Notes under the pieces: model-generated
Told to the model about the DNA's origin: nothing
Databases searched by the model: none
The model's input: only the letters and a program-made list of their open reading frames with translations
Assembly: GCA_007694005.1 (NCBI GenBank)
Contig: RECN01000095.1
Location: 1 to 64,000 of the forward strand
Length of the DNA: 64,000 nt
Reading direction: 5' to 3'
Source of the DNA: Spirochaetaceae bacterium
GTDB lineage: Bacteria > Spirochaetota > Spirochaetia > DSM-27196 > SKKC01
Shown: piece by piece, positions 1 to 64,000 of the stretch
Position numbering within the stretch: the stretch's first letter is position 1
Layout of the letters: every line of letters begins with the position of its first letter
Translations under genes and position numbers: made by a program

Positions 1-80
1 GGCCAGATCTCGTCGTGGCGTTTCCGGTACTCGTCTCTGACCCCCGGTTTGAGCTGCATTGCAAATGCTCGTCTTTTCAT
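1..80 (-). CDS. rhaM: L-rhamnose mutarotase (5' part only; continues past the window edge)
   Basis: Only the first 26 codons are present; the rest lies before position 1. The N-terminus (MKRRAFAMQLKPGVRDEY, then RKRHDEIW) matches the opening of RhaM, which interconverts the alpha and beta anomers of L-rhamnose. The family usually begins with this strand followed by a YxxRHxxIWP motif. The ATG at 80 has a strong Shine-Dalgarno (AAGGAG, about 9 nt upstream). It lies 18 nt after the stop of the AraC-type gene on the same strand, so the two are probably co-transcribed. Family assignment is good despite the short fragment. Confidence 0.82.
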   Translation of the reverse strand, partial: MKRRAFAMQLKPGVRDEYRKRHDEIW

Positions 81-98
81 GTCCGATAGATCTCCTTT

Positions 99-1025
99 TT
101 ACTCTTCTTGTGTCGTCGTATCCGTATCCGTCTGGCTTGCGGCCTTCTGCCACGCACTCGGCGACATCCCGGTTTTGCGTTTGAAGAGCCTCGAAAAATA
201 GTACTGATTGTCAAAGGCGAGGCGGTGCGCGACGTCCTTTACCGAAAGCGAGGAGTCTTGCAGGAGATCTCTCGCCATGTGCACCTTGAGCTGCAGGAAG
301 TACTGATACGGAGACAGCCCGGTGTATTCCTTGAACATGGATAGCAGCGTCGAGTAGCTGACACCGAGGTCGCTCAGCATGGTGTCGATCTCCATGGTGC
401 GCATAACGTTCTGCTGCATAACGAGGCGCGCCCGCTGGACGAGCTCGTCTGATCCGTCCATTGTCTTCTGACGTTTCTGTATGACGTGGAGCTGAGTCAG
501 CAGCTGTACAATTTCCGCACCGAGCTCGAGCTGAAAACCCGGGAGTTCCGCTTCTGCGATCTCGAATATCTTCGAGAAGCGCTCCTCAAGCGACGCGTGC
601 CAGCCGATCTCGTACACGGGTTCTTCGGGAACAAGTATTCCCGCTGTTCTGAGCTGATCGACGTAGTTGCCCTGAAAACCAACCCAGTACTCATCCCAGC
701 CTGTCTCGACATCTGGGGCATAGGCATGCCGCACGCCCGGAAAGAGCAGGAATACGGTGCCTGCCTTGACGCGTCTCGCAGGCCCCGAGCGATCGCTCCG
801 GAAGGTGCCTTCGCCACGCGTAATGTACACGAACTGATACTCGTTGATTACGCGCCCCACCCTCAGGTTCGCCCGGTAGGCGGGAGGATGCGTGCCAAGG
901 TTCGGCGGATACTTCGAACCCGGTTCGACGACCGTGCACCCGGCATCAACGCAATAGATCTGCCAGTCTTCCGCTCGCGCATCGGCTGTGAGGTATTTTC
1001 GGTATTCCTGAAACGGTAAAGACAT
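99..1025 (-). CDS. AraC-family transcriptional regulator of a sugar locus
   Basis: 308 residues with the usual AraC layout. An N-terminal cupin-like sensor domain (about 50-150, with the segment RVKAGTVFLLFPGVRHAY) is followed by two helix-turn-helix units at about 210-300 (VKDVAHRLAFDNQYYFSRLF and KRKTGMSPSAW). It is divergent from the isomerase-family gene at 1135 and directly upstream of rhaM, so it probably senses a deoxysugar or pentose and controls this locus; the ligand is inferred from context only. The ATG at 1025 has no clear Shine-Dalgarno. The 109-bp region to the isomerase start should hold its operator, but no convincing repeat was seen there. Confidence 0.88.
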   Translation of the reverse strand: MSLPFQEYRKYLTADARAEDWQIYCVDAGCTVVEPGSKYPPNLGTHPPAYRANLRVGRVINEYQFVYITRGEGTFRSDRSGPARRVKAGTVFLLFPGVRHAYAPDVETGWDEYWVGFQGNYVDQLRTAGILVPEEPVYEIGWHASLEERFSKIFEIAEAELPGFQLELGAEIVQLLTQLHVIQKRQKTMDGSDELVQRARLVMQQNVMRTMEIDTMLSDLGVSYSTLLSMFKEYTGLSPYQYFLQLKVHMARDLLQDSSLSVKDVAHRLAFDNQYYFSRLFKRKTGMSPSAWQKAASQTDTDTTTQEE

Positions 1026-1134
1026 ACAACTACATCAACAAAAATATATCTCTCTTGGTCTTTTGTCCATTCCTGAGGTTGACGAAGCGCCCTACCATGT
1101 CACCACAATATCCTCTTATGTGCAGGAAACAGGA

Positions 1135-2565
1135 ATGAAAAACGCAAAGACATCGGTGCGGGTCGGACTTTACGGAATAGGTCTGGATACATACTGGCCA
1201 CAGTTCGCTGGTCTGAAGGACCGATTGGCCGGATATCTGACGACCGTAGAAAACAGGCTCAGTGAATCGGGCGCGGAGGTCGTTAATCTCGGCCTTATCG
1301 ACAGCCCTGAGCGGGCCCATACCGCTGGTGAAGAGTTTCGCTGCTCGCAGGTTGAGGCGATATTTCTGTTTATTTCCACCTACGCCCTCTCGTCGACGGT
1401 GCTGCCGGTCGTGCAGCGCGCCGGTGTGCCGGTTATCGTGCTGAACATTCAGCCGGTCGCGGCGATCGATTACGAACACTTCAACAGCATGGGCGACCGC
1501 GGGGCAATGACCGGCGAGTGGCTTGCTCACTGCCAGGCCTGCTGTGTGCCCGAGATTGCCTCCGTGCTCGGACGAGCCGAAATCGACTTTCATCTGGTTA
1601 CGGGTCACTTTCAGGACGAAGACACGTGGAAGGAAGTCGGTGACTGGGTTCGGGCGGCCCATATCAGACGCACAATGCAGACCTCGAGACTGGGCGTCAT
1701 GGGTCACTACTACGCCGGAATGCTCGATGTATACACGGACATGACCGCTCAGTCGAGCGTGTTCGGTACACACATCGATCTGATAGAGATTGATGAGCTT
1801 GCTTCGCTCCGGTCATCGGTCAGCCCGGACCAGGTCAGGGAAAAGATCGCGGAGTTCCACGAAACCTTCGCGGTGTCTGCCGAGTGCGAGGCAGAGGAGC
1901 TCGAGCGTGCGGCCCGGACATCTGTTGCGCTCGATGAGCTTGTCTCCAGGCACGACCTCGGCGCCCTTGCCTACTACTACGAAGGTCAGCCCGGTACCGA
2001 ACACGAAGATATCGTGACCTCGGTTATCGCCGGAAACACACTCCTGACGGGAAATCACGTCCCGGTGGCAGGTGAGTGCGAGATCAAGAACGCTCAGGCC
2101 ATGAAGATCCTCGACGCTATCGGCGCAGGCGGCTCGTTCAGCGAGTTCTACGCCATGGACTTTAACGATGGCATCATTATGCTCGGTCACGACGGGCCTG
2201 CTCACTTCGCAATCGCCGACGGCGAGGTCGGTCTTGTGCCCCTGCCGGTATACCACGGAAAGCCCGGCAAGGGGCTGTCCATACAGATGTCGGTGAAACG
2301 CGGCCCGGTCACCCTGCTGTCGGTCGGTCAGGACCGCGACGGAGTATTTCTGCTCTGCGCGGAGGGAGATTGTGTGCCCGGTCCGGTCCTTGATATCGGA
2401 AACACGAACAGCAGATATCGCTTCTCCCTGCCTCCAAAGGAGTTCATAAACCGCTGGTCCCAGGCAGGCCCGAGCCACCATTGCGCGATCGGTGTCGGTC
2501 ACGTGGCTTCTGTGCTCGAAAAATTCGCCGCACTGAATGGAATTCGCTGTCTGAAGATATGCTGA
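1135..2565 (+). CDS. L-arabinose/L-fucose isomerase family protein
   Basis: 476 residues from the chosen ATG at 1135; an in-frame TTG at 1063 exists but lacks support, and a purine-rich AGGAAACAGGA sits just before the ATG. The C-terminal half carries the family's metal and catalytic signature: GTEHEDI, AGECEIKNA (Glu), a FNDGIIMLGHDGPAHF stretch and a late GPSHHCAIGVGH with His. Known members convert an aldose to a ketose using Mn2+. With rhaM and an AraC regulator beside it, the substrate may be L-rhamnose, L-fucose or L-arabinose; this is inference. It is not a classical RhaA. It could be the first committed step of the local pathway ending in the sugar-acid kinase at 4566. Confidence 0.8.
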   Translation: MKNAKTSVRVGLYGIGLDTYWPQFAGLKDRLAGYLTTVENRLSESGAEVVNLGLIDSPERAHTAGEEFRCSQVEAIFLFISTYALSSTVLPVVQRAGVPVIVLNIQPVAAIDYEHFNSMGDRGAMTGEWLAHCQACCVPEIASVLGRAEIDFHLVTGHFQDEDTWKEVGDWVRAAHIRRTMQTSRLGVMGHYYAGMLDVYTDMTAQSSVFGTHIDLIEIDELASLRSSVSPDQVREKIAEFHETFAVSAECEAEELERAARTSVALDELVSRHDLGALAYYYEGQPGTEHEDIVTSVIAGNTLLTGNHVPVAGECEIKNAQAMKILDAIGAGGSFSEFYAMDFNDGIIMLGHDGPAHFAIADGEVGLVPLPVYHGKPGKGLSIQMSVKRGPVTLLSVGQDRDGVFLLCAEGDCVPGPVLDIGNTNSRYRFSLPPKEFINRWSQAGPSHHCAIGVGHVASVLEKFAALNGIRCLKIC

Positions 2566-2592
2566 AGGTCGTTTTTTTCTGACGACCTGCTG

Positions 2593-2619
2593 TTGAGTCC
2601 GGCGTTACGCCGATATACT
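2593..2619 (+). promoter_or_regulatory. Candidate promoter for the 612-residue gene (leaderless geometry)
   Basis: TTGAGT at 2593-2598 and TATACT at 2614-2619 are separated by a short 15-nt spacer that contains a CGGCG-TTA-CGCCG inverted repeat. Only 7 nt separate the -10 box from the GTG start at 2627, so transcription would begin at or next to the start codon. The short spacer makes this a moderate call. Confidence 0.4.
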
Positions 2620-2626
2620 AATTGAA

Positions 2627-4465
2627 GTGGGTCTGTTTCAACGGAATAAAACTGATACTGATGAACAGATAGTTCTTGTCTCGCTGTTGCGTAAACCGCG
2701 TCCGGTTGAGCTTCAGGCGGCGGTTCAGGAAATCTATCTGAGTGATCTCAGCACGGACGTCAAGATTGCACGCATTCGGCGCATCGATGGAGGCGGAGCA
2801 GCGGCAGTTAGCGGCAGGCAGACGACAGACGCCGGGCCGGTGTCACAGCACCATTCGAAGTACTTCGCGCACAATCAGCCACCTGCGAGGGATGCGTCGC
2901 TTCCCGAGGTCGTAAACGAGGTCACAAAAAACCGGCCGAAGACGGAACAGCCCTACGTCGTTGTACCGCTGGTCCGCCCCGCGTCACGTGCCGGTTTCTT
3001 CCGGTTTGTGTTCAGAGAACTTGGTTCCATCCTGAGGAAAGGAGCATCAAATCCGGCGCTCCGCATTCGATTCTTCCCCCCTCGTGTTGATCTTGATCCG
3101 GAGACGGCGATCCACTGGATCAGCCGCATACAAGCGCTCGCCGGTGAGCTGCAGTACGTCCTCGCAGGCAGCAGCATGAACGGCTGGAAGTACCTGGAAA
3201 AGCTGGAATACAACGTATTGAGCGTGTTTGCACTGCTGCTCAACGAAATCGAGAGCGTCGATCCCGGGAAACATCTGGATTTGCCTCAGAAACTGTACGG
3301 CGACCTGAAGCCGGTAGAGGACCTGTTACTCGTGATTCACGCGAGCGATATAACCGTAGAGGCCCTTTTGTCTGCGATCCGCGGGGTAGCCGACGCGACA
3401 CAGAGCAAACGGCAGGACATCGAAGACCCTGTCAGGTTGACCGAAGAGCTCATATCCCGACACACGAACCAGCTGTGCATCTACGGCATCCTTTCTGCGC
3501 TGCACACGGTCCGTTCGAGAACCCAGGTAACGCTTGACGACCTGACGGTTCCAGCTCCCGGCAGGCTTATTATGGATGATCACTTCATATGCAGCGAGGA
3601 CGTTCAGGAGCAGATCGATCAGTTTCTCAAAGGCCGGGAGGAACGTGCTGCCCGGCTTGGAAAGGAGTATCAGCAGATCGCCAGGGTACAGAGCCTCGTC
3701 AAGCGCCGCGAAGACGGCAACCCGGATTACACGCCGCTGTACCGCCTGCTCGACGAGCAGAACCCGGAAAGCGCCATCCTCGATCCGCTGCGCTTCATCC
3801 CGCTGTTTCTGAACCGCTTTCTCGCAACCTACCGGGAGTTTCTCACCGGAAGCGTCGAGCTTACAGGGCCAGGTGTGACCCGACTGTTTCCCGCCCGGGC
3901 ATTCGATTCCGAAATCGCCCGACTCGAGCTCGCATCGTCCAGGTTGCAGAGCCTGCGGACGAAGACTGGATCTGTGTCACACGCGAGCCTGATCGACGTT
4001 CTTCACGCGCGACGCGAGGCTACCGAACCCGAGTCCGAAGCGGCACATCAGCTCGCGATCGCACTCGACGCGGCGATTCAGGTGCAGAACACCCTTGCCC
4101 CCCTTACGAGAAATCCGGCCCTGATCCGGGTTATTCCGGCAGATGAGCAATGGACCGCGAGGAACATCGAATATTATACCCGGGGCGAAGCGGTATTTCC
4201 GCTGGATCACGACATCGTGTCGCCTTTCGAGCTCAAGGGTCAGACCGTCGCTGCGCACATTCAGGCGATACTTCGGGTGATCTATCTGTTCCGATTCCAT
4301 TACCGGGAACGCACGCTGCTTCACACGCTCGACCGCGCTCAGCAGATCAGACAGGAAATCGACGAGATTCGACGGGATGTCCTGCGCATCGCTCCACGTG
4401 AAGAGGCCGAGCACATCTTTCACCGTGTACGCATTCTCAAAGCCTTGCGCGAGGAGCGTGAGTAG
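2627..4465 (+). CDS. Large conserved-looking hypothetical protein, 612 residues
   Basis: Not recognised with certainty; it may belong to a spirochaete-restricted family (DUF5312-like, from memory, unverified). No signal peptide or membrane segment is evident. Residues 1-50 form a short acidic domain (TDEQIVLVSLLRKPRPVEL), followed by a low-complexity linker to about 110. A long mostly helical region from about 120 to 610 includes charged helical stretches (around 325-345 and 580-610). Codon use and the stop-free length leave little doubt that it is real. The start is GTG with no Shine-Dalgarno. It lies between the isomerase-family gene and the sugar-acid kinase on the same strand, but nothing in its sequence suggests a sugar enzyme. 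Confidence 0.72.
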   Translation: MGLFQRNKTDTDEQIVLVSLLRKPRPVELQAAVQEIYLSDLSTDVKIARIRRIDGGGAAAVSGRQTTDAGPVSQHHSKYFAHNQPPARDASLPEVVNEVTKNRPKTEQPYVVVPLVRPASRAGFFRFVFRELGSILRKGASNPALRIRFFPPRVDLDPETAIHWISRIQALAGELQYVLAGSSMNGWKYLEKLEYNVLSVFALLLNEIESVDPGKHLDLPQKLYGDLKPVEDLLLVIHASDITVEALLSAIRGVADATQSKRQDIEDPVRLTEELISRHTNQLCIYGILSALHTVRSRTQVTLDDLTVPAPGRLIMDDHFICSEDVQEQIDQFLKGREERAARLGKEYQQIARVQSLVKRREDGNPDYTPLYRLLDEQNPESAILDPLRFIPLFLNRFLATYREFLTGSVELTGPGVTRLFPARAFDSEIARLELASSRLQSLRTKTGSVSHASLIDVLHARREATEPESEAAHQLAIALDAAIQVQNTLAPLTRNPALIRVIPADEQWTARNIEYYTRGEAVFPLDHDIVSPFELKGQTVAAHIQAILRVIYLFRFHYRERTLLHTLDRAQQIRQEIDEIRRDVLRIAPREEAEHIFHRVRILKALREERE

Positions 4466-4565
4466 TTCGCCCTCTTCGGGTCCAACAGACGGGACAAAAA
4501 CCGCTGCAAAGGGATGAACCCCGAAACAGTGTCGTGTATTATGGCTTGTAACAGGAGCGAAAATT

Positions 4566-5639
4566 ATGCAGTTAAAGCAGAATGCACAGTGGGATCTACT
4601 GACAGCGACGAGTATGGGTGTTCGTATTACTCCACAGTCCGGACAGCCGGTTCAGTCCGAAGCGCTGTACCGCATGCAGGCAACGAGCGCTGAAAGTAAC
4701 GTCCTCAGCATATCCAGTTATCTCGGACTCAAGACAAAGGTACTCACCAGTCTCGTAAAAGGCAGCCCCATCGCACAGTTCATTCGAAGCGACCTCGCTG
4801 CACGCGGCGTGGACGTTGAGGCCAACGAGGTTGAACAGGGAGACCCCTGGGGCTACAGACATCAGTTCAATATTGCCGATAGCGGATACGGTTCGCGTGG
4901 CCCCCGCGTTCATAACGACAGGGCCGGAGAAGTCGGCAGAACGCTTTCAGTCGACAACTTCGACCTTCAGCGCATATTCGGGCAGGAAGGTGTACGCATC
5001 GTACACATTTCCGGGCTCATCGCCGCGCTTTCACCGGATACGGCGAAGTTCTGTCTGGAACTCGCGAGAGTTGCCCAACAACACGGCTCTCTCATCTCTT
5101 TTGATCTTAACTACCGGGCGAGTTTCTGGAAGGACAGGGATGATGAGTTACGCGCGGTGTTCACCGAAATCGCCTCAGTCAGCGACATCCTGGTCGGAAA
5201 CGAGGAAGACTTTCAGCTTGCGCTCGGTGTCGAGGGTCCGCCCGCAGGCGGAACGGGTCTGGCCGAAACACTCGATGCCTTTAAAGGGCTGATCGGGACG
5301 GTCAAGGAACGTTTCCCACACGCGAAGGTCTACGCGACCACTCTTCGCGAAGTGATCCACACCAACAGTCATCTCTGGGGAGCCGTCCTCTCGGTTGGAG
5401 ACGACTGGCACCTCGCCGAGCCGCGCGAAATCCATGTACTCGACCGCATAGGAGGCGGTGACGGTTTCGTCGGTGGTCTCCTGTACGGAATACTGAAGGC
5501 CTGGGATCCGGAGAAATGGCTGCACTTCGGCTGGGCGAGTGGCGCCCTGGCGACGACCTTCCTGACAGACTACGCACAGCCCGCAGACGAAGACCAGGTC
5601 TGGGCGATCTGGAACGGAAACGCGCGCGTACAGCGCTGA
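4566..5639 (+). CDS. kdgK: PfkB-family sugar-acid kinase, probably 2-keto-3-deoxygluconate kinase
   Basis: 357 residues of the ribokinase/PfkB fold. The C-terminal signature DRIGGGDGFVGGLLYGIL (about 297-314) holds the catalytic Asp and the anion hole. The mid-protein FDLNYRASFW stretch is typical of KDG kinases, which phosphorylate 2-keto-3-deoxygluconate to KDPG in the cytosol. A CAGGAG Shine-Dalgarno precedes the ATG. It lies 100 nt after the unrecognised 612-residue gene, and its job fits uronate or sugar-acid breakdown next to the isomerase locus. Other sugar acids, such as 2-keto-3-deoxygalactonate, are possible. No KDPG aldolase is in the window. Confidence 0.83.
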   Translation: MQLKQNAQWDLLTATSMGVRITPQSGQPVQSEALYRMQATSAESNVLSISSYLGLKTKVLTSLVKGSPIAQFIRSDLAARGVDVEANEVEQGDPWGYRHQFNIADSGYGSRGPRVHNDRAGEVGRTLSVDNFDLQRIFGQEGVRIVHISGLIAALSPDTAKFCLELARVAQQHGSLISFDLNYRASFWKDRDDELRAVFTEIASVSDILVGNEEDFQLALGVEGPPAGGTGLAETLDAFKGLIGTVKERFPHAKVYATTLREVIHTNSHLWGAVLSVGDDWHLAEPREIHVLDRIGGGDGFVGGLLYGILKAWDPEKWLHFGWASGALATTFLTDYAQPADEDQVWAIWNGNARVQR

Positions 5640-5693
5640 CAGGCCTGCACGGGAACAGGGTCAACTGAACCCTTTACACGAAATGGAAGCCTT

Positions 5694-6614
5694 ATGAAAC
5701 GGATGAGAACGCGACCAGATCGAGCCAGAACACGGATAGCAACTGTTCTACCCGTATGTCTTGTCCTGTTTCTGCTGCTTCCCGTCTTTGCCGGGGCGGA
5801 TGTAACTCCGCCCGTCTGGCGGATTTCAAGCGCGTCTCAGTCGCTGTATCTCATCGGTACCGTACACCTCATGCCACCCGAGGAAGCACGGCTTCCGGGT
5901 CATCTGCGTAGCATCGTCGAATCCGGCGATGTGCTGTATTTCGAGGTCGATCCCGAAAACCTGGACCCCGGCGAGCTGCAGTCCTTTCTGCTCGAACACG
6001 CCTTCTTACCCGCCGGGCAGCAGCTCAGCGATCTCCTGACCGAAGACCTGTGGAGCCGGGTGCAGAAATCTGCGCTCGAGCTCGGTCTGCTGCCCCGGCA
6101 GATCGCACCGTTTCGCCCCTGGTACGTCGCTCAGTTGCTCACGAGTTTCGCGATGCTTGAAGCCGGGCTCGATCCCGATGCCGGAAACGAAGCACAGTTA
6201 CATCTCGCAGCCGCCCGCCGCCGCATACCGGTTCGGGGCCTCGAAACAGCGGAGGAACAGCTTCAGTTTCTCGCGTCGTTGTCCGAGGACGCGCAGATAC
6301 AGTTACTCGAACAGAGTATGGACGATATTCGTAATGTCGAAGCGGAGATCGAAGCTATACTGCAGGCCTGGCGTTCAAACGATATCGATTATTTCGAGGC
6401 CCTGCTCGACGACATGCGCGAACACGAGGAGCTTTACAACGCTGTCATCGTTAACCGACACCTTCAGTGGCTTCCGCTCATAGAAGACGCGATCCATGAG
6501 ACCGAAACACCAACCGTCGTCATCGCCGTAGGTGCACTTCATCTGTATGGTTCGGACGGACTTCTCAGTGAGTTACACAGACTCGGTTATGATGCCGAGC
6601 CTGTGTACCCGTGA
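5694..6614 (+). CDS. TraB/GumN family exported protein
   Basis: 306 residues. An N-terminal signal peptide (hydrophobic core about 18-35, ending at an AGA cleavage region) is followed by the TraB/GumN hallmarks: SLYLIGTVHLMPPEE near the start and the closing IAVGALHLYGSDGLLSEL motif. Family members are thought to be metalloprotease-like through the conserved Gly/His motifs, but the bacterial function is not settled. The ATG has GGAAG a few nt upstream. It follows the kinase by 54 nt and converges with the YedE pair with only 4 nt between stops, with no obvious terminator. Confidence 0.85.
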   Translation: MKRMRTRPDRARTRIATVLPVCLVLFLLLPVFAGADVTPPVWRISSASQSLYLIGTVHLMPPEEARLPGHLRSIVESGDVLYFEVDPENLDPGELQSFLLEHAFLPAGQQLSDLLTEDLWSRVQKSALELGLLPRQIAPFRPWYVAQLLTSFAMLEAGLDPDAGNEAQLHLAAARRRIPVRGLETAEEQLQFLASLSEDAQIQLLEQSMDDIRNVEAEIEAILQAWRSNDIDYFEALLDDMREHEELYNAVIVNRHLQWLPLIEDAIHETETPTVVIAVGALHLYGSDGLLSELHRLGYDAEPVYP

Positions 6615-6618
6615 AACG

Positions 6619-7143
6619 TTACAGGCCTCTGCGCTCGAAAGCTCGAAAGAGAAAAATCGAGCCAATCGCAAGAACTGCAATCACAAACCAGTGATTAATG
6701 CCCAACAGCCCATGCAGCGAGATCGATCCGAAGTTACCAATCGGGTTGATCACGTTCACTACAAAGGGATAGAGGAATACAAACACGATACTTCCGAGAA
6801 GCATACCAAGGATGGGCCATATCGTGTGGCCTCGCCCTTCGGCAAGACTGCCGATACTTGTTCCCGGACAATAGCCTATGATCGCCCAGCCGGCCCCGAA
6901 AAGAAGCCCGCCTATGATCTGTGAGCCAAGGCTCAAGCCACGAGGCGAGAACTCAGCGATCCCGATATCGCTGAGAAAATAGACCCCCACCGAACCGACA
7001 ACAATTGTCGTAAGCATGAACTTCACAATGGTCATGTCACGCAGCCGCATTGCACCGACCTGCTTTTCAAAACGAAGCACTTCAGCCTGCTGAAGAAACA
7101 CACCGAACAGAACACCAGTAATTAATCCGATAACAAGGGTCAT
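6619..7143 (-). CDS. YeeE/YedE family sulfur transporter, C-terminal-half subunit
   Basis: 174 residues, about five membrane helices. The conserved motif GYCPGTSIGSLAEGR holds the cysteine believed to pass thiosulfate or related sulfur through TsuA/YeeE channels. Single-chain TsuA contains two such halves; here they are separate genes, and this one supplies the second. Its ATG overlaps the stop of the upstream half by 4 nt (ATGA), so the two are translationally coupled and probably form one transporter. The exact substrate (thiosulfate, sulfite or another sulfur species) cannot be read from the sequence. Confidence 0.86.
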   Translation of the reverse strand: MTLVIGLITGVLFGVFLQQAEVLRFEKQVGAMRLRDMTIVKFMLTTIVVGSVGVYFLSDIGIAEFSPRGLSLGSQIIGGLLFGAGWAIIGYCPGTSIGSLAEGRGHTIWPILGMLLGSIVFVFLYPFVVNVINPIGNFGSISLHGLLGINHWFVIAVLAIGSIFLFRAFERRGL

Positions 7144-7670
7144 GCCTGACCTCCCTTATAGAGTATTCGGGAAGTGAGAATACCACCCGCAAAAAACATG
7201 CTCAGAGCGATAAAGCTGCTGAGACCCAGCTGGCTCAACCCGCTGATTCCGTGCCCGCTCGGACAGCCGCCTGCCATTCGTGCACCAACGATCGCGAGAG
7301 TACCACCAAGCAGAGACCACCAGATACGCTTCTGCACACTCGTTCCGAAGCGTTCAACCCACATGGGTGGGAGATCCTCACGCTTGAAGGTTCCCGACAG
7401 CTTCGCCGAAACGAAGGCTCCGAGACCGATACCGATGACAAACAGAAGTTGCCAGTTCGGAAAAGCTGCTCCGGTCAGACTGCCTTCCCTGGCCTGATAG
7501 AATGCAGTCGAACTGAGATCTACGCCTATGGTGTCAAGAACCAGCGTTGCGAAACGGGGAAAGGTCGTGGATGTGCCGAAGAACTGACCTTCAATAGCAA
7601 CGCTCGCGGTAAGCAGCAGACCGGCAGCGGCCCCGAAGAAATAGGGCTTCATTGCCTTGGAAATCTTCAT
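7140..7670 (-). CDS. YeeE/YedE family sulfur transporter, N-terminal-half subunit
   Basis: 176 residues with about four to five membrane helices and the motif GARMAGGCPSGHGISG, whose Cys corresponds to the pore cysteines of the YeeE/TsuA family. It pairs with the coupled gene downstream. The ATG at 7670 has a good AGGAG, 7 nt upstream. Immediately before it lie a near-consensus promoter and an inverted repeat overlapping both the -10 box and the ribosome binding site, which suggests tight repression, perhaps by a sulfur- or redox-responsive ArsR-type regulator (inference). No sulfurtransferase or regulator gene is adjacent. Confidence 0.86.
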   Translation of the reverse strand: MKISKAMKPYFFGAAAGLLLTASVAIEGQFFGTSTTFPRFATLVLDTIGVDLSSTAFYQAREGSLTGAAFPNWQLLFVIGIGLGAFVSAKLSGTFKREDLPPMWVERFGTSVQKRIWWSLLGGTLAIVGARMAGGCPSGHGISGLSQLGLSSFIALSMFFAGGILTSRILYKGGQA

Positions 7671-7679
7671 GATTGAACT

Positions 7680-7711
7680 CCTATATATGATTTTTCCAGA
7701 GTATATATAGG
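7680..7711. promoter_or_regulatory. Operator-like inverted repeat at the YedE promoter
   Basis: Perfect 9-bp arms CCTATATAT (7680-7688) and ATATATAGG (7703-7711) are separated by 14 bp. One arm covers the -10 box and the other abuts the Shine-Dalgarno. The AT-rich symmetry stands out from the GC-rich surroundings and fits a repressor site. Confidence 0.5.
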
Positions 7712-7728
7712 ATATTTTATATAGTCAA
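7700..7728 (-). promoter_or_regulatory. Sigma-70-type promoter of the YedE pair
   Basis: On the minus strand TTGACT (7728-7723) and TATACT (7705-7700) are spaced by exactly 17 nt, an almost consensus housekeeping promoter. Transcription would start near 7693, giving a leader of about 22 nt that includes the AGGAG ribosome binding site of the gene starting at 7670. Confidence 0.75.
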
Positions 7729-7743
7729 CAAACAGTGCTGCGT

Positions 7744-8103
7744 TTACCGAAATCCGATCCGCTTTCGCGAACGCCGGTGATTCCACGCCAGCATGGATGC
7801 GGCCGCAATACCACCGAGCACGGTCTGCTCAAGGTTCAGCAGCAGGTATCCGATGATCCCTCCGGTGAAGGTCAGGCTCCAGATTGAGAGCAGCGTGAGC
7901 AGGACTGCAGCGAGGACCGTCACCGCCCAGACAATACCTAATGCGAGCCCGATGTAGAACAGAGACAGAATGGAGAGTTCGGCAAGTCGCGCGCGACTGC
8001 GCTCGAATCGGACAAGGATACCTTTCCACAAGTTCTGTACGGCCATGCCAAAAAAATACCCGATCATCGGTATACAGGTCGAGTACCCGGCGTTGAGCAG
8101 CAC
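7744..8103 (-). CDS. Small integral membrane protein of unknown function
   Basis: 119 residues if the GTG at 8103 is used. About three hydrophobic helices are visible (around 45-65, 66-82 and 84-105), and the tail is basic ([11 protein letters not shown]). No family recognised. The start is uncertain: the GTG has GGAGG directly abutting it, and an in-frame ATG at 8067 would give 107 residues. It is divergent from ettA, whose promoter overlaps this 5' end. Its length and membrane pattern favour a real gene, but it could be a weakly conserved local protein. Confidence 0.5.
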
Positions 8104-8121
8104 CTCCGTTCCGACTATGAT
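8093..8121 (+). promoter_or_regulatory. Promoter of ettA, near-leaderless
   Basis: TTGAGC (8093-8098), a 17-nt spacer and TATGAT (8116-8121). The ettA ATG is at 8131, so the predicted transcript would begin within about 3 nt of the start codon. No Shine-Dalgarno lies before that ATG, consistent with leaderless translation. Confidence 0.55.
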
Positions 8122-8130
8122 ACCCTGACT

Positions 8131-9813
8131 ATGAGTGGCGTTCAGTACATATATGTGATGAAGGATCTGCGCAAGATCATCCCCCCCAAGACCGAGATCC
8201 TGAAAGGGATCTGGTTATCGTTCTTTCCCGGTGCGAAAATCGGTGTGGTAGGCCCCAACGGATCGGGAAAGAGTACGCTCCTGCGTATCATGGCCGGTGT
8301 CGACGAGGACTTCATTGGTGAAGCATGGCCGGCAAAGGGTACAAAGATCGGATACCTTGCCCAGGAACCCGAACTCGACCCCTCGTTGAACGTAAAGGAG
8401 AACGTCGAGCTCGGGCTCAAGGATATCCGTGATCTTCTGACCCGGTTCGATGAAATCAGCGAAAGTTTTGCCACGGTCACCGACGACGACGGAATGACAA
8501 AGCTCCTGAACGAGCAGGCTGAGCTTCAGGACCGAATCGACGCGACCAACGCATGGGATCTCGACCGTACCGTCGAAATAGCAATGGATGCCTTGCGGGT
8601 CCCGCCGGGGGACGCCGGTGTAACGACCCTTTCCGGTGGCGAGCGTCGCCGGGTCGCACTCTGTCGCATTCTGCTCGAACAGCCGGACCTTCTGCTGCTC
8701 GACGAGCCGACCAACCATCTCGACGCCGAGTCCGTCGCCTGGTTGCAGCGCCATCTTCGCGACTATCCCGGAACCGTCGTTTCGGTAACACACGACCGTT
8801 ACTTTCTCGACGAGGTATCCGAATGGATACTCGAGCTCGACCGCGGTGAGGGTATTCCATGGAAGGGAAACTACTCCTCGTGGCTGGATCAGAAACGGAA
8901 ACGCCTGGCGGAAGAAGAAAAACGCGAAAGTGCCCGGCAGAAGACCCTCGAGCGCGAACTCGAGTGGATCAACATGTCGCCGCGCGGTCGTCAATCCAAA
9001 GGTAAAGCCCGCCTCAACTCCTACGAGGAGCTGGCAAACAGGGACGAGCGCGAACAGCTGAAAACAGCCGAAATCGTTATTCCACGCGGGCAGCGTCTCG
9101 GCGATCTCGTCATCGAAGCGAAGAACCTCACCAAGGGTTTCGGCGAAAATCTGCTCATGGAAGACATAAGCTTTTCGGTTCCGCGAGCCGGTATCGTCGG
9201 CATCGTCGGACCAAACGGTGCAGGAAAAACAACCCTGTTTCGCATGATCGTCGGTCAGGAACAACCCGACTCTGGTGAGCTCAAGCTCGGAAGCACCGTT
9301 GAACTCTCCTACGTCGACCAGTCCCGTGAAGACCTCAACAGTACGAACACGGTCTGGCAGGAAGTAAGCGGCGGTTCCGACATACTGCATCTTGGCCGCG
9401 CCGAAGTTAACTCGCGCGCCTACCTCTCCTGGTTCAACCTTGCCGGGGCCGACCAGCAGAAATCCGTTTCTGTTCTCTCCGGGGGTGAACGCAACAGACT
9501 GCAGCTCGCAAAACTCCTGAAAAGTGGAGGAAACGTCATTCTTCTGGACGAACCGACCAACGACCTCGACGTAGACACCCTCAGGGCGCTCGAGGATGCC
9601 CTCCTCGCCTTCCCCGGCTGCGTTATGGTCACCTCGCACGATCGCTGGTTCCTCGACCGCATATGCACGCACATTCTCGCCTTCGAGGGTGAGAGTCGTG
9701 TTACCTGGTTCGAAGGTAACTACAGCGAGTACGAGGCCGATCGCGTCCGACGCCTCGGCGACGAGGCTTCGCAGCCTCACCGGGTCAAATACAAGAAGCT
9801 GCGTCGGGACTGA
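8131..9813 (+). CDS. ettA: Energy-dependent translational throttle protein EttA (ABC-F ATPase)
   Basis: 560 residues, the normal EttA length. Two ABC cassettes are present: Walker [10 protein letters not shown] near 40 and GPNGAGKTT near 360, two LSGGER signatures, and Walker B motifs ending DEPTNHLD and DEPTNDLD. The linker [20 protein letters not shown] is the P-site tRNA interaction motif typical of EttA rather than Uup or YheS. EttA binds the ribosomal E site and gates the first elongation cycles according to the ATP/ADP ratio. It is cytosolic and monocistronic here, convergent with the outer-membrane-like gene. Confidence 0.95.
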
Positions 9814-9843
9814 TCGGGAGCTGTATTCGTGCGGACACGGTTG

Positions 9844-9877
9844 CTATCGCAGCCGTGCCTCTATCGCAGCCGTGCCC
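9844..9877. repeat. 17-bp tandem duplication across a stop codon
   Basis: Two back-to-back copies of CTATCGCAGCCGTGCC plus one base (9844-9860 and 9861-9877; 16 of 17 identical). The right copy encodes the last codons and stop of the minus-strand gene at 9861; the left copy is a non-coding duplicate. Confidence 0.8.
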
Positions 9878-10727
9878 CTATAGTCAGTGCGAGCAGATTC
9901 AGATTGTTCCAGGTGTATCGAGGCTCAGTCTGCGTAACGGTCCAGACATCCGGTGCGCGCCCCGTTCCGTCTGCACCACCACCGAGCGCCCGAAGGCCTA
10001 TAAACGCTTCGGACGTTTCGCCAGTTGCGAAACCCGCGCGGAACGCCGCGTCATACAGCCAGCCGATGACATCGACGTCACGCAAATTGAGATAGCGGAT
10101 CGGCGCGTAAAAGCCCTCCAGACTGCCCTCCAGAAAAAAACCATCGACCCCGATCTCCCGTCTTCCGGCAAGGCTCAGAACAGGAACGGGCCCGAGATCC
10201 TGCGAGACTACCCGTAACTCCCCATCCGTCGTTTCAAACGAAATGCGGGCGTTTCGAAGCTGCAGGCCTCCGCCGAAGGAAATATTTCCCCGATCTGTGT
10301 CGACGAAGCGGTAGCGGTAGGTTCCACGCCAGAAGTCAAAACCATAAACCAGATCAAGCGGTCGGCCGTCTCCGGCCCCACCGCTGCCGCTGCCTTCGAA
10401 GGCAACACCATCGATCGTTATGGTCTCGTTTTCGGGAATGCGTGACTTTGTTTCAAAGGTGAGCGGCTGATAGACGAGTTCAACCTCATGGCGGCCGGAT
10501 ACCGTTAGCTCGGTGGAAAATCTGAAGAAAGGAAAGAGCACTTCCTGTCCGCCCTGACTGCGGTAGTCGAAGAGATCGTTTCCCGTGCCCGGTGTCCCAA
10601 AACGTATGGTATGCCAGAGCACCGACGTGATGCCGGTCTCTCCGCGAACAGAGAGATCCAGATCAAGGCCGGACAGACTAAAGCCGGCGAGCAGTATGAC
10701 TGTCGCTATCAAAAAACTTCGTTTCAT
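9861..10727 (-). CDS. Exported, probably outer-membrane beta-barrel protein
   Basis: 288 residues from the ATG at 10727, chosen because a perfect AGGAGG precedes it and a signal peptide follows (MKRSFLIATVILLAGFSLSG). The mature part alternates polar and aromatic/hydrophobic residues in strand-like runs and ends in a strand (NNLNLLALTIGARLR), as many small spirochaete outer membrane barrels do. A glycine-rich loop lies around 100-115. No named family recognised. The gene stands alone between ettA (convergent) and the coiled-coil gene. Its stop codon lies within a tandem duplication. A periplasmic beta-rich protein is an alternative. Confidence 0.7.
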   Translation of the reverse strand: MKRSFLIATVILLAGFSLSGLDLDLSVRGETGITSVLWHTIRFGTPGTGNDLFDYRSQGGQEVLFPFFRFSTELTVSGRHEVELVYQPLTFETKSRIPENETITIDGVAFEGSGSGGAGDGRPLDLVYGFDFWRGTYRYRFVDTDRGNISFGGGLQLRNARISFETTDGELRVVSQDLGPVPVLSLAGRREIGVDGFFLEGSLEGFYAPIRYLNLRDVDVIGWLYDAAFRAGFATGETSEAFIGLRALGGGADGTGRAPDVWTVTQTEPRYTWNNLNLLALTIGARLR

Positions 10728-10831
10728 GGTGAACCTCCTGACGTTCCTGCACGCCAGAAAGTGTACACGCACAGCTTACCTGGGCAAGCTGTGCAACATT
10801 ACACCGAATTAACAGACTCGGCCGAAGGGTC

Positions 10832-13800
10832 TTAACGCTTTGGCATCTCGAGTATCAGTTCGACCTCACCGAGGCTCAGTCGGGTTGCGCGCGCGATTTC
10901 GTCCGGTTGCCACCCCTGGTGGGCGAGTTTTGCCACCGTATCGCGAACACTCGCCGGGGGAGCACCGCCTTCCTTGCCTCCGGCCTTGCTGTCTCGTTTC
11001 ATGATATCTCCGAGCAGCTTGACCTGATCCTTTGCTTCTCTTCCGATCTCTTCGAGTCTGGTTTCGGTTCGTGCAAGCCATTCGCGTGCTTTCTGAAGCT
11101 CCTGCATACGCCCTTCAACTTCGGTGAGCATGCCGGTAAGCTCGCGCATCTGCTCCACGGCCCCGTCGGCTGCGGCCTTGTTCTGCGACAGCTCCCTGAT
11201 CGTGGAGGAAATCTCAGCGAGTTTCTTCGGAAGACCGTCGACGTCTTCCCTCATACCTACGATACGGCGCTCAAGGTCCTCGAGCCGGTTAAAGCTGTTA
11301 TCTACCCCGTCAGCCGTCGCCTTGATTACCTGCTGCTTCTTTTCGAGACGCTGGAATCCGGCATCGACCTTCTCTCGCAGGTCCTCGACACTGCGCAACC
11401 GAACCTGGAGGTCCTGAAGCAGGTCGCTTGAACCGGTCACCTGAGTCAGCTTGTTCTCCACCTGGTCGGACAGATTCAGAAGGCGTGCATAATCCTCTTC
11501 TATCGAATCGATGCGCCGCTTTTCCTGCATGAAGGAAGCCAGCCGATTCTGTGCATCTTCCACGATGTTTCTGACGGCCGAGACTTCCGCGTCGAGACGC
11601 TCGACAGTCTCGCGTCGTTCATAGATAGAATCGAGATCCGACTGAAGCCGTCCGAGATTCTGCGCAAGCTCTTCTTTCAGTTCATCGGCACGATCGAACA
11701 GCCGTGTCTGTTCGACGAACTGCTTCTGGGCCTCCGAAATCTCATCGAGCTGCGACTGTAGCACCCTGGCTTCACTCTCCACACGCCCGAGAAGGCTCGT
11801 TCGCTGGTCTTCGAACTCTTCTCCGGTTTCTTTCGTGATTGTCCGAAGATCGCGGAGCTGCTGCTCAGCAAGGTCCTCGAGTTTCCGCGAATACCTGTCT
11901 ACATCCGCACGGAAAACCCCCGCCTGTTCCTCAAAGCGCTCGATGGTAGCCTGTGAACGGGAATCCATTCGTTCTCCGACCGTCTCAAGGCGCTGATCGA
12001 GTTCTTCTGCGCGACTTCCAAGCTCTTCGTAGCGCGACGCGAGGGCGCCGTCGAGGGCCGTGATGGTCTCGTTCGCTGCAGATCGTGTCCGTCCGAGTCG
12101 CTCGGTAACTTCACGCTCGGTGTTGCCCAGAAGTTCCGTAAGTTGCGAGGCCATTGCCTTGACCTTCTGGTCACTTTCAACGATGCGACTGCTGATCTCT
12201 TCCAGTCGGGTTTCCGTTTCGCGACCAGCCGCTCCGATGGCTTTTTCGAAGGCTTCGGTCTGCTCCTGCAGCCGACCGCGAAGCGTCTCGAATTTTTCTC
12301 CCATCTGTTCGGAGAACCGCGCACCCTGTTTCTCGAGGTTCTCTTCAAACTGTTTTGAATACTCGTTGCGGAACGATTCGAGTTCCTGCTTCATGCTGTC
12401 CGTGCGAACCGACAGATCCCGCACGCTGCCCTGCAGGGTATCCTGCTGTTCCTTGAGAACGGCATTCGTTTTGTTCCGATGATTCTCAAGCGAACGCTCG
12501 AGATCCTTCCGGTATTCCAGCTCCAGGTCGTTTCGCGACTGGGCTGCGTCTTCGCTCATGCGGCTGAGCTCTTCGTCGATTGATGCTTTCCATGACTCAA
12601 GGCGCGAGTTCATGTCCGCCGATCGGACCCGAAGATCTTTAAAGAAATCGTCCTCAAATACCTTCAACTTCTCGCTGACATTATCGTACGCGGCAGACTT
12701 GAGTTGTGAGACGGTCTGGTCGAGTTCCGATAGCTCACCATGGATACGCTCCATTTCTGCGCGCGCGGTCTCGAGGTCCTGCTGTCGATTGCTGTGTAAC
12801 TCCTGTCCGAGCGCATTCAGCGAATCGTTCATACGGTCGCCGGTCAGTCGGATCGTCTCGCGTAACGCCGCTTCGAGATTGTCGATATCGCTCCCGAGCG
12901 CTTCAACCCGCTCCAATCGGCCCTGAAGGGTGTCGGTAATCTGCGAAAGCTCCTCGTCGAAGCGATCAAACATGGACTGCTCGACTTCGGTAGCCTTTTT
13001 GGCGAAGGCGCGCTTCCACTGCGTCTCGAGCGCGGAAATCCGGGCTTTCTGCTCTTCGTCACTGCGAGACACACGGTCTCCGATGTCGCTCAAAGATGCC
13101 GACAGTTCGGATTCAACACGCTCAAAACGGGCCTGTTCCTGCGACAGATTCTCGAGTCGGGAAGCCGTATCTGCCTTGAGTTTTTCGATTGAGTCGGTGA
13201 GCTGGGCCTTCCACTGCCCGACCGACTCAGTCGTCGAGCGAAACAGTTCGCGTAGCCGGCGGTTGGTCTCCGCTTCGGTTTCCTCGATGCTCGTACCCAT
13301 ACCCGCAAGACGTTCGTTGACCGTTTCGATCCGGCCGGAAAGTTCTTCTTCCATTACGCTGACGTGGCCGTCGAGCTCTTTCCCTATTTCAGTACTGCGG
13401 TCGCCGAGTTCCTGCTCAAGTGCCGCTCGCATTTCAAGTGTCTGTCCCTGAAGGTACTCTTTAAGCGATGAGGCCGCGTCACGGGTCTGCTGTTCGATAA
13501 AGGATTTGAGCTTCGCGAGCGCTGCGGTCTCGAGATTCCGACCGGATTCTTCAAGGCCCGAAAGTCGCTGTTCCGCCTGCTGAACAATGGACTGAGCCTG
13601 TTCGTCCAGGCCTTCGAAGCGGTGTTCAACCTGCTCGGAAACGGTCTGCATGCGGGCTTCAGCGGCAATCGACTGCTCGGTCAACGCGGCGACCTTCGCT
13701 TCGCTATCCTTCATGATCTCGCGTTGCGTCTCCGCGAGTCGCCTGCTGTTTTCTTCTTCAAAGCGTGTTTCTGCAGCAGCGAGTCGATTCTCAAGCTCGG

Positions 13801-14230
13801 TAATCGATCTGGCCGACGCCTTTATGCGTTTTCCGACACCGTCAACGTACTCCGATTCATCCTGCACGCGCTTGATGTTTTCGTGTGCTGCGTTCGTCAG
13901 TGCGTCAAGCTCGTGCAGAGCCGACTCATACTTTTGTATGCGTTCAGCGATCACTTCGACCTTGTCCGCCCGACTAGACAGATCCTGCTCTGCCTGACCA
14001 ATGCGTTTGAGTATCTCCCGTGATGCTTTCTGATTAACGTCGACCTCGATGGCGACGTCACGCAGTGCAGTAACACGCTCTGCAACAAGATGATCTATGT
14101 CACCCTGAACTTTATCTGCAAAACGTTTGACTTTCTCCAGGGACCGGTTGTTGCGGTCTAGCTGACGGTATACCGCCAGTACCACCAACACGATCCCGAC
14201 GACTATAACGTCCCCGGCGGTGATTGGCAT
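10832..14230 (-). CDS. SpiroCoCo-family giant coiled-coil membrane protein
   Basis: 1132 residues. One N-terminal membrane helix (about 5-22, DVIVVGIVLVVLAVY) is followed by about 1000 residues of nearly unbroken heptad-patterned coiled coil rich in Glu, Gln, Arg and Ala. The last 35 residues form a small helix-turn-helix-like end (LAHQGWQPDEIARATRLSLG, then EVELIL) resembling the tail of DUF2802/DUF6115-type proteins. The layout matches what I recall as the spirochaete-specific SpiroCoCo family; its role is unknown but a cytoskeletal or periplasm-spanning scaffold is plausible. The ATG has GGGAGAGGG upstream. A promoter lies at 14267-14296. Confidence 0.8.
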   Translation of the reverse strand: MPITAGDVIVVGIVLVVLAVYRQLDRNNRSLEKVKRFADKVQGDIDHLVAERVTALRDVAIEVDVNQKASREILKRIGQAEQDLSSRADKVEVIAERIQKYESALHELDALTNAAHENIKRVQDESEYVDGVGKRIKASARSITELENRLAAAETRFEEENSRRLAETQREIMKDSEAKVAALTEQSIAAEARMQTVSEQVEHRFEGLDEQAQSIVQQAEQRLSGLEESGRNLETAALAKLKSFIEQQTRDAASSLKEYLQGQTLEMRAALEQELGDRSTEIGKELDGHVSVMEEELSGRIETVNERLAGMGTSIEETEAETNRRLRELFRSTTESVGQWKAQLTDSIEKLKADTASRLENLSQEQARFERVESELSASLSDIGDRVSRSDEEQKARISALETQWKRAFAKKATEVEQSMFDRFDEELSQITDTLQGRLERVEALGSDIDNLEAALRETIRLTGDRMNDSLNALGQELHSNRQQDLETARAEMERIHGELSELDQTVSQLKSAAYDNVSEKLKVFEDDFFKDLRVRSADMNSRLESWKASIDEELSRMSEDAAQSRNDLELEYRKDLERSLENHRNKTNAVLKEQQDTLQGSVRDLSVRTDSMKQELESFRNEYSKQFEENLEKQGARFSEQMGEKFETLRGRLQEQTEAFEKAIGAAGRETETRLEEISSRIVESDQKVKAMASQLTELLGNTEREVTERLGRTRSAANETITALDGALASRYEELGSRAEELDQRLETVGERMDSRSQATIERFEEQAGVFRADVDRYSRKLEDLAEQQLRDLRTITKETGEEFEDQRTSLLGRVESEARVLQSQLDEISEAQKQFVEQTRLFDRADELKEELAQNLGRLQSDLDSIYERRETVERLDAEVSAVRNIVEDAQNRLASFMQEKRRIDSIEEDYARLLNLSDQVENKLTQVTGSSDLLQDLQVRLRSVEDLREKVDAGFQRLEKKQQVIKATADGVDNSFNRLEDLERRIVGMREDVDGLPKKLAEISSTIRELSQNKAAADGAVEQMRELTGMLTEVEGRMQELQKAREWLARTETRLEEIGREAKDQVKLLGDIMKRDSKAGGKEGGAPPASVRDTVAKLAHQGWQPDEIARATRLSLGEVELILEMPKR

Positions 14231-14266
14231 GATTCCCTCTCCCAGTAAACATGTTCCCCTAAAGAG

Positions 14267-14296
14267 TTTATATCACGCGTTTTGCGGTTCTGTTAA
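14267..14296 (-). promoter_or_regulatory. Candidate promoter of the coiled-coil gene
   Basis: TTAACA (14296-14291) and TATAAA (14272-14267) on the minus strand, spaced 18 nt, about 37 nt before the ATG at 14230. Confidence 0.5.
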
Positions 14297-14318
14297 GTAG
14301 AGAATGTATTTTTATGAT

Positions 14319-15026
14319 TTATACCGACAGATAGGGCTCTACGAGCTCCTGAAGCGCCAGATAGTCACGGAACTGTATATTCGGCACAATATTGTCTCCG
14401 CGCACGTGCGGTGGATCGGTGTGCACGAGCTCTGCCGCCTGCTTCGTCCGCGATTCCAGATGCGCTGTGTACATGCCCGCCCGGCCTGCTCCGAGGATAT
14501 CGTAATGATAGCTGTTACCGACGTACAGCGTCTGTTCCGGAGTCACGCCGAGTCGATCTGAGAGCACTTCAAACGGTTCGGCAGCCGGCTTCAGATACCC
14601 GGTCTCTTCGGCCGAAATCTCGGCATCCCAGAGCCCGCTCAAGCCGAGTATTTCAAGTTTCCTGTGAACCGGAAAGTCGCTCATGACGCCGACACGGATC
14701 CCGGCAGACTTCAGTGACTCGATAAACTCACGCACACCTTTATAGAGAGGTACTGAGGTGAGGACCTGTTCCCACTCCCCATAGATTACCTTGTCGATGT
14801 GCGAACGCGTCTCTTCGTAAGGCTTTCCGAGCGCGTCAGCCACTGATCGGGCCTGTGTCGCGTAGAAGTCTTCAATCGGTCTGATTGTTCGCAGCTCTTT
14901 CCGTACCTTTCTGAAAACCTTCATAAGACGCATATTCCGCAGACCGAATGGAATGCTGCGAAGATACATCGTGCGATTCGGGTAGAGTGTTCCGTCAATG
15001 TCAAAGGCTATTGCGAGCAGTTTCAT
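14319..15026 (-). CDS. HAD-superfamily hydrolase
   Basis: 235 residues with all four HAD motifs: AFDIDGTLY (nucleophile Asp and general acid), VGVMSDFP (Ser of motif II), the Lys in ETGYLKPAAEPF, and the acidic YVGNSYHYDILGA. The order and the alpha-helical cap between motifs I and II fit a subfamily I phosphatase of the phosphoglycolate/pyrophosphatase type. The motif IV Asp pair is partly altered (GNSYHYD). The substrate is unknown. It is the last gene before the coiled-coil gene on this strand and follows the flaA terminator, so it probably has its own promoter. Confidence 0.87.
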   Translation of the reverse strand: MKLLAIAFDIDGTLYPNRTMYLRSIPFGLRNMRLMKVFRKVRKELRTIRPIEDFYATQARSVADALGKPYEETRSHIDKVIYGEWEQVLTSVPLYKGVREFIESLKSAGIRVGVMSDFPVHRKLEILGLSGLWDAEISAEETGYLKPAAEPFEVLSDRLGVTPEQTLYVGNSYHYDILGAGRAGMYTAHLESRTKQAAELVHTDPPHVRGDNIVPNIQFRDYLALQELVEPYLSV

Positions 15027-15056
15027 GGGTTACGCAGTCTATCATGTCTTGAAAGA

Positions 15057-15099
15057 AATTAAAAAACCCGAGCCGTGCGCTAAGGCGCACAGCCCGGGT
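15057..15099 (-). terminator. Rho-independent terminator after flaA
   Basis: Reading the minus strand, ACCCGGGCTGTGCGC, a CTTA loop and GCGCACGGCTCGGGT form a long GC-rich hairpin (15099-15066) followed by TTTTTTAATT. It lies 55 nt after the flaA stop. Confidence 0.88.
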
Positions 15100-15154
15100 G
15101 TGATTACTCGTATTCGGCGTATCGGGGCACGATTGCGCCCCGACGTACCACCGG

Positions 15155-16108
15155 CTATTCCTCGTCCTGGTGGATCAGCTGCCGCTCGAGGAACTCGAGA
15201 GCCTGCTGACGGCCAAGTCGCTGCAGTTCATTCTGACGCCGGGCTTCTTCGCGCTCGGTCAAAATCTGCCATACGTCTTCGTGTTCGATGTCCCGGTCGC
15301 GTGGAAGTACTGCAAGGTCGTGTACAACGACTACGTCCTTGAGGTACGTCACGAAATCTCCGCCGATCTGGGCTCCGTCGCGATAGATGCGGAAGCCTGC
15401 AATCCGTCGCAGCGGTTCGTTCCGCGGGTACATCGGCGTTACACGAAGTTCCCGGTCGCGGACGTCGGACAGGTAGTTCGGATTGTTCCAGACGAGGGTA
15501 TTCCACCCGTCGAACTCCAGATTACCCATCATGATTTCCTGAACGCGGTTATCCTGATCCTGAAGCAGGACGCTGATCCGGTGAGGAAAGTTCAGTCCGT
15601 AGGCGTTCAGCCGAATCTGGCGGATAGGTCCGACATTTCCGATTACACCGAAGCCGGGCTCGCCCTGGTCGTCCGGATAAAACCGTCGCTCGGGGTCGAA
15701 AGCCGGAATCTCGAACGGTGGTGAAACCTCCGCATAACTGTTGAACGCGCTTGCAGGGAAACGCACCCGAATGCCCATAACAGCCTGTCCGGCAAACTGA
15801 TCGGCGTTATCGCTGACCTGTGCCTGACGTGCAAAACTGCTTACGACGTTCTGGGTCTGCCGTGAGCTCGATGCGAGCGTCACGTTCCAGTTCTCGATAA
15901 ACAATGACGAAGAAAGCCCGTCCCTGTCAGCCTGTGCGAGCGTAGGAATCGGCACTTCGCTAAAGTCGATGCGAGTACGCTCGTGTTGTCCTTCGAATTC
16001 TCCTGAGTCGGCGATGAGCTGGCTGAAGTCGATAAGTATCGACTCAACTCCCCATCCAAGACTACCCAGAAGAAGCATTCCGGCGATGAGAATGAAAATC
16101 CGTTTCAT
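15155..16108 (-). CDS. flaA: Flagellar filament outer-layer (sheath) protein FlaA
   Basis: 318 residues, close to known FlaA proteins. The ATG at 16108 is preceded by AAGGAG with a 7-nt gap and starts a signal peptide (MKRIFILIAGMLLLGSLGWG); the upstream in-frame extension to 16159 is not used. FlaA coats the FlaB core of spirochaete periplasmic flagella. Typical elements are the N-terminal IDFSQL, a middle region on lateral positions (IRQIRLNAYGLNFPHRISV) and WNNPNYL with a YLKDVVVVHD segment before a charged C-terminal helix. It has its own strong promoter and terminator but lies directly downstream of an amidase and GerMN gene pair, an arrangement I recall from Treponema pallidum. Confidence 0.93.
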   Translation of the reverse strand: MKRIFILIAGMLLLGSLGWGVESILIDFSQLIADSGEFEGQHERTRIDFSEVPIPTLAQADRDGLSSSLFIENWNVTLASSSRQTQNVVSSFARQAQVSDNADQFAGQAVMGIRVRFPASAFNSYAEVSPPFEIPAFDPERRFYPDDQGEPGFGVIGNVGPIRQIRLNAYGLNFPHRISVLLQDQDNRVQEIMMGNLEFDGWNTLVWNNPNYLSDVRDRELRVTPMYPRNEPLRRIAGFRIYRDGAQIGGDFVTYLKDVVVVHDLAVLPRDRDIEHEDVWQILTEREEARRQNELQRLGRQQALEFLERQLIHQDEE

Positions 16109-16148
16109 TCGATGCTCCTTAATCCCTCCGTGGTATGGTACGCAGAAT

Positions 16149-16174
16149 ACGCTCCTCAAAGTATATGGGAGCGT
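16149..16174. promoter_or_regulatory. Inverted repeat flanking the flaA -10 box
   Basis: Perfect 7-bp arms ACGCTCC (16149-16155) and GGAGCGT (16168-16174) bracket the -10 box symmetrically. It could be a regulator site or a leader RNA hairpin, although one arm lies upstream of the predicted start. Confidence 0.4.
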
Positions 16175-16187
16175 CCGCGTTTGTCAA
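16160..16187 (-). promoter_or_regulatory. Promoter of flaA
   Basis: TTGACA (16187-16182, perfect consensus), a 16-nt spacer and TATACT (16165-16160). Transcription would start near 16153, leaving a leader of about 45 nt. This is a sigma-70-type promoter, not a sigma-28 one. Confidence 0.8.
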
Positions 16188-16223
16188 ACTACTTTCTGTC
16201 CCCTTGCATAGATATCACAACAA

Positions 16224-16703
16224 TCACTCACGGTAGGCTTCTTCATTGAGAATTTCGCCTCCAATGGTCACCGTCACTTCGTCCATGCCTCTGAAATTAT
16301 ACCGGATATTGTATCGTATTGTCTCGAGCATCTCCGGGAGCGAAAGGACAATACGTGCTCCGACCGCGTCAAGAAGAGCTGGTGAAAGGTCAATGAAGAC
16401 GCGTCGATCGCGCACCATTACCGACTGCACTCTCGTGCCCCGGGGAACGACGCGACTCCGGTCTATACGCCCCGGTCCGGCTACGAGTTCGGCGACAAAA
16501 GCCGAAACCTCTCCTTCGACGGTGTCCCGACGGGGAACAAGACGCGTCTCACCGGCCAGTTCACTGTCGACAGAGCCGGGAAACAGCAGCACACGCTCCA
16601 CACGCGACGGTGGAGCGACCGCATAGACGGTTACGCTGATTATAAGAGAGAGAATAACTAGCCCGCCGATTATGACGCGGCTGTCTGCGCGAAATGAACT
16701 CAT
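16224..16703 (-). CDS. GerMN-domain membrane-anchored protein
   Basis: 159 residues. An N-terminal membrane helix (about 10-28) is followed by a GerMN-like domain: VSAFVAELVAGP, then VVPRGTRVQSVMVRDRRVFI and DLSPALLDAV. GerMN domains occur in sporulation, germination and peptidoglycan-linked proteins and are thought to bind cell-wall or lipoprotein partners. The ATG overlaps the amidase stop by 4 nt (ATGA), so the two are coupled and likely act together in the periplasm. flaA follows, but with its own promoter. Confidence 0.82.
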   Translation of the reverse strand: MSSFRADSRVIIGGLVILSLIISVTVYAVAPPSRVERVLLFPGSVDSELAGETRLVPRRDTVEGEVSAFVAELVAGPGRIDRSRVVPRGTRVQSVMVRDRRVFIDLSPALLDAVGARIVLSLPEMLETIRYNIRYNFRGMDEVTVTIGGEILNEEAYRE

Positions 16704-17737
16704 GTACCACTCGTCAGTCCGGTTTCGAAAACCTCTATGAAGTTGCGGATGCCAGTATAAAGACCGATGGACAGGTTGCGCAAGTGTGCAGGGTCTGCGA
16801 GCAGGCGGGCTTCGTGTTCATTCGTCACGAAACCGAGTTCGAACAGAACGCTCGGCATGAGCGCGTTCCTCACCACCGCCCAGTTTTCCTGTTTCAGTCC
16901 ACGATTCGGAGACTGCTCACCGATAACGCCTTCCATTGCTGCGAGAAGCTCGTTCCCGAGCATTGCACTGTGTACCGACACCTCTTCCTCACGCATGGAG
17001 TTGAGAATTGCGTGTATGCTTCTTCGATCGGCGTCGAGGTCTTCGGGGTCGATCAGGACGCGTCGCTGTTCAGGAGGTAGAAACCAGGCTTCGAACCCGC
17101 GTGCACGCGAGTTCAGCGATGCGTTCGCGTGTATGGAGATATAGATGATGTACTGATTTTCGCCAAGAGGAATGTCGTTCGCCATTCGCGTCCTGTCGTC
17201 AAGGGTCAGATAGACGTCAGTCTCACGGCTCAGATAGACCGGCACGTCCGGGAGGTTCTGTTCGAGTAGATCCCGTACCTGAAGCGAAACGTCGAGCACG
17301 ATGTCCTTCTCCTGCAGCACGAGCGCTTCACCGTCGACGGTGTGACGGCCGATCGTACCAGGGTCGCGTCCCCCGTGACCTGGATCGATAAAGATCGCCC
17401 CGATCACCGGCTGGTCCGAGTCACGCCGCTGAGGAAGCAACACGGCCTCGATCATTTCCGCGTCGTCGGCATGGAAAAACACCCGGCCGATATCCCTGAC
17501 CGGAGGAGATATCGTCTGCTCCTCGCGATAATCGCGCACCACTATGTCGCTCCCGACTGCGAACGCGAGCGTCGTATTTCCGCGATGTAACGATCCGATT
17601 CCAAGGAAGGGGTCGTACTCCAGACGCGCACCGGTCCGCTCCGCGATGTCCTGTACCGACACGCGGGCAATATCGCCTGCCGAAAGCGCGAACACCGCAA
17701 TCATCAGCAGAAGCGAAGTCAATGAGACGCGTAACAT
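16700..17737 (-). CDS. N-acetylmuramoyl-L-alanine amidase (Amidase_3)
   Basis: 345 residues from the ATG at 17737, which opens a signal peptide (MLRVSLTSLLLMIAVFALSA); the longer frame to 17830 lies inside the upstream gene. The catalytic domain spans about 125-345. Zinc and catalytic residues are visible in IFIDPGHGG (His), LQEKDIVLDV (Glu), YISIHANAS (His) and FELGFVTNEHEA (Glu). It cleaves the amide bond between MurNAc and the stem peptide in periplasmic peptidoglycan. The start overlaps the ATP-grasp gene by 19 nt, tying it to the glycan-type cluster. With flaA next, a role in making room for periplasmic flagella is plausible. Confidence 0.92.
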   Translation of the reverse strand: MLRVSLTSLLLMIAVFALSAGDIARVSVQDIAERTGARLEYDPFLGIGSLHRGNTTLAFAVGSDIVVRDYREEQTISPPVRDIGRVFFHADDAEMIEAVLLPQRRDSDQPVIGAIFIDPGHGGRDPGTIGRHTVDGEALVLQEKDIVLDVSLQVRDLLEQNLPDVPVYLSRETDVYLTLDDRTRMANDIPLGENQYIIYISIHANASLNSRARGFEAWFLPPEQRRVLIDPEDLDADRRSIHAILNSMREEEVSVHSAMLGNELLAAMEGVIGEQSPNRGLKQENWAVVRNALMPSVLFELGFVTNEHEARLLADPAHLRNLSIGLYTGIRNFIEVFETGLTSGT

Positions 17738-19440
17738 TGCCGTAGAAATCCTGTGAGTGCGTGGCACGATTCTTCCTCGCTTAGAGTATCGATCACATAG
17801 CGCAATCCCTGTAGGCCTCCCCGTTCGCACGCAAGCGTAAGAATGCAGACGGTGAGATCCATCGGCAAAGCGATCGTCCCTGTTCCTGCGTCCTCGTGAA
17901 CGACAGAAATCGCATCCCCGCGCGTATACGCGTGCAGATCCTGCTCGTCGTCACGCAGCGTTTCGTGGTACCGGGAGTTGCGCAATCGGGAACGCATGCC
18001 GTCAAGCGCATCGCCTGTCGAGGTCTGGGCCTGTGCATGCTGATCGAGCACCGACCGGACAAGAGTCCGGGACAGCTCACGCACAAAGCCGTGTTCGGCT
18101 GCTCTACTGACCGGAGGGTGCAATGGCCCGTGGAACCGGGGGTCGGCGAAGAACGCAGTCCGGTCGGGCAGATCGGGTCCGAGGAGAAAGGTCCATGTCT
18201 TCGGGTGTGCGCGCTGCAGAGGAATGACGATCTGTCTGAGAACGGACCCGATGCGTTCGTGCAGAACGTCTCTGTTATCTGCCTCAATTATAAGGTTCCC
18301 GCACTTCTCGACGTTATTTGTCGGCACAGACACCTCATCGCCCGACGACCGGCTGATAAAACACTCACGAACGCCCGGGAGTCTGAGGATATCTCCGGTT
18401 CCAATGTCCCCGTTTAACAGGCCGGGTATGCTCATGATTGCGCGCTCGGCGACAACCCGACGTAGCGTCGGTGCTCCGGTACCATGGGTCGCTCCGGAAG
18501 CGATGCGTATCGCTCCGCGCGTCGGCTGTATCCCGCTTGCACAGGGATAGGTCCATCCCGACATGTACCCCCCGCTGAGCCGTGCCGCGATTTCACCGAT
18601 GACCACCGAAGGGCCGCTTCCGGGAAGCCAGTCCGGACGCATATCGTCCGGGACCAGGAATATATCGCCTTTCGCCGCACCGCAGTCTATGCCTATGGCG
18701 TCCACCGCCCTGAAAAACTCATCAGTGAGCAGAGCCTGCAACTCAGCGGGCAACGCCGACGGAATGGTATGGCCGATTTCCACGAAATACGGCGGAATCG
18801 CGATGTGCCGATCCGCGATGCCGCACGCGATTTTTTCGGTCGGGGTCACGAGACAGTCGATGGAGTACTCGCGCCCGGGAATAAAACTCTCAACGATCAC
18901 CCGTCCGTCGCGCGAGTACGCTTCGGCGTGCGCGAGCGCCGCCGCTATCTCCTCGGACGCGGTGATCCTGCGCACACCACGGGCGCCCATATTGGCAACA
19001 GGTTTTACAACTGCAGGAAGCGGAACGTCTGTGGCACCGTCTATCCGCTCGCCATGCCGGTATACGGCAAAAGGAGGAACCGAGACGCCTCGATCGCGCA
19101 GTCTCCGGCGCATCAGAGCCTTATCGGTCGCGTGCAATGCGGCATCGACGGGGATTCCGGGAAGCCCGCAGGCTTCGGCTATGCGGGCCACCGTCAGTGA
19201 GAAGTCCGTACCCGCGGTAAACACTGCCTGAACCTGATTCCGTCGCGCACAGTCGATCAACGACCGCTCGTCCTTCAGATCGATATGCTCGAAGACGTGC
19301 GCATGCAGCCGACCGGGACAGGCCGGATTACCGTCGGCCACGACGACGGTCCACCCTTCTTCGGTGGCAATGCGAATTGCCGGAACCTGCATGACTCCAC
19401 CGCCGCAGATCAGTATACGCCGCGCTGGTGTACTGCTCAC
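17719..19440 (-). CDS. ATP-grasp domain enzyme
   Basis: 573 residues. An N-terminal Rossmann-like domain (ILICGGGVMQVPAIRIATEE) resembles the pre-ATP-grasp fold of CarB/PurK/PylC enzymes. The ATP-grasp core follows: VVKPVANMGARGV (144-156), VESFIPGREYSIDCLV (183-198) and GEIAARLSGG (282-291). The C-terminal 250 residues are unassigned. Family members join a carboxylate to an amine, thiol or hydroxyl with ATP. The start is GTG, overlapping the previous stop (GTGA) with GGAGG upstream. In this cluster it could ligate an amino acid or similar group to an unusual sugar; the substrate is not known. Confidence 0.85.
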   Translation of the reverse strand: MSSTPARRILICGGGVMQVPAIRIATEEGWTVVVADGNPACPGRLHAHVFEHIDLKDERSLIDCARRNQVQAVFTAGTDFSLTVARIAEACGLPGIPVDAALHATDKALMRRRLRDRGVSVPPFAVYRHGERIDGATDVPLPAVVKPVANMGARGVRRITASEEIAAALAHAEAYSRDGRVIVESFIPGREYSIDCLVTPTEKIACGIADRHIAIPPYFVEIGHTIPSALPAELQALLTDEFFRAVDAIGIDCGAAKGDIFLVPDDMRPDWLPGSGPSVVIGEIAARLSGGYMSGWTYPCASGIQPTRGAIRIASGATHGTGAPTLRRVVAERAIMSIPGLLNGDIGTGDILRLPGVRECFISRSSGDEVSVPTNNVEKCGNLIIEADNRDVLHERIGSVLRQIVIPLQRAHPKTWTFLLGPDLPDRTAFFADPRFHGPLHPPVSRAAEHGFVRELSRTLVRSVLDQHAQAQTSTGDALDGMRSRLRNSRYHETLRDDEQDLHAYTRGDAISVVHEDAGTGTIALPMDLTVCILTLACERGGLQGLRYVIDTLSEEESCHALTGFLRQCYASH

Positions 19441-21224
19441 CGGCCTTCCCTCCGGGCATAGGCTTCAAAGGTGTCTCCGAGACCTCTGAGCCGGCTGTAG
19501 AGGTGGACAATGCGGTAACCGAGTCTGTTCTTCGACATGCGCGGTGCAATGCGTTCAGGATGATGCCCGGTGACTCGTATCCGGACTGAACCGAAGCCCT
19601 GCTCCGAGAGATATCGTCGCGCAGACTGCGGGGTCCATACCGTCCGGTGGTCCTCAGGGCTCGCCGCGAGAAAGGATCTCAGACTCCGTCTCGCTGATAT
19701 TCCTCTGCCGTTCGGTGTCGAAAACGCGAAGACCCCACCCGGAACGAGCAGGTTCCGTAGCGCGGTAAACAGTCTGTCGAGGTCATCGATGTGTTCGATC
19801 ACGTACCACATAGTGACGACATCCACTCCGTCGTGAAGCTGCTCGGCACGATCACGTGAAAGATCGGTCGCATCCGCGACAAAGGCCGGGATGCCGAGCT
19901 CATCCCTGACATAGGTGACCGCCTGGGAGAATACGTCGGTGCCCACGCAGTCATAGCCCTGCGACGCCGCTGCGGAAAGGAAGGGGCCGTAGGCGCACCC
20001 GATGTCGAGCAGACGCCCCTTTTTTCCCCCACGCTTTGATCCGCGGAGAAACGTCGCGATATGCTTCAGCCGTTGCATACCCATGGTCCGGATGTGCTCG
20101 AAATCGTCGAGGTAGCTGCGCCCGTACTGCTTCGCATAGGCTTCATCGAAATATTCTTCGTTGTACTCTATGGTCAGTGGATGAAAGCGTTCCAGATACA
20201 GAAGCCCGCTGTGCCGTTCGGGACGAAAACTCCGTGCGGGAAGACGCATGACGACCGGAGTGCGTGGCGGCCCGCCGGACGGCTCACCGACACAGCCGGA
20301 CGGATCGAGTGAGCCGATCAGCTCAGCGAGGGTCGTTTCCTGCAAGGGACGCAACGTTTCCTGATGTTTCCATATCTCGTGCATGTGATCGAAGGTAGCC
20401 TCGATCGTTTCGGGACCGGGCGATTCGAGCAGGGGTAGCGATGCCTTCCGCGTGAGTTCCGCGTGATACGCTGTCGGTGCGCAGGTGATCACGGTACACC
20501 CTGCCGCTAAGGCCTCAAAGGCCGTAAGACCGAATGTACAGAATACAATGTCGTACTCACCGAGCAGCGCCGCAAGACGGTTTGTCGTATGCACACGTCC
20601 CGTTACCGGGAACGCTTCAAGGCGCTGCGGAAGGCCGCCTGCGGGCTCGAAGCAGGACGCCGGGAGCACGATATCGACCGAACCCGGCCCGAGCTGGTTG
20701 CTCAGAGCTACGGCCTGCAGCAGAGGCTCAGTCAGGTCTGCGATGTCATCGCCCCCCATACAGATGAGCGCGCGGGAACCGGAGGAAGGAGGCGTCGTGC
20801 GTACACGGGGGGGCAGATCGAGCGCATCGGGTACGTACAGATTCGGCTGATGCGTTTCGAGGTTAACGAGCGTATCAATCAGAAACGATGCGTACGCACG
20901 TCCCTCTCCGCCGGTATCGATGCCGACTACCGGCGCGACCGAAAGCAGACTCAACATCTGCGCAACGGTAAGCGTCTGGGCATCGAGCACGATAATAGCC
21001 GGTGTCACCGTTTCGATCGTCTGCCAGCTCACGAGTGCAACCGCTTCCGACCCGTCAGACAGGGCCAGGCAATCGTCCTGATCGCGCAACAGGCCGTCCC
21101 ACGGAAAATCCAGGCACATTGCAGCATACCCGGACAGGCCCATGCACGTGCGGAAACTCCGACGGATGTGACCGGTACCGTGAGCACAACGGGTATCGGG
21201 GACGATGAGATATGTCGGGTTCAT
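19437..21224 (-). CDS. SpsG/PseG-like domain fused to a SAM methyltransferase
   Basis: 595 residues. The N-terminal part (about 1-310) looks like SpsG/PseG, the GT-B-related UDP-sugar hydrolase of pseudaminic acid synthesis: GTGHIRRSF near 16-24, ICMGGDD near 154-160 and FCTFGLTAFEALAAG near 228-242. The C-terminal part (about 370-560) is a class I methyltransferase: LLDIGCAYG (405-413), an acidic residue in CVGTDVFS, then WYVIEHIDDLD and LVPGGVFAFSTPN. The ATG at 21224 overlaps the stop of the SpsF-like gene (ATGA). The fusion suggests that a nucleotide-activated sugar is handled and then methylated in one complex. The longer frame to 21299 was not chosen. Confidence 0.82.
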   Translation of the reverse strand: MNPTYLIVPDTRCAHGTGHIRRSFRTCMGLSGYAAMCLDFPWDGLLRDQDDCLALSDGSEAVALVSWQTIETVTPAIIVLDAQTLTVAQMLSLLSVAPVVGIDTGGEGRAYASFLIDTLVNLETHQPNLYVPDALDLPPRVRTTPPSSGSRALICMGGDDIADLTEPLLQAVALSNQLGPGSVDIVLPASCFEPAGGLPQRLEAFPVTGRVHTTNRLAALLGEYDIVFCTFGLTAFEALAAGCTVITCAPTAYHAELTRKASLPLLESPGPETIEATFDHMHEIWKHQETLRPLQETTLAELIGSLDPSGCVGEPSGGPPRTPVVMRLPARSFRPERHSGLLYLERFHPLTIEYNEEYFDEAYAKQYGRSYLDDFEHIRTMGMQRLKHIATFLRGSKRGGKKGRLLDIGCAYGPFLSAAASQGYDCVGTDVFSQAVTYVRDELGIPAFVADATDLSRDRAEQLHDGVDVVTMWYVIEHIDDLDRLFTALRNLLVPGGVFAFSTPNGRGISARRSLRSFLAASPEDHRTVWTPQSARRYLSEQGFGSVRIRVTGHHPERIAPRMSKNRLGYRIVHLYSRLRGLGDTFEAYARREGR

Positions 21225-21907
21225 GCGCTCTTTCGGATCAGATCCGGTTTGCGAAGCCGTTCGACGAGTTCGTGTATCTCTACCGGCCGACCACGCCACA
21301 GCTCACTGAAGATTCTCGAAAGAAAATGATAATCGTCCTCGGTGTCCAGCGTGACCCGCGTAGAACACGCGAGCTCAGCGTCGACGCTCGGTCGATGGAT
21401 GCGGAACAGCTCGGGATGCCGGTACAGATAGGGAGCCACGTGCTCCCGGTCGTACCGGTCTGTCGCATCGTGGTGGGCCTGAATGAGTGCTGCACCGTTT
21501 ATGCATTCCACGCCGGTTCCAAGCGGCATCCCCAGAAACCCGCTGTAATCGGCGCCTTCAGCCTCGTGGATCGTCAGAAGCCTGTTTGCAAGCCACGCGC
21601 TCACGAGCGGATTATCCCCGGTGGCGCGGATGACGGTGTCGATCGCGTAGCGGTGTACGGCCCCGGTGTATCGGTCAAGGACGTCGTTCTCGCTTCCTAT
21701 CCACAGCGTAAAGCCCGCGCCTTCGGCATACGGGGCCAGCCTCGATGCACTCTGTTCGTCGGTAAGGAGCAGATACTCGGACGCTTCGATACCGCTGAGA
21801 GCCATCATGCAGTGCTCGACGACCGGAACTCCGGACAGTTTGAGCAGAGCTTTATCGGGAAGACGTTGCGACGCGAGTCGGGCCTGCAGCATTACTGCTC
21901 GTTTCAT
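21221..21907 (-). CDS. SpsF/PseF-like cytidylyltransferase
   Basis: 228 residues beginning MKRAVMLQARLASQRLPDKA, the NTP-transfer loop of the SpsF/KdsB/NeuA-type cytidylyltransferases (AR.xS.RLP.K). ATGDNPLVSAWL carries the metal-binding Asp, and CSTRVTLDTEDDYHF matches the usual RLTVDxxxD motif. Such enzymes activate acid sugars as CMP derivatives. SpsF and SpsG are neighbours in other bacteria too, as PseF and PseG are in flagellin glycosylation. The ATG overlaps the upstream stop by 4 nt. Confidence 0.87.
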   Translation of the reverse strand: MKRAVMLQARLASQRLPDKALLKLSGVPVVEHCMMALSGIEASEYLLLTDEQSASRLAPYAEGAGFTLWIGSENDVLDRYTGAVHRYAIDTVIRATGDNPLVSAWLANRLLTIHEAEGADYSGFLGMPLGTGVECINGAALIQAHHDATDRYDREHVAPYLYRHPELFRIHRPSVDAELACSTRVTLDTEDDYHFLSRIFSELWRGRPVEIHELVERLRKPDLIRKSA

Positions 21908-22860
21908 TCATCATACTCCCACAAATCCGTGACACTACGGGCATTCATTCGGAACCGGAAACGGTTCTCATATACCCATCGACGGATTTCCCGAAAGAGT
22001 TGAAGGGATCCCGCAATACCGGCTCCGGACCGAAGCATAAAGCCAGGAAATCGTCGCCACGGCAGCATGCCACAGTCATTCTGAAACCGTAGGGCAAGCG
22101 CTTTGAGATAGAGCCTGCGATACCCGAGATCGGGCGTGGTGTCGTCGGGTTCGGTTTCGGATAACTGCTGTGCACGGACGGAACTGTTGGTCCTGATCTG
22201 TTCGCCCCACATGAATGCCCTGAAGCCGAAGTCCAGTTTCTGCCAGTATGGGCGTTCTATCTGAATATCGAAGCCGTACAGCTGCAGAAACCGCTCGCGA
22301 TGATAGAACCCGCAGTAATCAAAGGGAAAAAGCGTCGCTTCCTCGTCGACTATGGGCGTTTTCGGTATCACCCGAAGCAGTCTCCGGTAGAAGGCCGGGG
22401 CCATAATGCCCGGGACGGTCTCTCCGCGTTCGTTGCGGATCACCGGAACCATGCACAGTAGCTCTTCTTCGCGCATGCGATCGACGCTCCGCGACGCGAG
22501 CGTTCCGTCCACGCTCATGTCGTTCCAGATGACGAACACGTAGCGGGTCTTCAGCTCTCCCATCGCCAGATTAATTCTGTGCCCGATATTCATGCGCCGG
22601 TGCAGCAGCATGAAACGGACCTTCGGGTACCTGGCCGTCAGCTGTTCGACATCGTACTGCGGCGTCTCGCCTTCAACCGATATGATGTCCGAAGCACCGA
22701 GACGCTCAAGCCGGGCGAAGAGATCCCCGCGTCGGTACCTTCCGCCCCGGTTAAGTACAATGGCGCTGAACAGCGGAGTGTGGCGGGTTTCCCGTTCGCC
22801 TCCGCTTCCACCGACGACGGTGTAGTCAGGATACTCAGAAGTTGAAGGTGTAGTACTCAT
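21904..22860 (-). CDS. Glycosyltransferase-like (GT-A) protein
   Basis: 319 residues from the ATG at 22860; a GTG at 22872 is also possible. Either start overlaps the Spiro-SPASM stop region. The N-terminal half resembles a family 2-type GT-A fold: FSAIVLNRGGRYRRGDLFAR, then HRRMNIGHRINLAMGEL, then YVFVIWNDMSVDGTL, where the Asp residues could be the DxD-like metal site. A second conserved-looking block is DYCGFYHRERFLQLYGFD. I cannot name the family. Its coupling to SpsF and SpsG homologues argues for sugar transfer rather than housekeeping. Confidence 0.7.
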   Translation of the reverse strand: MSTTPSTSEYPDYTVVGGSGGERETRHTPLFSAIVLNRGGRYRRGDLFARLERLGASDIISVEGETPQYDVEQLTARYPKVRFMLLHRRMNIGHRINLAMGELKTRYVFVIWNDMSVDGTLASRSVDRMREEELLCMVPVIRNERGETVPGIMAPAFYRRLLRVIPKTPIVDEEATLFPFDYCGFYHRERFLQLYGFDIQIERPYWQKLDFGFRAFMWGEQIRTNSSVRAQQLSETEPDDTTPDLGYRRLYLKALALRFQNDCGMLPWRRFPGFMLRSGAGIAGSLQLFREIRRWVYENRFRFRMNARSVTDLWEYDE

Positions 22861-24394
22861 CACAGTTCTCACAGATTTCGGTATATCGGCCTGCTACCTG
22901 ATCCCGATGAACCGCCTCACCGGCTTCCCAGATATCTTCGAACGACTGTTCGTAGAGGTTGCCCAGGGCGTGGTCACTGCGAATGTCTTCACGACACCGG
23001 GGTACGGTTCCGTCAATGCGAACATACAGATCGCGCTTGTTGTGCCAGCAGGGAAAACGTTGTACCGGCGAGAGATCGGTGACCTTTCGCGGAGGAAGCT
23101 GCCCGCAGAAATCATCATATTTCTGAATGATGATGTGATCGGTCTTCTCTTTCCAGTACCGCCAGAAGGTCTCCAGATGCGCTTCGGTTTCTTTCATGCG
23201 CACGGCCTGAACGTAGCTGTACGCGGGCACCTCGGCGATCAGGGTCTCGGCAAAGGCCTTCGCTTCCGGAAATCCATCGCCGCGGAGCTCCCGATATGTG
23301 TCTTCCTCAATGGCATCGAGAGCGACGATCCAGCGCACTCTGTTGCCGTAGCGTTTCGCGAGCTCGACGATTTCGGCGACAGGACGGCCGATACCGCTTG
23401 TCTCAACGAGCAGCGAAAGACCCTGCGTGTCGCAGACCGCTTCGACGAGAGCGGGAAAATCAGGATGCAGAAGCGGCTCACCCCACGTGCAGATCCCGAC
23501 TGTTGCCTCCGGCGAGTACGAAGACAGCCCGCTTACCAGCTCCCGGAAACGCCCGACAGGCATGTTCGCAGGTCCGTCAGCGCGGGTGTCGCCCGCCGAA
23601 ACGTCCGGCAGATACGTGATCTTCTGGGGATGCGCGGTGGTAACCTCCACGCTCATGTACATCGGAAGGGTCCTCAGGCGTCCGTAGTTTGACTCTACTG
23701 CACGCACATACCTGTCTTTCGGTACAACCGAGCCCGTAGCCTCGTCACAGAGTATGGCCTGAAACCGACTGCACAGAACGAAGTTTGCGCGGGTATCGCA
23801 GCGGAAGGTGATACGCAGCATGCGGAAATCCACCGGCGAGAGCAGCGTTTCGACATCGAATGAGTTTATGTCGCGCTGCAGAATAGTAAAAAGCCAGTCG
23901 GCGACGGCTGTATCGTCGCTTTCCTCCACCAGTTTCGCTAACAGACGGGGGAGACTCGGGCTCAAAACGACCGGTGTCGAACCGGCAGGATACCCATCCG
24001 CGAAGCTGTAGTGAGCCCGGTACTTCACGTGTTCGGACAGGATCAAAGACGCCTCGTCGGCCATCATCCACGGCTCGTCGGCCCGCTTGTATAACACCGC
24101 TTCAGCCTCAGCCGAAAGCTCGGTAAGCACAGACAGAACCCCGGCTGCCGATGTGTCACGTACTTCAAACACCTTCACCGAAGCCGGAAGAGAAACGCGT
24201 CCATCACCGAGTTTCAGGCTCATCGTGGTGGAATCGGCGGTGGCTTCTGACTGCTGCGGGCGGACGAGCAGAACGAGTTCATCGGACAGCGAAGCGGCTG
24301 AACCAACTGCGCGCTCCACCGCGCTGGAACCGTCTCCGAGCGACAAGCCGGCGTATGATCGAATGTGCAGGGCATCAATAATCGCGAGAACCAT
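22835..24394 (-). CDS. Spiro-SPASM protein: NTP-transferase-like domain + cysteine-less radical-SAM fold + SPASM domain
   Basis: 519 residues. Residues 1-190 resemble a degenerate nucleotidyltransferase (LYKRADEPWMMADEASL recalls the central metal-site region). Residues 245-430 follow a radical-SAM barrel: MSVEVTTAHPQKITYLPD is where CxxxCxxC should be, but the three positions are H255, I259 and L262. CTWGEPLLHPDF replaces the GGEP motif. The C-terminal SPASM/twitch region keeps cysteines at 430, 449, 467, 508 and 511. This matches my memory of the spirochaete-only spiro-SPASM family. It cannot bind the SAM cleavage cluster in the usual way. It heads the cluster; a TATAGT box 6 nt before the ATG suggests a leaderless start. 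Confidence 0.85.
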   Translation of the reverse strand: MVLAIIDALHIRSYAGLSLGDGSSAVERAVGSAASLSDELVLLVRPQQSEATADSTTMSLKLGDGRVSLPASVKVFEVRDTSAAGVLSVLTELSAEAEAVLYKRADEPWMMADEASLILSEHVKYRAHYSFADGYPAGSTPVVLSPSLPRLLAKLVEESDDTAVADWLFTILQRDINSFDVETLLSPVDFRMLRITFRCDTRANFVLCSRFQAILCDEATGSVVPKDRYVRAVESNYGRLRTLPMYMSVEVTTAHPQKITYLPDVSAGDTRADGPANMPVGRFRELVSGLSSYSPEATVGICTWGEPLLHPDFPALVEAVCDTQGLSLLVETSGIGRPVAEIVELAKRYGNRVRWIVALDAIEEDTYRELRGDGFPEAKAFAETLIAEVPAYSYVQAVRMKETEAHLETFWRYWKEKTDHIIIQKYDDFCGQLPPRKVTDLSPVQRFPCWHNKRDLYVRIDGTVPRCREDIRSDHALGNLYEQSFEDIWEAGEAVHRDQVAGRYTEICENCDEYYTFNF

Positions 24395-24400
24395 GCAGCT

Positions 24401-24406
24401 ACTATA
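24401..24406 (-). promoter_or_regulatory. -10 box of the Spiro-SPASM operon
   Basis: TATAGT on the minus strand, 6 nt before the ATG at 24394. No good -35 box was found at 15-18 nt. There is no Shine-Dalgarno, so a leaderless start is suspected. Confidence 0.35.
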
Positions 24407-24472
24407 TCATAAAGCTGTCACAAGAATCCCCTTCCCGATTCAAGGAATCTGATGTAGCTTGGCAGGAACGCT

Positions 24473-25693
24473 ATGGATGATCACCTCGCTCCTGACAAAC
24501 GCCCCTTCACCGTCTCCGAAGTCACGCAGGCAATCAAGGCAGTCCTCGAACGGGGATTTCGTTCCGTCCGGGTCGAAGGGGAAATCTCCAACGTTCGCCC
24601 GGCGAGCAGTGGACACGTGTATTTCTCTCTGAAGGACAATGCCTCGTCTATCAGCGCGGTCCTGTTCAGAAACAGGCGAAATACACTCGATTTCGAGCTC
24701 GCCGACGGTGACCAGGTCGTCCTCAGTGGCTCTCTGAGCGTGTATCCTCCCCGCGGAAGCTATCAGATCATCGTCGAGCACATCGAAAAGTCCGGCGAGG
24801 GCCAGATTCTCCGCATGCTCGAAGAGCGGAAACGGCGCCTCGCTGACGAAGGGCTTTTCGATGCCGACAAGAAGCGGCCACTACCGACCTTTCCGCGCCG
24901 CGTCGCGGTGATCACCAGCCCGACGGGAGCGGCAGTCAGAGATGTCCTGCACGTCATGAAACGCCGGGCAGCCGGTGTCGACGTGTGCATCGTACCGACC
25001 CCGGTACAGGGCGATGCAGCGGCTGCCGGCATCGTCGCAGGTCTGCAACAGGCAAACCGGCACACCCTCGGTGACGTTATTATCCTGACCCGCGGCGGCG
25101 GCTCAATCGAGGATCTGCTTGCTTTCTCTGAAGAATCGGTTGTTCGGGCGGTCGCAGCATCGACCATCCCGGTCATATCAGCGGTAGGGCACGAGATCGA
25201 CGTTGCACTCTGTGACTACGCGGCCGACTACCGCGCCCCGACGCCAAGCGCCGCCGCAGAAGTCGTATGTGCGAGCCGTGAAGAACTCGTTGGCACCGTG
25301 GTGAATCTCGGACACAGCATCGTCCGGGCCTTTCTCGACAAACGCGATCGGGCCCGACTTGCAATCAGACGATTCAGCACCGATGAGCTCGAACGCAGTC
25401 TGCGCTATATCCTGCAGCCGAGGCAGCAGCGACTCGACGAGGCGATACAGGTGTTGAGCCACCATATGAACGAACGGATTCAGAATGCCGGATATCGAAT
25501 CAGGGTCAGCAAGGCGACGATCGAAGCCGCTGACCCCGCGCATATCCTGCGACGAGGCTATGCCATCGTGCGGAACCAGAACGAGGAAATCCTGAGCACG
25601 GCAGATCGGGCTCGCAAAACCGCAGCGTTCACGATTGATTTTCACGATGGACGCGTCGGGCCTATACCCAACAAAGATGGAGCAGAATCATGA
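24473..25693 (+). CDS. xseA: Exodeoxyribonuclease VII large subunit
   Basis: 406 residues, typical XseA. The N-terminal OB fold (FTVSEVTQAIKAVLERGFRS) is followed by the catalytic region RVAVITSPTGAAVRDVLHVM, ILTRGGGSIEDLLAFSEE and ISAVGHEIDVALCDYAAD, then a helical C-terminal arm and the closing RRGYAIV segment. With XseB it degrades single-stranded DNA from either end in the cytosol. An AGGAACG element precedes the ATG. The stop overlaps the xseB start by 4 nt. Confidence 0.95.
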   Translation: MDDHLAPDKRPFTVSEVTQAIKAVLERGFRSVRVEGEISNVRPASSGHVYFSLKDNASSISAVLFRNRRNTLDFELADGDQVVLSGSLSVYPPRGSYQIIVEHIEKSGEGQILRMLEERKRRLADEGLFDADKKRPLPTFPRRVAVITSPTGAAVRDVLHVMKRRAAGVDVCIVPTPVQGDAAAAGIVAGLQQANRHTLGDVIILTRGGGSIEDLLAFSEESVVRAVAASTIPVISAVGHEIDVALCDYAADYRAPTPSAAAEVVCASREELVGTVVNLGHSIVRAFLDKRDRARLAIRRFSTDELERSLRYILQPRQQRLDEAIQVLSHHMNERIQNAGYRIRVSKATIEAADPAHILRRGYAIVRNQNEEILSTADRARKTAAFTIDFHDGRVGPIPNKDGAES

Positions 25694-25938
25694 AAACTTT
25701 TGAAGACAGGCTGAAACGGCTCGAAGAGCTGTCGGATCTCGTCAGGACACCGGAAACAGGACTCGAAAAGGCGGCGGCCTTTTTTGAGGAAGGTGTCAGG
25801 CTGGCGCGAGGCCTGGAAAAAGATCTTTCCAAAGTCGAGCGTACCATTGAAATACTGGTTTCCGAGAAAGGCGAAGACGGTGAGAAACCGGTGCTCGAAC
25901 TCTTCCCCGAGCTTGAAGAAAGCGACAGCGCCGACTGA
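25690..25938 (+). CDS. xseB: Exodeoxyribonuclease VII small subunit
   Basis: 82 residues, the standard size. FEDRLKRLEELSDLVRTPET followed by GLEKAAAFFEEGVRLARGLE is the helical hairpin by which several XseB copies bind each XseA. The ATG overlaps the xseA stop (ATGA), giving translational coupling. The acidic tail (GEDGEKPVLELFPELEESD) extends past the usual core. Converges with the DUF192 gene, with 12 nt between stops. Confidence 0.93.
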   Translation: MKTFEDRLKRLEELSDLVRTPETGLEKAAAFFEEGVRLARGLEKDLSKVERTIEILVSEKGEDGEKPVLELFPELEESDSAD

Positions 25939-25950
25939 ACGGTGGTGCCC

Positions 25951-26412
25951 TTACCGGCGCTGCACCCGTTCCGGCAATACCACCCGATCACCCGGCTCTA
26001 TGCCGGCGGCCTCAAACGCACCCTGATTGACCTCAAGGGCGTAACGAACCGAACGCGAGCTCCGGATGGCATCGAGCGACAAGGGCGTCATATCGTGGAT
26101 TTCGCGGATTATGCCGTCTGACGAGATGTAGGCTATCGAAAGCGGGATGTGGGTGTTCTTCATCCAGAACGACAATCTCTGATCCTGTTCGAAGACAAAG
26201 AGCATCCCCTGCCCCTCCGGCAGCGACTCCCGATGCATGAGACCGAGTCGTCGGGAGTCGTCGGTATCGGCAATTTCAACCTGAAACTCCGTATCTCCGA
26301 CGAGCATGGAGTAGAGCGTCGGTGTAGCGGCGGTGTTGCACGCGCTCACAAAAAACAGAAGACCGCTCGCGAGAAGGAGCATTCGTCGGCCGAGCGGTTT
26401 AGAACTGATCAA
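25951..26412 (-). CDS. DUF192 lipoprotein
   Basis: 154 residues from a TTG at 26412. That start is chosen because GGGAGGAA stands 6 nt upstream and the product begins ISSKPLGRRM plus a hydrophobic run ending in a lipobox (FFVSAC). An ATG at 26382 is the alternative and would lack the basic n-region. The mature domain is DUF192: RRLGLMHRESLPEGQGMLFV, FWMKNTHIPLSIAYI, then DMTPL and YALEVNQGAFEAAGIEPGD. The family is common in exported and archaeal proteins, with function unknown. The start overlaps the previous gene by 14 nt, implying coupling. Confidence 0.82.
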   Translation of the reverse strand: MISSKPLGRRMLLLASGLLFFVSACNTAATPTLYSMLVGDTEFQVEIADTDDSRRLGLMHRESLPEGQGMLFVFEQDQRLSFWMKNTHIPLSIAYISSDGIIREIHDMTPLSLDAIRSSRSVRYALEVNQGAFEAAGIEPGDRVVLPERVQRR

Positions 26413-26953
26413 GAAATTCCTCCCGCGCGCGAGCGCGATCGGAGCGACGGACAGACTCCACATTCTGCAGCTGCCGAAAGACCACCAGATCGAGATACTT
26501 GACCTCCAGCGGGCGCTCGAGCGTAAGCCGTGTCGTATCGTCTTCCCAGATAACGCGTCGGGGGTCCAGGTCTGTCGGCGGACCGTACAGCTCGCTGAGC
26601 CGCTCAAACATGGAAAAGTAGTCTATCTCCTGACTGTTGAGGCTGAGTATGATCGAGTACAGGAGATTACCGTGAAACTGAAAGTATCCACGTCGGATGA
26701 AGTCAAACCCGGCAGTGTCGATTACCACCTGTTCCCGCAGCGGAAGGAACTGCACGTCGGGATCGCCGCGGTAATTGAAGTTTGGATCTTCGAAGAGCAG
26801 ACTGCCCACGTCCTCGCGTGACAACCCGAACGCGATATCACCAAAGCCGCGAGGAAGCGGGTGCAGCGGCTGCAGGACCGCGAACAGCAGCAATGGCATT
26901 AGAAACCGCAACCGTCCCGCGACCGGACGCTGTGTGTGGAATAAGGTGCTCAT
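26399..26953 (-). CDS. Exported hypothetical protein
   Basis: 184 residues with a signal peptide (basic start, hydrophobic core about 17-30, then PLPRGFGDIAFGLSREDV). GDIAFGLSREDV resembles the opening of small periplasmic proteins that measure a fixed repeat, but I do not recognise a family. FDFIRRGYFQFHGNLLYSII and RLSELYGPPTD suggest a mixed alpha/beta domain. It sits between the TPR gene (28-nt gap) and the coupled DUF192 lipoprotein, so it is probably periplasmic and co-expressed with both. Confidence 0.72.
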   Translation of the reverse strand: MSTLFHTQRPVAGRLRFLMPLLLFAVLQPLHPLPRGFGDIAFGLSREDVGSLLFEDPNFNYRGDPDVQFLPLREQVVIDTAGFDFIRRGYFQFHGNLLYSIILSLNSQEIDYFSMFERLSELYGPPTDLDPRRVIWEDDTTRLTLERPLEVKYLDLVVFRQLQNVESVRRSDRARAREEFLDQF

Positions 26954-26981
26954 ACACAGTCAATATCGGCAGATAGTCGGC

Positions 26982-27887
26982 TCAGTTCCAGTCCTCGCGG
27001 AGTCCCCGCGCCTCAGCGAGATGGTCGCGCTGTGCCTGACTCAGGCTTCCCTGCCGTTCAAGCGCGCGAATAACGCCGTCTATCATAGACCGCGCCTCGT
27101 CCCGATCCGTTCCCGGGGCTATGTTCACGGCACCTTCGTAGGTGAATGCCCGTTCAAGCCCTGTCGACGCCGCGCGAAAATCGGACTGCAGTCCGGAGTG
27201 TGCGCGGCTGCGGCGTCGCTGATTCCAGTTCCGTTCCCAGAGACTCTGAGCGAGTTCAATCTGATACTGGTAGAAAATATCATCGGCATCGCCACGCTCG
27301 TAGTCCTCACGGTTGAGGTCGACCGCACGACGCCCCAGACTGACGGCACGCTGATCGTCACCGAACGAGATGATCCCCCCCGGCAGCTCGCGGTATAGTA
27401 TTCCGAGCAGGTGGTACGCTTCGGCCAGACCTTCGTCTCGTGATATCGCAGCCTGCGCGTAATCCCTGACATCACTTGCCATAAAGAGACTGTTGAGTAC
27501 GCCCCTCACCTGGCCACGGCGCCCCATATTCGCAGCCATCCAGAAATGTCCTTCGGCAAGACTCGAGTCCGCGTCAATCGCCTGCTGTGCGTAGGCCTCT
27601 CCCTGCTCAAGGCGTTCAACGAGCTCGCGGTCTGGCGTGTTTCCCGCCGCCCGGTCACGGTCGACGAGAACGAGTTGCAGACGAGCGCGTCGCCAGTACA
27701 CTTCAGCGCGTTCCCGACCGTTTGACGCACGTCGCCCCGCGTCGTCGAGCAGCGTGCGCAGATCATCGTAGCGCTCCTCCGTCGAGGCCTCGTCTATGCG
27801 TTCAAGCAGTCCGTCGAAGGCAAGGGCGGGTGTAAGGACGAGCGACAGCAGAATCGATATCGGCAGAAATGTTCGAAATGCTTTCAT
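26982..27887 (-). CDS. Exported TPR-type protein
   Basis: 301 residues with a clean signal peptide (MKAFRTFLPISILLSLVLTP, cleaved after ALA). The rest is helical, with TPR-like units (AEVYWRRARLQLVLV, YAQQAIDADSSLAEGHFWMA, AYHLLGILYRELPG). IISFGDDQRAVSLGRRAVDL lies where regulator of microtubule dynamics-like (RMD) TPR proteins carry a similar motif; this is only a resemblance. Probably periplasmic. Flanked at 43 and 28 nt by same-strand genes. Confidence 0.75.
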   Translation of the reverse strand: MKAFRTFLPISILLSLVLTPALAFDGLLERIDEASTEERYDDLRTLLDDAGRRASNGRERAEVYWRRARLQLVLVDRDRAAGNTPDRELVERLEQGEAYAQQAIDADSSLAEGHFWMAANMGRRGQVRGVLNSLFMASDVRDYAQAAISRDEGLAEAYHLLGILYRELPGGIISFGDDQRAVSLGRRAVDLNREDYERGDADDIFYQYQIELAQSLWERNWNQRRRSRAHSGLQSDFRAASTGLERAFTYEGAVNIAPGTDRDEARSMIDGVIRALERQGSLSQAQRDHLAEARGLREDWN

Positions 27888-27930
27888 GCTGTATAGAGTA
27901 GGCCCGCTTTGCAGCAGAGGTCAACGTTTT

Positions 27931-28314
27931 TCAGGACAACAGCCAGACCAGGGTCCGGATGATTACGGCAACAAGCAGGACAGCCGTGCCGATGAAGAAC
28001 CACAGCGGCAAATCGAGAAACCAGGCCCGTGCTGGACCTCTTCCGGCTTCGAACCCGTCGGGATCGACGTCTTCGAGCGGAAGGATTTCAAGGTGGCTGT
28101 GTGCATCATCGCCATCCATGCGACCGCCGGCGTACCCGCAGGAGGGACATCCGACCTTGAAGCGCTCGGCGTTCCCCGTGTAAGAGCACTGCGGACACCT
28201 CACCAGACCAAAGAAACGACTGCAATGAGGACAGATCTTGTCGGTCGACTTCACCTCACCATGGCAGTGTTCGCAAAAAAAGCGGGGGCGGCTCAAGACA
28301 GGTACCGGGCTCAC
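27931..28314 (-). CDS. Double zinc-ribbon protein with C-terminal membrane anchor
   Basis: 127 residues. Four CxxC knuckles (FFCEHC, KICPHC, VRCPQC, VGCPSC) make two zinc ribbons in residues 12-60. An acidic linker follows and one membrane helix lies at about 98-120 (WFFIGTAVLLVAVIIRTLVW). The topology places the ribbons in the cytosol with a tail anchor. GTG start, 6 nt after the previous stop, with no clear Shine-Dalgarno. Function unknown. Confidence 0.75.
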   Translation of the reverse strand: MSPVPVLSRPRFFCEHCHGEVKSTDKICPHCSRFFGLVRCPQCSYTGNAERFKVGCPSCGYAGGRMDGDDAHSHLEILPLEDVDPDGFEAGRGPARAWFLDLPLWFFIGTAVLLVAVIIRTLVWLLS

Positions 28315-28320
28315 GGCAGC

Positions 28321-29325
28321 TTACGGGCTGACACGACCGTGAAAACCGGGAATATCGCGGACAAAGCCGGTCGTGTGGTGGAACTCTTCGAGAAGTCCGT
28401 GATCGGATATTCTCGTTCCGATATCGAAACTTATGCTGCCGTTGGACAGACCGTTCACCGCTCCGGGAAGCAGCTCTGTGCGGATTTCCGCTTCAACGAA
28501 GAAGCGGGTCCGGACGAAGTCACCGACGACCTGCGGCCGGTCGGATTCGGAGGACCACAACAGCACCGGGCCTCCGACGTCGCTGAGCGGTATTTCTATC
28601 GTGTACTCGTTCGCTTCGGCCCCCGCGCGGTCCGGATACAGGCGCAGCAGGATGCTCATACTCGGACTCATTTCGGACACGGACGCTGCCATGACGAACA
28701 GTGAGCTTTCCCACCGAAGCGCTTTTACCCGCTCAAGCCTGCTCCCTCCCCGTCCCCACAGGAGAGAATCGTCGAGCGCGAGATCACGCTGCGCGGAAGT
28801 CGTGAAACGCGAAAAGCTTTCCGGACGAAAGTCTGTGCGAAAGGCGGCCAGATCCGGCACCGTGACCCACTGGCTGTAGCGGTTGTCGATATGGATTGGA
28901 GCGGGATCTGGTACGAACTGCCAGGACCGAAGCGCTATGCGCCGACCGTCGACCTGTAGCGCCGTGTCGTCGTGCACAACAATGAGCTCAGTCGCCTCCT
29001 GGAGGCTCAGATCGACCGCCATGACCGTCCCGTCGCTGCGGTCCGGGTGATCGATGTATCCCACCAGCACAAGATTGGAGCTCGGCATGCCCTCGAGAAG
29101 TCGCACACCGCGGGGCGGGATCCGGTCAAGCCGCGGGGCGAAGTCCGAAAAAAGCCCCGCGAAGCCCTCTGCATCCGCCGATGCACGAAGCGACTCGAAA
29201 CGCGTCGGCGTGATCATGAGATACACCAGCGTGCCGTCGGTATCGTTCTGTACAGTCAGGTCGCCAGCCGTCACCACAGTCGCGACAAGCGCAATACAAA
29301 ACACCAGCAGATATCGCAGTTTCAT
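28321..29325 (-). CDS. Exported hypothetical protein, beta-rich
   Basis: 334 residues from the ATG at 29325 (signal peptide MKLRYLLVFCIALVATVVTA); an ATG at 29343 would add six residues. The mature protein looks beta-rich, starting DLTVQNDTDGTLVYLMI, which suggests an immunoglobulin-like fold. Aromatic and charged stretches follow, with no recognisable enzyme motif. The gene lies 54 nt after the propeller-SpoIIE gene and is the next member of the minus-strand envelope cluster. I do not recognise the family. Confidence 0.68.
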   Translation of the reverse strand: MKLRYLLVFCIALVATVVTAGDLTVQNDTDGTLVYLMITPTRFESLRASADAEGFAGLFSDFAPRLDRIPPRGVRLLEGMPSSNLVLVGYIDHPDRSDGTVMAVDLSLQEATELIVVHDDTALQVDGRRIALRSWQFVPDPAPIHIDNRYSQWVTVPDLAAFRTDFRPESFSRFTTSAQRDLALDDSLLWGRGGSRLERVKALRWESSLFVMAASVSEMSPSMSILLRLYPDRAGAEANEYTIEIPLSDVGGPVLLWSSESDRPQVVGDFVRTRFFVEAEIRTELLPGAVNGLSNGSISFDIGTRISDHGLLEEFHHTTGFVRDIPGFHGRVSP

Positions 29326-29379
29326 GCTCCAAATATCGGTCATACCGGCGGCACAATTTACCTGTCTGCGGTCTATGGC

Positions 29380-32300
29380 CTATTTCTTCCGTACCGATAG
29401 AATCGTCAGGTCATCGTATTGATCATCCTCGCGCAGATAAGCGTAGCGGCGATACTGTCCTTCTTCCCTGCTCTCGATCCGATGATGGAAGTACTCCGAA
29501 TACGACAGGAAGGTCTTCGCCAGGAAATCGTCAACTTCCCGGTCTATGCTGATTTCGTCGTCGACGCCGGCAGAGGGGTCAGGAACGAGCCTGAAGATCT
29601 TTTCAATCCCGATGAGTGCGAGAACGGTACTCTCGGCATTCGGCTCGACATCGGAGTAATCGAATACGAGGCGTTCATTCGGGACCGGGTTGAACGCCCG
29701 CTCGAGCACGTAGCTGCCCTTTGACTGAACGGCTTTCACGATCGCACGTATGCGCGCGATAGAGAACTCCTCGTCCCCGATTCGGTTGTCCGCTCCATCG
29801 TCCGACTCGTCCGATGCCTCTGACCCGTCCCCGTTATCAGTAAGCGAAAAGCGCGCAACTGCCTTCGCGTCGTATTCAGTCGGCTGGAACTCTGCATCGC
29901 GGAGGATGCGCTTTGCTTCCTCCATACCGTCGGTGAAGAACATCAGGATATCGCCGACCTGCAGGCGGTGCGCAACCTGTGGGAATCCGTTGGGAATCAT
30001 CTCACTCGGGAAGACACCCGCAGCAGGGACGGTCGGCAGCGTGGTCGAGGTCATATCCTGCGTTGCCGACTGATACGTGTACATCAGCGTATCACCCGCG
30101 TTACACACACGGGCAACACCCGTTTTTACATTCAGGATCGCGAGCGTGAAGGCCGCGAAGCGCCCCTTGAATCCGCGTTCTTCAAGGAGATCGTTGATGC
30201 TCTCGACAAGTTCCGGCAGTTTCGCAATCTGCGACACGTTCCAGTTCCTGAAGTAGCTGATGTAGATTGTGGCGACTTCAACCATGATAAGCGCTGCCGG
30301 GACACCCTTCCCCGCGACGTCGCACTTGATGATCGCATAGTGTTCACGGTCGAGTCTGCGATAGTTGAAGTAGTCACCGCTGACGCCCTTCGCTCCCTCG
30401 TAGTAGCCGAAGAACTCGATGTCTTCGGTCTCGTCGGCCGCGGTTGTCAGTTTCTGACCTGACTGGTCGGTCTTCAGCGGAATGAACATCTTCTGTACTT
30501 CCTTACCGACGGTAAGGTCCTTGTTCGCAGCCGCAGCCTTCACCAGTCCCTGAGTCATTTCGTTCACTACACCGGCAAGCGTGGCCAGCTCGTCTCTGCT
30601 GTTTATCCTGATGACGTGGTTTTCAAGTTGCGCCTTGTCTTCGGTGTCGCGTATGAGTTCAACGCCATCGACGAGACGCCGTATCGGAATGACAATAATG
30701 GATGCAAGAAGAAGCGCTCCGATCACTCCGATACCAACCGCGACGAGGGTGATTATTCCGGTCGTCATGATCAGGTTCCGCTGTGATACCTGTATCTCTT
30801 CGATAATGCGTTCGCTTGAGACCAGTATGCGGACCAGGCCGTGAAAGTACACATCCTCGTTCATCTCCCGGTACACGATGGGTTTGTAGAAGAGGTACTC
30901 AGTCGTGTCGGCAACCAGGACGGTGTCGGCGCTGAGTTCGGGGATGCTTACGACGATGTTCCCGACGTCATTCAGGATTTCCTGCTGCTGGCTTATGAGA
31001 ACGCTGATCGTGTCGTCGAGCTCGCCGACCCGGTCTTCGGCACCGGGCCCCCCGGCGACCGCAACGTCTATGCGCTCGCGGTTCAGGCGGTCTATCCGTT
31101 CGGGTATGTCTCCGAGCGCCTCCCGGGCACGGTCGTTAATCAGCTGCGAGAGGCGTTCAACTTCCGGGGTCAGCTCATCCTCGTAGCGACTTTCACCACG
31201 GATGAGCCGCTCGGTATCGATGACCCGCTCGTCGTCAGGAACCGCCGTTGACCGGGTGATCCTCGGATCACTCGACGCCCACACGACTTCATCCATGCTC
31301 GCGCCGTCGATTCCGGTAATCGTTGCAAAAAGGGCCTCTTCCACGGCGTTTGTCTGTAGCGAAAGCGTATTCAGCTCAAACAGGTTGTTTTCCGCATTCG
31401 GCAGAAACTGGGCCGAACCCGAGACAATACTGTCAAGCAGTATACTCGTACGTCCACGAAGACCCTGCGTGAGTGTCTCCTGCTGCGTCCCTATGATGAA
31501 GTTCCCGAGCGGAATGGCAACCATCAGAACGACTGCCACCACCAGGGTCACAAAAAACAGGGTAAACTTGACCCTCAATCCCAGTCCGCGACGTCTCATA
31601 CGATCCATCCTCTTCTGCTTTTGATCTGTAACAAGGTGCTCTCCTGTGATCAGTGCGCGCACATCCCGGTGCAGCATGACCCCTTCTCTGGTGATCGAGG
31701 CGAGACGCGTCACGGCGAGCAATGCGGTAAGGGCGAGCAGTGCCGAGGTCAGCCACGAAACGAGCGCAAGAGCCGATAAGGTCAGACCACGCGTCTGGAG
31801 AACGTAGTCGGGCCGATATCCAACGGTAAAATCACCAAACTTGACGGTACCTGTCGCCTCAAGATCCAGAAGAGGTCCCGTCCAGTAGGTGCCGCGTGCG
31901 GGATGCACGATACCCAGGCGATACCGACCGCTCGCAATCGTGTCGATGATCGGCCCGATTATGCTGCGGTCATCCCGTACGGTAAAACGTTCCTCACCCG
32001 TTGGGGTAAAAACGTAGTCGTAGGGTTCAGTACCGTCACGGTCCAGGATGATCCGTTCCACGCGGCCTTCAGAGGCGAAGCCACGTCCCCTGATCTCTAT
32101 AAGGGTTCTCCCGAGGCGGTCAACTTCCGATTCGACGAAGTTTACGATGGTCACAGGAACATACCGGTTCAAGCGCAGAAACAGCGTCTGTGGTTCACCG
32201 AAGTTACCGATGTCGTCGACCGGCGACACCCGAAGAGCCCAGAGCCCGTTATCCATGTTCGTACGCGAAACCCGCGTGTCGGTAGTCATTATGCGCCGCG

Positions 32301-33993
32301 GAGGTTCCGGAAGTGACGCATCCGGATCAAAGGATACCGTCTGAGGTCCGAGAAAAACGAAGGTAAACGAGTATCCGGCGATGTGGGGCGAATCCGACTC
32401 CTGCCACTCTATGGTGAAGGTATTCGACGTCAGAAAGCCGAGGGCATCGCGCTCCGGCTCCTCGAATACGACAGGATCAGGTGGAGTCAGATCCCGAACA
32501 AAGCGTATTGTCGCGGGTTCAGACCAGTTTCCGGCGCGGTCATGCGCTCGTGCGCGCAGAAACCAGTCTCCGTCCTCATCGGTGGAGAGCCGCAGCGTTG
32601 CGGTATCGCCCGCTGTCGCAACGTCGGTCGGAACGGGAGCTTCGGCATCACGACTCCACACCCAGGCATAGCCCTGTATGCCCGACGGATCGGGAGGTGG
32701 TGCAAGCTGAATCTCAGCGACTTCTCGTGGAGCACGAAGACCGGCGGCGAAGTTCCGCCCGGATAGACGCGGAGGATCTACCCGCTGATCCGGCTCAAGA
32801 TACGCGAGACCACGTCGACCGTTCTGATCGTTCTGCCAGAACAGGTGCAGCCGTTCGTTGTGAACGACAGGTTCCGGAAACGTCGAGTTTCCAGGCATCT
32901 GGCCGATGACACGCTCCTGAAAAATCGTCCGGAACGGCTCTGCGAGAATAATGCGCCGTTGTCCCGCGGCCTCATCGAACCATGTGAAGAGTTCATCTCC
33001 GTTAAAGGTAAACCGTCGAGGTGAGTTAGCACTTCTGAGACCCGAGCTGATCTGCCGTATACGATCAGCCTGAAGATCCGTGCGCAGATCTGCCGAAAAA
33101 ACCCGGGCGGACTCCCGTCCCTGTCGGCGCTCCCAGGTCACGACGACACCACGCTCACCGGTCGACAGGTGGGGCCTCTGATTATCAAAGCCGTCAGGAT
33201 CGGCGGCGCTGCCGGGATTCCGGAAGTTCGTGAAACGAACGGCCTCCGACCAGCTTCGGCCTCCGTCGGTGGACCGGGCTGCGTACAGGTTAAACTGGCT
33301 ACCACCTTCGGCGGCGAGTCCCTGGTAAACGAGAAACTCACCGTCGGGCGTCGAAACATGCGCAGGGAGAAAACTCAAAAGCAGGGAACGTTCGGCCCTG
33401 AGCGGCTCAAAATCGCTCCACGTCCTGCCATCATCACTGGCCGCCGACTGGATATTCAGCTGTGCCTCGCGCTCCTGGTTCACAAACAGCAGGAGCCCGT
33501 TGTCGTTCCGTGCCGACAGTTGTGGCGCAACCGACGTTGTGACAGTCCGAATCTCCGTCAGCCGGGTAAACGACTGCCCTGCGTTCGTACTCCGGTATAT
33601 CACGGTCAGGGTATCTTCAACGGCAAGGGCGACATAGATCGTCTTATCGGGTGTAACGACTGCGCTGAACAGGTTCGGCTCGGTTTCGCTGAACCGTACA
33701 GACGATCCGAAACGGCCGAGATCGGTCCACTCACGCCCGTCGCTGCTTGTCATCCGCCTCAGGTGGATCTCACCGCCGCGTCCGGCCGAGGAGGCAACGG
33801 CCTCCTGATAGATTACGATAAGCTCACCGTTGACCGACTCGACGACGGGGAAACGGGCGTTCTGCGGGACGATTAAACGCGGTTGCTCGAAAAACTCGAC
33901 AGCAGACGCTGTTTGCCCCACGCTCGCGAGCAGCGCGAGAAGCATGAGGACAAAACGTGTGATGCCTGACCGGGTTCGTCGCCTGTGTCTCAT
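29380..33993 (-). CDS. Giant membrane sensor phosphatase: sialidase-like propeller + HAMP + SpoIIE (PP2C) domain
   Basis: 1537 residues from the ATG at 33993 (TAATG overlap with the upstream stop). A signal peptide is followed by a BNR/sialidase-like propeller at about 33-410, with Asp boxes SSDGREW, STNAGQSF, ASDDGRTW and STDGGRSW. Ig/Fn3-like segments follow to about 720. Membrane helices lie near 739-770, 807-835 and 1077-1104, with an extracytoplasmic loop between the last two. A HAMP domain precedes the SpoIIE-type PP2C domain from about 1170: GVSGDYFNY, CDVAGKGVPAALIM and FFTDGMEEA supply the metal-binding Asp residues. Such phosphatases usually dephosphorylate anti-sigma-factor antagonists; no partner is visible nearby. 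Confidence 0.88.
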   Translation of the reverse strand: MRHRRRTRSGITRFVLMLLALLASVGQTASAVEFFEQPRLIVPQNARFPVVESVNGELIVIYQEAVASSAGRGGEIHLRRMTSSDGREWTDLGRFGSSVRFSETEPNLFSAVVTPDKTIYVALAVEDTLTVIYRSTNAGQSFTRLTEIRTVTTSVAPQLSARNDNGLLLFVNQEREAQLNIQSAASDDGRTWSDFEPLRAERSLLLSFLPAHVSTPDGEFLVYQGLAAEGGSQFNLYAARSTDGGRSWSEAVRFTNFRNPGSAADPDGFDNQRPHLSTGERGVVVTWERRQGRESARVFSADLRTDLQADRIRQISSGLRSANSPRRFTFNGDELFTWFDEAAGQRRIILAEPFRTIFQERVIGQMPGNSTFPEPVVHNERLHLFWQNDQNGRRGLAYLEPDQRVDPPRLSGRNFAAGLRAPREVAEIQLAPPPDPSGIQGYAWVWSRDAEAPVPTDVATAGDTATLRLSTDEDGDWFLRARAHDRAGNWSEPATIRFVRDLTPPDPVVFEEPERDALGFLTSNTFTIEWQESDSPHIAGYSFTFVFLGPQTVSFDPDASLPEPPRRIMTTDTRVSRTNMDNGLWALRVSPVDDIGNFGEPQTLFLRLNRYVPVTIVNFVESEVDRLGRTLIEIRGRGFASEGRVERIILDRDGTEPYDYVFTPTGEERFTVRDDRSIIGPIIDTIASGRYRLGIVHPARGTYWTGPLLDLEATGTVKFGDFTVGYRPDYVLQTRGLTLSALALVSWLTSALLALTALLAVTRLASITREGVMLHRDVRALITGEHLVTDQKQKRMDRMRRRGLGLRVKFTLFFVTLVVAVVLMVAIPLGNFIIGTQQETLTQGLRGRTSILLDSIVSGSAQFLPNAENNLFELNTLSLQTNAVEEALFATITGIDGASMDEVVWASSDPRITRSTAVPDDERVIDTERLIRGESRYEDELTPEVERLSQLINDRAREALGDIPERIDRLNRERIDVAVAGGPGAEDRVGELDDTISVLISQQQEILNDVGNIVVSIPELSADTVLVADTTEYLFYKPIVYREMNEDVYFHGLVRILVSSERIIEEIQVSQRNLIMTTGIITLVAVGIGVIGALLLASIIVIPIRRLVDGVELIRDTEDKAQLENHVIRINSRDELATLAGVVNEMTQGLVKAAAANKDLTVGKEVQKMFIPLKTDQSGQKLTTAADETEDIEFFGYYEGAKGVSGDYFNYRRLDREHYAIIKCDVAGKGVPAALIMVEVATIYISYFRNWNVSQIAKLPELVESINDLLEERGFKGRFAAFTLAILNVKTGVARVCNAGDTLMYTYQSATQDMTSTTLPTVPAAGVFPSEMIPNGFPQVAHRLQVGDILMFFTDGMEEAKRILRDAEFQPTEYDAKAVARFSLTDNGDGSEASDESDDGADNRIGDEEFSIARIRAIVKAVQSKGSYVLERAFNPVPNERLVFDYSDVEPNAESTVLALIGIEKIFRLVPDPSAGVDDEISIDREVDDFLAKTFLSYSEYFHHRIESREEGQYRRYAYLREDDQYDDLTILSVRKK

Positions 33994-36989
33994 TACTGCC
34001 CCAGTAGCCTGTTTCTTAAATCTGAAAGCGGCGAGTACCGGCGATTGTCTTCTTCCTGCCACAGCCGCTCCACGATGACGATTGCCCGGCCAATCGAGCC
34101 GTCGAGATACAGGTTCTCGGCCTGCCGCAGCTGCTGAAGGCCCGTTGTCGAGAGGGTCGCAGCCGTTGTGCTTCCGAGATCCAGACGCACCTGGTCAAGA
34201 AGTGAGATTGCGTTCCTGTTTTCGGGGTTCAGCTCGAGGGCCTCCTGCAAAAGCCCCTGCGCCCGCTCGGCAGTTTCCCGAACACCGCGTTGCCACACCT
34301 GCCTGGCCTGGTTCACGAGCTGAGTCGATCGGTTCAGGGCCGTCTGATCCACGGGTGGCTCACGGATTCCTGCGGCGATCTCAAGCCGCTCAATCGACTG
34401 TGTCATGCCGGGAAAGTCCGGATTGATTTCCTGAAGATCGTACAGATCGTTCAGTGCCGAGAGAGGATCAACCTCAGCCCGGCTGAGTGCCTGCTGGTAA
34501 CGCTGCTCAAAAATAGCCGGGAACTCATCAGGACTGTTGAGCCGTGCGATGCGGAGACTCAGAACCCTCGCCTCCTGATTGAACGGACGCGCACTCACGA
34601 CGGCCTGTATGTTGTCTTCCGCCCGCGAGAGCAGCTGCTCGCTCTGCGCCTCGTTGCCGGCTTCCCGGGCCGCCTGTGCCCGTTCGAAAGCGTCAAATGC
34701 CAGACTCAGGTACCCGGCAAGCGGACGAAAAAGCGGATCAGTTTCCGTCAGATCCCTGTCTCCCTGGAGGTTCAGCGCGGACTGTGTCAGTCTCAACCAG
34801 AACTGCACCTCAGTGTTCTCTTCGTCGTTGACACTGTTCCACCGCTCTCTGGCTTCGATGAGAACGCTTTCGGCGTCACCGAAAGAATCCTGGCGGTAGA
34901 GGCGACGGCCTTCTTCGATCATGTCACGAACCTCAACGATGATAATGCGAAACCGCGCTTCCTGTATCTCTGAGCCGAGCGCCGCAAGACGATTGTCCAT
35001 CTCCGAGCGGAAAACCGGATCCTGGCGGAGATCGAGGGATTCGACGAGCATATCGGATGCGAAATCAAACAGGGTCTGAGCCGAATCGGGATCGTTCTCG
35101 ACCAGCGATTCCGCATCGTTGAGCGTCGCGACAACCTCATCCTGCAACAACAGGGATTCGGCAAAGCGCTCATCTGCGTCCTCGATCGCGATTCGCACAT
35201 CAGCCTGTAGACCACGAAGACGCCGCAGAAGCTCATCGATTCGGCCACGCGCGTCCTGCACATCAGTATCCGTCCTGACGGGTTCATTTGCCTCGTCGAA
35301 CAGGTCCTGCGTCGTCTGCAAGTCCTCTTCAAGCGCTTCCGACTCCGCCAGAACCGCATTCATGCGCTCCGATGCGATATCCGGATAGCGGAACAGAAGC
35401 AGATCTTCGGTATCGTCTTCCGGTGGTGCCACCGCACGATCCGGAATATTGCCGGGAGTCTCCGCATCCACGCCAACGAAGGCAATCACTTCGGCCGACT
35501 CCTGACGTTCAACGAGTTCATCGTAGCGCGGCGAATACTCAGCGAAGCGATTCTCGAACAGGTTTGCGAGAATTTCCCTATCGAGTTCGGCGATGTCTTC
35601 GACCATCTGTTCTATGCTCCGCACGGAAATTTCGGCGATATCATCCGCCCGGCCGTCGGCCTCAGTCCGCATCTCCGAAAAACCCCGAAAACGATCACGA
35701 ACCTCAAGCGCGTCACGGTAGCTCTGTGCCACGGAACTCCACGAATCGAGATCGTCTTCTGTACCCGTATACGTCATGGAGACGTCAGCCCAGAGTTCGG
35801 TCAGTTCGGCCGTGGTGGCCGACGACTCGGTACCGAAGCGAAACACGGCTCGTTCGCCGGCCCGGGTCTCAACAGCAGCCCGGCTCAGGTCAGGTACCTC
35901 CTGTGAACGGAACGTTTCCCACGCGTCGAGCGCGGACAGGATGTCGTCAAGGGCCCTGAACGCTGTCGCCGATTCGCGCCACGCGCTCGACGCGACGTCA
36001 AACACACGCTCGGCAATGTACCCGTCGGCAACTGCCACGCGTTCCCGGGCATCGGGTGGTCCGGACGCGAAAATCAGGCCAATCTGTTCGTTTGCTATAG
36101 CACGTGCTGCACCGAAGAGCCCTTCCCTTCCGCCTGCCGCGGTACGTCCAAAGGCAAACCACGCGGTAAAGGTCAGATACGGGTCCGGATCATTCATGGC
36201 ACGACGTCGGGAGGCTTCCTGCCCGAGTTCGATCAGTTCACTGCCGAGGGCAGCAAGCCGAATCTCGGCCTCGAAGTAATCTGTGAGACGATTTCTGACC
36301 TCGGAAACCGCAGTCGACACGCTTTCTTCATCGATCTGTTCGACTGATATTGCGTCGACATAGCGCTCTACAGCCGCCTGCAGGGACACTGCGAGCGATC
36401 CGAGGGTTTCAGCCGCGACGGATAGCTCAACTTCTATCTCAAAGGCCCGGGGACCGAGATCATCGGCGTATGGAAGGCTCTCGAACTCCTCGCGGAACAG
36501 CCCGAGTCCTTCGCGGTAGGTCAGCAATGCATCGACATAGCGGGCGTCGCGTATGGCCTGTGAGGCCTCGGCGTTGATCTGTTCAAAGCTGTCAAGGTTG
36601 AACCGCAACACGACGATGTTACGCCACTGCTGAAACTCTGCAACGGCCTCGGCCGACGGAGCATCATCGATGGTTTCCATCTCTGCGATCACTCGAAACG
36701 CGCGTTCGACGTTGTCCGGCTCGTTCTCGAGTATGAATATCAGCTCCTGCCAGAGATCATTGTATCGACCGCGTACCTGTCGGATGCGTCGGAAAAGGGC
36801 TTCGGCTTCGTCAAAACGCTCCGGCTGACGGCGAACCACCTCGCGTAACAGGGTGGCGGCATCGTTGAAGCGATTCTGCTCTATAAGTTCTTCGGCCTGT
36901 GCAACAGGATCCTCGCGGGCTCCGAACGCCAGCACGGGCAGAGCCTGTGCAGTCAGGAGAACACAGAACAGGAGGAATCTCGCACGCAT
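33993..36989 (-). CDS. Large periplasmic helical-repeat (TPR-like) protein
   Basis: 998 residues from the ATG at 36989, which opens a signal peptide (MRARFLLFCVLLTAQALPVL); a GTG at 37022 with GAAGG upstream would add 11 residues and cannot be excluded. The mature chain is almost wholly helical, Glu/Arg/Ala-rich, with TPR-like units at both ends (AEELIEQNRFNDAATLLREV at the start; QLVNQARQVWQRGVRETAER near the end) and a coiled-coil-like centre. The stop overlaps the start of the propeller-phosphatase gene (TAATG), so the two are coupled. The protein may be a periplasmic partner of that sensor. Confidence 0.78.
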   Translation of the reverse strand: MRARFLLFCVLLTAQALPVLAFGAREDPVAQAEELIEQNRFNDAATLLREVVRRQPERFDEAEALFRRIRQVRGRYNDLWQELIFILENEPDNVERAFRVIAEMETIDDAPSAEAVAEFQQWRNIVVLRFNLDSFEQINAEASQAIRDARYVDALLTYREGLGLFREEFESLPYADDLGPRAFEIEVELSVAAETLGSLAVSLQAAVERYVDAISVEQIDEESVSTAVSEVRNRLTDYFEAEIRLAALGSELIELGQEASRRRAMNDPDPYLTFTAWFAFGRTAAGGREGLFGAARAIANEQIGLIFASGPPDARERVAVADGYIAERVFDVASSAWRESATAFRALDDILSALDAWETFRSQEVPDLSRAAVETRAGERAVFRFGTESSATTAELTELWADVSMTYTGTEDDLDSWSSVAQSYRDALEVRDRFRGFSEMRTEADGRADDIAEISVRSIEQMVEDIAELDREILANLFENRFAEYSPRYDELVERQESAEVIAFVGVDAETPGNIPDRAVAPPEDDTEDLLLFRYPDIASERMNAVLAESEALEEDLQTTQDLFDEANEPVRTDTDVQDARGRIDELLRRLRGLQADVRIAIEDADERFAESLLLQDEVVATLNDAESLVENDPDSAQTLFDFASDMLVESLDLRQDPVFRSEMDNRLAALGSEIQEARFRIIIVEVRDMIEEGRRLYRQDSFGDAESVLIEARERWNSVNDEENTEVQFWLRLTQSALNLQGDRDLTETDPLFRPLAGYLSLAFDAFERAQAAREAGNEAQSEQLLSRAEDNIQAVVSARPFNQEARVLSLRIARLNSPDEFPAIFEQRYQQALSRAEVDPLSALNDLYDLQEINPDFPGMTQSIERLEIAAGIREPPVDQTALNRSTQLVNQARQVWQRGVRETAERAQGLLQEALELNPENRNAISLLDQVRLDLGSTTAATLSTTGLQQLRQAENLYLDGSIGRAIVIVERLWQEEDNRRYSPLSDLRNRLLGQ

Positions 36990-37273
36990 GGTAACCGAAC
37001 GGTTGAAAATCACGACCCTCACAATGCCTTCGGACAGACGGTTTATGCACCGTACGTTCTATCAATACATGAACTTACTACGCTTATCGGCGCATACACA
37101 ACGCAGCTTTCGAAAACTCGCAACCGACGATCGCAACTCTGCTGATACCACGTTCACGCGTCATGCACCGGTCGATGTATGTCGATACAGTAGCTGAGAG
37201 ATCGTAAATTGCCCGTTCCGAGTGGAAGAACGAAGGTATTTCGGGATATACTCCTATTCACGAGGTCAAAAAA
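36990..37273. other. Divergent intergenic region (284 bp)
   Basis: Lies between the divergent TPR-like and UPF0164 genes. No gene longer than a few dozen codons is credible. A TATACT at 37247-37252, 21 nt before the GTG at 37274, could be the -10 box of the UPF0164 gene, but no good -35 box precedes it. No repeat was seen. Confidence 0.5.
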
Positions 37274-38587
37274 GTGACTCACACCAGAGTACACAGCCCG
37301 GATACACGAAAACGTCTACGCCTCGCGATGATGTTCGGTATGGCCCTGTGTGTTGCATACGGGATAACCGCCGAAGATCGCGCTGATTTTTATGCCGATT
37401 ATACCGAGTTCGGGATGCGCTGGTGGGGAGACACGGGACTTACCGCCTTTCCTGTTCTTGAGATTCCCCTTGGCGGTCGACACGAGGCTATGGGTGGCGC
37501 ATTCACTGCGGCAGGCCCCGATGTCGGGGCGCTGAACGCCAATCCGGCGGCAACCGCGACGCTGCGATACACGGAGCTCGCGCTGTCTCACAAGAACCAC
37601 ATCGCGGACTCGTCCATAGAATCGCTCGGCTACGCCATACGATTCGACGACCTCGGGTTAGGAGCGGACGCCCGCTATCTGCACGTTCCATTCACCGCGC
37701 GTGACGACCGCGGACGACAGACCGCAAGCGCCCGCTACAGCGAATTTGCGGGGCTGCTGAACGTATCGTACAACCTTTTTCGAAGCTACTATTTCCACGG
37801 ACTCAGCGTAGGACTGAACACCCGACTGGCTCACCGAAGCGTGCCGGAATCGATCAGCCCCGGGCAGAGCGCCACCGCAGTGGCCGTTGATATCGGGCTT
37901 CTCACACGGTTTAACGTACTCAAGTTTCATTCTGCCCGCGAACGAAACCTCTCCGTCGGCCTCGTTGCCCGGAACCTTGGACCGGCCGTTCTTGGTGACC
38001 CACTTCCTACGCACATCGCCGGTGGTATTGCGTACAGACCGATTCGTCCCCTACTCATCGCATTTGATGCCGAGTTCCCTGTTTCGCTATACGACGATGT
38101 TCCCGCGGCTCCGCCTGCGGTGCAGACCGGAATCAATGTACAGATTACCGACTTCTTCGACGCAGGTGCGGGTTTTCGACTGAAAGGCGGGAATCCCCGA
38201 TTCAGCCTAGGTGGAAATCTTGATTTTGACGAGGTCAGTCTCGCCGCGGTGTACACACTCGATCTGACAACGAGTCTGCGTGCGCCGGATAACTTCAGCA
38301 TACAGGCCCGATTCAATTTCGGGGATCGCGGACGACTCGAACGTCGGGAACGTCTTGAAGACCTTTACCTCGAAGGACTTATCTCTCTGGTAGAAGGAGA
38401 GCTCTCGCAGGCAGTTTCACTGCTTGAGGAAGCGGTTGCACTCGATCCGGCATTCAACCCCGCAGTGGAGACTCTGGCGAGCGCCCGACGGAGCCTTGAG
38501 CTTCAGCGGGATATGTTCCGGCTCGGAGACCTCGAAGAACTCGACCGTGATCCCGGTCTGCTTCTACAGGAAGACGAAACGGAATAA
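37274..38587 (+). CDS. UPF0164 family (FadL-like) outer membrane protein with C-terminal TPR tail
   Basis: 437 residues. Signal sequence (hydrophobic core about 16-30), then the UPF0164 opening: FPVLEIPLGGRHEAMGGAFT, followed by VGALNANPAATATL, the region that recalls the FadL/PorV N-terminal hatch. Beta-strand repeats fill the rest to about 355 (LSVGLVARNLGPAVLG, FSLGGNLDFDEVSLA). The last 80 residues are helical, with one TPR-like unit (GELSQAVSLLEEAVALDPAF). T. pallidum has several UPF0164 proteins modelled as FadL-type barrels for hydrophobic substrates. GTG start with GAGG about 8 nt upstream. Confidence 0.85.
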   Translation: MTHTRVHSPDTRKRLRLAMMFGMALCVAYGITAEDRADFYADYTEFGMRWWGDTGLTAFPVLEIPLGGRHEAMGGAFTAAGPDVGALNANPAATATLRYTELALSHKNHIADSSIESLGYAIRFDDLGLGADARYLHVPFTARDDRGRQTASARYSEFAGLLNVSYNLFRSYYFHGLSVGLNTRLAHRSVPESISPGQSATAVAVDIGLLTRFNVLKFHSARERNLSVGLVARNLGPAVLGDPLPTHIAGGIAYRPIRPLLIAFDAEFPVSLYDDVPAAPPAVQTGINVQITDFFDAGAGFRLKGGNPRFSLGGNLDFDEVSLAAVYTLDLTTSLRAPDNFSIQARFNFGDRGRLERRERLEDLYLEGLISLVEGELSQAVSLLEEAVALDPAFNPAVETLASARRSLELQRDMFRLGDLEELDRDPGLLLQEDETE

Positions 38588-38593
38588 GCCTGT

Positions 38594-39427
38594 TCAGCTG
38601 TCCTGCGATGGCGACGGAGCGAGACGCAGGGCGGTGACCCGCGCGTGGTCGAGATAAACGAGCAACGCGACAAGCGCTATATCGGCTTCTTTTTTCCTCA
38701 GCTTCCGCAAGGCATAGGTGAGCGTCGCGGACTCAGGTTTTCTCATCCATTTCTCGATAATCCTCCGACACGAGTACATGCGCTTCCGCCGCAGGGTGTC
38801 GGTCAGATACCGGCGCAAATCGTCAATTACGGCTTTTTCCTCTTCGACGACCTGCGGCACCGCAGAAAGGACCGGTCGCGTTCGCTGTATATGCTTCAGT
38901 TCGTGGAGAATCTCTTCGGGGTTACTCGTATCGAAACGCCGGAGGACGGCTTCCACCGATGCTACGGTCGAAGAATGCTCGAAACGTACGTGATCTATCT
39001 CGTGGCGCAGTTCGTTGACTTTCGTGCGCGTCGTCCGGCTGTGCGTGTCCCGCCGGGCAAGAAAAAAGTAGCAGGCTATGGCCGATCCGAGCGCAATCAG
39101 CAGATCATCCACGATCGGCACGGGTATTCGAAGCACTACGCTTGAGACCACGAAAACCGACAGAAACACAGCGCCGGAGAGCACGAAGCGTGTCACGAAG
39201 CGTTGATCGAGAACCCATTGTGCGGCGTCTTTTTCGGCAATGCGATGCAGATGCCGGCGCAATTCAGAGAACCGCTCTACGGCCGGGTCTTCGCCGTACA
39301 GCCCCTGCATGCGTTCCGGGCCGACCACCCCGACCATGCTCGTCTTGTGCTGAAAGGGGTGCAGGAACACGGATGCGCCGTGCACACGATGAAGATGTAT
39401 GATGCGTACGATGTCACTCCGCTGCAT
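38594..39427 (-). CDS. Membrane protein with cytoplasmic coiled-coil region, unknown
   Basis: 277 residues from the ATG at 39427; the alternative ATG at 39436 adds three. Two membrane helices are close together (about 80-98 and 103-120: VLSGAVFLSVFVVSSVVL, LIALGSAIACYFFLARR). A charged helical region from 125 to 235 follows. The start overlaps the ankyrin stop by 14 nt, so they are probably co-translated. Family not recognised. The frame runs upstream to 39553, but that part lies in the ankyrin gene. Confidence 0.62.
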   Translation of the reverse strand: MQRSDIVRIIHLHRVHGASVFLHPFQHKTSMVGVVGPERMQGLYGEDPAVERFSELRRHLHRIAEKDAAQWVLDQRFVTRFVLSGAVFLSVFVVSSVVLRIPVPIVDDLLIALGSAIACYFFLARRDTHSRTTRTKVNELRHEIDHVRFEHSSTVASVEAVLRRFDTSNPEEILHELKHIQRTRPVLSAVPQVVEEEKAVIDDLRRYLTDTLRRKRMYSCRRIIEKWMRKPESATLTYALRKLRKKEADIALVALLVYLDHARVTALRLAPSPSQDS

Positions 39428-40385
39428 TACCTGCATACGATAGTGAGGCAGGCTCGCTGCTGTCAAGATTGCTCTCGTCCGGCGCATCCCCGGCATGGAC
39501 CATGAGGGGCAGCAGAGACTCGTGTTTAAACAGGCTGGCGTACTTCCGTGCACTCATACCAAGCTTATCGGCCATGTCGGGGTTCGCACCGGCCTCAAGA
39601 AGGACTTCGGCGTCTGCGAGGTGCCCCTCGGCAACGGCAAGCATGAGCGCTGTCTGACCGCTCTTGGTTTGAATATCAGGTTCCGCCCCGGACTCCAGCA
39701 GGAGCCGCACGAGGCTGGTCATGCCGCGACTGGCAGCCTCTACGAGCGCCGTGTTGCCACGGTCGGCACTGACGGCGTTCACGTTCACGTCTTTCGCGAG
39801 CAGGATCTCGATTAGCGGGAGGTGTCCTCCGCGAACGGCAAGGTTTAACACCGGTACGCCACTCGAGTTTACGGTGTCCCCGGACATTCCGAGCTGCAGA
39901 AATAACTCCACAAGTTCGGCATTGCCGTCAGTTACGACAGAGGCAAAGGCGTCGTCTGTAATGCCGTACCCTCTCTGTACGATTTCGTCGCGGGCACGGT
40001 CCATGCACGCCAGACCGAACGCTGTGCGATACTCGTAGGATACGTTTTTCACAAGATCATCAAGCGCGGTGTGCACGGTACTGTCCATATGCCAGACCGG
40101 CAGCGTCGCAGTTTCGCGGGGACAGTATATCGAGACCCCGATTTCTTTCCCTGACGCGTAGCCCATGATGAACGAAAACCACGCTTCGCTGTCAGGATCT
40201 TCCGGAGGAATTACCACAAAATGGAGAAGGTCACTGAGCAAATGCGGTAACTCCGAAATCGGTGTTTCCCTCCACTGTGAGGAAAGACAGTATGGTCGGA
40301 CGGGAACATCGCATTCTTTCAGACTGTTGAAAACCTCTTCGGCAAGCGGTTTGTTTTCTGACACGAAAAAGACACCGGTAGGCAT
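39414..40385 (-). CDS. Ankyrin-repeat protein with an N-terminal TIR/nucleotide-binding-like domain
   Basis: 323 residues from the ATG at 40385 (AGGAAG, 6 nt upstream). Residues 1-100 look like a Rossmann/TIR-type fold: TGVFFVSENKPLAEEVF, then LLHFVVIPPED, then SEAWFSFIMGYASGKEIGV, where TIR and deoxyribosyltransferase-like proteins have a W..FE.GYA motif. The usual Glu is missing. From about 145, four ankyrin repeats follow (VLNLAVRGGHLPLIEILLAK, TALVEAASRGMTSLVRLLLE, TALMLAVAEGHLADAEVLLE). It is probably cytosolic, as there is no signal peptide. A clear promoter lies upstream. T. pallidum also has ankyrin proteins, but I cannot claim orthology. Confidence 0.75.
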   Translation of the reverse strand: MPTGVFFVSENKPLAEEVFNSLKECDVPVRPYCLSSQWRETPISELPHLLSDLLHFVVIPPEDPDSEAWFSFIMGYASGKEIGVSIYCPRETATLPVWHMDSTVHTALDDLVKNVSYEYRTAFGLACMDRARDEIVQRGYGITDDAFASVVTDGNAELVELFLQLGMSGDTVNSSGVPVLNLAVRGGHLPLIEILLAKDVNVNAVSADRGNTALVEAASRGMTSLVRLLLESGAEPDIQTKSGQTALMLAVAEGHLADAEVLLEAGANPDMADKLGMSARKYASLFKHESLLPLMVHAGDAPDESNLDSSEPASLSYAGNAAE

Positions 40386-40406
40386 TCGCACTTCCTGTTT
40401 TCTTTT

Positions 40407-40435
40407 ACTATGCTACATTCACAGCAGAGATGCAA
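40407..40435 (-). promoter_or_regulatory. Promoter of the ankyrin gene
   Basis: TTGCAT (40435-40430), 17-nt spacer, CATAGT (40412-40407) on the minus strand. The start would be near 40400, about 15 nt before the ATG with its AGGAAG. Confidence 0.55.
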
Positions 40436-40459
40436 ATAAACGACCTGGTCCGCACCGAG

Positions 40460-40783
40460 TCAGTGGTTCAGGTACTCTCTGACGAGTTCATCGACGTGTA
40501 CCACTAGCTGTCGTTTGAGCTGATCTGCGAACGACGAAACCGATTGATGGTGATCGGGGACTTCCGGTACCTGCCCGTCGAGCATGAGTTCGTAGGGCTC
40601 AAGAGCCAGCACGTGCGCGAGCTGCTCGAACAGTCGAGCCGAGGGAAACTTGTTTCCGTGTTCAATCTCGCTGATGTGTCCCGTGGAGACATTGCACTGT
40701 TCTGCTACATAGGACTGTGTGTATCCGAGGTTTCTCCTCGCCTTCCTCACGTTTCGGGCGAGCAGCGAATGTATATATGTCAT
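40460..40783 (-). CDS. XRE-family helix-turn-helix regulator
   Basis: 107 residues. The HTH_3 domain spans about 5-62: LARNVRKARRNLGYTQSYVA, CNVSTGHISEIEHGNKFPS, then LFEQLAHVLALEPYELML. A short C-terminal helix follows (DQLKRQLVVHVDELVREYL) that could dimerise. It lies 74 nt upstream of the ankyrin gene on the same strand and divergent from the hydrolase, whose promoter carries an inverted repeat; control of either is possible but unproven. Confidence 0.9.
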   Translation of the reverse strand: MTYIHSLLARNVRKARRNLGYTQSYVAEQCNVSTGHISEIEHGNKFPSARLFEQLAHVLALEPYELMLDGQVPEVPDHHQSVSSFADQLKRQLVVHVDELVREYLNH

Positions 40784-40881
40784 TTCCGTTGCGCCTTTTT
40801 ACCAGCAATATATTTCACTACCGGACTCGACGGCGCAAGATGCTGTGGGCAAAAGCGGGTAATCGCTACCGGCAATACCTC

Positions 40882-40912
40882 CGGGCTGCCCACCAGAGTG
40901 GTGGACAGCCCG
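40882..40912. promoter_or_regulatory. Inverted repeat over the hydrolase -35 box
   Basis: Arms CGGGCTGCCCACCA (40882-40895) and TGGTGGACAGCCCG (40899-40912), 13 of 14 paired, loop GAG. No T-run follows, so a terminator is unlikely; the right arm contains the -35 element, so an operator is more likely. Confidence 0.45.
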
Positions 40913-40930
40913 ACGCTTTATCACTATCTA
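40902..40930 (+). promoter_or_regulatory. Candidate promoter of the alpha/beta hydrolase gene (leaderless geometry)
   Basis: TGGACA (40902-40907), 17-nt spacer, TATCTA (40925-40930). Seven nt separate it from the ATG at 40938, which has no Shine-Dalgarno. The -10 box is weak. Confidence 0.4.
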
Positions 40931-40937
40931 ATATGAT

Positions 40938-41723
40938 ATGAGTACCGCAGATCATCACACCACTACCCTGCCCGCATCACAGCCCTTCCACCTGTCAGGT
41001 GGCGAGCACGCGGTCCTGTTGATACACGGCTTCACCGGATCACCACATGACATGCGTTTCCTCGGCAACACGCTGAATGAAGCTGGTTTCACGGTGTCCT
41101 GTCCGCGTCTGCCCGGTCATGGAACCGACGGAAACGATTTCCTGCAGACGACCGAACGCGACTGGGAGCGCAGGGTGCTCGATGCATATTACGACCTGGC
41201 GGGGCGACACGCACGGGTCAGCGTATGCGGGTTAAGCATGGGAGGCGTCCTCGGTGTCCTTCTCGCCTCGACAGTACCCGTACACTCACTCGTCCTTGCC
41301 GCCCCGGCGCTGCTTGTGAAAAACCGACTCGTACCCTTTGCCCGCTTCATAGGCCCGTTTGTGAAGCGGAAGGCGATCACCCCTCACAACACCTACGACG
41401 ATCAGCCCGAGATTCGAAGACTGGTTGATGAATACTGGTCCTGGCAGTGGAACATGCCTGTAGCCCGCCTGTATCGGCTCATGCGCCGGGCACGAAAACG
41501 TCTCGGTCAGGTACAGGCACCAACCCTCACAATCGTGTCTACACAGGACAACACCGTTCCGACTGAAACGGCGTCATACCTGGCCGCACGGATCGGGAGT
41601 GCGGTTCATGCGGAACACACTCTGACGCACAGCGGTCATGTGCTCACCAATGACTCCGAACGCGATCTCGTTGCCAGACTGAGCATCGACTGGATCACCA
41701 GAGGTGATGAACAGACTCCCTGA
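40938..41723 (+). CDS. Alpha/beta hydrolase (carboxylesterase/lipase type)
   Basis: 261 residues. Oxyanion motif LLIHGFTGSPHDM (about 30-42), nucleophile elbow CGLSMGG (about 96-102), a late acid in VSTQDNTVPTE and the His in THSGHVLTND. This is the pattern of monoacylglycerol-lipase/Est30-type carboxylesterases that hydrolyse short acyl esters in the cytosol. No signal peptide. Converges on the aldo/keto reductase gene with a 29-bp overlap of coding ends. Substrate not predictable. Confidence 0.9.
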   Translation: MSTADHHTTTLPASQPFHLSGGEHAVLLIHGFTGSPHDMRFLGNTLNEAGFTVSCPRLPGHGTDGNDFLQTTERDWERRVLDAYYDLAGRHARVSVCGLSMGGVLGVLLASTVPVHSLVLAAPALLVKNRLVPFARFIGPFVKRKAITPHNTYDDQPEIRRLVDEYWSWQWNMPVARLYRLMRRARKRLGQVQAPTLTIVSTQDNTVPTETASYLAARIGSAVHAEHTLTHSGHVLTNDSERDLVARLSIDWITRGDEQTP

Positions 41724-42681
41724 TCCGCTGATCGTAGATGTGGCGTACGGCGCTCATCTGGCTCGCGGAAAGCGGTCCTGAACCGGATACCCGCGCGTTC
41801 GACACCACCTGATCGGGGCGCGACGCGCCGGGAATGACCGTCGAAACCTCAGGAAACGAGAGGATCCACTGCAGGGCGCGTTCCGCAAGCGGGCGATCCG
41901 TTCCGAGAGCGGCCTGAACTTCTTCGGTAGCCTTGATCCCTTCTTCGAAGGGAACGCCGGAAAAGGTCTCACCCCTGTCAAAAGCCTGTCCCTCACGGTT
42001 GAAATTGCGATGATCGCCTTCAGAGAAACGGTGATTCACGGTCATTTTGCCGCTGAGAAGACCGCTGGCCAGGGGCACGCGAACGATAATCCCGACCTTT
42101 CGTCGTTCTGCCTCGCGAAAGAGCAGTTCGGAAGGCCGATGCCGAAACATGTTAAAGATAACCTGAACCGAAGAAATAACGTCGTACTCGATTGCCTTCA
42201 GCGCTTCTTCGACCTTTTCGACACTGACGCCGAATGCCCGTACTTTTCCCTGCTCGACCAGTCGTTCGCAGGCACGGAACAGCTCCGGACGGTAGTATAC
42301 GTCGCCAGGAGGACAATGCAGCTGCACCAGATCAATGCACTCCAGACCCATATTCGACAGAGAGTCCTCCACGAAACCCTGTATCGCGTCTGCGGTGTAC
42401 GCGTCCGCGACGTGCGGGTTCAGACGCCTTCCACATTTCGTTGCAACTCGTATCCGGTCTCCGTACTTCTTCGCGAGGGCGCCGACCGCTGCTTCGCTTG
42501 AACCACCGTCATACACATCCGCAGTATCGAAAAACGTTATCCCCTCATCGATTGCCGTCTCGAGAATTCTGTTGGCGTGGGAGCGATCGAAGGTTTTTCC
42601 CCACCCGCCACCAACCTGCCAGGTGCCAAGCCCGATCTCTGATACGTCCCATCCGGTTTTACCAAGTACTCTGTGTTTCAT
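41695..42681 (-). CDS. Aldo/keto reductase
   Basis: 328 residues from the ATG at 42681; the frame continues upstream without support. The AKR tetrad is visible: Asp in FFDTADVYDGG, Tyr in the same stretch, Lys in VATKCGR and His in LVQLHCPP. The opening MKHRVLGKTGWDVSEIGLGT and the NADP-binding VIPGASRPDQV are standard. It reduces aldehydes or ketones with NADPH in the cytosol; the substrate is unknown. Its 3' end overlaps that of the hydrolase gene. Confidence 0.92.
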   Translation of the reverse strand: MKHRVLGKTGWDVSEIGLGTWQVGGGWGKTFDRSHANRILETAIDEGITFFDTADVYDGGSSEAAVGALAKKYGDRIRVATKCGRRLNPHVADAYTADAIQGFVEDSLSNMGLECIDLVQLHCPPGDVYYRPELFRACERLVEQGKVRAFGVSVEKVEEALKAIEYDVISSVQVIFNMFRHRPSELLFREAERRKVGIIVRVPLASGLLSGKMTVNHRFSEGDHRNFNREGQAFDRGETFSGVPFEEGIKATEEVQAALGTDRPLAERALQWILSFPEVSTVIPGASRPDQVVSNARVSGSGPLSASQMSAVRHIYDQRIRESVHHLW

Positions 42682-42796
42682 ACCGGTAAGGGTACGGGGG
42701 CTGTCAGGATACGCGCAAGTGGCAACACCCGGCGGTGCAATAGAAAGTTGATACTTGCTCTCGTGAGAATACGGGCGATATACTGCGAGGCATACT

Positions 42797-43576
42797 ATGA
42801 TTGGATTTACGATAAAGAAAGCGTTTTTTGACACATGGGACAACCTGCTCGGTGCGGCATTATACAATCTCGGCTTCGTGCTGGTGGCCGCTGTTCCGTT
42901 TCTGGCCCTGGACACCCTCATGGGGGTCGCCGGGGGCCTGCTGTCCATCCTCGGCTGGGCAGCCGGAGTGCTTCTGGTGTTTCTCTATCTCGGCGGGCTC
43001 GCGTTTGTAGCCCGCGACATGACTGACTACACGAGTGTCGGGCCGAAAGCCTTCTGGGGATACATCAAGGAAGCCATGCCGGTCAGCCTTGTCCTCGGCG
43101 GCATATTTCTCGCTCAGGCCTTCATAACCTCGGTGGCGGTACCGGTTTACGCTTCGATGGGGAACATACTCGGCCTCGCTGCTCTGGTCTTCCTGTTCTG
43201 GGCCAGTGTCATCTGGATCCTGTCGAGTCAGTTCGTGTTACCGGTACGAACGCGCCTGAACGCAAAGATCGGCCCGGTACTCAAGAAATCGTTCATGGTG
43301 TTCTTTGACAACACCGGGTTCTCGCTCTTTATGGCCGCCGGTATCATCGCGCTGACAGTGCTCTCGCTTCCTCTGGCCTTTCTGATCCCCGGACCCATGG
43401 GGGTCCTCATCTGGATGCAGACCGGCTTCAAGCTCCGACTCATGAAGTACGATTATCTCGAAGAGCATCCCGACGCGAAACGTTCGGCGATTCCCTGGGA
43501 TGAACTTCTCTACGATGAACGTGAACGGGTCGGGTCAAGGACACTCCGGGGCATGATCTTTCCCTGGAAAGAATAA
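42797..43576 (+). CDS. Polytopic membrane protein, unknown
   Basis: 259 residues with about five to six hydrophobic helices (around 22-42, 48-70, 95-118, 123-148 and 175-205) and a charged cytosolic tail with conserved-looking AIPWDELLYDERERVG. The layout recalls YesL/DUF624 or glycerophosphodiester-phosphodiesterase-associated membrane domains, but I see no decisive motif. GCGAGG lies 6 nt before the ATG. It is divergent from the aldo/keto reductase gene and convergent with the VUT transporter. Confidence 0.72.
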   Translation: MIGFTIKKAFFDTWDNLLGAALYNLGFVLVAAVPFLALDTLMGVAGGLLSILGWAAGVLLVFLYLGGLAFVARDMTDYTSVGPKAFWGYIKEAMPVSLVLGGIFLAQAFITSVAVPVYASMGNILGLAALVFLFWASVIWILSSQFVLPVRTRLNAKIGPVLKKSFMVFFDNTGFSLFMAAGIIALTVLSLPLAFLIPGPMGVLIWMQTGFKLRLMKYDYLEEHPDAKRSAIPWDELLYDERERVGSRTLRGMIFPWKE

Positions 43577-43583
43577 ACACCGT

Positions 43584-44291
43584 TCATGACACGGTATCTG
43601 GCGTTGAGTCGAAGTCCCACTGCACCAGCGGGCGGACCTTTCGACTGATGTAGATCATGGGCGTGTCGAGAACAGCGACCAGGAGTTTCAGCAGGTAGGT
43701 CGTAAGCAGAATTTCCAGAAATACCGAGACAGGAAACACACCGATAAACGCGACAGACGTGAATACAATACTGTCGATTGCCTGGCTTACGGCCGTACTC
43801 AGATTGTTCCGTACCCACAACTTTCCAGGGACACGTCTCCTCCAGAAATCATAGGCCCATACGTCGTGCAGCTGTGCGACGACGTACGCCATAAGGCTTG
43901 CTACGGTAATCCGGGGCAGGAGCGAAAAAATATCACGCAACGGACCCGCCATATAGTCCCCGGCAGCAGGGATGAACTGTATAGCCATAGTCATGAGCAG
44001 GGTCGCCGACACAATCGCAGCAAATCCGATCCATACCGTACGACGGGCCATGCCCGCTCCGTGTCGCTCGTTCAGGATGTCGGTCGCAAGAAATGATGTC
44101 GCGTATACGATATTGCCCAGGGTCGCGGTAAGGCCGAAAAGTTCTACCGTTTTGGTAACCTGAATGTTGGCAATGATACCGGCAAGGGCCACCCATGCGA
44201 TGAGCCCGACCGCACCAAAGACCTTGTACGAGAGCAGTATCAGGGCGAAGTTGAGTAGCAGCATGCCGAGCCAGAGGATTTCGTTAGTCAT
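43584..44291 (-). CDS. VUT-family queuosine precursor transporter (YhhQ type)
   Basis: 235 residues from the ATG at 44291; the GTG at 44303 would lie upstream of the predicted transcription start. About six membrane helices. Diagnostic motifs are the ANIQVTKTVELFGLTATLGN stretch, FLATDILNERHG, and the SQAIDSIVFTSVAFIG segment near the end. Such proteins import preQ0 or preQ1 for tRNA queuosine synthesis. No preQ1 riboswitch fits in the short leader. No que genes are in the window. Confidence 0.88.
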   Translation of the reverse strand: MTNEILWLGMLLLNFALILLSYKVFGAVGLIAWVALAGIIANIQVTKTVELFGLTATLGNIVYATSFLATDILNERHGAGMARRTVWIGFAAIVSATLLMTMAIQFIPAAGDYMAGPLRDIFSLLPRITVASLMAYVVAQLHDVWAYDFWRRRVPGKLWVRNNLSTAVSQAIDSIVFTSVAFIGVFPVSVFLEILLTTYLLKLLVAVLDTPMIYISRKVRPLVQWDFDSTPDTVS

Positions 44292-44303
44292 GATGGAGCG
44301 CAC

Positions 44304-44331
44304 TTTATGCAGACCGGCGCGTACGTGTCAA
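44304..44331 (-). promoter_or_regulatory. Promoter of the VUT transporter gene
   Basis: TTGACA (44331-44326, consensus), 16-nt spacer, CATAAA (44309-44304) on the minus strand. Transcription from about 44297 leaves only a short leader before the ATG at 44291. Confidence 0.55.
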
Positions 44332-44398
44332 TACAATGCGGTTTCCCTGACTCCACAAAATATCCGGCTTCTGTTACCCTGAAGGCTGAGGGGGATAC

Positions 44399-46579
44399 GT
44401 GTCCAAAATAATTCTTGTATCAAACAGACTCAGTGTTTCAGCCCAGCGAACGAACGAGGGATTCAGCTACAATCCAAGCGTTGGTGGTCTCGCCACGGGT
44501 CTGAGTTCGTTCTTTTCCCGATCTGACAGCCTCTGGGTCGGATGGAGTGGCCTCGCAGACGACACGCTTACGCCGGAAGAGCGCGAGGAAGTCGCTGGAA
44601 CACTCCGTACGGAACACAAGAGTGTGGCGGTTTCGCTCTCAAGCCTGGATCTCGATACCTTCTACTACGGTTTCTGCAACAAGGCTATCTGGCCGCTGTT
44701 TCACTACTTTCCCACCTACGTGGACTACGATCCGACACTCTGGGCGGCGTACGAGCGGGTCAATAAGAAGTTCTTCGAAGAACTCCGTCAGGTAATCGAG
44801 CCTGGTGACTTTGTCTGGGTGCACGATTACCAGCTGATGCTGCTTCCCGGCATGATCCGTGAAGAGTTTCCCAACACGCGCATCGGGTTCTTTCTGCATA
44901 TTCCCTTCCCAAGCTATGAGCTGTTCAGGCTCCTGCCCTGGCGCAACGACATTCTGAACGGTCTGCTGGGTTCAGATCTCATAGGCTTTCACACCTATGA
45001 CTACGCGCGGCACTTTCTTTCCAGCGTCCGGCGGCTGCTCGGCATGGATAACAACCTCGGGACGATACAGGGACCAAACAGAATGACAAAGGTTGATGTC
45101 TTCCCCATGGGTATCGACTACGAAAAGTACGCGGCTTCAAGCAGTCTGCCTGAGGTACAGAAAGAAATAGAACGTATCCGGCAATCGGCTCGTGGACGAA
45201 GGATCATATTCAGCGTTGACCGGCTCGATTACTCCAAGGGTATTCCCAACCGAATTCAGGCATTTCATCGATTTCTCGAGCGCTATCCGGATTACCACGG
45301 AAAAGTCGAGCTGATCATGATCGTTGCTCCGTCGCGAACCGAAGTGGAAAGTTACAAGGAGCTGAAGCGCGAGCTCGATGAACTCGTCAGCACCATAAAC
45401 GGTACCTACGGTACGATAGACTGGACGCCAATTCTGTATTTTTACCGGACCTTTCCCTTTGAACAGCTGACAGCCATCTACCGGGTAGCCGAAGTGCTTC
45501 TCGTGACGCCTGTCCGCGATGGGATGAATCTCATTGCGAAAGAATACGTGGCCGCCCGCTCGGACTATCAGGGCACGGTTGTACTTTCGGAGACGGCAGG
45601 CGCTGCACGGGAAATGAGCGAGAGTCTGATCGTCAATCCCAGCGATATGGACGGTATCGCCGAGGCCATCCGCACCGCCCTCGAACTCAGTCCCGAAGAG
45701 CAGGAACAGAACAACCGCCGCATCCACCGACGTCTGTCCCGGTATGACGTGCAGTTCTGGGCTCACGATTTCATGGACAAACTCGAGCTCGCTGGAGAGA
45801 ACCGGGCAAGCCTGCAGAACCGACGACTGCGCGGAGAAAATCGAAAAGACCTCATTGCACAGTACCAGGCTGCAGGGAAGCGGCTTCTGTTCCTCAACTA
45901 CGACGGTACACTCGTCGGTTTTGGAAGCGACCAGACCAAAGGAAAACCCGATGCGGAGCTTCTAAGTACGATAGAGCGTCTCGCTGCGGACAGAAGAAAC
46001 GAGGTCGTTATAGTCTCAAGCCGGAGCCGGGAAGAGCTGGCATCGTGGCTCGGACATCTGGATGTCGGTCTCGTCGCAGGCTACGGAGTCTGGATAAAAC
46101 TCCGTGACGGCGACTGGGAACTGGTCGAACAGCTGAACAATGACTGGATGGATAACATCAGACCCATCCTCGAACGCTACGCAGACCGGACCCCTGGATC
46201 GCGCATCGAGGAGTCAGAATACAGCCTCTCCTGGTCTTACCGGAAAGCGGAGCCGGAGCTCGGTGCTGTACGGGTCAGCGAACTCAGGGATGCGCTGCTG
46301 AGTCTGACCGGCAACCTGAATCTGGCCGTGATCGAGGGACACAACATCCTCGAGGTCAAGAACAGCGACATAAACAAGGGGCGCGCTGCGATGCGCTGGC
46401 TTCACAGTGATGACTGGGATTATGTACTCGCTATTGGTGACGACTGGACCGATGAAGAACTCTTCTCGGTGCTTCCCCCGGACAGCTGGTCTATCAAGGT
46501 AGGAGTCGACCTCTCAAGGGCTCACTGGTTTCTCAAGAACGAGAAGCAGGTCCGGGAGCTGCTGCACGAACTTGTTTGA
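44399..46579 (+). CDS. otsA: Trehalose-6-phosphate synthase fused to a phosphatase-like domain
   Basis: 726 residues. The GT20 synthase domain (1-470) is intact: WVHDYQLMLLPGMIRE, FFLHIPFPSYELFRLLPW, DRLDYSKGIPNRIQAF and TPVRDGMNLIAKEYVA. It joins UDP-glucose and glucose-6-phosphate. The C-terminal HAD domain (490-726) resembles trehalose-6-phosphate phosphatase and keeps GDDWTDEELF, but motif I reads FLNYDGTL: the nucleophile Asp is Asn at 500. Motif II is VSSRSREEL. Phosphatase activity is therefore doubtful, and the domain may be regulatory. GTG start behind GAGGGGG. Trehalose is an osmolyte or stress protectant. Confidence 0.93.
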   Translation: MSKIILVSNRLSVSAQRTNEGFSYNPSVGGLATGLSSFFSRSDSLWVGWSGLADDTLTPEEREEVAGTLRTEHKSVAVSLSSLDLDTFYYGFCNKAIWPLFHYFPTYVDYDPTLWAAYERVNKKFFEELRQVIEPGDFVWVHDYQLMLLPGMIREEFPNTRIGFFLHIPFPSYELFRLLPWRNDILNGLLGSDLIGFHTYDYARHFLSSVRRLLGMDNNLGTIQGPNRMTKVDVFPMGIDYEKYAASSSLPEVQKEIERIRQSARGRRIIFSVDRLDYSKGIPNRIQAFHRFLERYPDYHGKVELIMIVAPSRTEVESYKELKRELDELVSTINGTYGTIDWTPILYFYRTFPFEQLTAIYRVAEVLLVTPVRDGMNLIAKEYVAARSDYQGTVVLSETAGAAREMSESLIVNPSDMDGIAEAIRTALELSPEEQEQNNRRIHRRLSRYDVQFWAHDFMDKLELAGENRASLQNRRLRGENRKDLIAQYQAAGKRLLFLNYDGTLVGFGSDQTKGKPDAELLSTIERLAADRRNEVVIVSSRSREELASWLGHLDVGLVAGYGVWIKLRDGDWELVEQLNNDWMDNIRPILERYADRTPGSRIEESEYSLSWSYRKAEPELGAVRVSELRDALLSLTGNLNLAVIEGHNILEVKNSDINKGRAAMRWLHSDDWDYVLAIGDDWTDEELFSVLPPDSWSIKVGVDLSRAHWFLKNEKQVRELLHELV

Positions 46580-47353
46580 TTACCGTGGCTGCCGCTCAGC
46601 GATGAGGCGGAGTCCGTTGAGGGTGAGCCAGGGATCAACCGCCTCGAAAGTCCGAACGAGCGGAGCAACGACGTCGGCCAGACCGCCGGTTGCGAGCGCC
46701 TTGACCTCGCAGCCGAGATGGTCCGAGAATCGGCCTATCATTCCTTCGACCATAGACGCATAACCGTACACAATACCTGCCTGTATGGCGTGGACGGTGT
46801 TCGTGCCGAAGGGTTTCGGAGGAGCCGCAAGTTCTATCTGAGGAAGCTGCGCTGTTCCTTCGCTCAAAGCCAGTGATGCTTTCATGAGCCCGGGGGCAAT
46901 ACTGGCCCCGAGAATACGGCCTTTGGCATCGACCAGAGTGGTCGAGAGTGCGGTCCCGAAGTCAAAAACCGCACACGTGCAGCCCTGTACGTAGTCCTGA
47001 GAGGAAACAGCATTTGCAATGAGATCCGCTCCGATTTCGTGCCGGTTATCGATGGCAATCTCAAGCCATGGAACCGAATCCGCACCTACCACGTGAACGT
47101 CGGCGTTGAACAGAGCCCGTACAGACCTCACCAGGGGCGAGAGCAGCGGTGGCACGACACACCCGATGACAACGGTCGAAATCTGTGTTGTTTCCAGGTG
47201 AGAGTCCCGGAACAGCCCCGCGAGAACGACTCTCAACTCGTCAGCTGTTCGCGGTGGAAGCGTCGAAAGCCGCCAGTGTGCAGCAAGCGTCCGGGCATCG
47301 TCATACACACCTAATACGATATTAGAGTTCCCAACATCTACCGCAAGTATCAT
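46580..47353 (-). CDS. coaX: Type III pantothenate kinase
   Basis: 257 residues from the ATG at 47353, preceded by GAAGGA; an ATG nine nt upstream overlaps that signal. ASKHA-fold motifs: ILAVDVGNSNIVLGVY (phosphate loop), HEIGADLIANAV (catalytic Asp) and FDFGTALSTTLVDAKG, then GASIAPGLMKASLALSEGTA. It catalyses the first step of coenzyme A synthesis, is not inhibited by CoA and needs a monovalent cation. Adjacent to the trehalose gene stop with no gap, convergent. No birA is fused or adjacent, although the two are often paired. Confidence 0.94.
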   Translation of the reverse strand: MILAVDVGNSNIVLGVYDDARTLAAHWRLSTLPPRTADELRVVLAGLFRDSHLETTQISTVVIGCVVPPLLSPLVRSVRALFNADVHVVGADSVPWLEIAIDNRHEIGADLIANAVSSQDYVQGCTCAVFDFGTALSTTLVDAKGRILGASIAPGLMKASLALSEGTAQLPQIELAAPPKPFGTNTVHAIQAGIVYGYASMVEGMIGRFSDHLGCEVKALATGGLADVVAPLVRTFEAVDPWLTLNGLRLIAERQPR

Positions 47354-47387
47354 ATTACGCATCCTTCAACGGTCTGAATGGCTTTAC

Positions 47388-47416
47388 TTGTAAGCATCGG
47401 TCGCGCGCGCTATGCT
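47388..47416 (+). promoter_or_regulatory. Candidate promoter of the 149-residue gene (leaderless geometry)
   Basis: TTGTAA (47388-47393), 17-nt spacer, TATGCT (47411-47416). Nine nt lie between the -10 box and the ATG at 47426, and there is no Shine-Dalgarno. Confidence 0.42.
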
Positions 47417-47425
47417 CGATAGAAC

Positions 47426-47875
47426 ATGGCCGATACGCCCAACGTCGCGAAACACTTACGAGGCCCCAACGCATACTATCACGTTACGTGGTCACCGGTC
47501 GTACGCGCCGTACGACACGATATCATTCGTGTCGTCCCCGCGGTGGCGGGCCTGTTCGAGCTCTTTGTGCTCGACACCGGACGGACGCTCAACCCCATAC
47601 GCACAAGCGGTGCATGGTACGGGGGCCTGCGAAGCACGCTTCGTGAACTTGCAGACCCTCAGACCTGCCGCGACAAACGTGTCCGGTCATTTCTCGCGCG
47701 CAATAAACTATACTACCGATTCAGCACCTGTGACTCTCATGAAGATATGCAGGACGTTCTGGCATGCATCGCTGCGGTCCGCCCCCGGTCGGTCCAGGAG
47801 GCGACCCCGTCCGGTCGATACGAGGGTCTTTTTCTCAGAGAGTCCGCGATAGGCGGAATGGTTCGCATAGACTAA
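47426..47875 (+). CDS. Hypothetical protein, 149 residues
   Basis: Not recognised. Soluble, basic, with no signal or membrane segment. The segment VTWSPVVRAVRHDIIRVVPA and the strand-rich LFELFVLDTGRTLNPIRTSG followed by GAWYGGLRSTLRELADP suggest a compact alpha/beta fold. A distant thought is a GIY-YIG- or RNA-binding-like arrangement, but the catalytic pattern is not present. It stands alone, divergent from coaX and convergent with the HD gene (4-bp overlap of stops). A candidate promoter and a reasonable frame support expression. Confidence 0.6.
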   Translation: MADTPNVAKHLRGPNAYYHVTWSPVVRAVRHDIIRVVPAVAGLFELFVLDTGRTLNPIRTSGAWYGGLRSTLRELADPQTCRDKRVRSFLARNKLYYRFSTCDSHEDMQDVLACIAAVRPRSVQEATPSGRYEGLFLRESAIGGMVRID

Positions 47876-48456
47876 CGTGCTGTTCCATCGAGACCGAGTT
47901 CTCTGGCAGCGTTCCGCATTCCCTGTATGGTCTGATCGATTACCTCGGACAGCTCCATACCGATCATTTCGGCCCCCTGCGCTATGACCTCACGGTTCGC
48001 ACCGGCAGCGAAACTCTTCTCTTTCCACTTCTTTTTCACCGATTTCACGTTCAGGTCATGAAGACTCTTCGACGGACGAACGAGTGCCGTTGCCGTAATC
48101 AGACCGGTCAGCTCGTCTATCGTGTACAGAACCTTCTCCATTCTGAGGACCGGCTCTACGTCGGTGCACATGCCCCATGCATGACTGAGGACAGCATGAA
48201 TGTAGTCTTCGGGCCAGCCGGCATCCTCGAGCCACCGTTTGGTGTACACACAATGCTCCTCGGGATGCTCTTCCCAGTCGAGGTCGTGCACCAGACCGAT
48301 GACACCCCATTTTTCGGGGTCGTCTCCGTCCTGTACCGCGAAGTGCCTCATGACAGCCTCGACGAACAGGCTGTGTCGCCTCAGGTTCTCGTCATGTATG
48401 TGGCTGTGAACCAGCGCAAGCGCCTCTTCGCGGTCGGGTATATGCTGATCAGTCAA
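47872..48456 (-). CDS. HD-domain phosphohydrolase-like protein
   Basis: 194 residues from a TTG at 48456. That start is chosen because a perfect AGGAGG lies 6 nt before it; the GTG at 48480 would put the signal inside the gene. The HD signature is present: RRHSLFVEAVMRHFA (first His), VIGLVHDLDWEEHPEEH (His-Asp) and the following IHAVLSHAWG. Family members hydrolyse nucleotides or other phosphoesters with divalent metal; the substrate is unknown. The start overlaps the asparaginase stop by 8 nt, so the two are coupled. Confidence 0.86.
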   Translation of the reverse strand: MTDQHIPDREEALALVHSHIHDENLRRHSLFVEAVMRHFAVQDGDDPEKWGVIGLVHDLDWEEHPEEHCVYTKRWLEDAGWPEDYIHAVLSHAWGMCTDVEPVLRMEKVLYTIDELTGLITATALVRPSKSLHDLNVKSVKKKWKEKSFAAGANREVIAQGAEMIGMELSEVIDQTIQGMRNAARELGLDGTAR

Positions 48457-48949
48457 TCGTAACCTCCTCAAAAACTCCACGTTCCCTGTTTTTTCTTACT
48501 CGTGCGGACTCATAGATGCGGCCGTGCATGCTGATGTACACGCCTCGCGGGAGCAGTTGCGCTGCCGTTACCGCGGCACCGAGGTTAAACAGAGCGTCAC
48601 TCCCTGTCACCGCGTACGGAATCATTGCACCGGTCAGTACAACCGTCCGGTCGAGACCTGCTTCGGCGATAACCGCAGCGGTTTCAACCATGGTATCTGT
48701 TCCATGCGTGATGACTATTTTACGTTCGGGTGATGCAGCACAGGCGTCACGGACGGCGTAGCGGTCTTCATCTCCCATCTGCAGACTGTCAAGAAGCCAA
48801 AAAATCTCAAGTACAAGAGGTACGGTGCAGCGCACTGATTCAAGGATAGCCGGAAGATGCGTGCGGCTCAGAGTAAGCTCGCCCTTCAGCGAATCGTAGG
48901 CCTTATCGAAGGTCCCGCCGGTTATAATGACGCGAAGTGCTTCATGCAT
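48449..48949 (-). CDS. Short asparaginase-domain protein
   Basis: 166 residues that match only the N-terminal domain of L-asparaginases. RVIITGGTFDK contains the nucleophile Thr, and ITHGTDTMVETA supplies the second Thr and Asp-Thr pair. TVVLTGAMIPYAVTGSDALF continues the family pattern. The normal C-terminal domain of about 150 residues is absent; short stand-alone versions occur elsewhere and may be true enzymes or amidases with another substrate. No frameshift or downstream remnant is seen: the HD gene follows immediately, starting inside its last codons. Confidence 0.82.
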   Translation of the reverse strand: MHEALRVIITGGTFDKAYDSLKGELTLSRTHLPAILESVRCTVPLVLEIFWLLDSLQMGDEDRYAVRDACAASPERKIVITHGTDTMVETAAVIAEAGLDRTVVLTGAMIPYAVTGSDALFNLGAAVTAAQLLPRGVYISMHGRIYESARVRKNRERGVFEEVTID

Positions 48950-48960
48950 GTGCCGCTGCC

Positions 48961-49509
48961 CTACTCGGTCTGAAAGTTAAAGAAGTTGATGACCAGACGT
49001 TGAAACGGAACGATATGGCGTATTTCCGCTCTATGCACTATCTCGAGAACCAGATCGGGGTTCGTACTGGAATCAGCCTCCACTTCCCGGCCTATATTCC
49101 AGATAAAAACCTTCCCGGTCTGACCAGCCTCAATCATGGCGTCCCGGTACAAGCAAAACAGGGCACTGTACCAGCCCTCGCTGAATGGAGCACTTATGTC
49201 CGACACGGACTCATACTCGCTCAGCCGGGACTCGAAGGCTTCAGACAGACGATCAGGATGCACGGTACCGAACTCGGACAGAAGTCTCCCCTTCACCGAA
49301 GCCTTCATAGCCTCGACGATCTCATCATCAACAGAAAAATACGGAAGAATGGACCCGGTGCGGGCAAAGAGGAACACGACCGTCTCGAAGTACTGCAGCG
49401 AGAGATTCAGAGGTATGCGGTCGGCCTGGTCAAACTCGTAGGTAACCTCATCAGCATAGTCAAAGAGAAAACCTCCGAAGGCTTCGGCGAAATCGTCCTG
49501 GTGTTCCAT
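48961..49509 (-). CDS. Hypothetical protein (start uncertain)
   Basis: 182 residues from the ATG at 49509, for which no Shine-Dalgarno is visible. Soluble, acidic and mixed alpha/beta: FGGFLFDYADEVTYEFDQAD, FETVVFLFARTGSILPYF, FIWNIGREVEADSSTNPDL. Not recognised. In frame just upstream is CVEQTVRCASCGATLW, which looks like a zinc knuckle (CxxC), but no ATG/GTG/TTG precedes it until inside the methyltransferase gene (ATG at 49632). The true protein may therefore be longer. It lies between the methyltransferase and asparaginase genes in a tight run. Confidence 0.58.
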   Translation of the reverse strand: MEHQDDFAEAFGGFLFDYADEVTYEFDQADRIPLNLSLQYFETVVFLFARTGSILPYFSVDDEIVEAMKASVKGRLLSEFGTVHPDRLSEAFESRLSEYESVSDISAPFSEGWYSALFCLYRDAMIEAGQTGKVFIWNIGREVEADSSTNPDLVLEIVHRAEIRHIVPFQRLVINFFNFQTE

Positions 49510-49565
49510 CACCCATAAAGTAGCACCGCACGAGGCACATCGTACAGTCTGCTCAACACAAGGCT

Positions 49566-50783
49566 TTATCGGATCCGCAACACCAGACCACGGAGTCCAC
49601 GGCTGCGACTCCGGCTGTGAACCGACGCCCATCGCTGCCGCTCTATCCTGCTGACCTCGGCTGAATTGCCGGCGACCACCATGGAAATCGACATTCCCGA
49701 CAGATCCTCGCAGAAGCGATCGAGCTCCGATCGTGCCCCCGATGAGAGCGAGGCGTCTATCGACAGAACAATGACCGAGCCCTCCTGAACCGAAGACTGA
49801 AGAGCACGGATCGATGATGAAAGAAGCGCGGAAACCGGCACGCGCGTGCGACGACTTCTGTTCTGCAGCAGGGTCTCGTGAACTGCCATTATGCACAAGG
49901 CATCGTCGGTCCCAACGGTAAGCGGTCGGCCTCCGAAGCTTTTCCGAACCCACGATGGAAGCAGTCCGCTCCCCGGATTCCAGAACATCAACGGGGCGGT
50001 CGCGTCAAACGAGCGAAGCATCTTTGCGAGCATGAGCGTCTGGAACGACGGTGTCTCAAACTCACCGAGCCCCCAGATCCCCTGCTGCCGTAAAGACGTC
50101 GATTCTATCGTATGCAAAACAGGAGTTCCCCTGTGATACGTTGATGCAGCATTTCGGGTAAGCGCCGTGTTCACGCGATCCCCCGGCGACGCCAGAAAGA
50201 CGGTATGACCAGCGTGCGGAAAGACCCGAAGCTCAGCTACATCCAGACGGCGAAGCTCGGCTTCGGTCTCCGTTGCAAGAGCCTTTACAAGCACAAAGGC
50301 ACACAGACCGCCCGGTGTACACGAAGCGAGTGCGTGCTGCAGCAGAAGCGTGCGCACGGGCTGTCCTGCTTTTGCCGGGACGTTGGACAGTACAAGATCA
50401 AAGACTGCCGACGGGAGCCCACCGGCGCCAACCGCGCGGCAGAAACTCCCCGCGATCGCTGCAAGCCCGTTCTGCTCCGCGTTAAACTCGGCAAACGCTG
50501 CCGCCAGTGCGCTGCGGTCCTCCATCACAAGTCGCTCTGCATTGAACTCGCGGGCGGCCACGATGCCGAGCACCCCGGTTCCACAGCCGATGTCGTACAC
50601 AGCTCCTGCGGTGTCTATCGCGCTGTTCTGAAGCTCCTGCAACAGGAGGCGGCTGCCGGGATCAATCTCATGGCTCGAAAATAGATCCTGCGACAGCGCA
50701 AAGCGATACTCTGTCCGGCGGAACCGAAACGGCAGTGTCTGGTGTATACGACCGGCTATATCCTTCCGGCTCCAGGAACTCAT
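49566..50783 (-). CDS. Class I SAM-dependent methyltransferase (MTS/RsmC-like)
   Basis: 405 residues from the ATG at 50783, which starts 1 nt after the aminopeptidase stop. The SAM site is YDIGCGTGVLGIVAA (about 62-76), followed by an acidic LVMEDRSALAAAF. The substrate loop reads LVLSNVPAKAGQPV, where N6/N2-methylases of the RsmC/RlmG type have NPPF. The C-terminal half (about 210-405) is a second, less conserved domain of the same broad fold. A role in rRNA base methylation is possible; the NVPA variant makes the target uncertain. Confidence 0.78.
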   Translation of the reverse strand: MSSWSRKDIAGRIHQTLPFRFRRTEYRFALSQDLFSSHEIDPGSRLLLQELQNSAIDTAGAVYDIGCGTGVLGIVAAREFNAERLVMEDRSALAAAFAEFNAEQNGLAAIAGSFCRAVGAGGLPSAVFDLVLSNVPAKAGQPVRTLLLQHALASCTPGGLCAFVLVKALATETEAELRRLDVAELRVFPHAGHTVFLASPGDRVNTALTRNAASTYHRGTPVLHTIESTSLRQQGIWGLGEFETPSFQTLMLAKMLRSFDATAPLMFWNPGSGLLPSWVRKSFGGRPLTVGTDDALCIMAVHETLLQNRSRRTRVPVSALLSSSIRALQSSVQEGSVIVLSIDASLSSGARSELDRFCEDLSGMSISMVVAGNSAEVSRIERQRWASVHSRSRSRGLRGLVLRIR

Positions 50784-50784
50784 T

Positions 50785-52074
50785 CTATTCCGACTCGAGA
50801 AGCGAGCACACGAGGCCTGACAACGCGCCAACATCCCTGACATCACAGATCTCCCGAATGCTGTGCATCGCAAGCATTGGCACCCCGACGTCTACGGTGC
50901 TGATTCCGGTTCGGGTCCATGAAATCGGCCCTATCGTTGATCCGGTCCGCAAATCGCTGCGGCCGGCGAGCGTCTGAAGCGAAATATCCACTGCACGCGC
51001 GGCCTGCAGGGTACGCTCCATGCTCATTATCGTCGTCGCGTAGCGGTACTGCGAGTTGACCTTCAGGACGGGGCCTCCGCCGAGCACAGGCGCGTACGAC
51101 GAATCATATTTTCCCGCATAGAGGTCGTGCAGCGCGTGTGCTCCGTCGTTGGAGACAATGAAACTCGCGGCAACCGCCCGGTACCAGGCTTCTGCATCGT
51201 CCGAAATCGTGAGCCGTCTGAGGACGCTGTCGAGCATAGGGCTGTCCGCCCCGCTGCCGGTACGACTGCCGATTTCTTCGTTATCAAACAGACAGAGAAC
51301 CTGTGTCGGTCCGCTGACCGCCGCCTCCAGGAAGCCGTCCAGACAGGAAAAACACCCGGCGAGATTATCGATACGACCGGATACGAGGCTGTTTCCGTCC
51401 TCAAGAAGAACCGCCGGCGCGGGATCGACGAGGTAGGCCTCAATCGTCCCGACCGCTTCTACCGAAACACCAAGACAATCGGCCACATGCTGCCTGATCC
51501 GCATTTCAGCGGTGAGCGACGTATCCGCCGAAAGTGCGAGCCGCGCCTGCATATGATCCTGAGCGTTGTACTCGAAACCCTTGTTGATGTCACGGTTCAG
51601 GTGTATGGCCAGATTCGGAATGACGGCTACGGCACGCTCACTGCGAAACGGTCGTATTGTGTATGCATTCGTTGGCCGGCCTTCGTCGTATACGACCGCC
51701 CGACCGGCGAACACGAGCTCCCGATCGAGCCAGGTTGACAGAATCGGGCCACCGTACACTTCGACCGGCGCCCAGATACCTCCGGTGGCCTCGTGTGCAC
51801 CCGATATCTTGAGTCTCAGTCCGGGGCTGTCAGTATGCGCTGCGGCGATCCGGAACCCCGCGTCGGCCGGATGTGCAGTCCCCGGTCGCACCGCGATAAC
51901 TGCGCCACCCGTGTTCAGGAAGAAGGGCTTATCCGTCCTGATCGAGTCACGATCACTCAAGAGCGAAAAGCCGGCCGTCGTCAGTCGTTCGGCGACATTC
52001 TCCACGGCATGAAATCCGGTCGGTGACCCTGAAAGAAATGTAACGAGCTGATTGGTGAATTTTTCCTGTTTCAT
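50785..52074 (-). CDS. apeB: M18-family (aspartyl) aminopeptidase
   Basis: 429 residues from the ATG at 52074 (TGGAG, 9 nt upstream); an ATG at 52089 would add five. Metal and catalytic residues: FRIAAAHTDSPGLRLK (His), VSGRIDNLAGC (Asp), CLFDNEEIGSRTGSGA (Glu pair), FIVSNDGAHALHD (Asp, with ND in place of the common AD) and PMLAMHSIREICDVRD (His). The enzyme removes N-terminal acidic residues from peptides in the cytosol using two metal ions. It is the first gene of a five-gene minus-strand run ending at the HD gene. Confidence 0.92.
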   Translation of the reverse strand: MKQEKFTNQLVTFLSGSPTGFHAVENVAERLTTAGFSLLSDRDSIRTDKPFFLNTGGAVIAVRPGTAHPADAGFRIAAAHTDSPGLRLKISGAHEATGGIWAPVEVYGGPILSTWLDRELVFAGRAVVYDEGRPTNAYTIRPFRSERAVAVIPNLAIHLNRDINKGFEYNAQDHMQARLALSADTSLTAEMRIRQHVADCLGVSVEAVGTIEAYLVDPAPAVLLEDGNSLVSGRIDNLAGCFSCLDGFLEAAVSGPTQVLCLFDNEEIGSRTGSGADSPMLDSVLRRLTISDDAEAWYRAVAASFIVSNDGAHALHDLYAGKYDSSYAPVLGGGPVLKVNSQYRYATTIMSMERTLQAARAVDISLQTLAGRSDLRTGSTIGPISWTRTGISTVDVGVPMLAMHSIREICDVRDVGALSGLVCSLLESE

Positions 52075-52232
52075 CGCTGTGTACTCCATCTGTGTGCCAC
52101 CCCGCCGGTCGGGCCCCTTGCCCTTGCGGGAAAACAGCGCGACACTGTAGCGGCGTAAACGCGCCGCGAGCTTGTGGTTATTATGCAGCAACAGTAGCGC
52201 GAGACGGTATTGCTGTCGAGGAGTAAAAGCCT

Positions 52233-53282
52233 GTGAGAACTGTTCCAGAGTCCCGGATGGTCGAAATACAAGAAAAGAAACCCGGGTTTCCGGTCAGCGA
52301 CGCCTTTGGAGAGTACCTGAAGCGATACCAGAGAGCCGATCCGGTCGACGTGGTATACGAGGATCTTCGGCGTTTCACGCAGAGCATTCCTTACGAGACA
52401 CCGGAGGGCGAAGAAAGCTACTGGGAGTCGGTACTCTACTCACCCGGTGAGACCGATGAATTACATCGTGAGCTGACGCGCATCTACGCCTATATGCGAA
52501 CCCCTGAAGACCCCGGTTTCACCGAGCATCTTTCGATTGAACGCGTTGATTTCTGTCGCTTCGGAAACTCTCAGCCCTTCCGCATCAAAGTGGTAAACCG
52601 CTACAACGACGTACACGATTACTACTACGTCAAGAATACCGATGCGTCGCGCGCTTACGGCCTCGAGCTCGAACACATTCTCGCACCGAACCGCATTAAC
52701 TTTCTCGTCCACGAGTCCACGCTCATCGAAGAACACATAAGCGGGATCCCCGGCGATGTGTTTCTCGAAGAACGCTTCCCGGATAATCAGCGGGGCCTCA
52801 CGCGTTTTGCGAAGGAGTTCGTGAAATTCAACGAACGATGCTTCGTCAAGCTTCTCGGAGACATGCGAGCATACAACTTCGTCGTCGTTCTTACCGAAGA
52901 CTTCGACATGCAGCAGTTCAGAATACGCGCGATAGACTTCGATCAGCAGTGTTACGAAGGCGATCTCAAAATCTACCTGGCACAGTTCTACCCGGAGAAC
53001 AAAAAAGCAGTGGACATGGTCTGGAAGCTGTTACCGCAGGCGACAATACGGCAGTATCAGCGTGAAGAGCGCAGTCTCATACGCCGGCGACTGAATGTTG
53101 CGAGGCAGCGCTACGACGCGCTCATGGAATGCATGTGCGCAGACGTGCTTTCGACCCCTGACCGCATCGCGCGTCTCGCCTCGAAGCTTGCCCGTTACCA
53201 CCACGATGAATCCATAGCCGAAATCAAGAACATGGGCGAGCTCACCCATGTGCATATGCAGAAGATTCTTAAGACTGACTGA
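52233..53282 (+). CDS. Hypothetical protein with a kinase-like fold signature
   Basis: 349 residues from a GTG at 52233, chosen for a GAGGAG about 10 nt upstream. Not recognised with certainty. The stretch LLGDMRAYNFVVVL, then IRAIDFDQQCYEG, resembles the catalytic loop (HxDxxxxN) and metal site (IDF) of aminoglycoside/choline-kinase-like phosphotransferases, with Gly in place of His. HESTLIEEHISGIPGDVFL could be the hinge. The first 90 residues and last 80 are helical and unassigned. It is not a membrane protein. It stands alone upstream of the efflux operon. Confidence 0.62.
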   Translation: MRTVPESRMVEIQEKKPGFPVSDAFGEYLKRYQRADPVDVVYEDLRRFTQSIPYETPEGEESYWESVLYSPGETDELHRELTRIYAYMRTPEDPGFTEHLSIERVDFCRFGNSQPFRIKVVNRYNDVHDYYYVKNTDASRAYGLELEHILAPNRINFLVHESTLIEEHISGIPGDVFLEERFPDNQRGLTRFAKEFVKFNERCFVKLLGDMRAYNFVVVLTEDFDMQQFRIRAIDFDQQCYEGDLKIYLAQFYPENKKAVDMVWKLLPQATIRQYQREERSLIRRRLNVARQRYDALMECMCADVLSTPDRIARLASKLARYHHDESIAEIKNMGELTHVHMQKILKTD

Positions 53283-53333
53283 CGGCTCCCGGGGGACACA
53301 CAGGAGCATTCACAACGTTTTTCACCAGTTCTG

Positions 53334-53362
53334 TTGACACATAGGTGTCAGGGACGTACCTT
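53334..53362 (+). promoter_or_regulatory. Candidate promoter of the efflux operon
   Basis: TTGACA (53334-53339, consensus), 17-nt spacer, TACCTT (53357-53362, weak). The -35 box lies in a small inverted repeat TGACAC-ATAG-GTGTCA (53335-53350). Confidence 0.5.
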
Positions 53363-53381
53363 CTGCCGCACACGAATAAAT

Positions 53382-53401
53382 GTTACCGAATATTCGGTAA
53401 C
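53382..53401. promoter_or_regulatory. Perfect 20-bp palindrome: TetR operator of the efflux operon
   Basis: GTTACCGAATATTCGGTAAC is a perfect palindrome 23 nt before the repressor start and just downstream of the predicted transcription start. Its size and symmetry match TetR-family operators, so auto-repression by the tandem TetR is likely. Confidence 0.78.
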
Positions 53402-53424
53402 TATCAGTGCGGAGAATCAACAGC

Positions 53425-54690
53425 GTGCCGGGCGATAAACGAGCGAAACGAAAGCAGGACATAATTTTCGCGACTCTGACAGCATGGAACCGAACGGAGT
53501 TTACCGTCCTGACCATGGAGACGGTCGCACGGCAACTCGGGTGTACAAAACCCGCGCTGTACCGCTACTACGCGTCGAAAGAACAGCTCATGCGCGCCGT
53601 TGAAACCGAGGCAGTCAACCAGGTCCTTACGGCGCTGAATGCATGGCACACTGAGGCACTGGGCCTCCCTCTGAGAGAGTCGACCGGGACCCTTGTCTCG
53701 CGAGCCGACGACCTCTTTGCTGCGCACCCCTCCTTCGTCCCCTGCGTAGCAGCCCGTGGTCCGCTCCTCGAAGCAGCACAGCGCGAGTCGCTCAAAACGG
53801 CAACGATGCGCACCTTATCGACCCTCGCACAGCAGTCCGATGACTCAACGGCCTCGTATCTGTTGTTCAGCGTTGCCTTCTGGTACTCATTTCGCGAATG
53901 GTTACCTCTTCTTCGTTCTCAGAACACGGACTTCAAGCATCCCGATATCGACCGGGAGTGGATACTGCACCGATGCCTGCACGGGCTTTCAGATCCGGCC
54001 GCAGAGCGACATATTGACTTCGCGGAAGTAGAACGTGTCTTCCGGGTCGAGCCGGGAGAAGCGCGCCGCGAGCCGCATCGAATCTTTTCGGCGATCGCTG
54101 AAGTTGTCGCCTCCGAAGGGATCGAAAACGCGACGGTACAGAGAATTGCATCCCGGATCGGCATTTCACCCGGAAGCCTCTACCACTACTTTGCGAACCG
54201 TAGCGAGATGCTCGAGGAGACGATGCAGCAGGAACAGCAGGCTTTCCTTGATCTGCTGAAACCGAGGATTTCGTCGCATAGAGGAACGCCTATCGAGGCG
54301 TTGTACGGAGTCGCCATGCTGCTGGATCGGTATTATCGGGAGAATCCTGAAGTACCGGTCGTCGCCGGCTGGATCAAAGCTCAGATGGTCCCCGTGGGCG
54401 ATCCTTCATCGCCCCCTGTTCTGCCGGAAATCGGCGACGGGTTTTCCTTCCTTCAGAAAGGCATAGACGAAGGGTGGTTCAGCGCGGAGGTTACGGTACG
54501 TTCGATTCTCGCCGCAGTGCATGTCTACACCGCCTTCGATCACCTGTTTGCCGCGCGTACCGGCCGTTCGTGCGGGACACGGATCAACCCGGCGCAAACA
54601 TTTGATGAACGACTTCGACACCGATTCCTTCCGCTCGCCTTTGGCATACACGGAACACGGAGCAAAGACCAGAAAGGGACAGGACAATGA
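53425..54690 (+). CDS. Tandem TetR-family repressor (two TetR units in one chain)
   Basis: 421 residues from the GTG at 53425, preceded by GGAG; the GTG at 53407 lacks a signal. It carries two complete TetR units. The first HTH is at about 8-54 (LTMETVARQLGCTKPALYRY, then YASKEQLM), the second at about 218-264 (IENATVQRIASRIGISPGSL, then YHYFANRSEML). Each is followed by a helical ligand-binding part. A TetR normally works as a dimer of 200-residue chains; here one chain may act as a pseudo-dimer. It leads the RND operon, and its stop overlaps the tolC-like start by 4 nt. Confidence 0.9.
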   Translation: MPGDKRAKRKQDIIFATLTAWNRTEFTVLTMETVARQLGCTKPALYRYYASKEQLMRAVETEAVNQVLTALNAWHTEALGLPLRESTGTLVSRADDLFAAHPSFVPCVAARGPLLEAAQRESLKTATMRTLSTLAQQSDDSTASYLLFSVAFWYSFREWLPLLRSQNTDFKHPDIDREWILHRCLHGLSDPAAERHIDFAEVERVFRVEPGEARREPHRIFSAIAEVVASEGIENATVQRIASRIGISPGSLYHYFANRSEMLEETMQQEQQAFLDLLKPRISSHRGTPIEALYGVAMLLDRYYRENPEVPVVAGWIKAQMVPVGDPSSPPVLPEIGDGFSFLQKGIDEGWFSAEVTVRSILAAVHVYTAFDHLFAARTGRSCGTRINPAQTFDERLRHRFLPLAFGIHGTRSKDQKGTGQ

Positions 54691-56087
54691 TGACGTTTTC
54701 TCAAAAGCACGCAGCTCTGCGCGTAGTGCTGGCTGCCTTCGTTTTATGGACATTCGCAATGACCACCGCGACAGCCGATGATTCGGTACCTCTGCAGCTT
54801 CTCGACGTAGACACGGCTGTGGAGCTCGCTCTTGCGAACAACCTCGGGCTGCGGTCGCAGCGCATCGACGTGCTCATCGCCGAGCGGAATAACGACCACC
54901 GATTCAACGTGCTTATACCACAACTTTCCGCGCAGGGTACGCTTTCGCGGCCGAACGCAGAGCCAACCGACCCGCTGGCGGGTTTCCTCCCGCCTGGATC
55001 TGAGCCCGAAACACCTCCGCGGTGGCGCTTGAACGCCGCTGCAAACGCTCAGCTGACGCTATCCACCCAGATGATACACGGGGTCCGTTCGGTAGCGGAC
55101 TCGTACCGGAATGCGGAAATTGAACTCGCAGACGCCGAGCGGGAAATAGTGCTGGAGGTCAGAAAGGCGTTCTATCAGCTCCTGCTTATGCAGGAGCGCC
55201 TCGCGCTTGCCGAGCGAAGACTCGATGCAGCCGAACAGCGGCTCAGCGAGATACAGGATAACTACGAAGCAGGCCTCGTCGACGAACTGACCCTGCTGCA
55301 GACCGAGGTTTCGGTCGCAAATCAGCGGCCGGCGATACTCCGGCAACGCCGCGCTATGGAGACGGCGCTTCAGAGGCTCGCTACCACCATCGGCCTCCCG
55401 TCTGTGGAAAACATTGATCTACGCGGTTCGATTGAACTCGATTCCCGATCGCTTCGGGAAACCGGAGCCTTACTCGCCGAAGTGTCCGAAAACGCGTCGG
55501 TGCGGGCGGCACGCCGCGGCATCGAGGGAATGCTGACCCGCATTGACCTGACACGGGCACAGTTGTATCCATCGCTTACCATTTCATTCTCGCTGAGTCC
55601 AACGCTTTCCGGAGATCCCTGGTCGGCGGATGTCTGGGAAAGCGATAACTGGAATGACAACGGAGCGTTGAGCTTCACGCTGCGACAGCCGATAGATCCG
55701 CTGCTTCCCGGTTCACAAACGAGACAGGAACTTGCAAATCAGAGGGACCGTCTGAAGCAGGCCGAACTGCAGGTTCAGCAGGCGCTCGAAGGAGTCGAAC
55801 TGCAGGTCATGCAGCTCGCAGGGTCAATTGAGGACACTGAAACGACTATCGATTCGCTGTTGAGCAACGTTTCACTCGCCGAGCGACGATTCGAACTCGC
55901 ATCCGAAGCCTACGAAGCCGGACTTCGCGACTATTCGGCCGTACGCGATGCGGAAATTGACCTTGGGGACGCCCGGCTGCAGCTGCTCCAGGAACAACAC
56001 AGCCTCATAGAACTAACCCTTGATCTCGCACATCTGCTCAACAGCTCTACCGCGGAGATCACACAACAACAGGAGAACAACGAATGA
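54687..56087 (+). CDS. TolC-family outer membrane efflux channel
   Basis: 466 residues. Signal peptide (core about 10-28), then two repeated outer-membrane efflux protein units: DVDTAVELALANNLGLRSQR, and later LNAAANAQLTLSTQM; the AFYQLLLMQERLALAERRLD, AAEQRLSEIQDNYEAGLVDE and SLAERRFELASEAYEAGLRD helices are typical of the TolC tunnel. It would form the trimeric outer membrane exit duct of the pump. The ATG overlaps the repressor stop; its own stop overlaps the MFP start. Confidence 0.92.
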   Translation: MMTFSQKHAALRVVLAAFVLWTFAMTTATADDSVPLQLLDVDTAVELALANNLGLRSQRIDVLIAERNNDHRFNVLIPQLSAQGTLSRPNAEPTDPLAGFLPPGSEPETPPRWRLNAAANAQLTLSTQMIHGVRSVADSYRNAEIELADAEREIVLEVRKAFYQLLLMQERLALAERRLDAAEQRLSEIQDNYEAGLVDELTLLQTEVSVANQRPAILRQRRAMETALQRLATTIGLPSVENIDLRGSIELDSRSLRETGALLAEVSENASVRAARRGIEGMLTRIDLTRAQLYPSLTISFSLSPTLSGDPWSADVWESDNWNDNGALSFTLRQPIDPLLPGSQTRQELANQRDRLKQAELQVQQALEGVELQVMQLAGSIEDTETTIDSLLSNVSLAERRFELASEAYEAGLRDYSAVRDAEIDLGDARLQLLQEQHSLIELTLDLAHLLNSSTAEITQQQENNE

Positions 56088-57013
56088 GCATTCAACGTAA
56101 CGGGATTTCGCGAATGAAGCTACTCGTACTGGCCGCTGCCGTCGCCGTCATAGCCGCAGGGTGTGCAGCAGAAGCCGCAGACGACGTGGCTGTGACGGCA
56201 GCCGACGCGGAGGACAGTTCGCCCCGCTTTTCGGTGTCTGTTATGGAACTCATGCCGCGGACAATGGTCAACTCCATCAGGGTTAACGCCGAAATCGAAC
56301 CAGTTTCTACCGTCGATGTCTTCGTCGAGACCACGGGTGAGCTTACCGAACTGAACGTGTCCCGGAACGACAGGGTAAGCCGGGATCAGGTCATTGGACA
56401 GGTCGATCCGTCGCGGGCGGGCCAACGATTCGCTCCCAGCGCAATTCGAGCGCCGATAAGTGGAACGGTCGTACAGATTTCGTTTCGAGTCGGCGCACAG
56501 GTCTCTCCGCAGGCACCGATCGCGCGCATTGCAACGACCGATCAGCTGGAGATTCTCGCCAATGTTCCGGAGCGCCACGTATCAAGCCTTCGACGTGGCG
56601 TCCGTGCAACAGTCGAGCTCGATTCATTCCCCGGGGAACAGTTCCCCGCTCGAATCACACAGCTGAGCCCCATGGTGAACCCACAGACACGAACGCTTGA
56701 GACAACATTGCGCTTCGACCGGTCGGACTCGCGTATCCGCCCGGGAATGTTCGCACGAGTTGACATCGTCGTCGACGAGCGACCGAACGCCCTGGTTGTG
56801 CCACAGAGTGCTATCGTACGTCGGGACGTCAGACCATTCGTCTACGTGCTGAACGATGAAGACATGGCCGAACGTCGGGACGTACGAACGGGTCTCGAGC
56901 TCGACGGTAACGCAGAAATTCTCGAAGGCTTATCCACCGGCGACCGGGTCGTGGTCCGCGGTCAGAATCTGCTCGAACCGGGAGCTCGGGTACGCGTCGT
57001 CGAGGAGCTGTGA
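56084..57013 (+). CDS. RND efflux periplasmic adaptor (membrane fusion lipoprotein)
   Basis: 309 residues. Lipoprotein signal with lipobox IAAGC at about 22-26. HlyD/MFP layout: VDVFVETTGELTEL, VSRDQVIGQVDPSR, then the biotinyl-lipoyl half IRAPISGTVVQISFRVGAQV and a beta-barrel region PMVNPQTRTLETTLRF, IRPGMFARVDIVV, ending VVRGQNLLEPG. The coiled-coil hairpin between the lipoyl halves is very short. It links the pump to the TolC channel in the periplasm. Confidence 0.92.
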   Translation: MSIQRNGISRMKLLVLAAAVAVIAAGCAAEAADDVAVTAADAEDSSPRFSVSVMELMPRTMVNSIRVNAEIEPVSTVDVFVETTGELTELNVSRNDRVSRDQVIGQVDPSRAGQRFAPSAIRAPISGTVVQISFRVGAQVSPQAPIARIATTDQLEILANVPERHVSSLRRGVRATVELDSFPGEQFPARITQLSPMVNPQTRTLETTLRFDRSDSRIRPGMFARVDIVVDERPNALVVPQSAIVRRDVRPFVYVLNDEDMAERRDVRTGLELDGNAEILEGLSTGDRVVVRGQNLLEPGARVRVVEEL

Positions 57014-57014
57014 C

Positions 57015-60000
57015 ATGCTGGTAAAAACAGTTGTAAACCGGCCGACAACCTTCTTCGTTATCTTTGCGCTTCTCACTGCCTTCGGGATCTATACGATTAC
57101 CGACCTCTCCGTCGATCTCTTTCCGGAAATCGATCCGCCTGTCCTCGTCGTTATAACTAACTACGACGGCGCCGATCCCCAGGAAGTGGAACGATCGGTG
57201 ACGCGGCCACTGGAATCGGTATTGAGTAACGTCTCCAGCATCAACAGCCTGACTTCGACCACGCGACAGGGAAACAGTCAGATCGTTCTCGAGTTCACCT
57301 GGGGCACGAACATGGACGAGGCGAGTAACGAACTCCGCGACAGACTCGACATGGCCCGGGGTATTCTGCCGGATGATGCCGGTTCTCCAAGCATATTCAA
57401 GTTTGACCCGTCGCTCATCCCGATTCTCGAGTTGCGCATGATCGGAGAACGATCGCCCGATGAGCTCCGCGAAATAGCGCTTACCCGCGTCCAGCCCCGA
57501 CTCGAACAGATCGACGGTATTGCTCAGGCGAATGTGACCGGTGGCCGGGATCGCGTCATCAGGGTCGATATTCCGCGCAGCAGACTCGATGCACTCGGAT
57601 TAACCTTCTCCCAGATTGCCCAGGCTTTGCGCAGCCAGAACATCGAAATCGGCGCCGGGACCCTGACCGAAGGCGACACGAACTACGCTATTCGAACCGC
57701 GGGGGAGTTTCGGTCGTTGCACGACATTGAACGCGCGGTAATCACGCAGCGCGACGGGCAGAGTATTCGCCTTGAAGATATAGGACGCGTATACGAAGGA
57801 CACCGCAGAGAGACCAGTCTGGTCTACATTAACGGTGAACCAGGTGTGTCTCTCGCCATACAGCAACAGAGCGACGCAAACTCCGTCGAAGCTGCCGATA
57901 ATGTTCTCGCCCAGCTTGAACAGATCAACTCCGAGCTTCCTCCGGGCGTCCGCCTGGAAGTGATTTTTGATACAACACAACTCATTCGCGACTCACTCGA
58001 TACGGTCACGAATCAGGCACTCCTGGGTGCGGTCCTCGCGGTGGTCATCCTGTTCTTTTTTCTCAGAAGCGTTAAATCGACTCTGGTCGTCGCGATTTCG
58101 ATACCTACATCCATTGTGAGCGCGCTCATGATCATGTATTTCAGCGGCCTGACGCTGAACCTCATGACACTCGCCGGTCTCGCACTTGGCGTCGGTTTAC
58201 TCGTTGACAACTCCATCGTCATTCTGGAAAACATCTACCGGTACCGTGAGAAAGGAGCGAAGCTTCGTCCCTCGGCGATACTTGGAAGCCAGGAAATGGT
58301 TAACGCGATCGTCGCCGCAACGCTTACCACCGTCTCGGTCTTCCTGCCACTTGCGCTCTTTCGCGCACAACTCGAGATCGCCGGGGAGCTTTTTGCAGGA
58401 CTCGCCTTTACCGTCGTCATTTCGCTTATTGCGTCGCTTCTCGTCGCTCTGTTCCTTGTTCCCGTTCTCGCGAGCCATTACTTTCCACTGACTACGCCGG
58501 TTCAGAAACCACTGAAAGGTGTATTCAAAAGAATCGACGACCGCATGGATGCGATGTTTACCGGCCTCGACACGGCATATAAAAACGGACTGCGCCGGGT
58601 ACTCAGACACAAGCTCATGACGACGCTGGTCGTAATTCTGATGTTCGCAGGAGGTCTTGCCCTCCTTCCACAAATCGGATTTGAGCTCTTCCCGGCGCAG
58701 CAGCAGGATAACGTTCAGCTCAACGTGAGAATGCCCATCGGCACGCGACTCGGACGAACAGAAGAGATCATGCGTGAGCTCGAACAGATTATTCTCGAAG
58801 AGGTCGACAGCTACGAAGACATCATACTTCAGATCGGTGGTGGTGGAATGTTTGGCGGAGGCAATGCGCATACCGGTAACATCTCAATAACCCTCCCTCC
58901 CTTCGCAGAGCGCACACAAAGCGCTGACGAAATTCAAGCCGCGCTGCGTCCTTTTCTCGACATGTTCCCCGGGGTAGAAATTTCCTTTGGCGGCGGCGGG
59001 ATCGGGTTTGGTGGGGGCGGTCTCGGTGGTGGGCGTGCCGTCGACATCAGAATACGGACCGATGACACCGACCGGGCACGTCAGGTTGCAGACCAGATTG
59101 TATCGATAATCGAAGATCAGGTACCCGGCGCAGTCGATCCTGAAGTCAATATCAGCGATGGTCTACCGCAGGTCGACATACAGATTGACCGGGAACGCGC
59201 ATACGCGCTCGGACTCAACGTCGCGACGATCGGTCAGGAGGTACGGGCGAATCTCGACGGCATTACCGCATCGCGGTACCGGGAAGGAGGCAACGAGTAC
59301 GACATCGTGCTCATTCTCGACGAAGCGGACCGTACACAGATACCCGACCTCGATCGGATATTCGTCGGCAACGCCGCAGGAATCCGCATTCCGCTTTCGA
59401 GTTTTGCCTCCTACGAACGTACGACCGGTCCGGTCACGATCAACCGGGAGTCTCAGGCACGGCAGATCAGGGTTCAGGCCGACCTTGCACCCGGTGCGCA
59501 ATCATCTGAGGTCGAGCCGCAGATTCGCGCCCTCGTTGCCGAGCAGGTATCACTCGATGACGGCGTCATAGTGCTGTTTGGAGGAGAGTTCGCAGATCTG
59601 CTGCGCTACGGCCGGGTCTTCATCGCGATCATTCTCGTGGCCATACTTCTGGTTTTCGGAGTTATGGCGGCACAGTTCGAGTCCTTTGCCGATCCGTTCA
59701 TCATTTTCTTTACAATTCCACTCACGCTTATCGGCGTACTCGCAATTCACTACGCGATGGGTGTCAACCTGAGTCTGTTTACCGCGGTTGGCTTCGTCAT
59801 GCTCGTCGGGATTGTAGTGAACAACGGTATTGTCCTGGTTGACTACACGAATCTTCTGCGGCGTCGGGGTATGGAGCTCACCGAAGCCTGCGTCGAGGCT
59901 GGCGGAAACCGGCTAAGACCCATACTCATGACGAACCTGACGACAATACTCGGACTCGTTCCGGTTTCGTTTTTCGAAGGAGAAGGCTCCGAGCTCATAC

Positions 60001-60203
60001 GGCCTATCGGACTGACCGTTATCGGCGGCCTCACCGCGAGCGCGTTGCTGACCCTGTTCTTTGTCCCTGTCGTGTACGCGGCGTTCAATCGAATTTCAGA
60101 GCGGGTGAACGCCAGGCGCGAAGAACGACTCGAGAGTCGTTTCGAGCAGCGTGTCGAACGTACACAGACAGGTGAAACACAGCTTGACGCGGAGGACATG
60201 TAA
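57015..60203 (+). CDS. RND-superfamily efflux pump (HAE1/AcrB type)
   Basis: 1062 residues from the ATG at 57015 (GAGGAG, 7 nt upstream); the in-frame extension to 56856 lies in the adaptor gene. Start VVNRPTTFFVIFALLTAFGI is the first membrane helix. The proton-relay region GVGLLVDNSIVILENIYRYR is near 398, and a second set is VGIVVNNGIVLVDYTN near the C-terminus. Twelve helices and two large periplasmic loops are apparent. The second loop has a striking Gly-rich stretch at about 655-672. It exports drugs, lipophiles or metabolites using proton flow; the substrate is unknown. Confidence 0.94.
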   Translation: MLVKTVVNRPTTFFVIFALLTAFGIYTITDLSVDLFPEIDPPVLVVITNYDGADPQEVERSVTRPLESVLSNVSSINSLTSTTRQGNSQIVLEFTWGTNMDEASNELRDRLDMARGILPDDAGSPSIFKFDPSLIPILELRMIGERSPDELREIALTRVQPRLEQIDGIAQANVTGGRDRVIRVDIPRSRLDALGLTFSQIAQALRSQNIEIGAGTLTEGDTNYAIRTAGEFRSLHDIERAVITQRDGQSIRLEDIGRVYEGHRRETSLVYINGEPGVSLAIQQQSDANSVEAADNVLAQLEQINSELPPGVRLEVIFDTTQLIRDSLDTVTNQALLGAVLAVVILFFFLRSVKSTLVVAISIPTSIVSALMIMYFSGLTLNLMTLAGLALGVGLLVDNSIVILENIYRYREKGAKLRPSAILGSQEMVNAIVAATLTTVSVFLPLALFRAQLEIAGELFAGLAFTVVISLIASLLVALFLVPVLASHYFPLTTPVQKPLKGVFKRIDDRMDAMFTGLDTAYKNGLRRVLRHKLMTTLVVILMFAGGLALLPQIGFELFPAQQQDNVQLNVRMPIGTRLGRTEEIMRELEQIILEEVDSYEDIILQIGGGGMFGGGNAHTGNISITLPPFAERTQSADEIQAALRPFLDMFPGVEISFGGGGIGFGGGGLGGGRAVDIRIRTDDTDRARQVADQIVSIIEDQVPGAVDPEVNISDGLPQVDIQIDRERAYALGLNVATIGQEVRANLDGITASRYREGGNEYDIVLILDEADRTQIPDLDRIFVGNAAGIRIPLSSFASYERTTGPVTINRESQARQIRVQADLAPGAQSSEVEPQIRALVAEQVSLDDGVIVLFGGEFADLLRYGRVFIAIILVAILLVFGVMAAQFESFADPFIIFFTIPLTLIGVLAIHYAMGVNLSLFTAVGFVMLVGIVVNNGIVLVDYTNLLRRRGMELTEACVEAGGNRLRPILMTNLTTILGLVPVSFFEGEGSELIRPIGLTVIGGLTASALLTLFFVPVVYAAFNRISERVNARREERLESRFEQRVERTQTGETQLDAEDM

Positions 60204-60505
60204 TGGCGCACAGAAGCCGAATAGAGATTATTTTTAACCAGTCGATCGAGGAAGATCTCTTCGATCGGCTGAAGATACACGACGCAGCGGCACGGTTCAC
60301 GAAGATAGCACCTGCCTACGGCCGCGGTAGCAGCGGTGAACGCCGGGGAGACCACATCTGGCCCGAAGAAAATGTCATGCTTCTAGTCTACTGCGACGAT
60401 GGCGAACGAGAACGGGTAATCAGGGCGGTGAAAGACATTAAGAGCGTCTTTCCGAACGAAGGAATCAAACTCTTCGCAACCGCTGTGGACGTCTTCGAGT
60501 TGTAG
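60203..60505 (+). CDS. Small PII-like transporter-associated protein (PG0541 type)
   Basis: 100 residues. IEIIFNQSIEEDLFDRLKIH opens a ferredoxin-like/PII-like fold, with ENVMLLVYCDDGERERVIRA and IKLFATAVDVFEL as later strands. It matches my memory of the small PG0541-family proteins encoded at the end of RND operons in several phyla, thought to be PII-like. The ATG overlaps the pump stop (TAATG), so it is translationally coupled. It may bind a small effector and modulate the pump; this is inference. Confidence 0.78.
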   Translation: MAHRSRIEIIFNQSIEEDLFDRLKIHDAAARFTKIAPAYGRGSSGERRGDHIWPEENVMLLVYCDDGERERVIRAVKDIKSVFPNEGIKLFATAVDVFEL

Positions 60506-60539
60506 TCCGAAAGACGCTCTCTGTGCATGGAAGGTATTT

Positions 60540-60611
60540 TGGGCACTACTGGATTTGAACCAGTGACATCCTGCTTGTAAGGCAGGCGCTCTCCCACTGA
60601 GCTAAGCGCCC
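60540..60611 (-). tRNA. tRNA-Val (anticodon TAC)
   Basis: On the minus strand the 72-nt sequence folds as a cloverleaf: acceptor GGGCGCT with AGTGCCC (one G-U pair), D arm GCTCAGTGGGAGAGC, anticodon arm CCTGC-CTTACAA-GCAGG with TAC, T arm ACTGG-TTCAAAT-CCAGT, discriminator A. CCA is not encoded. It reads GUA and GUG valine codons. Confidence 0.96.
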
Positions 60612-60629
60612 GTGTATGTAACGACGCGT

Positions 60630-60658
60630 ACGATATCAACCGCTGATACAGATGTCAA
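60630..60658 (-). promoter_or_regulatory. Promoter of tRNA-Val
   Basis: TTGACA (60658-60653), 17-nt spacer, TATCGT (60635-60630) on the minus strand. The start near 60623 lies about 12 nt before the mature tRNA 5' end. Confidence 0.7.
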
Positions 60659-60703
60659 GCACCGCCGTTCCATGCTACATTCTCGACTCAACACGGAGCA
60701 TGC

Positions 60704-62740
60704 ATGAACGTAACAAAAAGACGAAACATAGGAATAATGGCCCATATTGACGCGGGCAAGACGACGACAACCGAGCGAATTCTGTTCTACACAGGAAAGA
60801 GTCACCGCATCGGCGAGGTCGATCAGGGCAGCGCGGTCATGGACTGGATGGAACAGGAACAGGATCGCGGTATTACAATCACCAGCGCGGCGACAACCTG
60901 CTTCTGGAAGGACCATCAGATCAATATCATTGACACTCCCGGTCACGTGGACTTCACCGCGGAGGTCGAACGGAGTCTTCGCGTTCTCGACGGAGCGGTC
61001 GGTGTGTTTGATGCAGTCGGTGGTGTGGAACCTCAGAGCGAAACGGTCTGGCGACAGGCTGACAGCTACGATGTCCCGCGGATTGCGTACGTGAACAAAA
61101 TGGACCGGGTCGGCGCAGACTTCGGGAATGTCCTCACGGAAATCCGGCAGAAACTCGGCGCGCACCCCATAGCAGTTCAGGTTCCGATCGGAAGGGAGAA
61201 CACCTTTACCGGGGTAATCGATCTTCTGGCGATGGAAGAGATACATTGGGATCCGGAAAGCCTTGGCTTCGAGATGACCAAGCAGGCCATCACCGAAGCA
61301 AACAGGGAGCTTGCCGCCGAGTGGCGCGAGAAACTGCTCGATGATGTAACCACGTACTCTGAAGAACTGACGGACATATACCTGGAGACCGGTGACCTGC
61401 CGCTCGACACGCTGTTATCCGTGCTTCGGGAAAAGACCATTTCACGCGACCTCGTACCGGTGTACTGCGGAGCATCGCTGCGCAACATGGGCGTCCAGCC
61501 GCTGCTTGACGGCGTCATTAACTTTCTTCCGGCCCCGGAAGAGCTTCCGCCCATAATGGGACACCTGGTAAAGAACGACGAAGAAGTACCCGTAGAACGA
61601 AGCTCGGACGGACCGCCCCTGGCGCTGATCTTCAAGATACAAAGCGACAGGGAAGCAGGATTGCTCTGCTTTATCAGAGTGTATTCGGGGTCGTTCAAGT
61701 CCGGCAGCGCCATCATGAACATTGACAAGAAGAAGCGGGAACGCGTGAACAGGCTTCTGCGCATGCACGCGGCGCGAAGCGAACAGCTGCAGACCATCGA
61801 AGCAGGTGACATCGCGGTCGTGGTCGGTATGAAATTTGCGCAGACCGGCGATACGATCGGGACCGAAGCAAAGCAGGTCATTCTCGAGCGCATGCACTTT
61901 CCCGAACCGGTCATTTCCGTAGCCATCGAGCCGAAAACCCTCAGCGATCGTGACCGACTCAAGCAGATTCTTGAACAACTGGCGCTTGAAGACCCGACCT
62001 TTACCGCACGTGAAGACTCAGATACCGGTGAACTGATCATCAGCGGCATGGGCGAGCTTCATCTGGACGTACTCGTGACCCGCATCGTCAAGGACTTCGG
62101 TCTCGAAGCGCGAATCGGGCGCCCGCAGGTCACCTATCGCGAAAGCATTGCCTCGTCGGCAGAACACACCGAGTCGTTCGAACGCGTCCTTGCGGGCAAA
62201 GAAAATTCGGCCCGTATCACCCTGCGGGTCGAACCACAGCCCCGGGGAACCGGAAACAGCTTCGAGTCACTGGTCAAGGAACACGTACTGCCCCGAGAGC
62301 TGCAGGAAGCGGTAAAACGGGGCGTAGAAGGAAGTCTCGCGTCCGGAATCGCGGTCGGGTATCCGGCTATCGACATCAAGGTAGTCATGACAGCGGCAGA
62401 CTACGATGAGACATCAGCGACACCGTTTGCCTATGAGGCCTGCGGTGCAATGTGTCTCGATAACGCATGCTCAAAAGCCGGTCCGGTACTGCTTGAGCCT
62501 ATCATGAAAGTCGATGTCATGACCCCGAACGAGTTCATGGGAGAAGTCATTCAGGGTATCACGATGCGCGGTGGTATCGTCAGCAGTGTCGAAAGCAGAC
62601 CCGCGGTCGAGCATATCCGGGCGAGCGCTCCGCTGGCTGCGATGTTCGGATACTCAACGGCGCTTCGAAGTGTCAGTCAGGGGCGCGCAACGTATGCGAT
62701 GGAGTTCAGCCACTTTGAAAGGAAAAGCGGGAATACCTGA
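60704..62740 (+). CDS. fusA: Elongation factor G paralogue with intact GTPase motifs
   Basis: 678 residues, slightly short for EF-G. G1 [16 protein letters not shown]3 DTPGHVDF and G4 YVNKMDRVG are canonical, and domains II-V follow in order. In domain IV the tip reads [20 protein letters not shown], where main translocases have SYHxVDSSE; loop I is also diverged. Spirochaetes carry specialised EF-Gs for translocation and for ribosome recycling (the spd subtypes), so this gene may be the recycling type. GGAG lies 5 nt upstream of the ATG. Next to it is a second EF-G-like gene with its own promoter. Confidence 0.9.
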
Positions 62741-62762
62741 GTGCAGGACCTGATATACTTCG

Positions 62763-62792
62763 TTGACAGTACGAAACTTCGGCCCCTACAAT
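62763..62792 (+). promoter_or_regulatory. Promoter of the second EF-G-like gene
   Basis: TTGACA (62763-62768, consensus), 18-nt spacer, TACAAT (62787-62792). Transcription from about 62799 leaves a leader of about 33 nt with AGGAG, 6 nt before the ATG at 62832. Confidence 0.7.
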
Positions 62793-62831
62793 TCGCTACA
62801 CGATCAACGATGTTAATCCAAGGAGTTGCTT

Positions 62832-64000
62832 ATGGGTGTGCAGACAGATTCGATACGAAATATCGCTATTGCCGGTCACGGTTTCACCGGGAAGACAACG
62901 CTGACCGAGCACCTACTTTTTGCAGGTAAGCGCATCTCGGCTCCCGAAACAGTCGAGAGTGGCAAGACCGTCAGCGACTATACCGACGACGAGAAGAAAG
63001 TGGGCTCAAGTATACACACGACGCTCGCTGACCTTCAGTGGAAAGACCACAAGGTCAACATCCTCGATACTCCTGGTACCTCGGATTATATTGGAGAAGT
63101 TGTGGCGGCATTCAGATCCGCCGACAGTTGTGTGATGATGGTAGACAGTCGCTCGGGGGTTCAGATCGAGACGATCAAGCTCTGGAGACGGCTCGACGGA
63201 AGAGACAAGCCACGGGTCGTCTGTGTCTCGAAGATGGAGCAGGAACGTGCCGACTTCGACGCGGTTCTTGAAAATCTTCGAGAACGCTTCGAGAAACCTA
63301 TCGTGCCGGTTGTCGTGCCGGTCGGAAGCGGAAGCGACTTCAAGGGCGTCATTGATCTGATAGAAATGAAATTTTACGCCGCACCGGGAGCAGGTGTTAC
63401 CGAGACGGCCTCCGATATACCCGCCGAGTTCCAGAATACTGTCGATAGCTACCGGCCGCTTATGATCGAGGCTGCCGCCGAGGGAGACGATGAACTGACC
63501 GAGAAGTACATCATGGAAGAAAGCCTCACTGCAGACGAAGTGCGGCACGGTATTACCGAAGGTCTGCGTGCGAATAAGGTCGTGCCGGTACTGTGTGTCG
63601 CCGCCCTGCAAGGGAGCGGCCTGACCGCGCTTCTCGATTTTCTCGTGACCGCAGCTCCGTCTCCGGAAGGGGTCTCGGAAGTTGCCTATGACGAAAACGA
63701 GCAGGAGATACTCGTTCCGATCTCATCGGACGGAGCATTCAGCGGATTCAGTTTCAAGACGTCGATCGACCAGTTCAGCGGAAAACTGAGCTTCTTCAAG
63801 GTCATTACCGGAAACCTTTCGCACGACAGCGAGCTGTATAACCCTCGTGACAACAAAAAAGAGCGCGCCAGCAAGATATATCACGCGCTGGGAAAGAAAC
63901 TTGAGGAAGTTGACTCGCTGGCTGCCGGTGATATTGGTGTACTCGCGAAACTGCAGAGTGTGCACACTAACGACACCCTTTGCTCGCACGACAAGCCAAT
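62832..64000 (+). CDS. EF-G-like GTPase lacking the catalytic His (3' end beyond the window)
   Basis: 389 complete codons are open to the window end with no stop. The ATG is set by AGGAG. G1 reads IAGHGFTGKTTLTEH in place of AHIDAGKT; G3 is DTPGTSDYIGEV, so the catalytic His after DTPG is Thr; G4 is SKME in place of NKxD. Domain II begins near 290 (AFSGFSFKTSIDQFSGKLSF). This resembles EF-G2/EFG II-type paralogues, some of which bind GTP poorly or hydrolyse it slowly. Its function in spirochaetes is unclear. The gene has its own promoter and does not depend on the upstream EF-G. Confidence 0.85.
   Translation, partial: MGVQTDSIRNIAIAGHGFTGKTTLTEHLLFAGKRISAPETVESGKTVSDYTDDEKKVGSSIHTTLADLQWKDHKVNILDTPGTSDYIGEVVAAFRSADSCVMMVDSRSGVQIETIKLWRRLDGRDKPRVVCVSKMEQERADFDAVLENLRERFEKPIVPVVVPVGSGSDFKGVIDLIEMKFYAAPGAGVTETASDIPAEFQNTVDSYRPLMIEAAAEGDDELTEKYIMEESLTADEVRHGITEGLRANKVVPVLCVAALQGSGLTALLDFLVTAAPSPEGVSEVAYDENEQEILVPISSDGAFSGFSFKTSIDQFSGKLSFFKVITGNLSHDSELYNPRDNKKERASKIYHALGKKLEEVDSLAAGDIGVLAKLQSVHTNDTLCSHDKP

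Follow-up and report, generated by a model that had tools for sequence, protein, structure and literature searches.

The window, as we call the whole 64,000-nucleotide stretch of spirochaete DNA analysed here, carries on its minus strand, from 24394 down to 16224, seven genes whose six consecutive junctions all overlap, with flaA coming next (Table 1). We refer to the predicted glycosyltransferase as GT and to the SpsG/PseG-like hydrolase fused to a methyltransferase as SpsG-MT. The overlaps measure 4 bp at the GT/SpsF, SpsF/SpsG-MT (SpsG-MT start ATG 21224), SpsG-MT/ATP-grasp and amidase/GerMN junctions, about 19 bp between the ATP-grasp and amidase genes (amidase start ATG 17737), and about 26 bp between the spiro-SPASM and GT genes when the GT start is set at ATG 22860, the start common to relatives. 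The flaA gene is not tightly joined to the cluster, as its ATG lies about 115 bp past gerMN. The initial annotation, made from sequence alone, had described six overlapping junctions with flaA next. All of its open reading frames and junctions were confirmed, with the qualification that flaA is set apart by this gap and a promoter-like site of its own. Its domain assignments were upheld by Pfam and NCBIfam, except that the protein it called GT-A-like has no family match and the GT-A assignment is supported by fold comparison only.

Table 1. Features of the cluster and of the adjoining flaA region, in window coordinates.
Feature	Position	Strand	Evidence
Spiro-SPASM protein, 519 aa	22835..24394	-	TIGR04321 487 bits (family cut-off 250); SPASM PF13186 38.6 bits
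GT-A-fold glycosyltransferase (predicted), outside Pfam/NCBIfam families	21904..22860	-	Foldseek, conserved motifs
SpsF-type CMP-sugar synthetase (cytidylyltransferase), signature QARLASQRLPDK	21221..21907	-	PF02348 (CTP_transf_3) 98.9 bits
SpsG/PseG-like UDP-sugar hydrolase fused to SAM-dependent methyltransferase	19437..21224	-	PF13489 (Methyltransf_23) 83.7 bits; G-x-GH-x-x-R loop in sequence
ATP-grasp carboxylate-amine ligase with LAL_C2	17719..19440	-	PF13535, PF02655, PF18603; BL00235-type ligase 3.2e-12
N-acetylmuramoyl-L-alanine amidase (Amidase_3), apparent signal peptide	16700..17737	-	PF01520 139.9 bits
GerMN-domain (Germane) membrane or periplasmic protein	16224..16703	-	PF10646 30.8 bits
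Sigma-70-like promoter before flaA	16160..16187	-	TTGACA-16-TATACT, 11/12
flaA, flagellar filament outer layer protein; likely start ATG near 16108	15155..16159	-	PF04620 (FlaA) 211 bits
Terminator-like hairpin after flaA	15066..15099	-	15 pairs, 11 GC, T tail

Elsewhere in the window, at 44399-46576, we observed a fused trehalose-6-phosphate synthase and phosphatase, which fits a salt-adapted organism.

Conservation of the cluster among spirochaetes

In 80 Spirochaetota genomes we examined the region surrounding spiro-SPASM, up to 20 kb in length, and mapped the neighbours with profiles built from the proteins of the window. Within the class Spirochaetia, the order spiro-SPASM, GT, SpsF, SpsG-MT, ATP-grasp, amidase, GerMN and FlaA is recurrent, often with a divergent xseA beside the cluster as in this window. 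Because it recurs across Spirochaetia genomes, the gene order is far beyond chance, and the cluster is a real, conserved system. SpsF is fused to SpsG-MT in treponemes, and GT is fused to SpsF in one genome (L088). Genomes that we infer to be T. denticola-like and T. pallidum-like carry spiro-SPASM and GT together with the SpsF-SpsG-MT fusion, their ATP-grasp gene lying at another locus, and another treponeme (L173) has ATP-grasp, amidase, GerMN and FlaA as a separate group. More distant members retain spiro-SPASM, SpsF and SpsG. In these distant relatives, a gene for a SurA/parvulin-type peptidyl-prolyl isomerase often lies upstream, and in L056, L057, L068 and L087 it stands directly before spiro-SPASM.

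Pathway enzymes within and outside the cluster

The GT protein has no match in Pfam, NCBIfam or a PDB sequence search, and its alignment contains conserved WND and FDYCG..GFD..DFG.R.W.WGE motifs. An AlphaFold model built from four sequences, with moderate confidence (pLDDT 62), retrieved GalNAc-T2 (1.9e-8) and RmlT (7e-8) in Foldseek, and its best 50 structural matches were GT-A glycosyltransferases only. The GT-A fold is a prediction supported by comparison of this model only, and the target of the enzyme is inferred. With a dN/dS of 0.02-0.04, the GT gene is very strongly conserved. The catalytic signature of SpsF, QxRxxSxRxxxK, is intact in all 64 homologues.

The ATP-grasp ligase passes the cut-offs of PF13535 and PF18603 for the ATP-grasp and LAL_C2 domains. 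It is the best candidate for installing an N-acyl group, a possibility in which both the ligase chemistry and the substrate are inferred. Outgroup spirochaetes (L169, L170, L171) encode the ligase as a fusion with an FMN-dependent alpha-hydroxy-acid dehydrogenase, and in the T. pallidum-like genome an FMN-dependent dehydrogenase is encoded just downstream of the cluster (L040:15141-16019). The fusion may hint at a hydroxy-acid as the inferred acyl donor. No dedicated FMN-dependent dehydrogenase partner for the ligase is evident in the genome studied here. The T. denticola flagellin glycan is reported to consist of a nonulosonic acid that bears 2-methoxy-trihydroxyhexanoyl as its N-acyl group (Kurniyati, 2017). 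Such a group would fit a methyltransferase together with an amide ligase.

The early steps of nonulosonic acid (NulO) synthesis had been called absent from this region, which holds for the window. A search of the rest of the genome for pseB, pseI and neuB homologues recovered a NeuB homologue and a dehydratase/aminotransferase pair, and we accordingly rejected the possibility that these steps are missing. The pair lies on contig C191, where a PseB/PglF-type dehydratase (UDP-GlcNAc 4,6-dehydratase, SYK-type motif) is adjacent to a PseC-like DegT aminotransferase. The same operon holds three xanthine-dehydrogenase-family genes for molybdopterin, 2Fe-2S and FAD subunits (L148:7760-13897), which have no explained role in a sugar pathway. 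Relatives as far as the T. pallidum-like genome share this order of dehydratase, aminotransferase and xanthine-dehydrogenase-family genes; one Borrelia-like and two flagellin-less genomes gave no strong dehydratase or aminotransferase match. In four of eight genomes (L148:13897-14433, L150, L154, L155), the gene ahead of this operon encodes a NusG-domain protein that may be an RfaH-like antiterminator.

NeuB (L117:1356-2405) matches PF03102 with 164 bits and carries a SAF domain. In this genome (L117:72-2405) and in G115, its gene adjoins serS, away from flagellar or sugar genes. A second NeuB match in the same genome (C35) was rejected as a DAHP synthase-prephenate dehydratase. No PseH-like acetyltransferase was identified. 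The pathway genes are therefore split over at least three loci in this genome. NeuB does not reach the equivalog cut-offs for PseI (TIGR03586, 146.6 against 340.25 bits) or NeuB_NnaB (TIGR03569, 182.8 against 399.65 bits), and the SpsG part, at 20.9 bits, is far below that for PseG (TIGR03590, 153.55). Thus, the exact sugar is not identified.

The acid sugar could alternatively be Kdo-like or another ulosonic acid instead of a nonulosonic acid, as SpsF also resembles KdsB. We regard this as very unlikely, because a NeuB/SAF synthase and the dehydratase/aminotransferase pair co-occur with the cluster and SpsG-like hydrolases are members of NulO pathways (PMC7439481). A NulO is hence the reading we retain. 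The Pse/Leg/Ptm systems of Campylobacter and Helicobacter share the logic of dehydratase, aminotransferase, UDP-hydrolase, NeuB-type synthase and CMP-synthetase. They differ from the present system in that the genes here occupy at least three loci, with an SpsG-methyltransferase fusion, an ATP-grasp ligase and spiro-SPASM in addition, and in that the GT-A-fold transferase has no Pfam match. SpsF and SpsG homologues also occur in the Bacillus subtilis sps pathway, a legionaminic-acid pathway (PMC7439481) that serves the spore crust, not the flagellum. To our knowledge, it includes no methyltransferase fusion, SPASM protein or ATP-grasp ligase.

Co-distribution with flagella and candidate acceptors

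Among 150 Spirochaetota genomes, spiro-SPASM was above the cut-off in 133, flagellin was present in 149 and NeuB in 145. The five genomes without NeuB are small Borrelia-like ones, which also lack spiro-SPASM and represent the clear exception among flagellated genomes. The sole flagellin-less genome of this set has no spiro-SPASM and only a weak NeuB-type match. The ATP-grasp ligase was found in the flagellated non-Borrelia genomes tested and is absent from three Borrelia-like ones. Borrelia is thus a consistent exception to the presence of the cluster across the phylum.

Flagellin is missing in 100 of 345 genomes of the class, 80 of which were searched for spiro-SPASM. None of the 80 had it above the cut-off, the best match (33 bits) being at the level of a generic radical-SAM protein. 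One flagellin-less call, for a genome that is 81% complete (G280), may reflect an assembly gap. Within a single family (f9), a flagellated genus has spiro-SPASM, with 564-575 bits in near-complete members, and its flagellin-less sister genus does not. The initial annotation had proposed flagellar glycosylation with a CMP-activated acid sugar whose precursor is encoded elsewhere, to be refuted if the gene set were intact in spirochaetes without flagella. The proposal is supported, and, as judged by the lead gene spiro-SPASM in the 80 genomes searched, this refutation did not materialize. A strong NeuB match is retained in 12 of 79 flagellin-less genomes; therefore NulOs serve other uses too. 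Co-distribution alone does not prove that flagellin is the acceptor.

A competing explanation is an envelope glycan. In that case a surface polysaccharide, a lipid or peptidoglycan would receive the CMP-sugar, and only shared transcription would connect the cluster with flaA. This explanation is favored by the co-cistronic amidase and GerMN genes, which have no obvious role in glycosylation, by the resemblance of GT both to RmlT, a wall teichoic acid rhamnosyltransferase, and to GalNAc-transferases, and by the NeuB kept in some flagellin-less genomes. We nevertheless consider it unlikely, because all 80 tested flagellin-less genomes lack the lead gene while still having envelopes, and because we found neither a gene for polysaccharide export nor one for a flippase in the cluster. 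Peptidoglycan, previously suggested as one of three targets, has no support beyond co-transcription with the amidase.

The remaining two proposed targets, FlaA and FlaB, can be ranked under the flagellin reading that we prefer. In T. denticola, FlaB carries a 450.2 Da glycan that is essential for filaments (PMC9481697), and the PseI protein TDE0960 is required for flagella (PMC9862357). This O-glycan system resembles the one proposed here, which would likewise act on a spirochaete flagellin and use a NeuB/PseI-type synthase. In Leptospira, FlaB1 glycans are located at the core-sheath interface (PMC13144727). The title of Wyss (1998), cited in PMC13144727, places glycosylation on flagellins and not on sheath proteins; one review lists FlaA as glycosylated too (PMC9862357). 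Because FlaA is secreted, and in view of the Wyss title, FlaB, the flagellin of the filament core, is a likelier target than FlaA. No paper in the literature searched ties the spiro-SPASM, GT, SpsG-MT or ATP-grasp genes to flagellin glycosylation.

The spiro-SPASM protein and a proposed pathway

Loss of the radical-SAM motif in the spiro-SPASM protein had gone unnoticed in the initial annotation. All three cysteines of CX3CX2C are gone, being replaced here by H255, I259 and L262. Among 85 relatives, 34 retain the motif, and the other 51, this protein included, have unrelated residues in its place without any consistent substitute. The SPASM cysteines C449, C467, C508 and C511 are intact and are retained in 85, 85, 85 and 84 of the 85 relatives, respectively. 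A quick tree, inferred without the motif columns and rooted at the midpoint, requires at least 10 changes, of which well-supported branches impose 7; if the motif can never be regained, 16 losses are needed. The motif has thus probably been lost on about 7-16 separate occasions. The N-terminal region matches the SpsF profile in most members (82-152 bits), with the nucleotidyltransferase signature missing in 85 of 85.

With a dN/dS of 0.11-0.15, the gene evolves under purifying selection. Its modeled structure, to be viewed with caution at a pLDDT of 63, retains the radical-SAM/SPASM fold and resembles SuiB, anSME, BtrN and DesII. The protein shares the predicted barrel, SPASM fold and SPASM cysteines with the radical SAM/SPASM enzymes SuiB, anSME and BtrN, from which it differs by the loss of CX3CX2C and by an extra N-terminal nucleotidyltransferase-like domain. 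A PDB sequence search gave no match for it, and our literature search found no paper on spiro-SPASM. A family mostly devoid of the radical-SAM motif yet retaining the SPASM site is unusual.

Spiro-SPASM could still be a catalytic radical enzyme that modifies the sugar or flagellin through a non-canonical cluster or the SPASM site. The 34 relatives with CX3CX2C, the invariant SPASM cysteines and the resemblance to SuiB, anSME, BtrN and DesII speak for this possibility. It appears unlikely, given the three cysteines replaced without a consistent substitute in 51 of 85 proteins and the absence of a second spiro-SPASM copy from the genome. We therefore favor a non-radical protein as the probable state of spiro-SPASM, for which a scaffold role is inferred.

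The cluster most likely represents the late half of a spirochaete pathway for NulO glycosylation of flagellin. The gene content, conserved order, fusions, co-distribution with NeuB and flagella, and motif states on which this rests are shown; the order of reactions, the acyl donor and the acceptor are inferred, without mass spectrometry for this organism. In the proposed pathway, the dehydratase and aminotransferase encoded elsewhere would produce a UDP-4-amino sugar, from which the SpsG-like half of the fusion would strip UDP. NeuB, also encoded elsewhere, would condense the sugar with phosphoenolpyruvate, and SpsF would convert the product to CMP-NulO. The NulO would be tailored by the methyltransferase half and by the ATP-grasp ligase, which probably forms an amide between a carboxylic acid and an amine of the sugar. 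The GT-A-fold protein would then move the NulO onto Ser/Thr residues of flagellin (FlaB) before export, with spiro-SPASM, here unable to hold a radical-SAM cluster, as a putative non-radical scaffold or specificity subunit of the machinery.

A bolder reading, to which we do not quite commit, is a phylum-wide machine whose transferase, from a new GT-A family, attaches a methylated and amide-acylated NulO to FlaB. Its helper would be a former radical-SAM enzyme that has lost the catalytic cluster repeatedly and kept its SPASM metal site and flagellum-linked role. Flagellin glycosylation in spirochaetes is known, and the activating and attaching enzymes are unnamed in the literature we searched. 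The cluster provides a list of candidate genes that covers most of the phylum, relatives of the syphilis treponeme among them, and makes the question directly testable. The spiro-SPASM family is a clean system for studying the function of a SPASM site in the absence of radical chemistry.

Follow-up and report, generated by a model that had tools for sequence, protein, structure and literature searches.

The spiro-SPASM proteins are a family already known by name (NCBIfam TIGR04321), for which our literature search found no paper under either the name or the accession. In the portions of the literature available to that search there was also no radical-SAM pseudoenzyme family and no case of repeated loss of a radical site with a conserved remainder; the comment attached to the NCBI model may mention missing motifs. 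Pseudoenzymes as such are familiar from kinases and proteases. Two described sugar systems are of interest here. In Bacillus subtilis, the synthesis of legionaminic acid is reported to require spsG and its transfer spsF (PMC7439481), and in Treponema denticola the FlaB flagellins are described as carrying a 450.2 Da glycan that is essential for filament assembly (PMC9481697); the available portions of these two texts make no mention of a spiro-SPASM protein. In Treponema pallidum the hypothetical protein TPASS_0285 is annotated as SPASM (PMC4403809), and it is probably one of the members of the family that lack the radical-SAM cluster.

Here we analyse a stretch of spirochaete DNA of 64,000 nucleotides (the window), the minus strand of which carries a spiro-SPASM gene at 22835..24394, where the plus strand is interrupted by stops; all other features given coordinates below are also on the minus strand. 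The reading frame encodes a protein of 519 amino acids, P0001, that matches the TIGR04321 profile from end to end (487.2 bits against a cut-off of 250, E 5.4e-146, residues 6-519) and has lost its radical-SAM cysteines. Specifically, the CxxxCxxC cluster motif is absent, and in its place the segment TTAHPQKITYLPD (residues 252-264, 23603..23641) pairs without gaps with the CxxxCxxCP of relatives, such as CPQACSYCPFP in locus L079 and CPQSCAYCPYP in L018. H255 (codon 23630..23632), I259 (23618..23620) and L262 (23609..23611) occupy the positions of the first, second and third cluster cysteine of these relatives, and since the assignment is supplied by aligned homologues, chance is no explanation for it. 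Consistent with this, the Pfam Radical_SAM profile reaches 27.7 bits on P0001, against a gathering score of 29.5 (30.2 bits in a search of the genome), and as the match begins only at profile position 49-50, the cluster loop lies outside it. A preliminary description of this DNA had recognised a spiro-SPASM protein with H255, I259 and L262 in exact CxxxCxxC spacing, with its SPASM-region cysteines remaining and an NTP-transferase-like domain in front; the profile match and the gapless alignment bear out the first two points, and the latter two hold up as well, the front domain as a degenerate cytidylyltransferase fold.

The preliminary description had also called for a structure prediction and a comparison with SPASM radical-SAM enzymes, and the AlphaFold2 model of P0001 does resemble them. 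With a mean pLDDT of 80 and a pTM of 0.75 (low at residues 265-270, which belong to the loop region, and at 427-452 and 504-519), the model shows a radical-SAM barrel fold, and together with Pfam it places the radical-SAM-like barrel at residues 241-425 (23120..23674). The barrel with the C-terminal extension is similar to SuiB (PDB 5v1s; Z 21.3, rmsd 3.0, 247 residues aligned), BlsE (7vob; Z 18.6, rmsd 3.9, 255 aligned) and BtrN (4m7t; Z 18.3, rmsd 3.2, 226 aligned), with further matches to SkfB (6efn), MoaA and viperin. An intact relative, from locus L033, gives the same picture (pLDDT 83.6; SuiB Z 22.9, BlsE 20.7, BtrN 20.5). A search of solved structures by sequence found no match for P0001.

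Members of the family scoring over the TIGR04321 cut-off are found in 289 of 392 spirochaete genomes in a search across the phylum, including 41 of the 48 genomes of the class of genome G055, which is part of that draw. Within the window's order, 42 of 46 genomes have one. With 35 more genomes from the window's order the total over cut-off is 324 by hand count, and part of these, plus 15 contig loci, provided a non-redundant, near full-length and non-random set of 205 sequences, after removal from the fetched loci of 15 duplicate sequences and of L043, L044 and L054, which were short or broken. The CxxxCxxC motif is kept by 78 of the 205 and not by the other 127; counted in aligned columns, all three cysteines are missing from 108 of the latter, one is present in 18 and two in a single sequence. 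The residues that stand in for the three cysteines vary, and there is no substitute cysteine in common. The closest intact relatives of P0001 (L079-L081, with CPQACSYCPFP or CPQACTYCPFP) belong to a sister genus from the same family, of which all three genomes are intact, while the window's own genus is cysteine-less in all three of its genomes, and L084, from the same order, retains the first cysteine. It had been asked at the outset whether the cysteine loss is universal among homologues, and the motif in 78 of them, the sister genus included, rules this out: the loss in P0001 stands, but as a property of the whole family it does not. The aligned sequences show instead a loss that is specific to lineages and has occurred repeatedly.

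The number of losses was estimated from trees built without the motif columns, using FastTree for all 205 rows and IQ-TREE for 138 representatives. The former requires 18 changes, of which at least 7 are forced by branches with support of 95 or more, and the latter 17, with at least 9 forced at the same level; counting losses only, from the midpoint root of the FastTree tree, gives 24, or 20 and 9 after branches below 80 and below 95, respectively, are collapsed. A single ancestral loss is excluded, as the log-likelihood falls by 1148 units when all cysteine-less rows of the 138 representatives are forced into a single clade (AU p 8.9e-39). In the window's order, a clade uniting the 13 lost rows without the intact L079-L081 is likewise ruled out (p 0.0017); the small tree of this order needs only 3 changes, 2 of them forced, and here the window clade (L046, which is the window itself, L031 and L032; L085 and L087 are identical to the latter two over the last 200 residues) is sister to L079-L081 with a support of 100. 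Losses are the natural reading of these changes, given that this motif is the defining feature of the superfamily and that the replacement residues differ between clades. From equal-cost parsimony the motif of L079-L081 could also be read as a regain, for example by recombination, but this would need three cysteines at once and we judge it unlikely, the more so as L084 still has the first of them. Aerobic life alone does not account for the loss, since cytochrome oxidase (COX1), present in 76 of the 392 genomes, does not sort with the motif: of the loci that were classed in the class of G055, all 14 intact ones and 21 of the 22 lost ones lie in COX1-positive genomes (hand count), and the window's own genome has no COX1.

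What remains at the C-terminus is a SPASM domain (22859..23050), which Pfam PF13186 places at residues 449-512 (38.6 bits against a gathering score of 21.5) and in which C449, C467, C508 and C511 are intact within the patterns CX(9-15)GX4C and CX2C. The full SPASM model TIGR04085, whose seven cysteines bind two auxiliary clusters, stays below its cut-off on P0001 (20.7 bits against 27), only four cysteines being present. These four are kept in 201 of 205 homologues, that is, in all 78 intact and in 123 of the 127 cysteine-less members, and the SPASM part has a low dN/dS, which is consistent with a protein in which the SPASM cluster alone works, in electron transfer or another iron-sulfur redox role for which SAM is no longer needed. 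Four cysteines would, however, saturate a cluster and leave no open iron site, and the exceptions speak against this account. Besides L103, a truncated sequence whose count of 2 SPASM cysteines reflects its end, L203 has lost one cysteine, and L161 and L163 have lost all four, D, Y, S and Y standing in their places, so that all seven cluster cysteines are gone in this lineage. Both nonetheless sit in a complete operon that includes FlaA, keep the C-terminal tail DEYYTFNF and are constrained against each other (dN/dS 0.12 over the whole gene and 0.04 in the SPASM part). Because of these two members a spiro-SPASM protein can evidently be kept without either cluster, which argues that neither is essential to whatever role is kept, and we consider a working SPASM cluster unlikely as the explanation. 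The stress that had been placed on the retained iron-sulfur part is thus correct for the four cysteines of P0001 itself but weaker than it looks across the family.

In front of the spiro-SPASM gene is xseA, in the opposite direction, and after it comes an operon in which gene ends overlap or nearly do so: a glycosyltransferase-like gene (21904..22872), weakly annotated, GT-A-like by inspection and with an NTP_transf_3 match that is weak and under cut-off; an SpsF-like cytidylyltransferase with its catalytic motif intact (21221..21907; PF02348, 98.9 bits); a PseG-like domain fused to a methyltransferase (19437..21299; PF13489, 83.7 bits), the PseG similarity being weak and under cut-off (TIGR03590, 20.9 bits against 153.6); an ATP-grasp ligase (17719..19440; PF13535); an N-acetylmuramoyl-L-alanine amidase (16700..17830; PF01520, 139.9 bits); a GerMN-type (Germane) domain protein (16224..16703; PF10646, 30.8 bits); and FlaA, the flagellar filament outer-layer protein (15155..16159; PF04620, 211 bits). 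P0001 might pair with an intact radical-SAM protein encoded elsewhere and itself supply the part without catalysis, and partners would be available: the window genome has eight Radical_SAM matches, of which only that of P0001 begins late, at profile position 49, and as the other seven begin at position 1-4, and so at the cluster loop, this genome has not abandoned such enzymes. The annotated operon genes, though, include no intact radical-SAM gene, and a second spiro-SPASM copy was sought in the window genome and not found, leaving such a complex distinctly improbable.

The operon is the same around intact and cysteine-less genes. Over 33 loci, the glycosyltransferase-like gene is present in 27 and the cytidylyltransferase in 30, in several cases fused to the next gene, and FlaA is reached within the fetched stretch in 18 (12 intact, 4 cysteine-less and the 2 unclassed loci L043 and L044), as it is in all three further cysteine-less loci. 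Among the loci that lack FlaA are those truncated at a contig end and those of T. pallidum-like and T. denticola-like genomes, where FlaA is elsewhere, and single-sequence searches of the Leptospira-like (L123) and Brachyspira-like (L117) contexts found no operon partner. Across the phylum draw, a spiro-SPASM protein over cut-off is found in 287 of 346 FlaA-positive genomes against 2 of 46 FlaA-negative ones (hand count), and G110 is one more FlaA-negative genome, with spiro-SPASM fragments only. In the Borreliaceae-like genomes (36 by hand count) FlaA is present and a spiro-SPASM protein absent; the latter is therefore not needed for every spirochaete filament. The link between the spiro-SPASM operon and FlaA is positional.

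The front of the protein resembles one of its neighbours. Residues 1-248 of the model have the fold of a cytidylyltransferase, with the Leptospira structure 6oew at Z 18.6 (rmsd 3.3, 223 residues aligned) and further matches to GlmU and IspD structures, and the N-terminal degenerate cytidylyltransferase-like domain is placed at residues 1-215 (23750..24394). Against the neighbouring cytidylyltransferases, profile comparison gives a probability of 98.2% (hhalign, E 4.5e-14, 188 columns), a kinship visible only in this way, as BLASTP of P0001 against the neighbouring cytidylyltransferase is not significant (E 0.12). The catalytic motif RxxSxR..xK is present in all 31 neighbouring cytidylyltransferases (the window and 30 loci) and in none of the 205 spiro-SPASM proteins, in which the first 80 residues were searched. 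The fold, and the conservation of D106, P108, P136 and G138, would suit a front domain that is an active nucleotidyltransferase with unusual residues, the radical-SAM part being its appendage. We give this little credence given the missing motif and given that, by dN/dS, the barrel and SPASM domain are constrained as much as the front. On the motif evidence, the front domain is a dead copy of a cytidylyltransferase in intact and cysteine-less members alike.

The cysteines were not lost in isolation. When the conservation of 489 columns was compared between 58 intact and 80 cysteine-less representatives, the eight columns that lose most in the latter were C255, C262 and C259, which are lost by definition in this set, followed by 265, 264, 358, 304 and 303. 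Of these, 265 and 264 adjoin the loop, 358 is the serine before LD in the fourth strand, and 304 and 303 are the two residues before the GE of a GGE-like motif, all of them positions at which radical-SAM enzymes hold SAM. Column 358 ranks sixth; it is the SLD-motif serine in most intact relatives and A358 (codon 23321..23323) in P0001. Because the top columns fall in the loop and the SAM motifs, and mean shifts elsewhere are only 0.04 (front domain) to 0.18 (remaining barrel and SPASM domain alike), the alignment indicates that the SAM site is relaxed and that the rest of the protein is not. Residues 424-447 form a conserved segment. The relaxation is incomplete in that most of the lost members retain ETSG and the E of the GGE-like motif, the acidic residue being E in 113 of the 127 and D in the other 14, and a small molecule may be bound at the old SAM site of cysteine-less members. 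The same acidic residue would be expected if a cluster or SAM were still bound through other ligands, in a non-canonical radical chemistry, but this is very improbable in view of the varied replacements at the three sites and the relaxed SAM-site columns.

Purifying selection acts on the cysteine-less genes as it does on the intact ones. By NG86, whole-gene dN/dS for P0001 is 0.153 against its nearest relative L031 (519 codons) and 0.106 against L032, and other pairs fall at 0.09-0.15 where cysteine-less and at 0.07-0.21 where intact, one lost pair giving no value as its dS is saturated. These values rule out a pseudogene decaying on its way to loss, which the lost catalytic residues could have suggested but which, with the family also over cut-off in nearly every genome of the order, is hardly credible.

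Since P0001 has none of the cluster ligands, and since cysteine-less members show relaxation across the wider SAM site, canonical radical chemistry by this protein is very unlikely, and its loss is strongly supported. The preliminary description held that the protein must do something other than radical chemistry; the missing ligands agree with this, but "must" is too strong and "very probably" would be fair. The alternative it offered, a putative substrate-handling role beside the sugar enzymes, agrees both with the conservation of the operon and with a front that is a degenerate nucleotidyltransferase-like domain.

We propose that P0001 is a repeatedly arising pseudo-radical-SAM protein that has retained a role in holding substrate or in scaffolding, within a sugar pathway linked to the filament, and we give this reading a probability of about 0.5. 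On this view the family descends from a radical-SAM enzyme of the SPASM type that already carried a dead cytidylyltransferase-like domain in front; this domain would have held the activated sugar on which the enzyme acted, in a pathway associated with the filament operon of spirochaetes. Loss of the cluster cysteines and relaxation of the SAM site would then have taken place in the genus of the window and many times elsewhere. What stayed in each case is the front, nucleotide-sugar-binding-like, together with the barrel, the core of the SPASM domain and the tail at the C-terminus, as might be expected if a second role of the protein outlasts the chemistry. P0001 would thus most likely hold or present an activated sugar, or hold the enzymes of the pathway together, with no radical step. 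To our knowledge there is no ligand, partner or phenotype for any spiro-SPASM member, and we infer the sugar binding, the scaffolding and the link to filament glycosylation, as well as the radical chemistry that intact relatives would perform on the sugar. More tentatively, the protein may have become, many separate times across the spirochaetes, a cofactor-free assembly factor in which dead front and dead barrel jointly cradle a CMP-sugar, taking it over from the SpsF-like enzyme and delivering it to the glycosyl- and methyltransferases. The radical reaction would then be an optional modification, present or absent according to the glycan, and one Treponema-like lineage would have discarded even the SPASM metal.

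The reading is here extended beyond a single unusual protein: the family has lost its radical site again and again, and the remainder was conserved. As intact and cluster-less members occur in one family, and sister genera differ in the motif, they form natural pairs, with which it becomes testable what makes a radical-SAM protein worth retaining once it has lost its chemistry. The question touches filament biology through the flagellin glycan of T. denticola and TPASS_0285 of T. pallidum.

Compared with known systems, P0001 agrees with TIGR04321 over its full length and in domain order, and differs in that it and 126 others of the 205 lack the CxxxCxxC that many members retain. From the SPASM and twitch radical-SAM enzymes (SuiB, SkfB, BlsE, BtrN, anSME and DesII) it is set apart by the absence of the cluster cysteines, by having four SPASM cysteines in place of the seven that serve two auxiliary clusters, and by the extra nucleotidyltransferase-like front. 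With the cytidylyltransferases (PF02348; 6oew; SpsF) the spiro-SPASM front shares the fold and a profile similarity to the SpsF-like protein of its own operon, but not the N-terminal catalytic motif, which is missing in all spiro-SPASM members examined. Finally, the window is like the legionaminic acid genes of B. subtilis, as far as these are covered by the available part of their description (PMC7439481), in placing an SpsF-like cytidylyltransferase beside a PseG-like gene, and differs from them in that there is no SpsE-type synthase among its annotated operon genes and in the weakness of its PseG similarity.

The window carries a conserved sugar-pathway operon (22835-15155, reverse strand), in an arrangement common to many spirochaetes, that incorporates genes for spiro-SPASM, GT, SpsF-like, PseG-like/methyltransferase, ATP-grasp, amidase and GerMN proteins and has as its last gene FlaA, the flagellar filament outer-layer protein. 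This FlaA-terminated operon may have a role in filament or wall glycan. Downstream of the operon a HAD hydrolase gene precedes that of a 1132-aa protein (10832-14230), which by eye has the look of a coiled coil.

In one group of Treponema-like genomes the cytidylyltransferase and the PseG-like/methyltransferase are joined in a single fused gene of about 820-880 aa (homologue loci L106, L110, L111, L112, L033, L040, L042, L043 and L044). At L043, in Treponema sp. UBA1240, three frames make up a broken spiro-SPASM gene, which could reflect either an assembly error or real decay. Two Treponema-like genomes encode spiro-SPASM proteins (L161 and L163, from loci L226 of genome G331 and L227 of genome G355) that have lost every one of the four SPASM cysteines as well as those of the radical-SAM motif; the operon around their genes is still whole and purifying selection is still acting on them.

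The small Borreliaceae-like genomes (family f8, n = 36 by hand count) have FlaA and lack spiro-SPASM, and therefore their filaments manage without the spiro-SPASM pathway.
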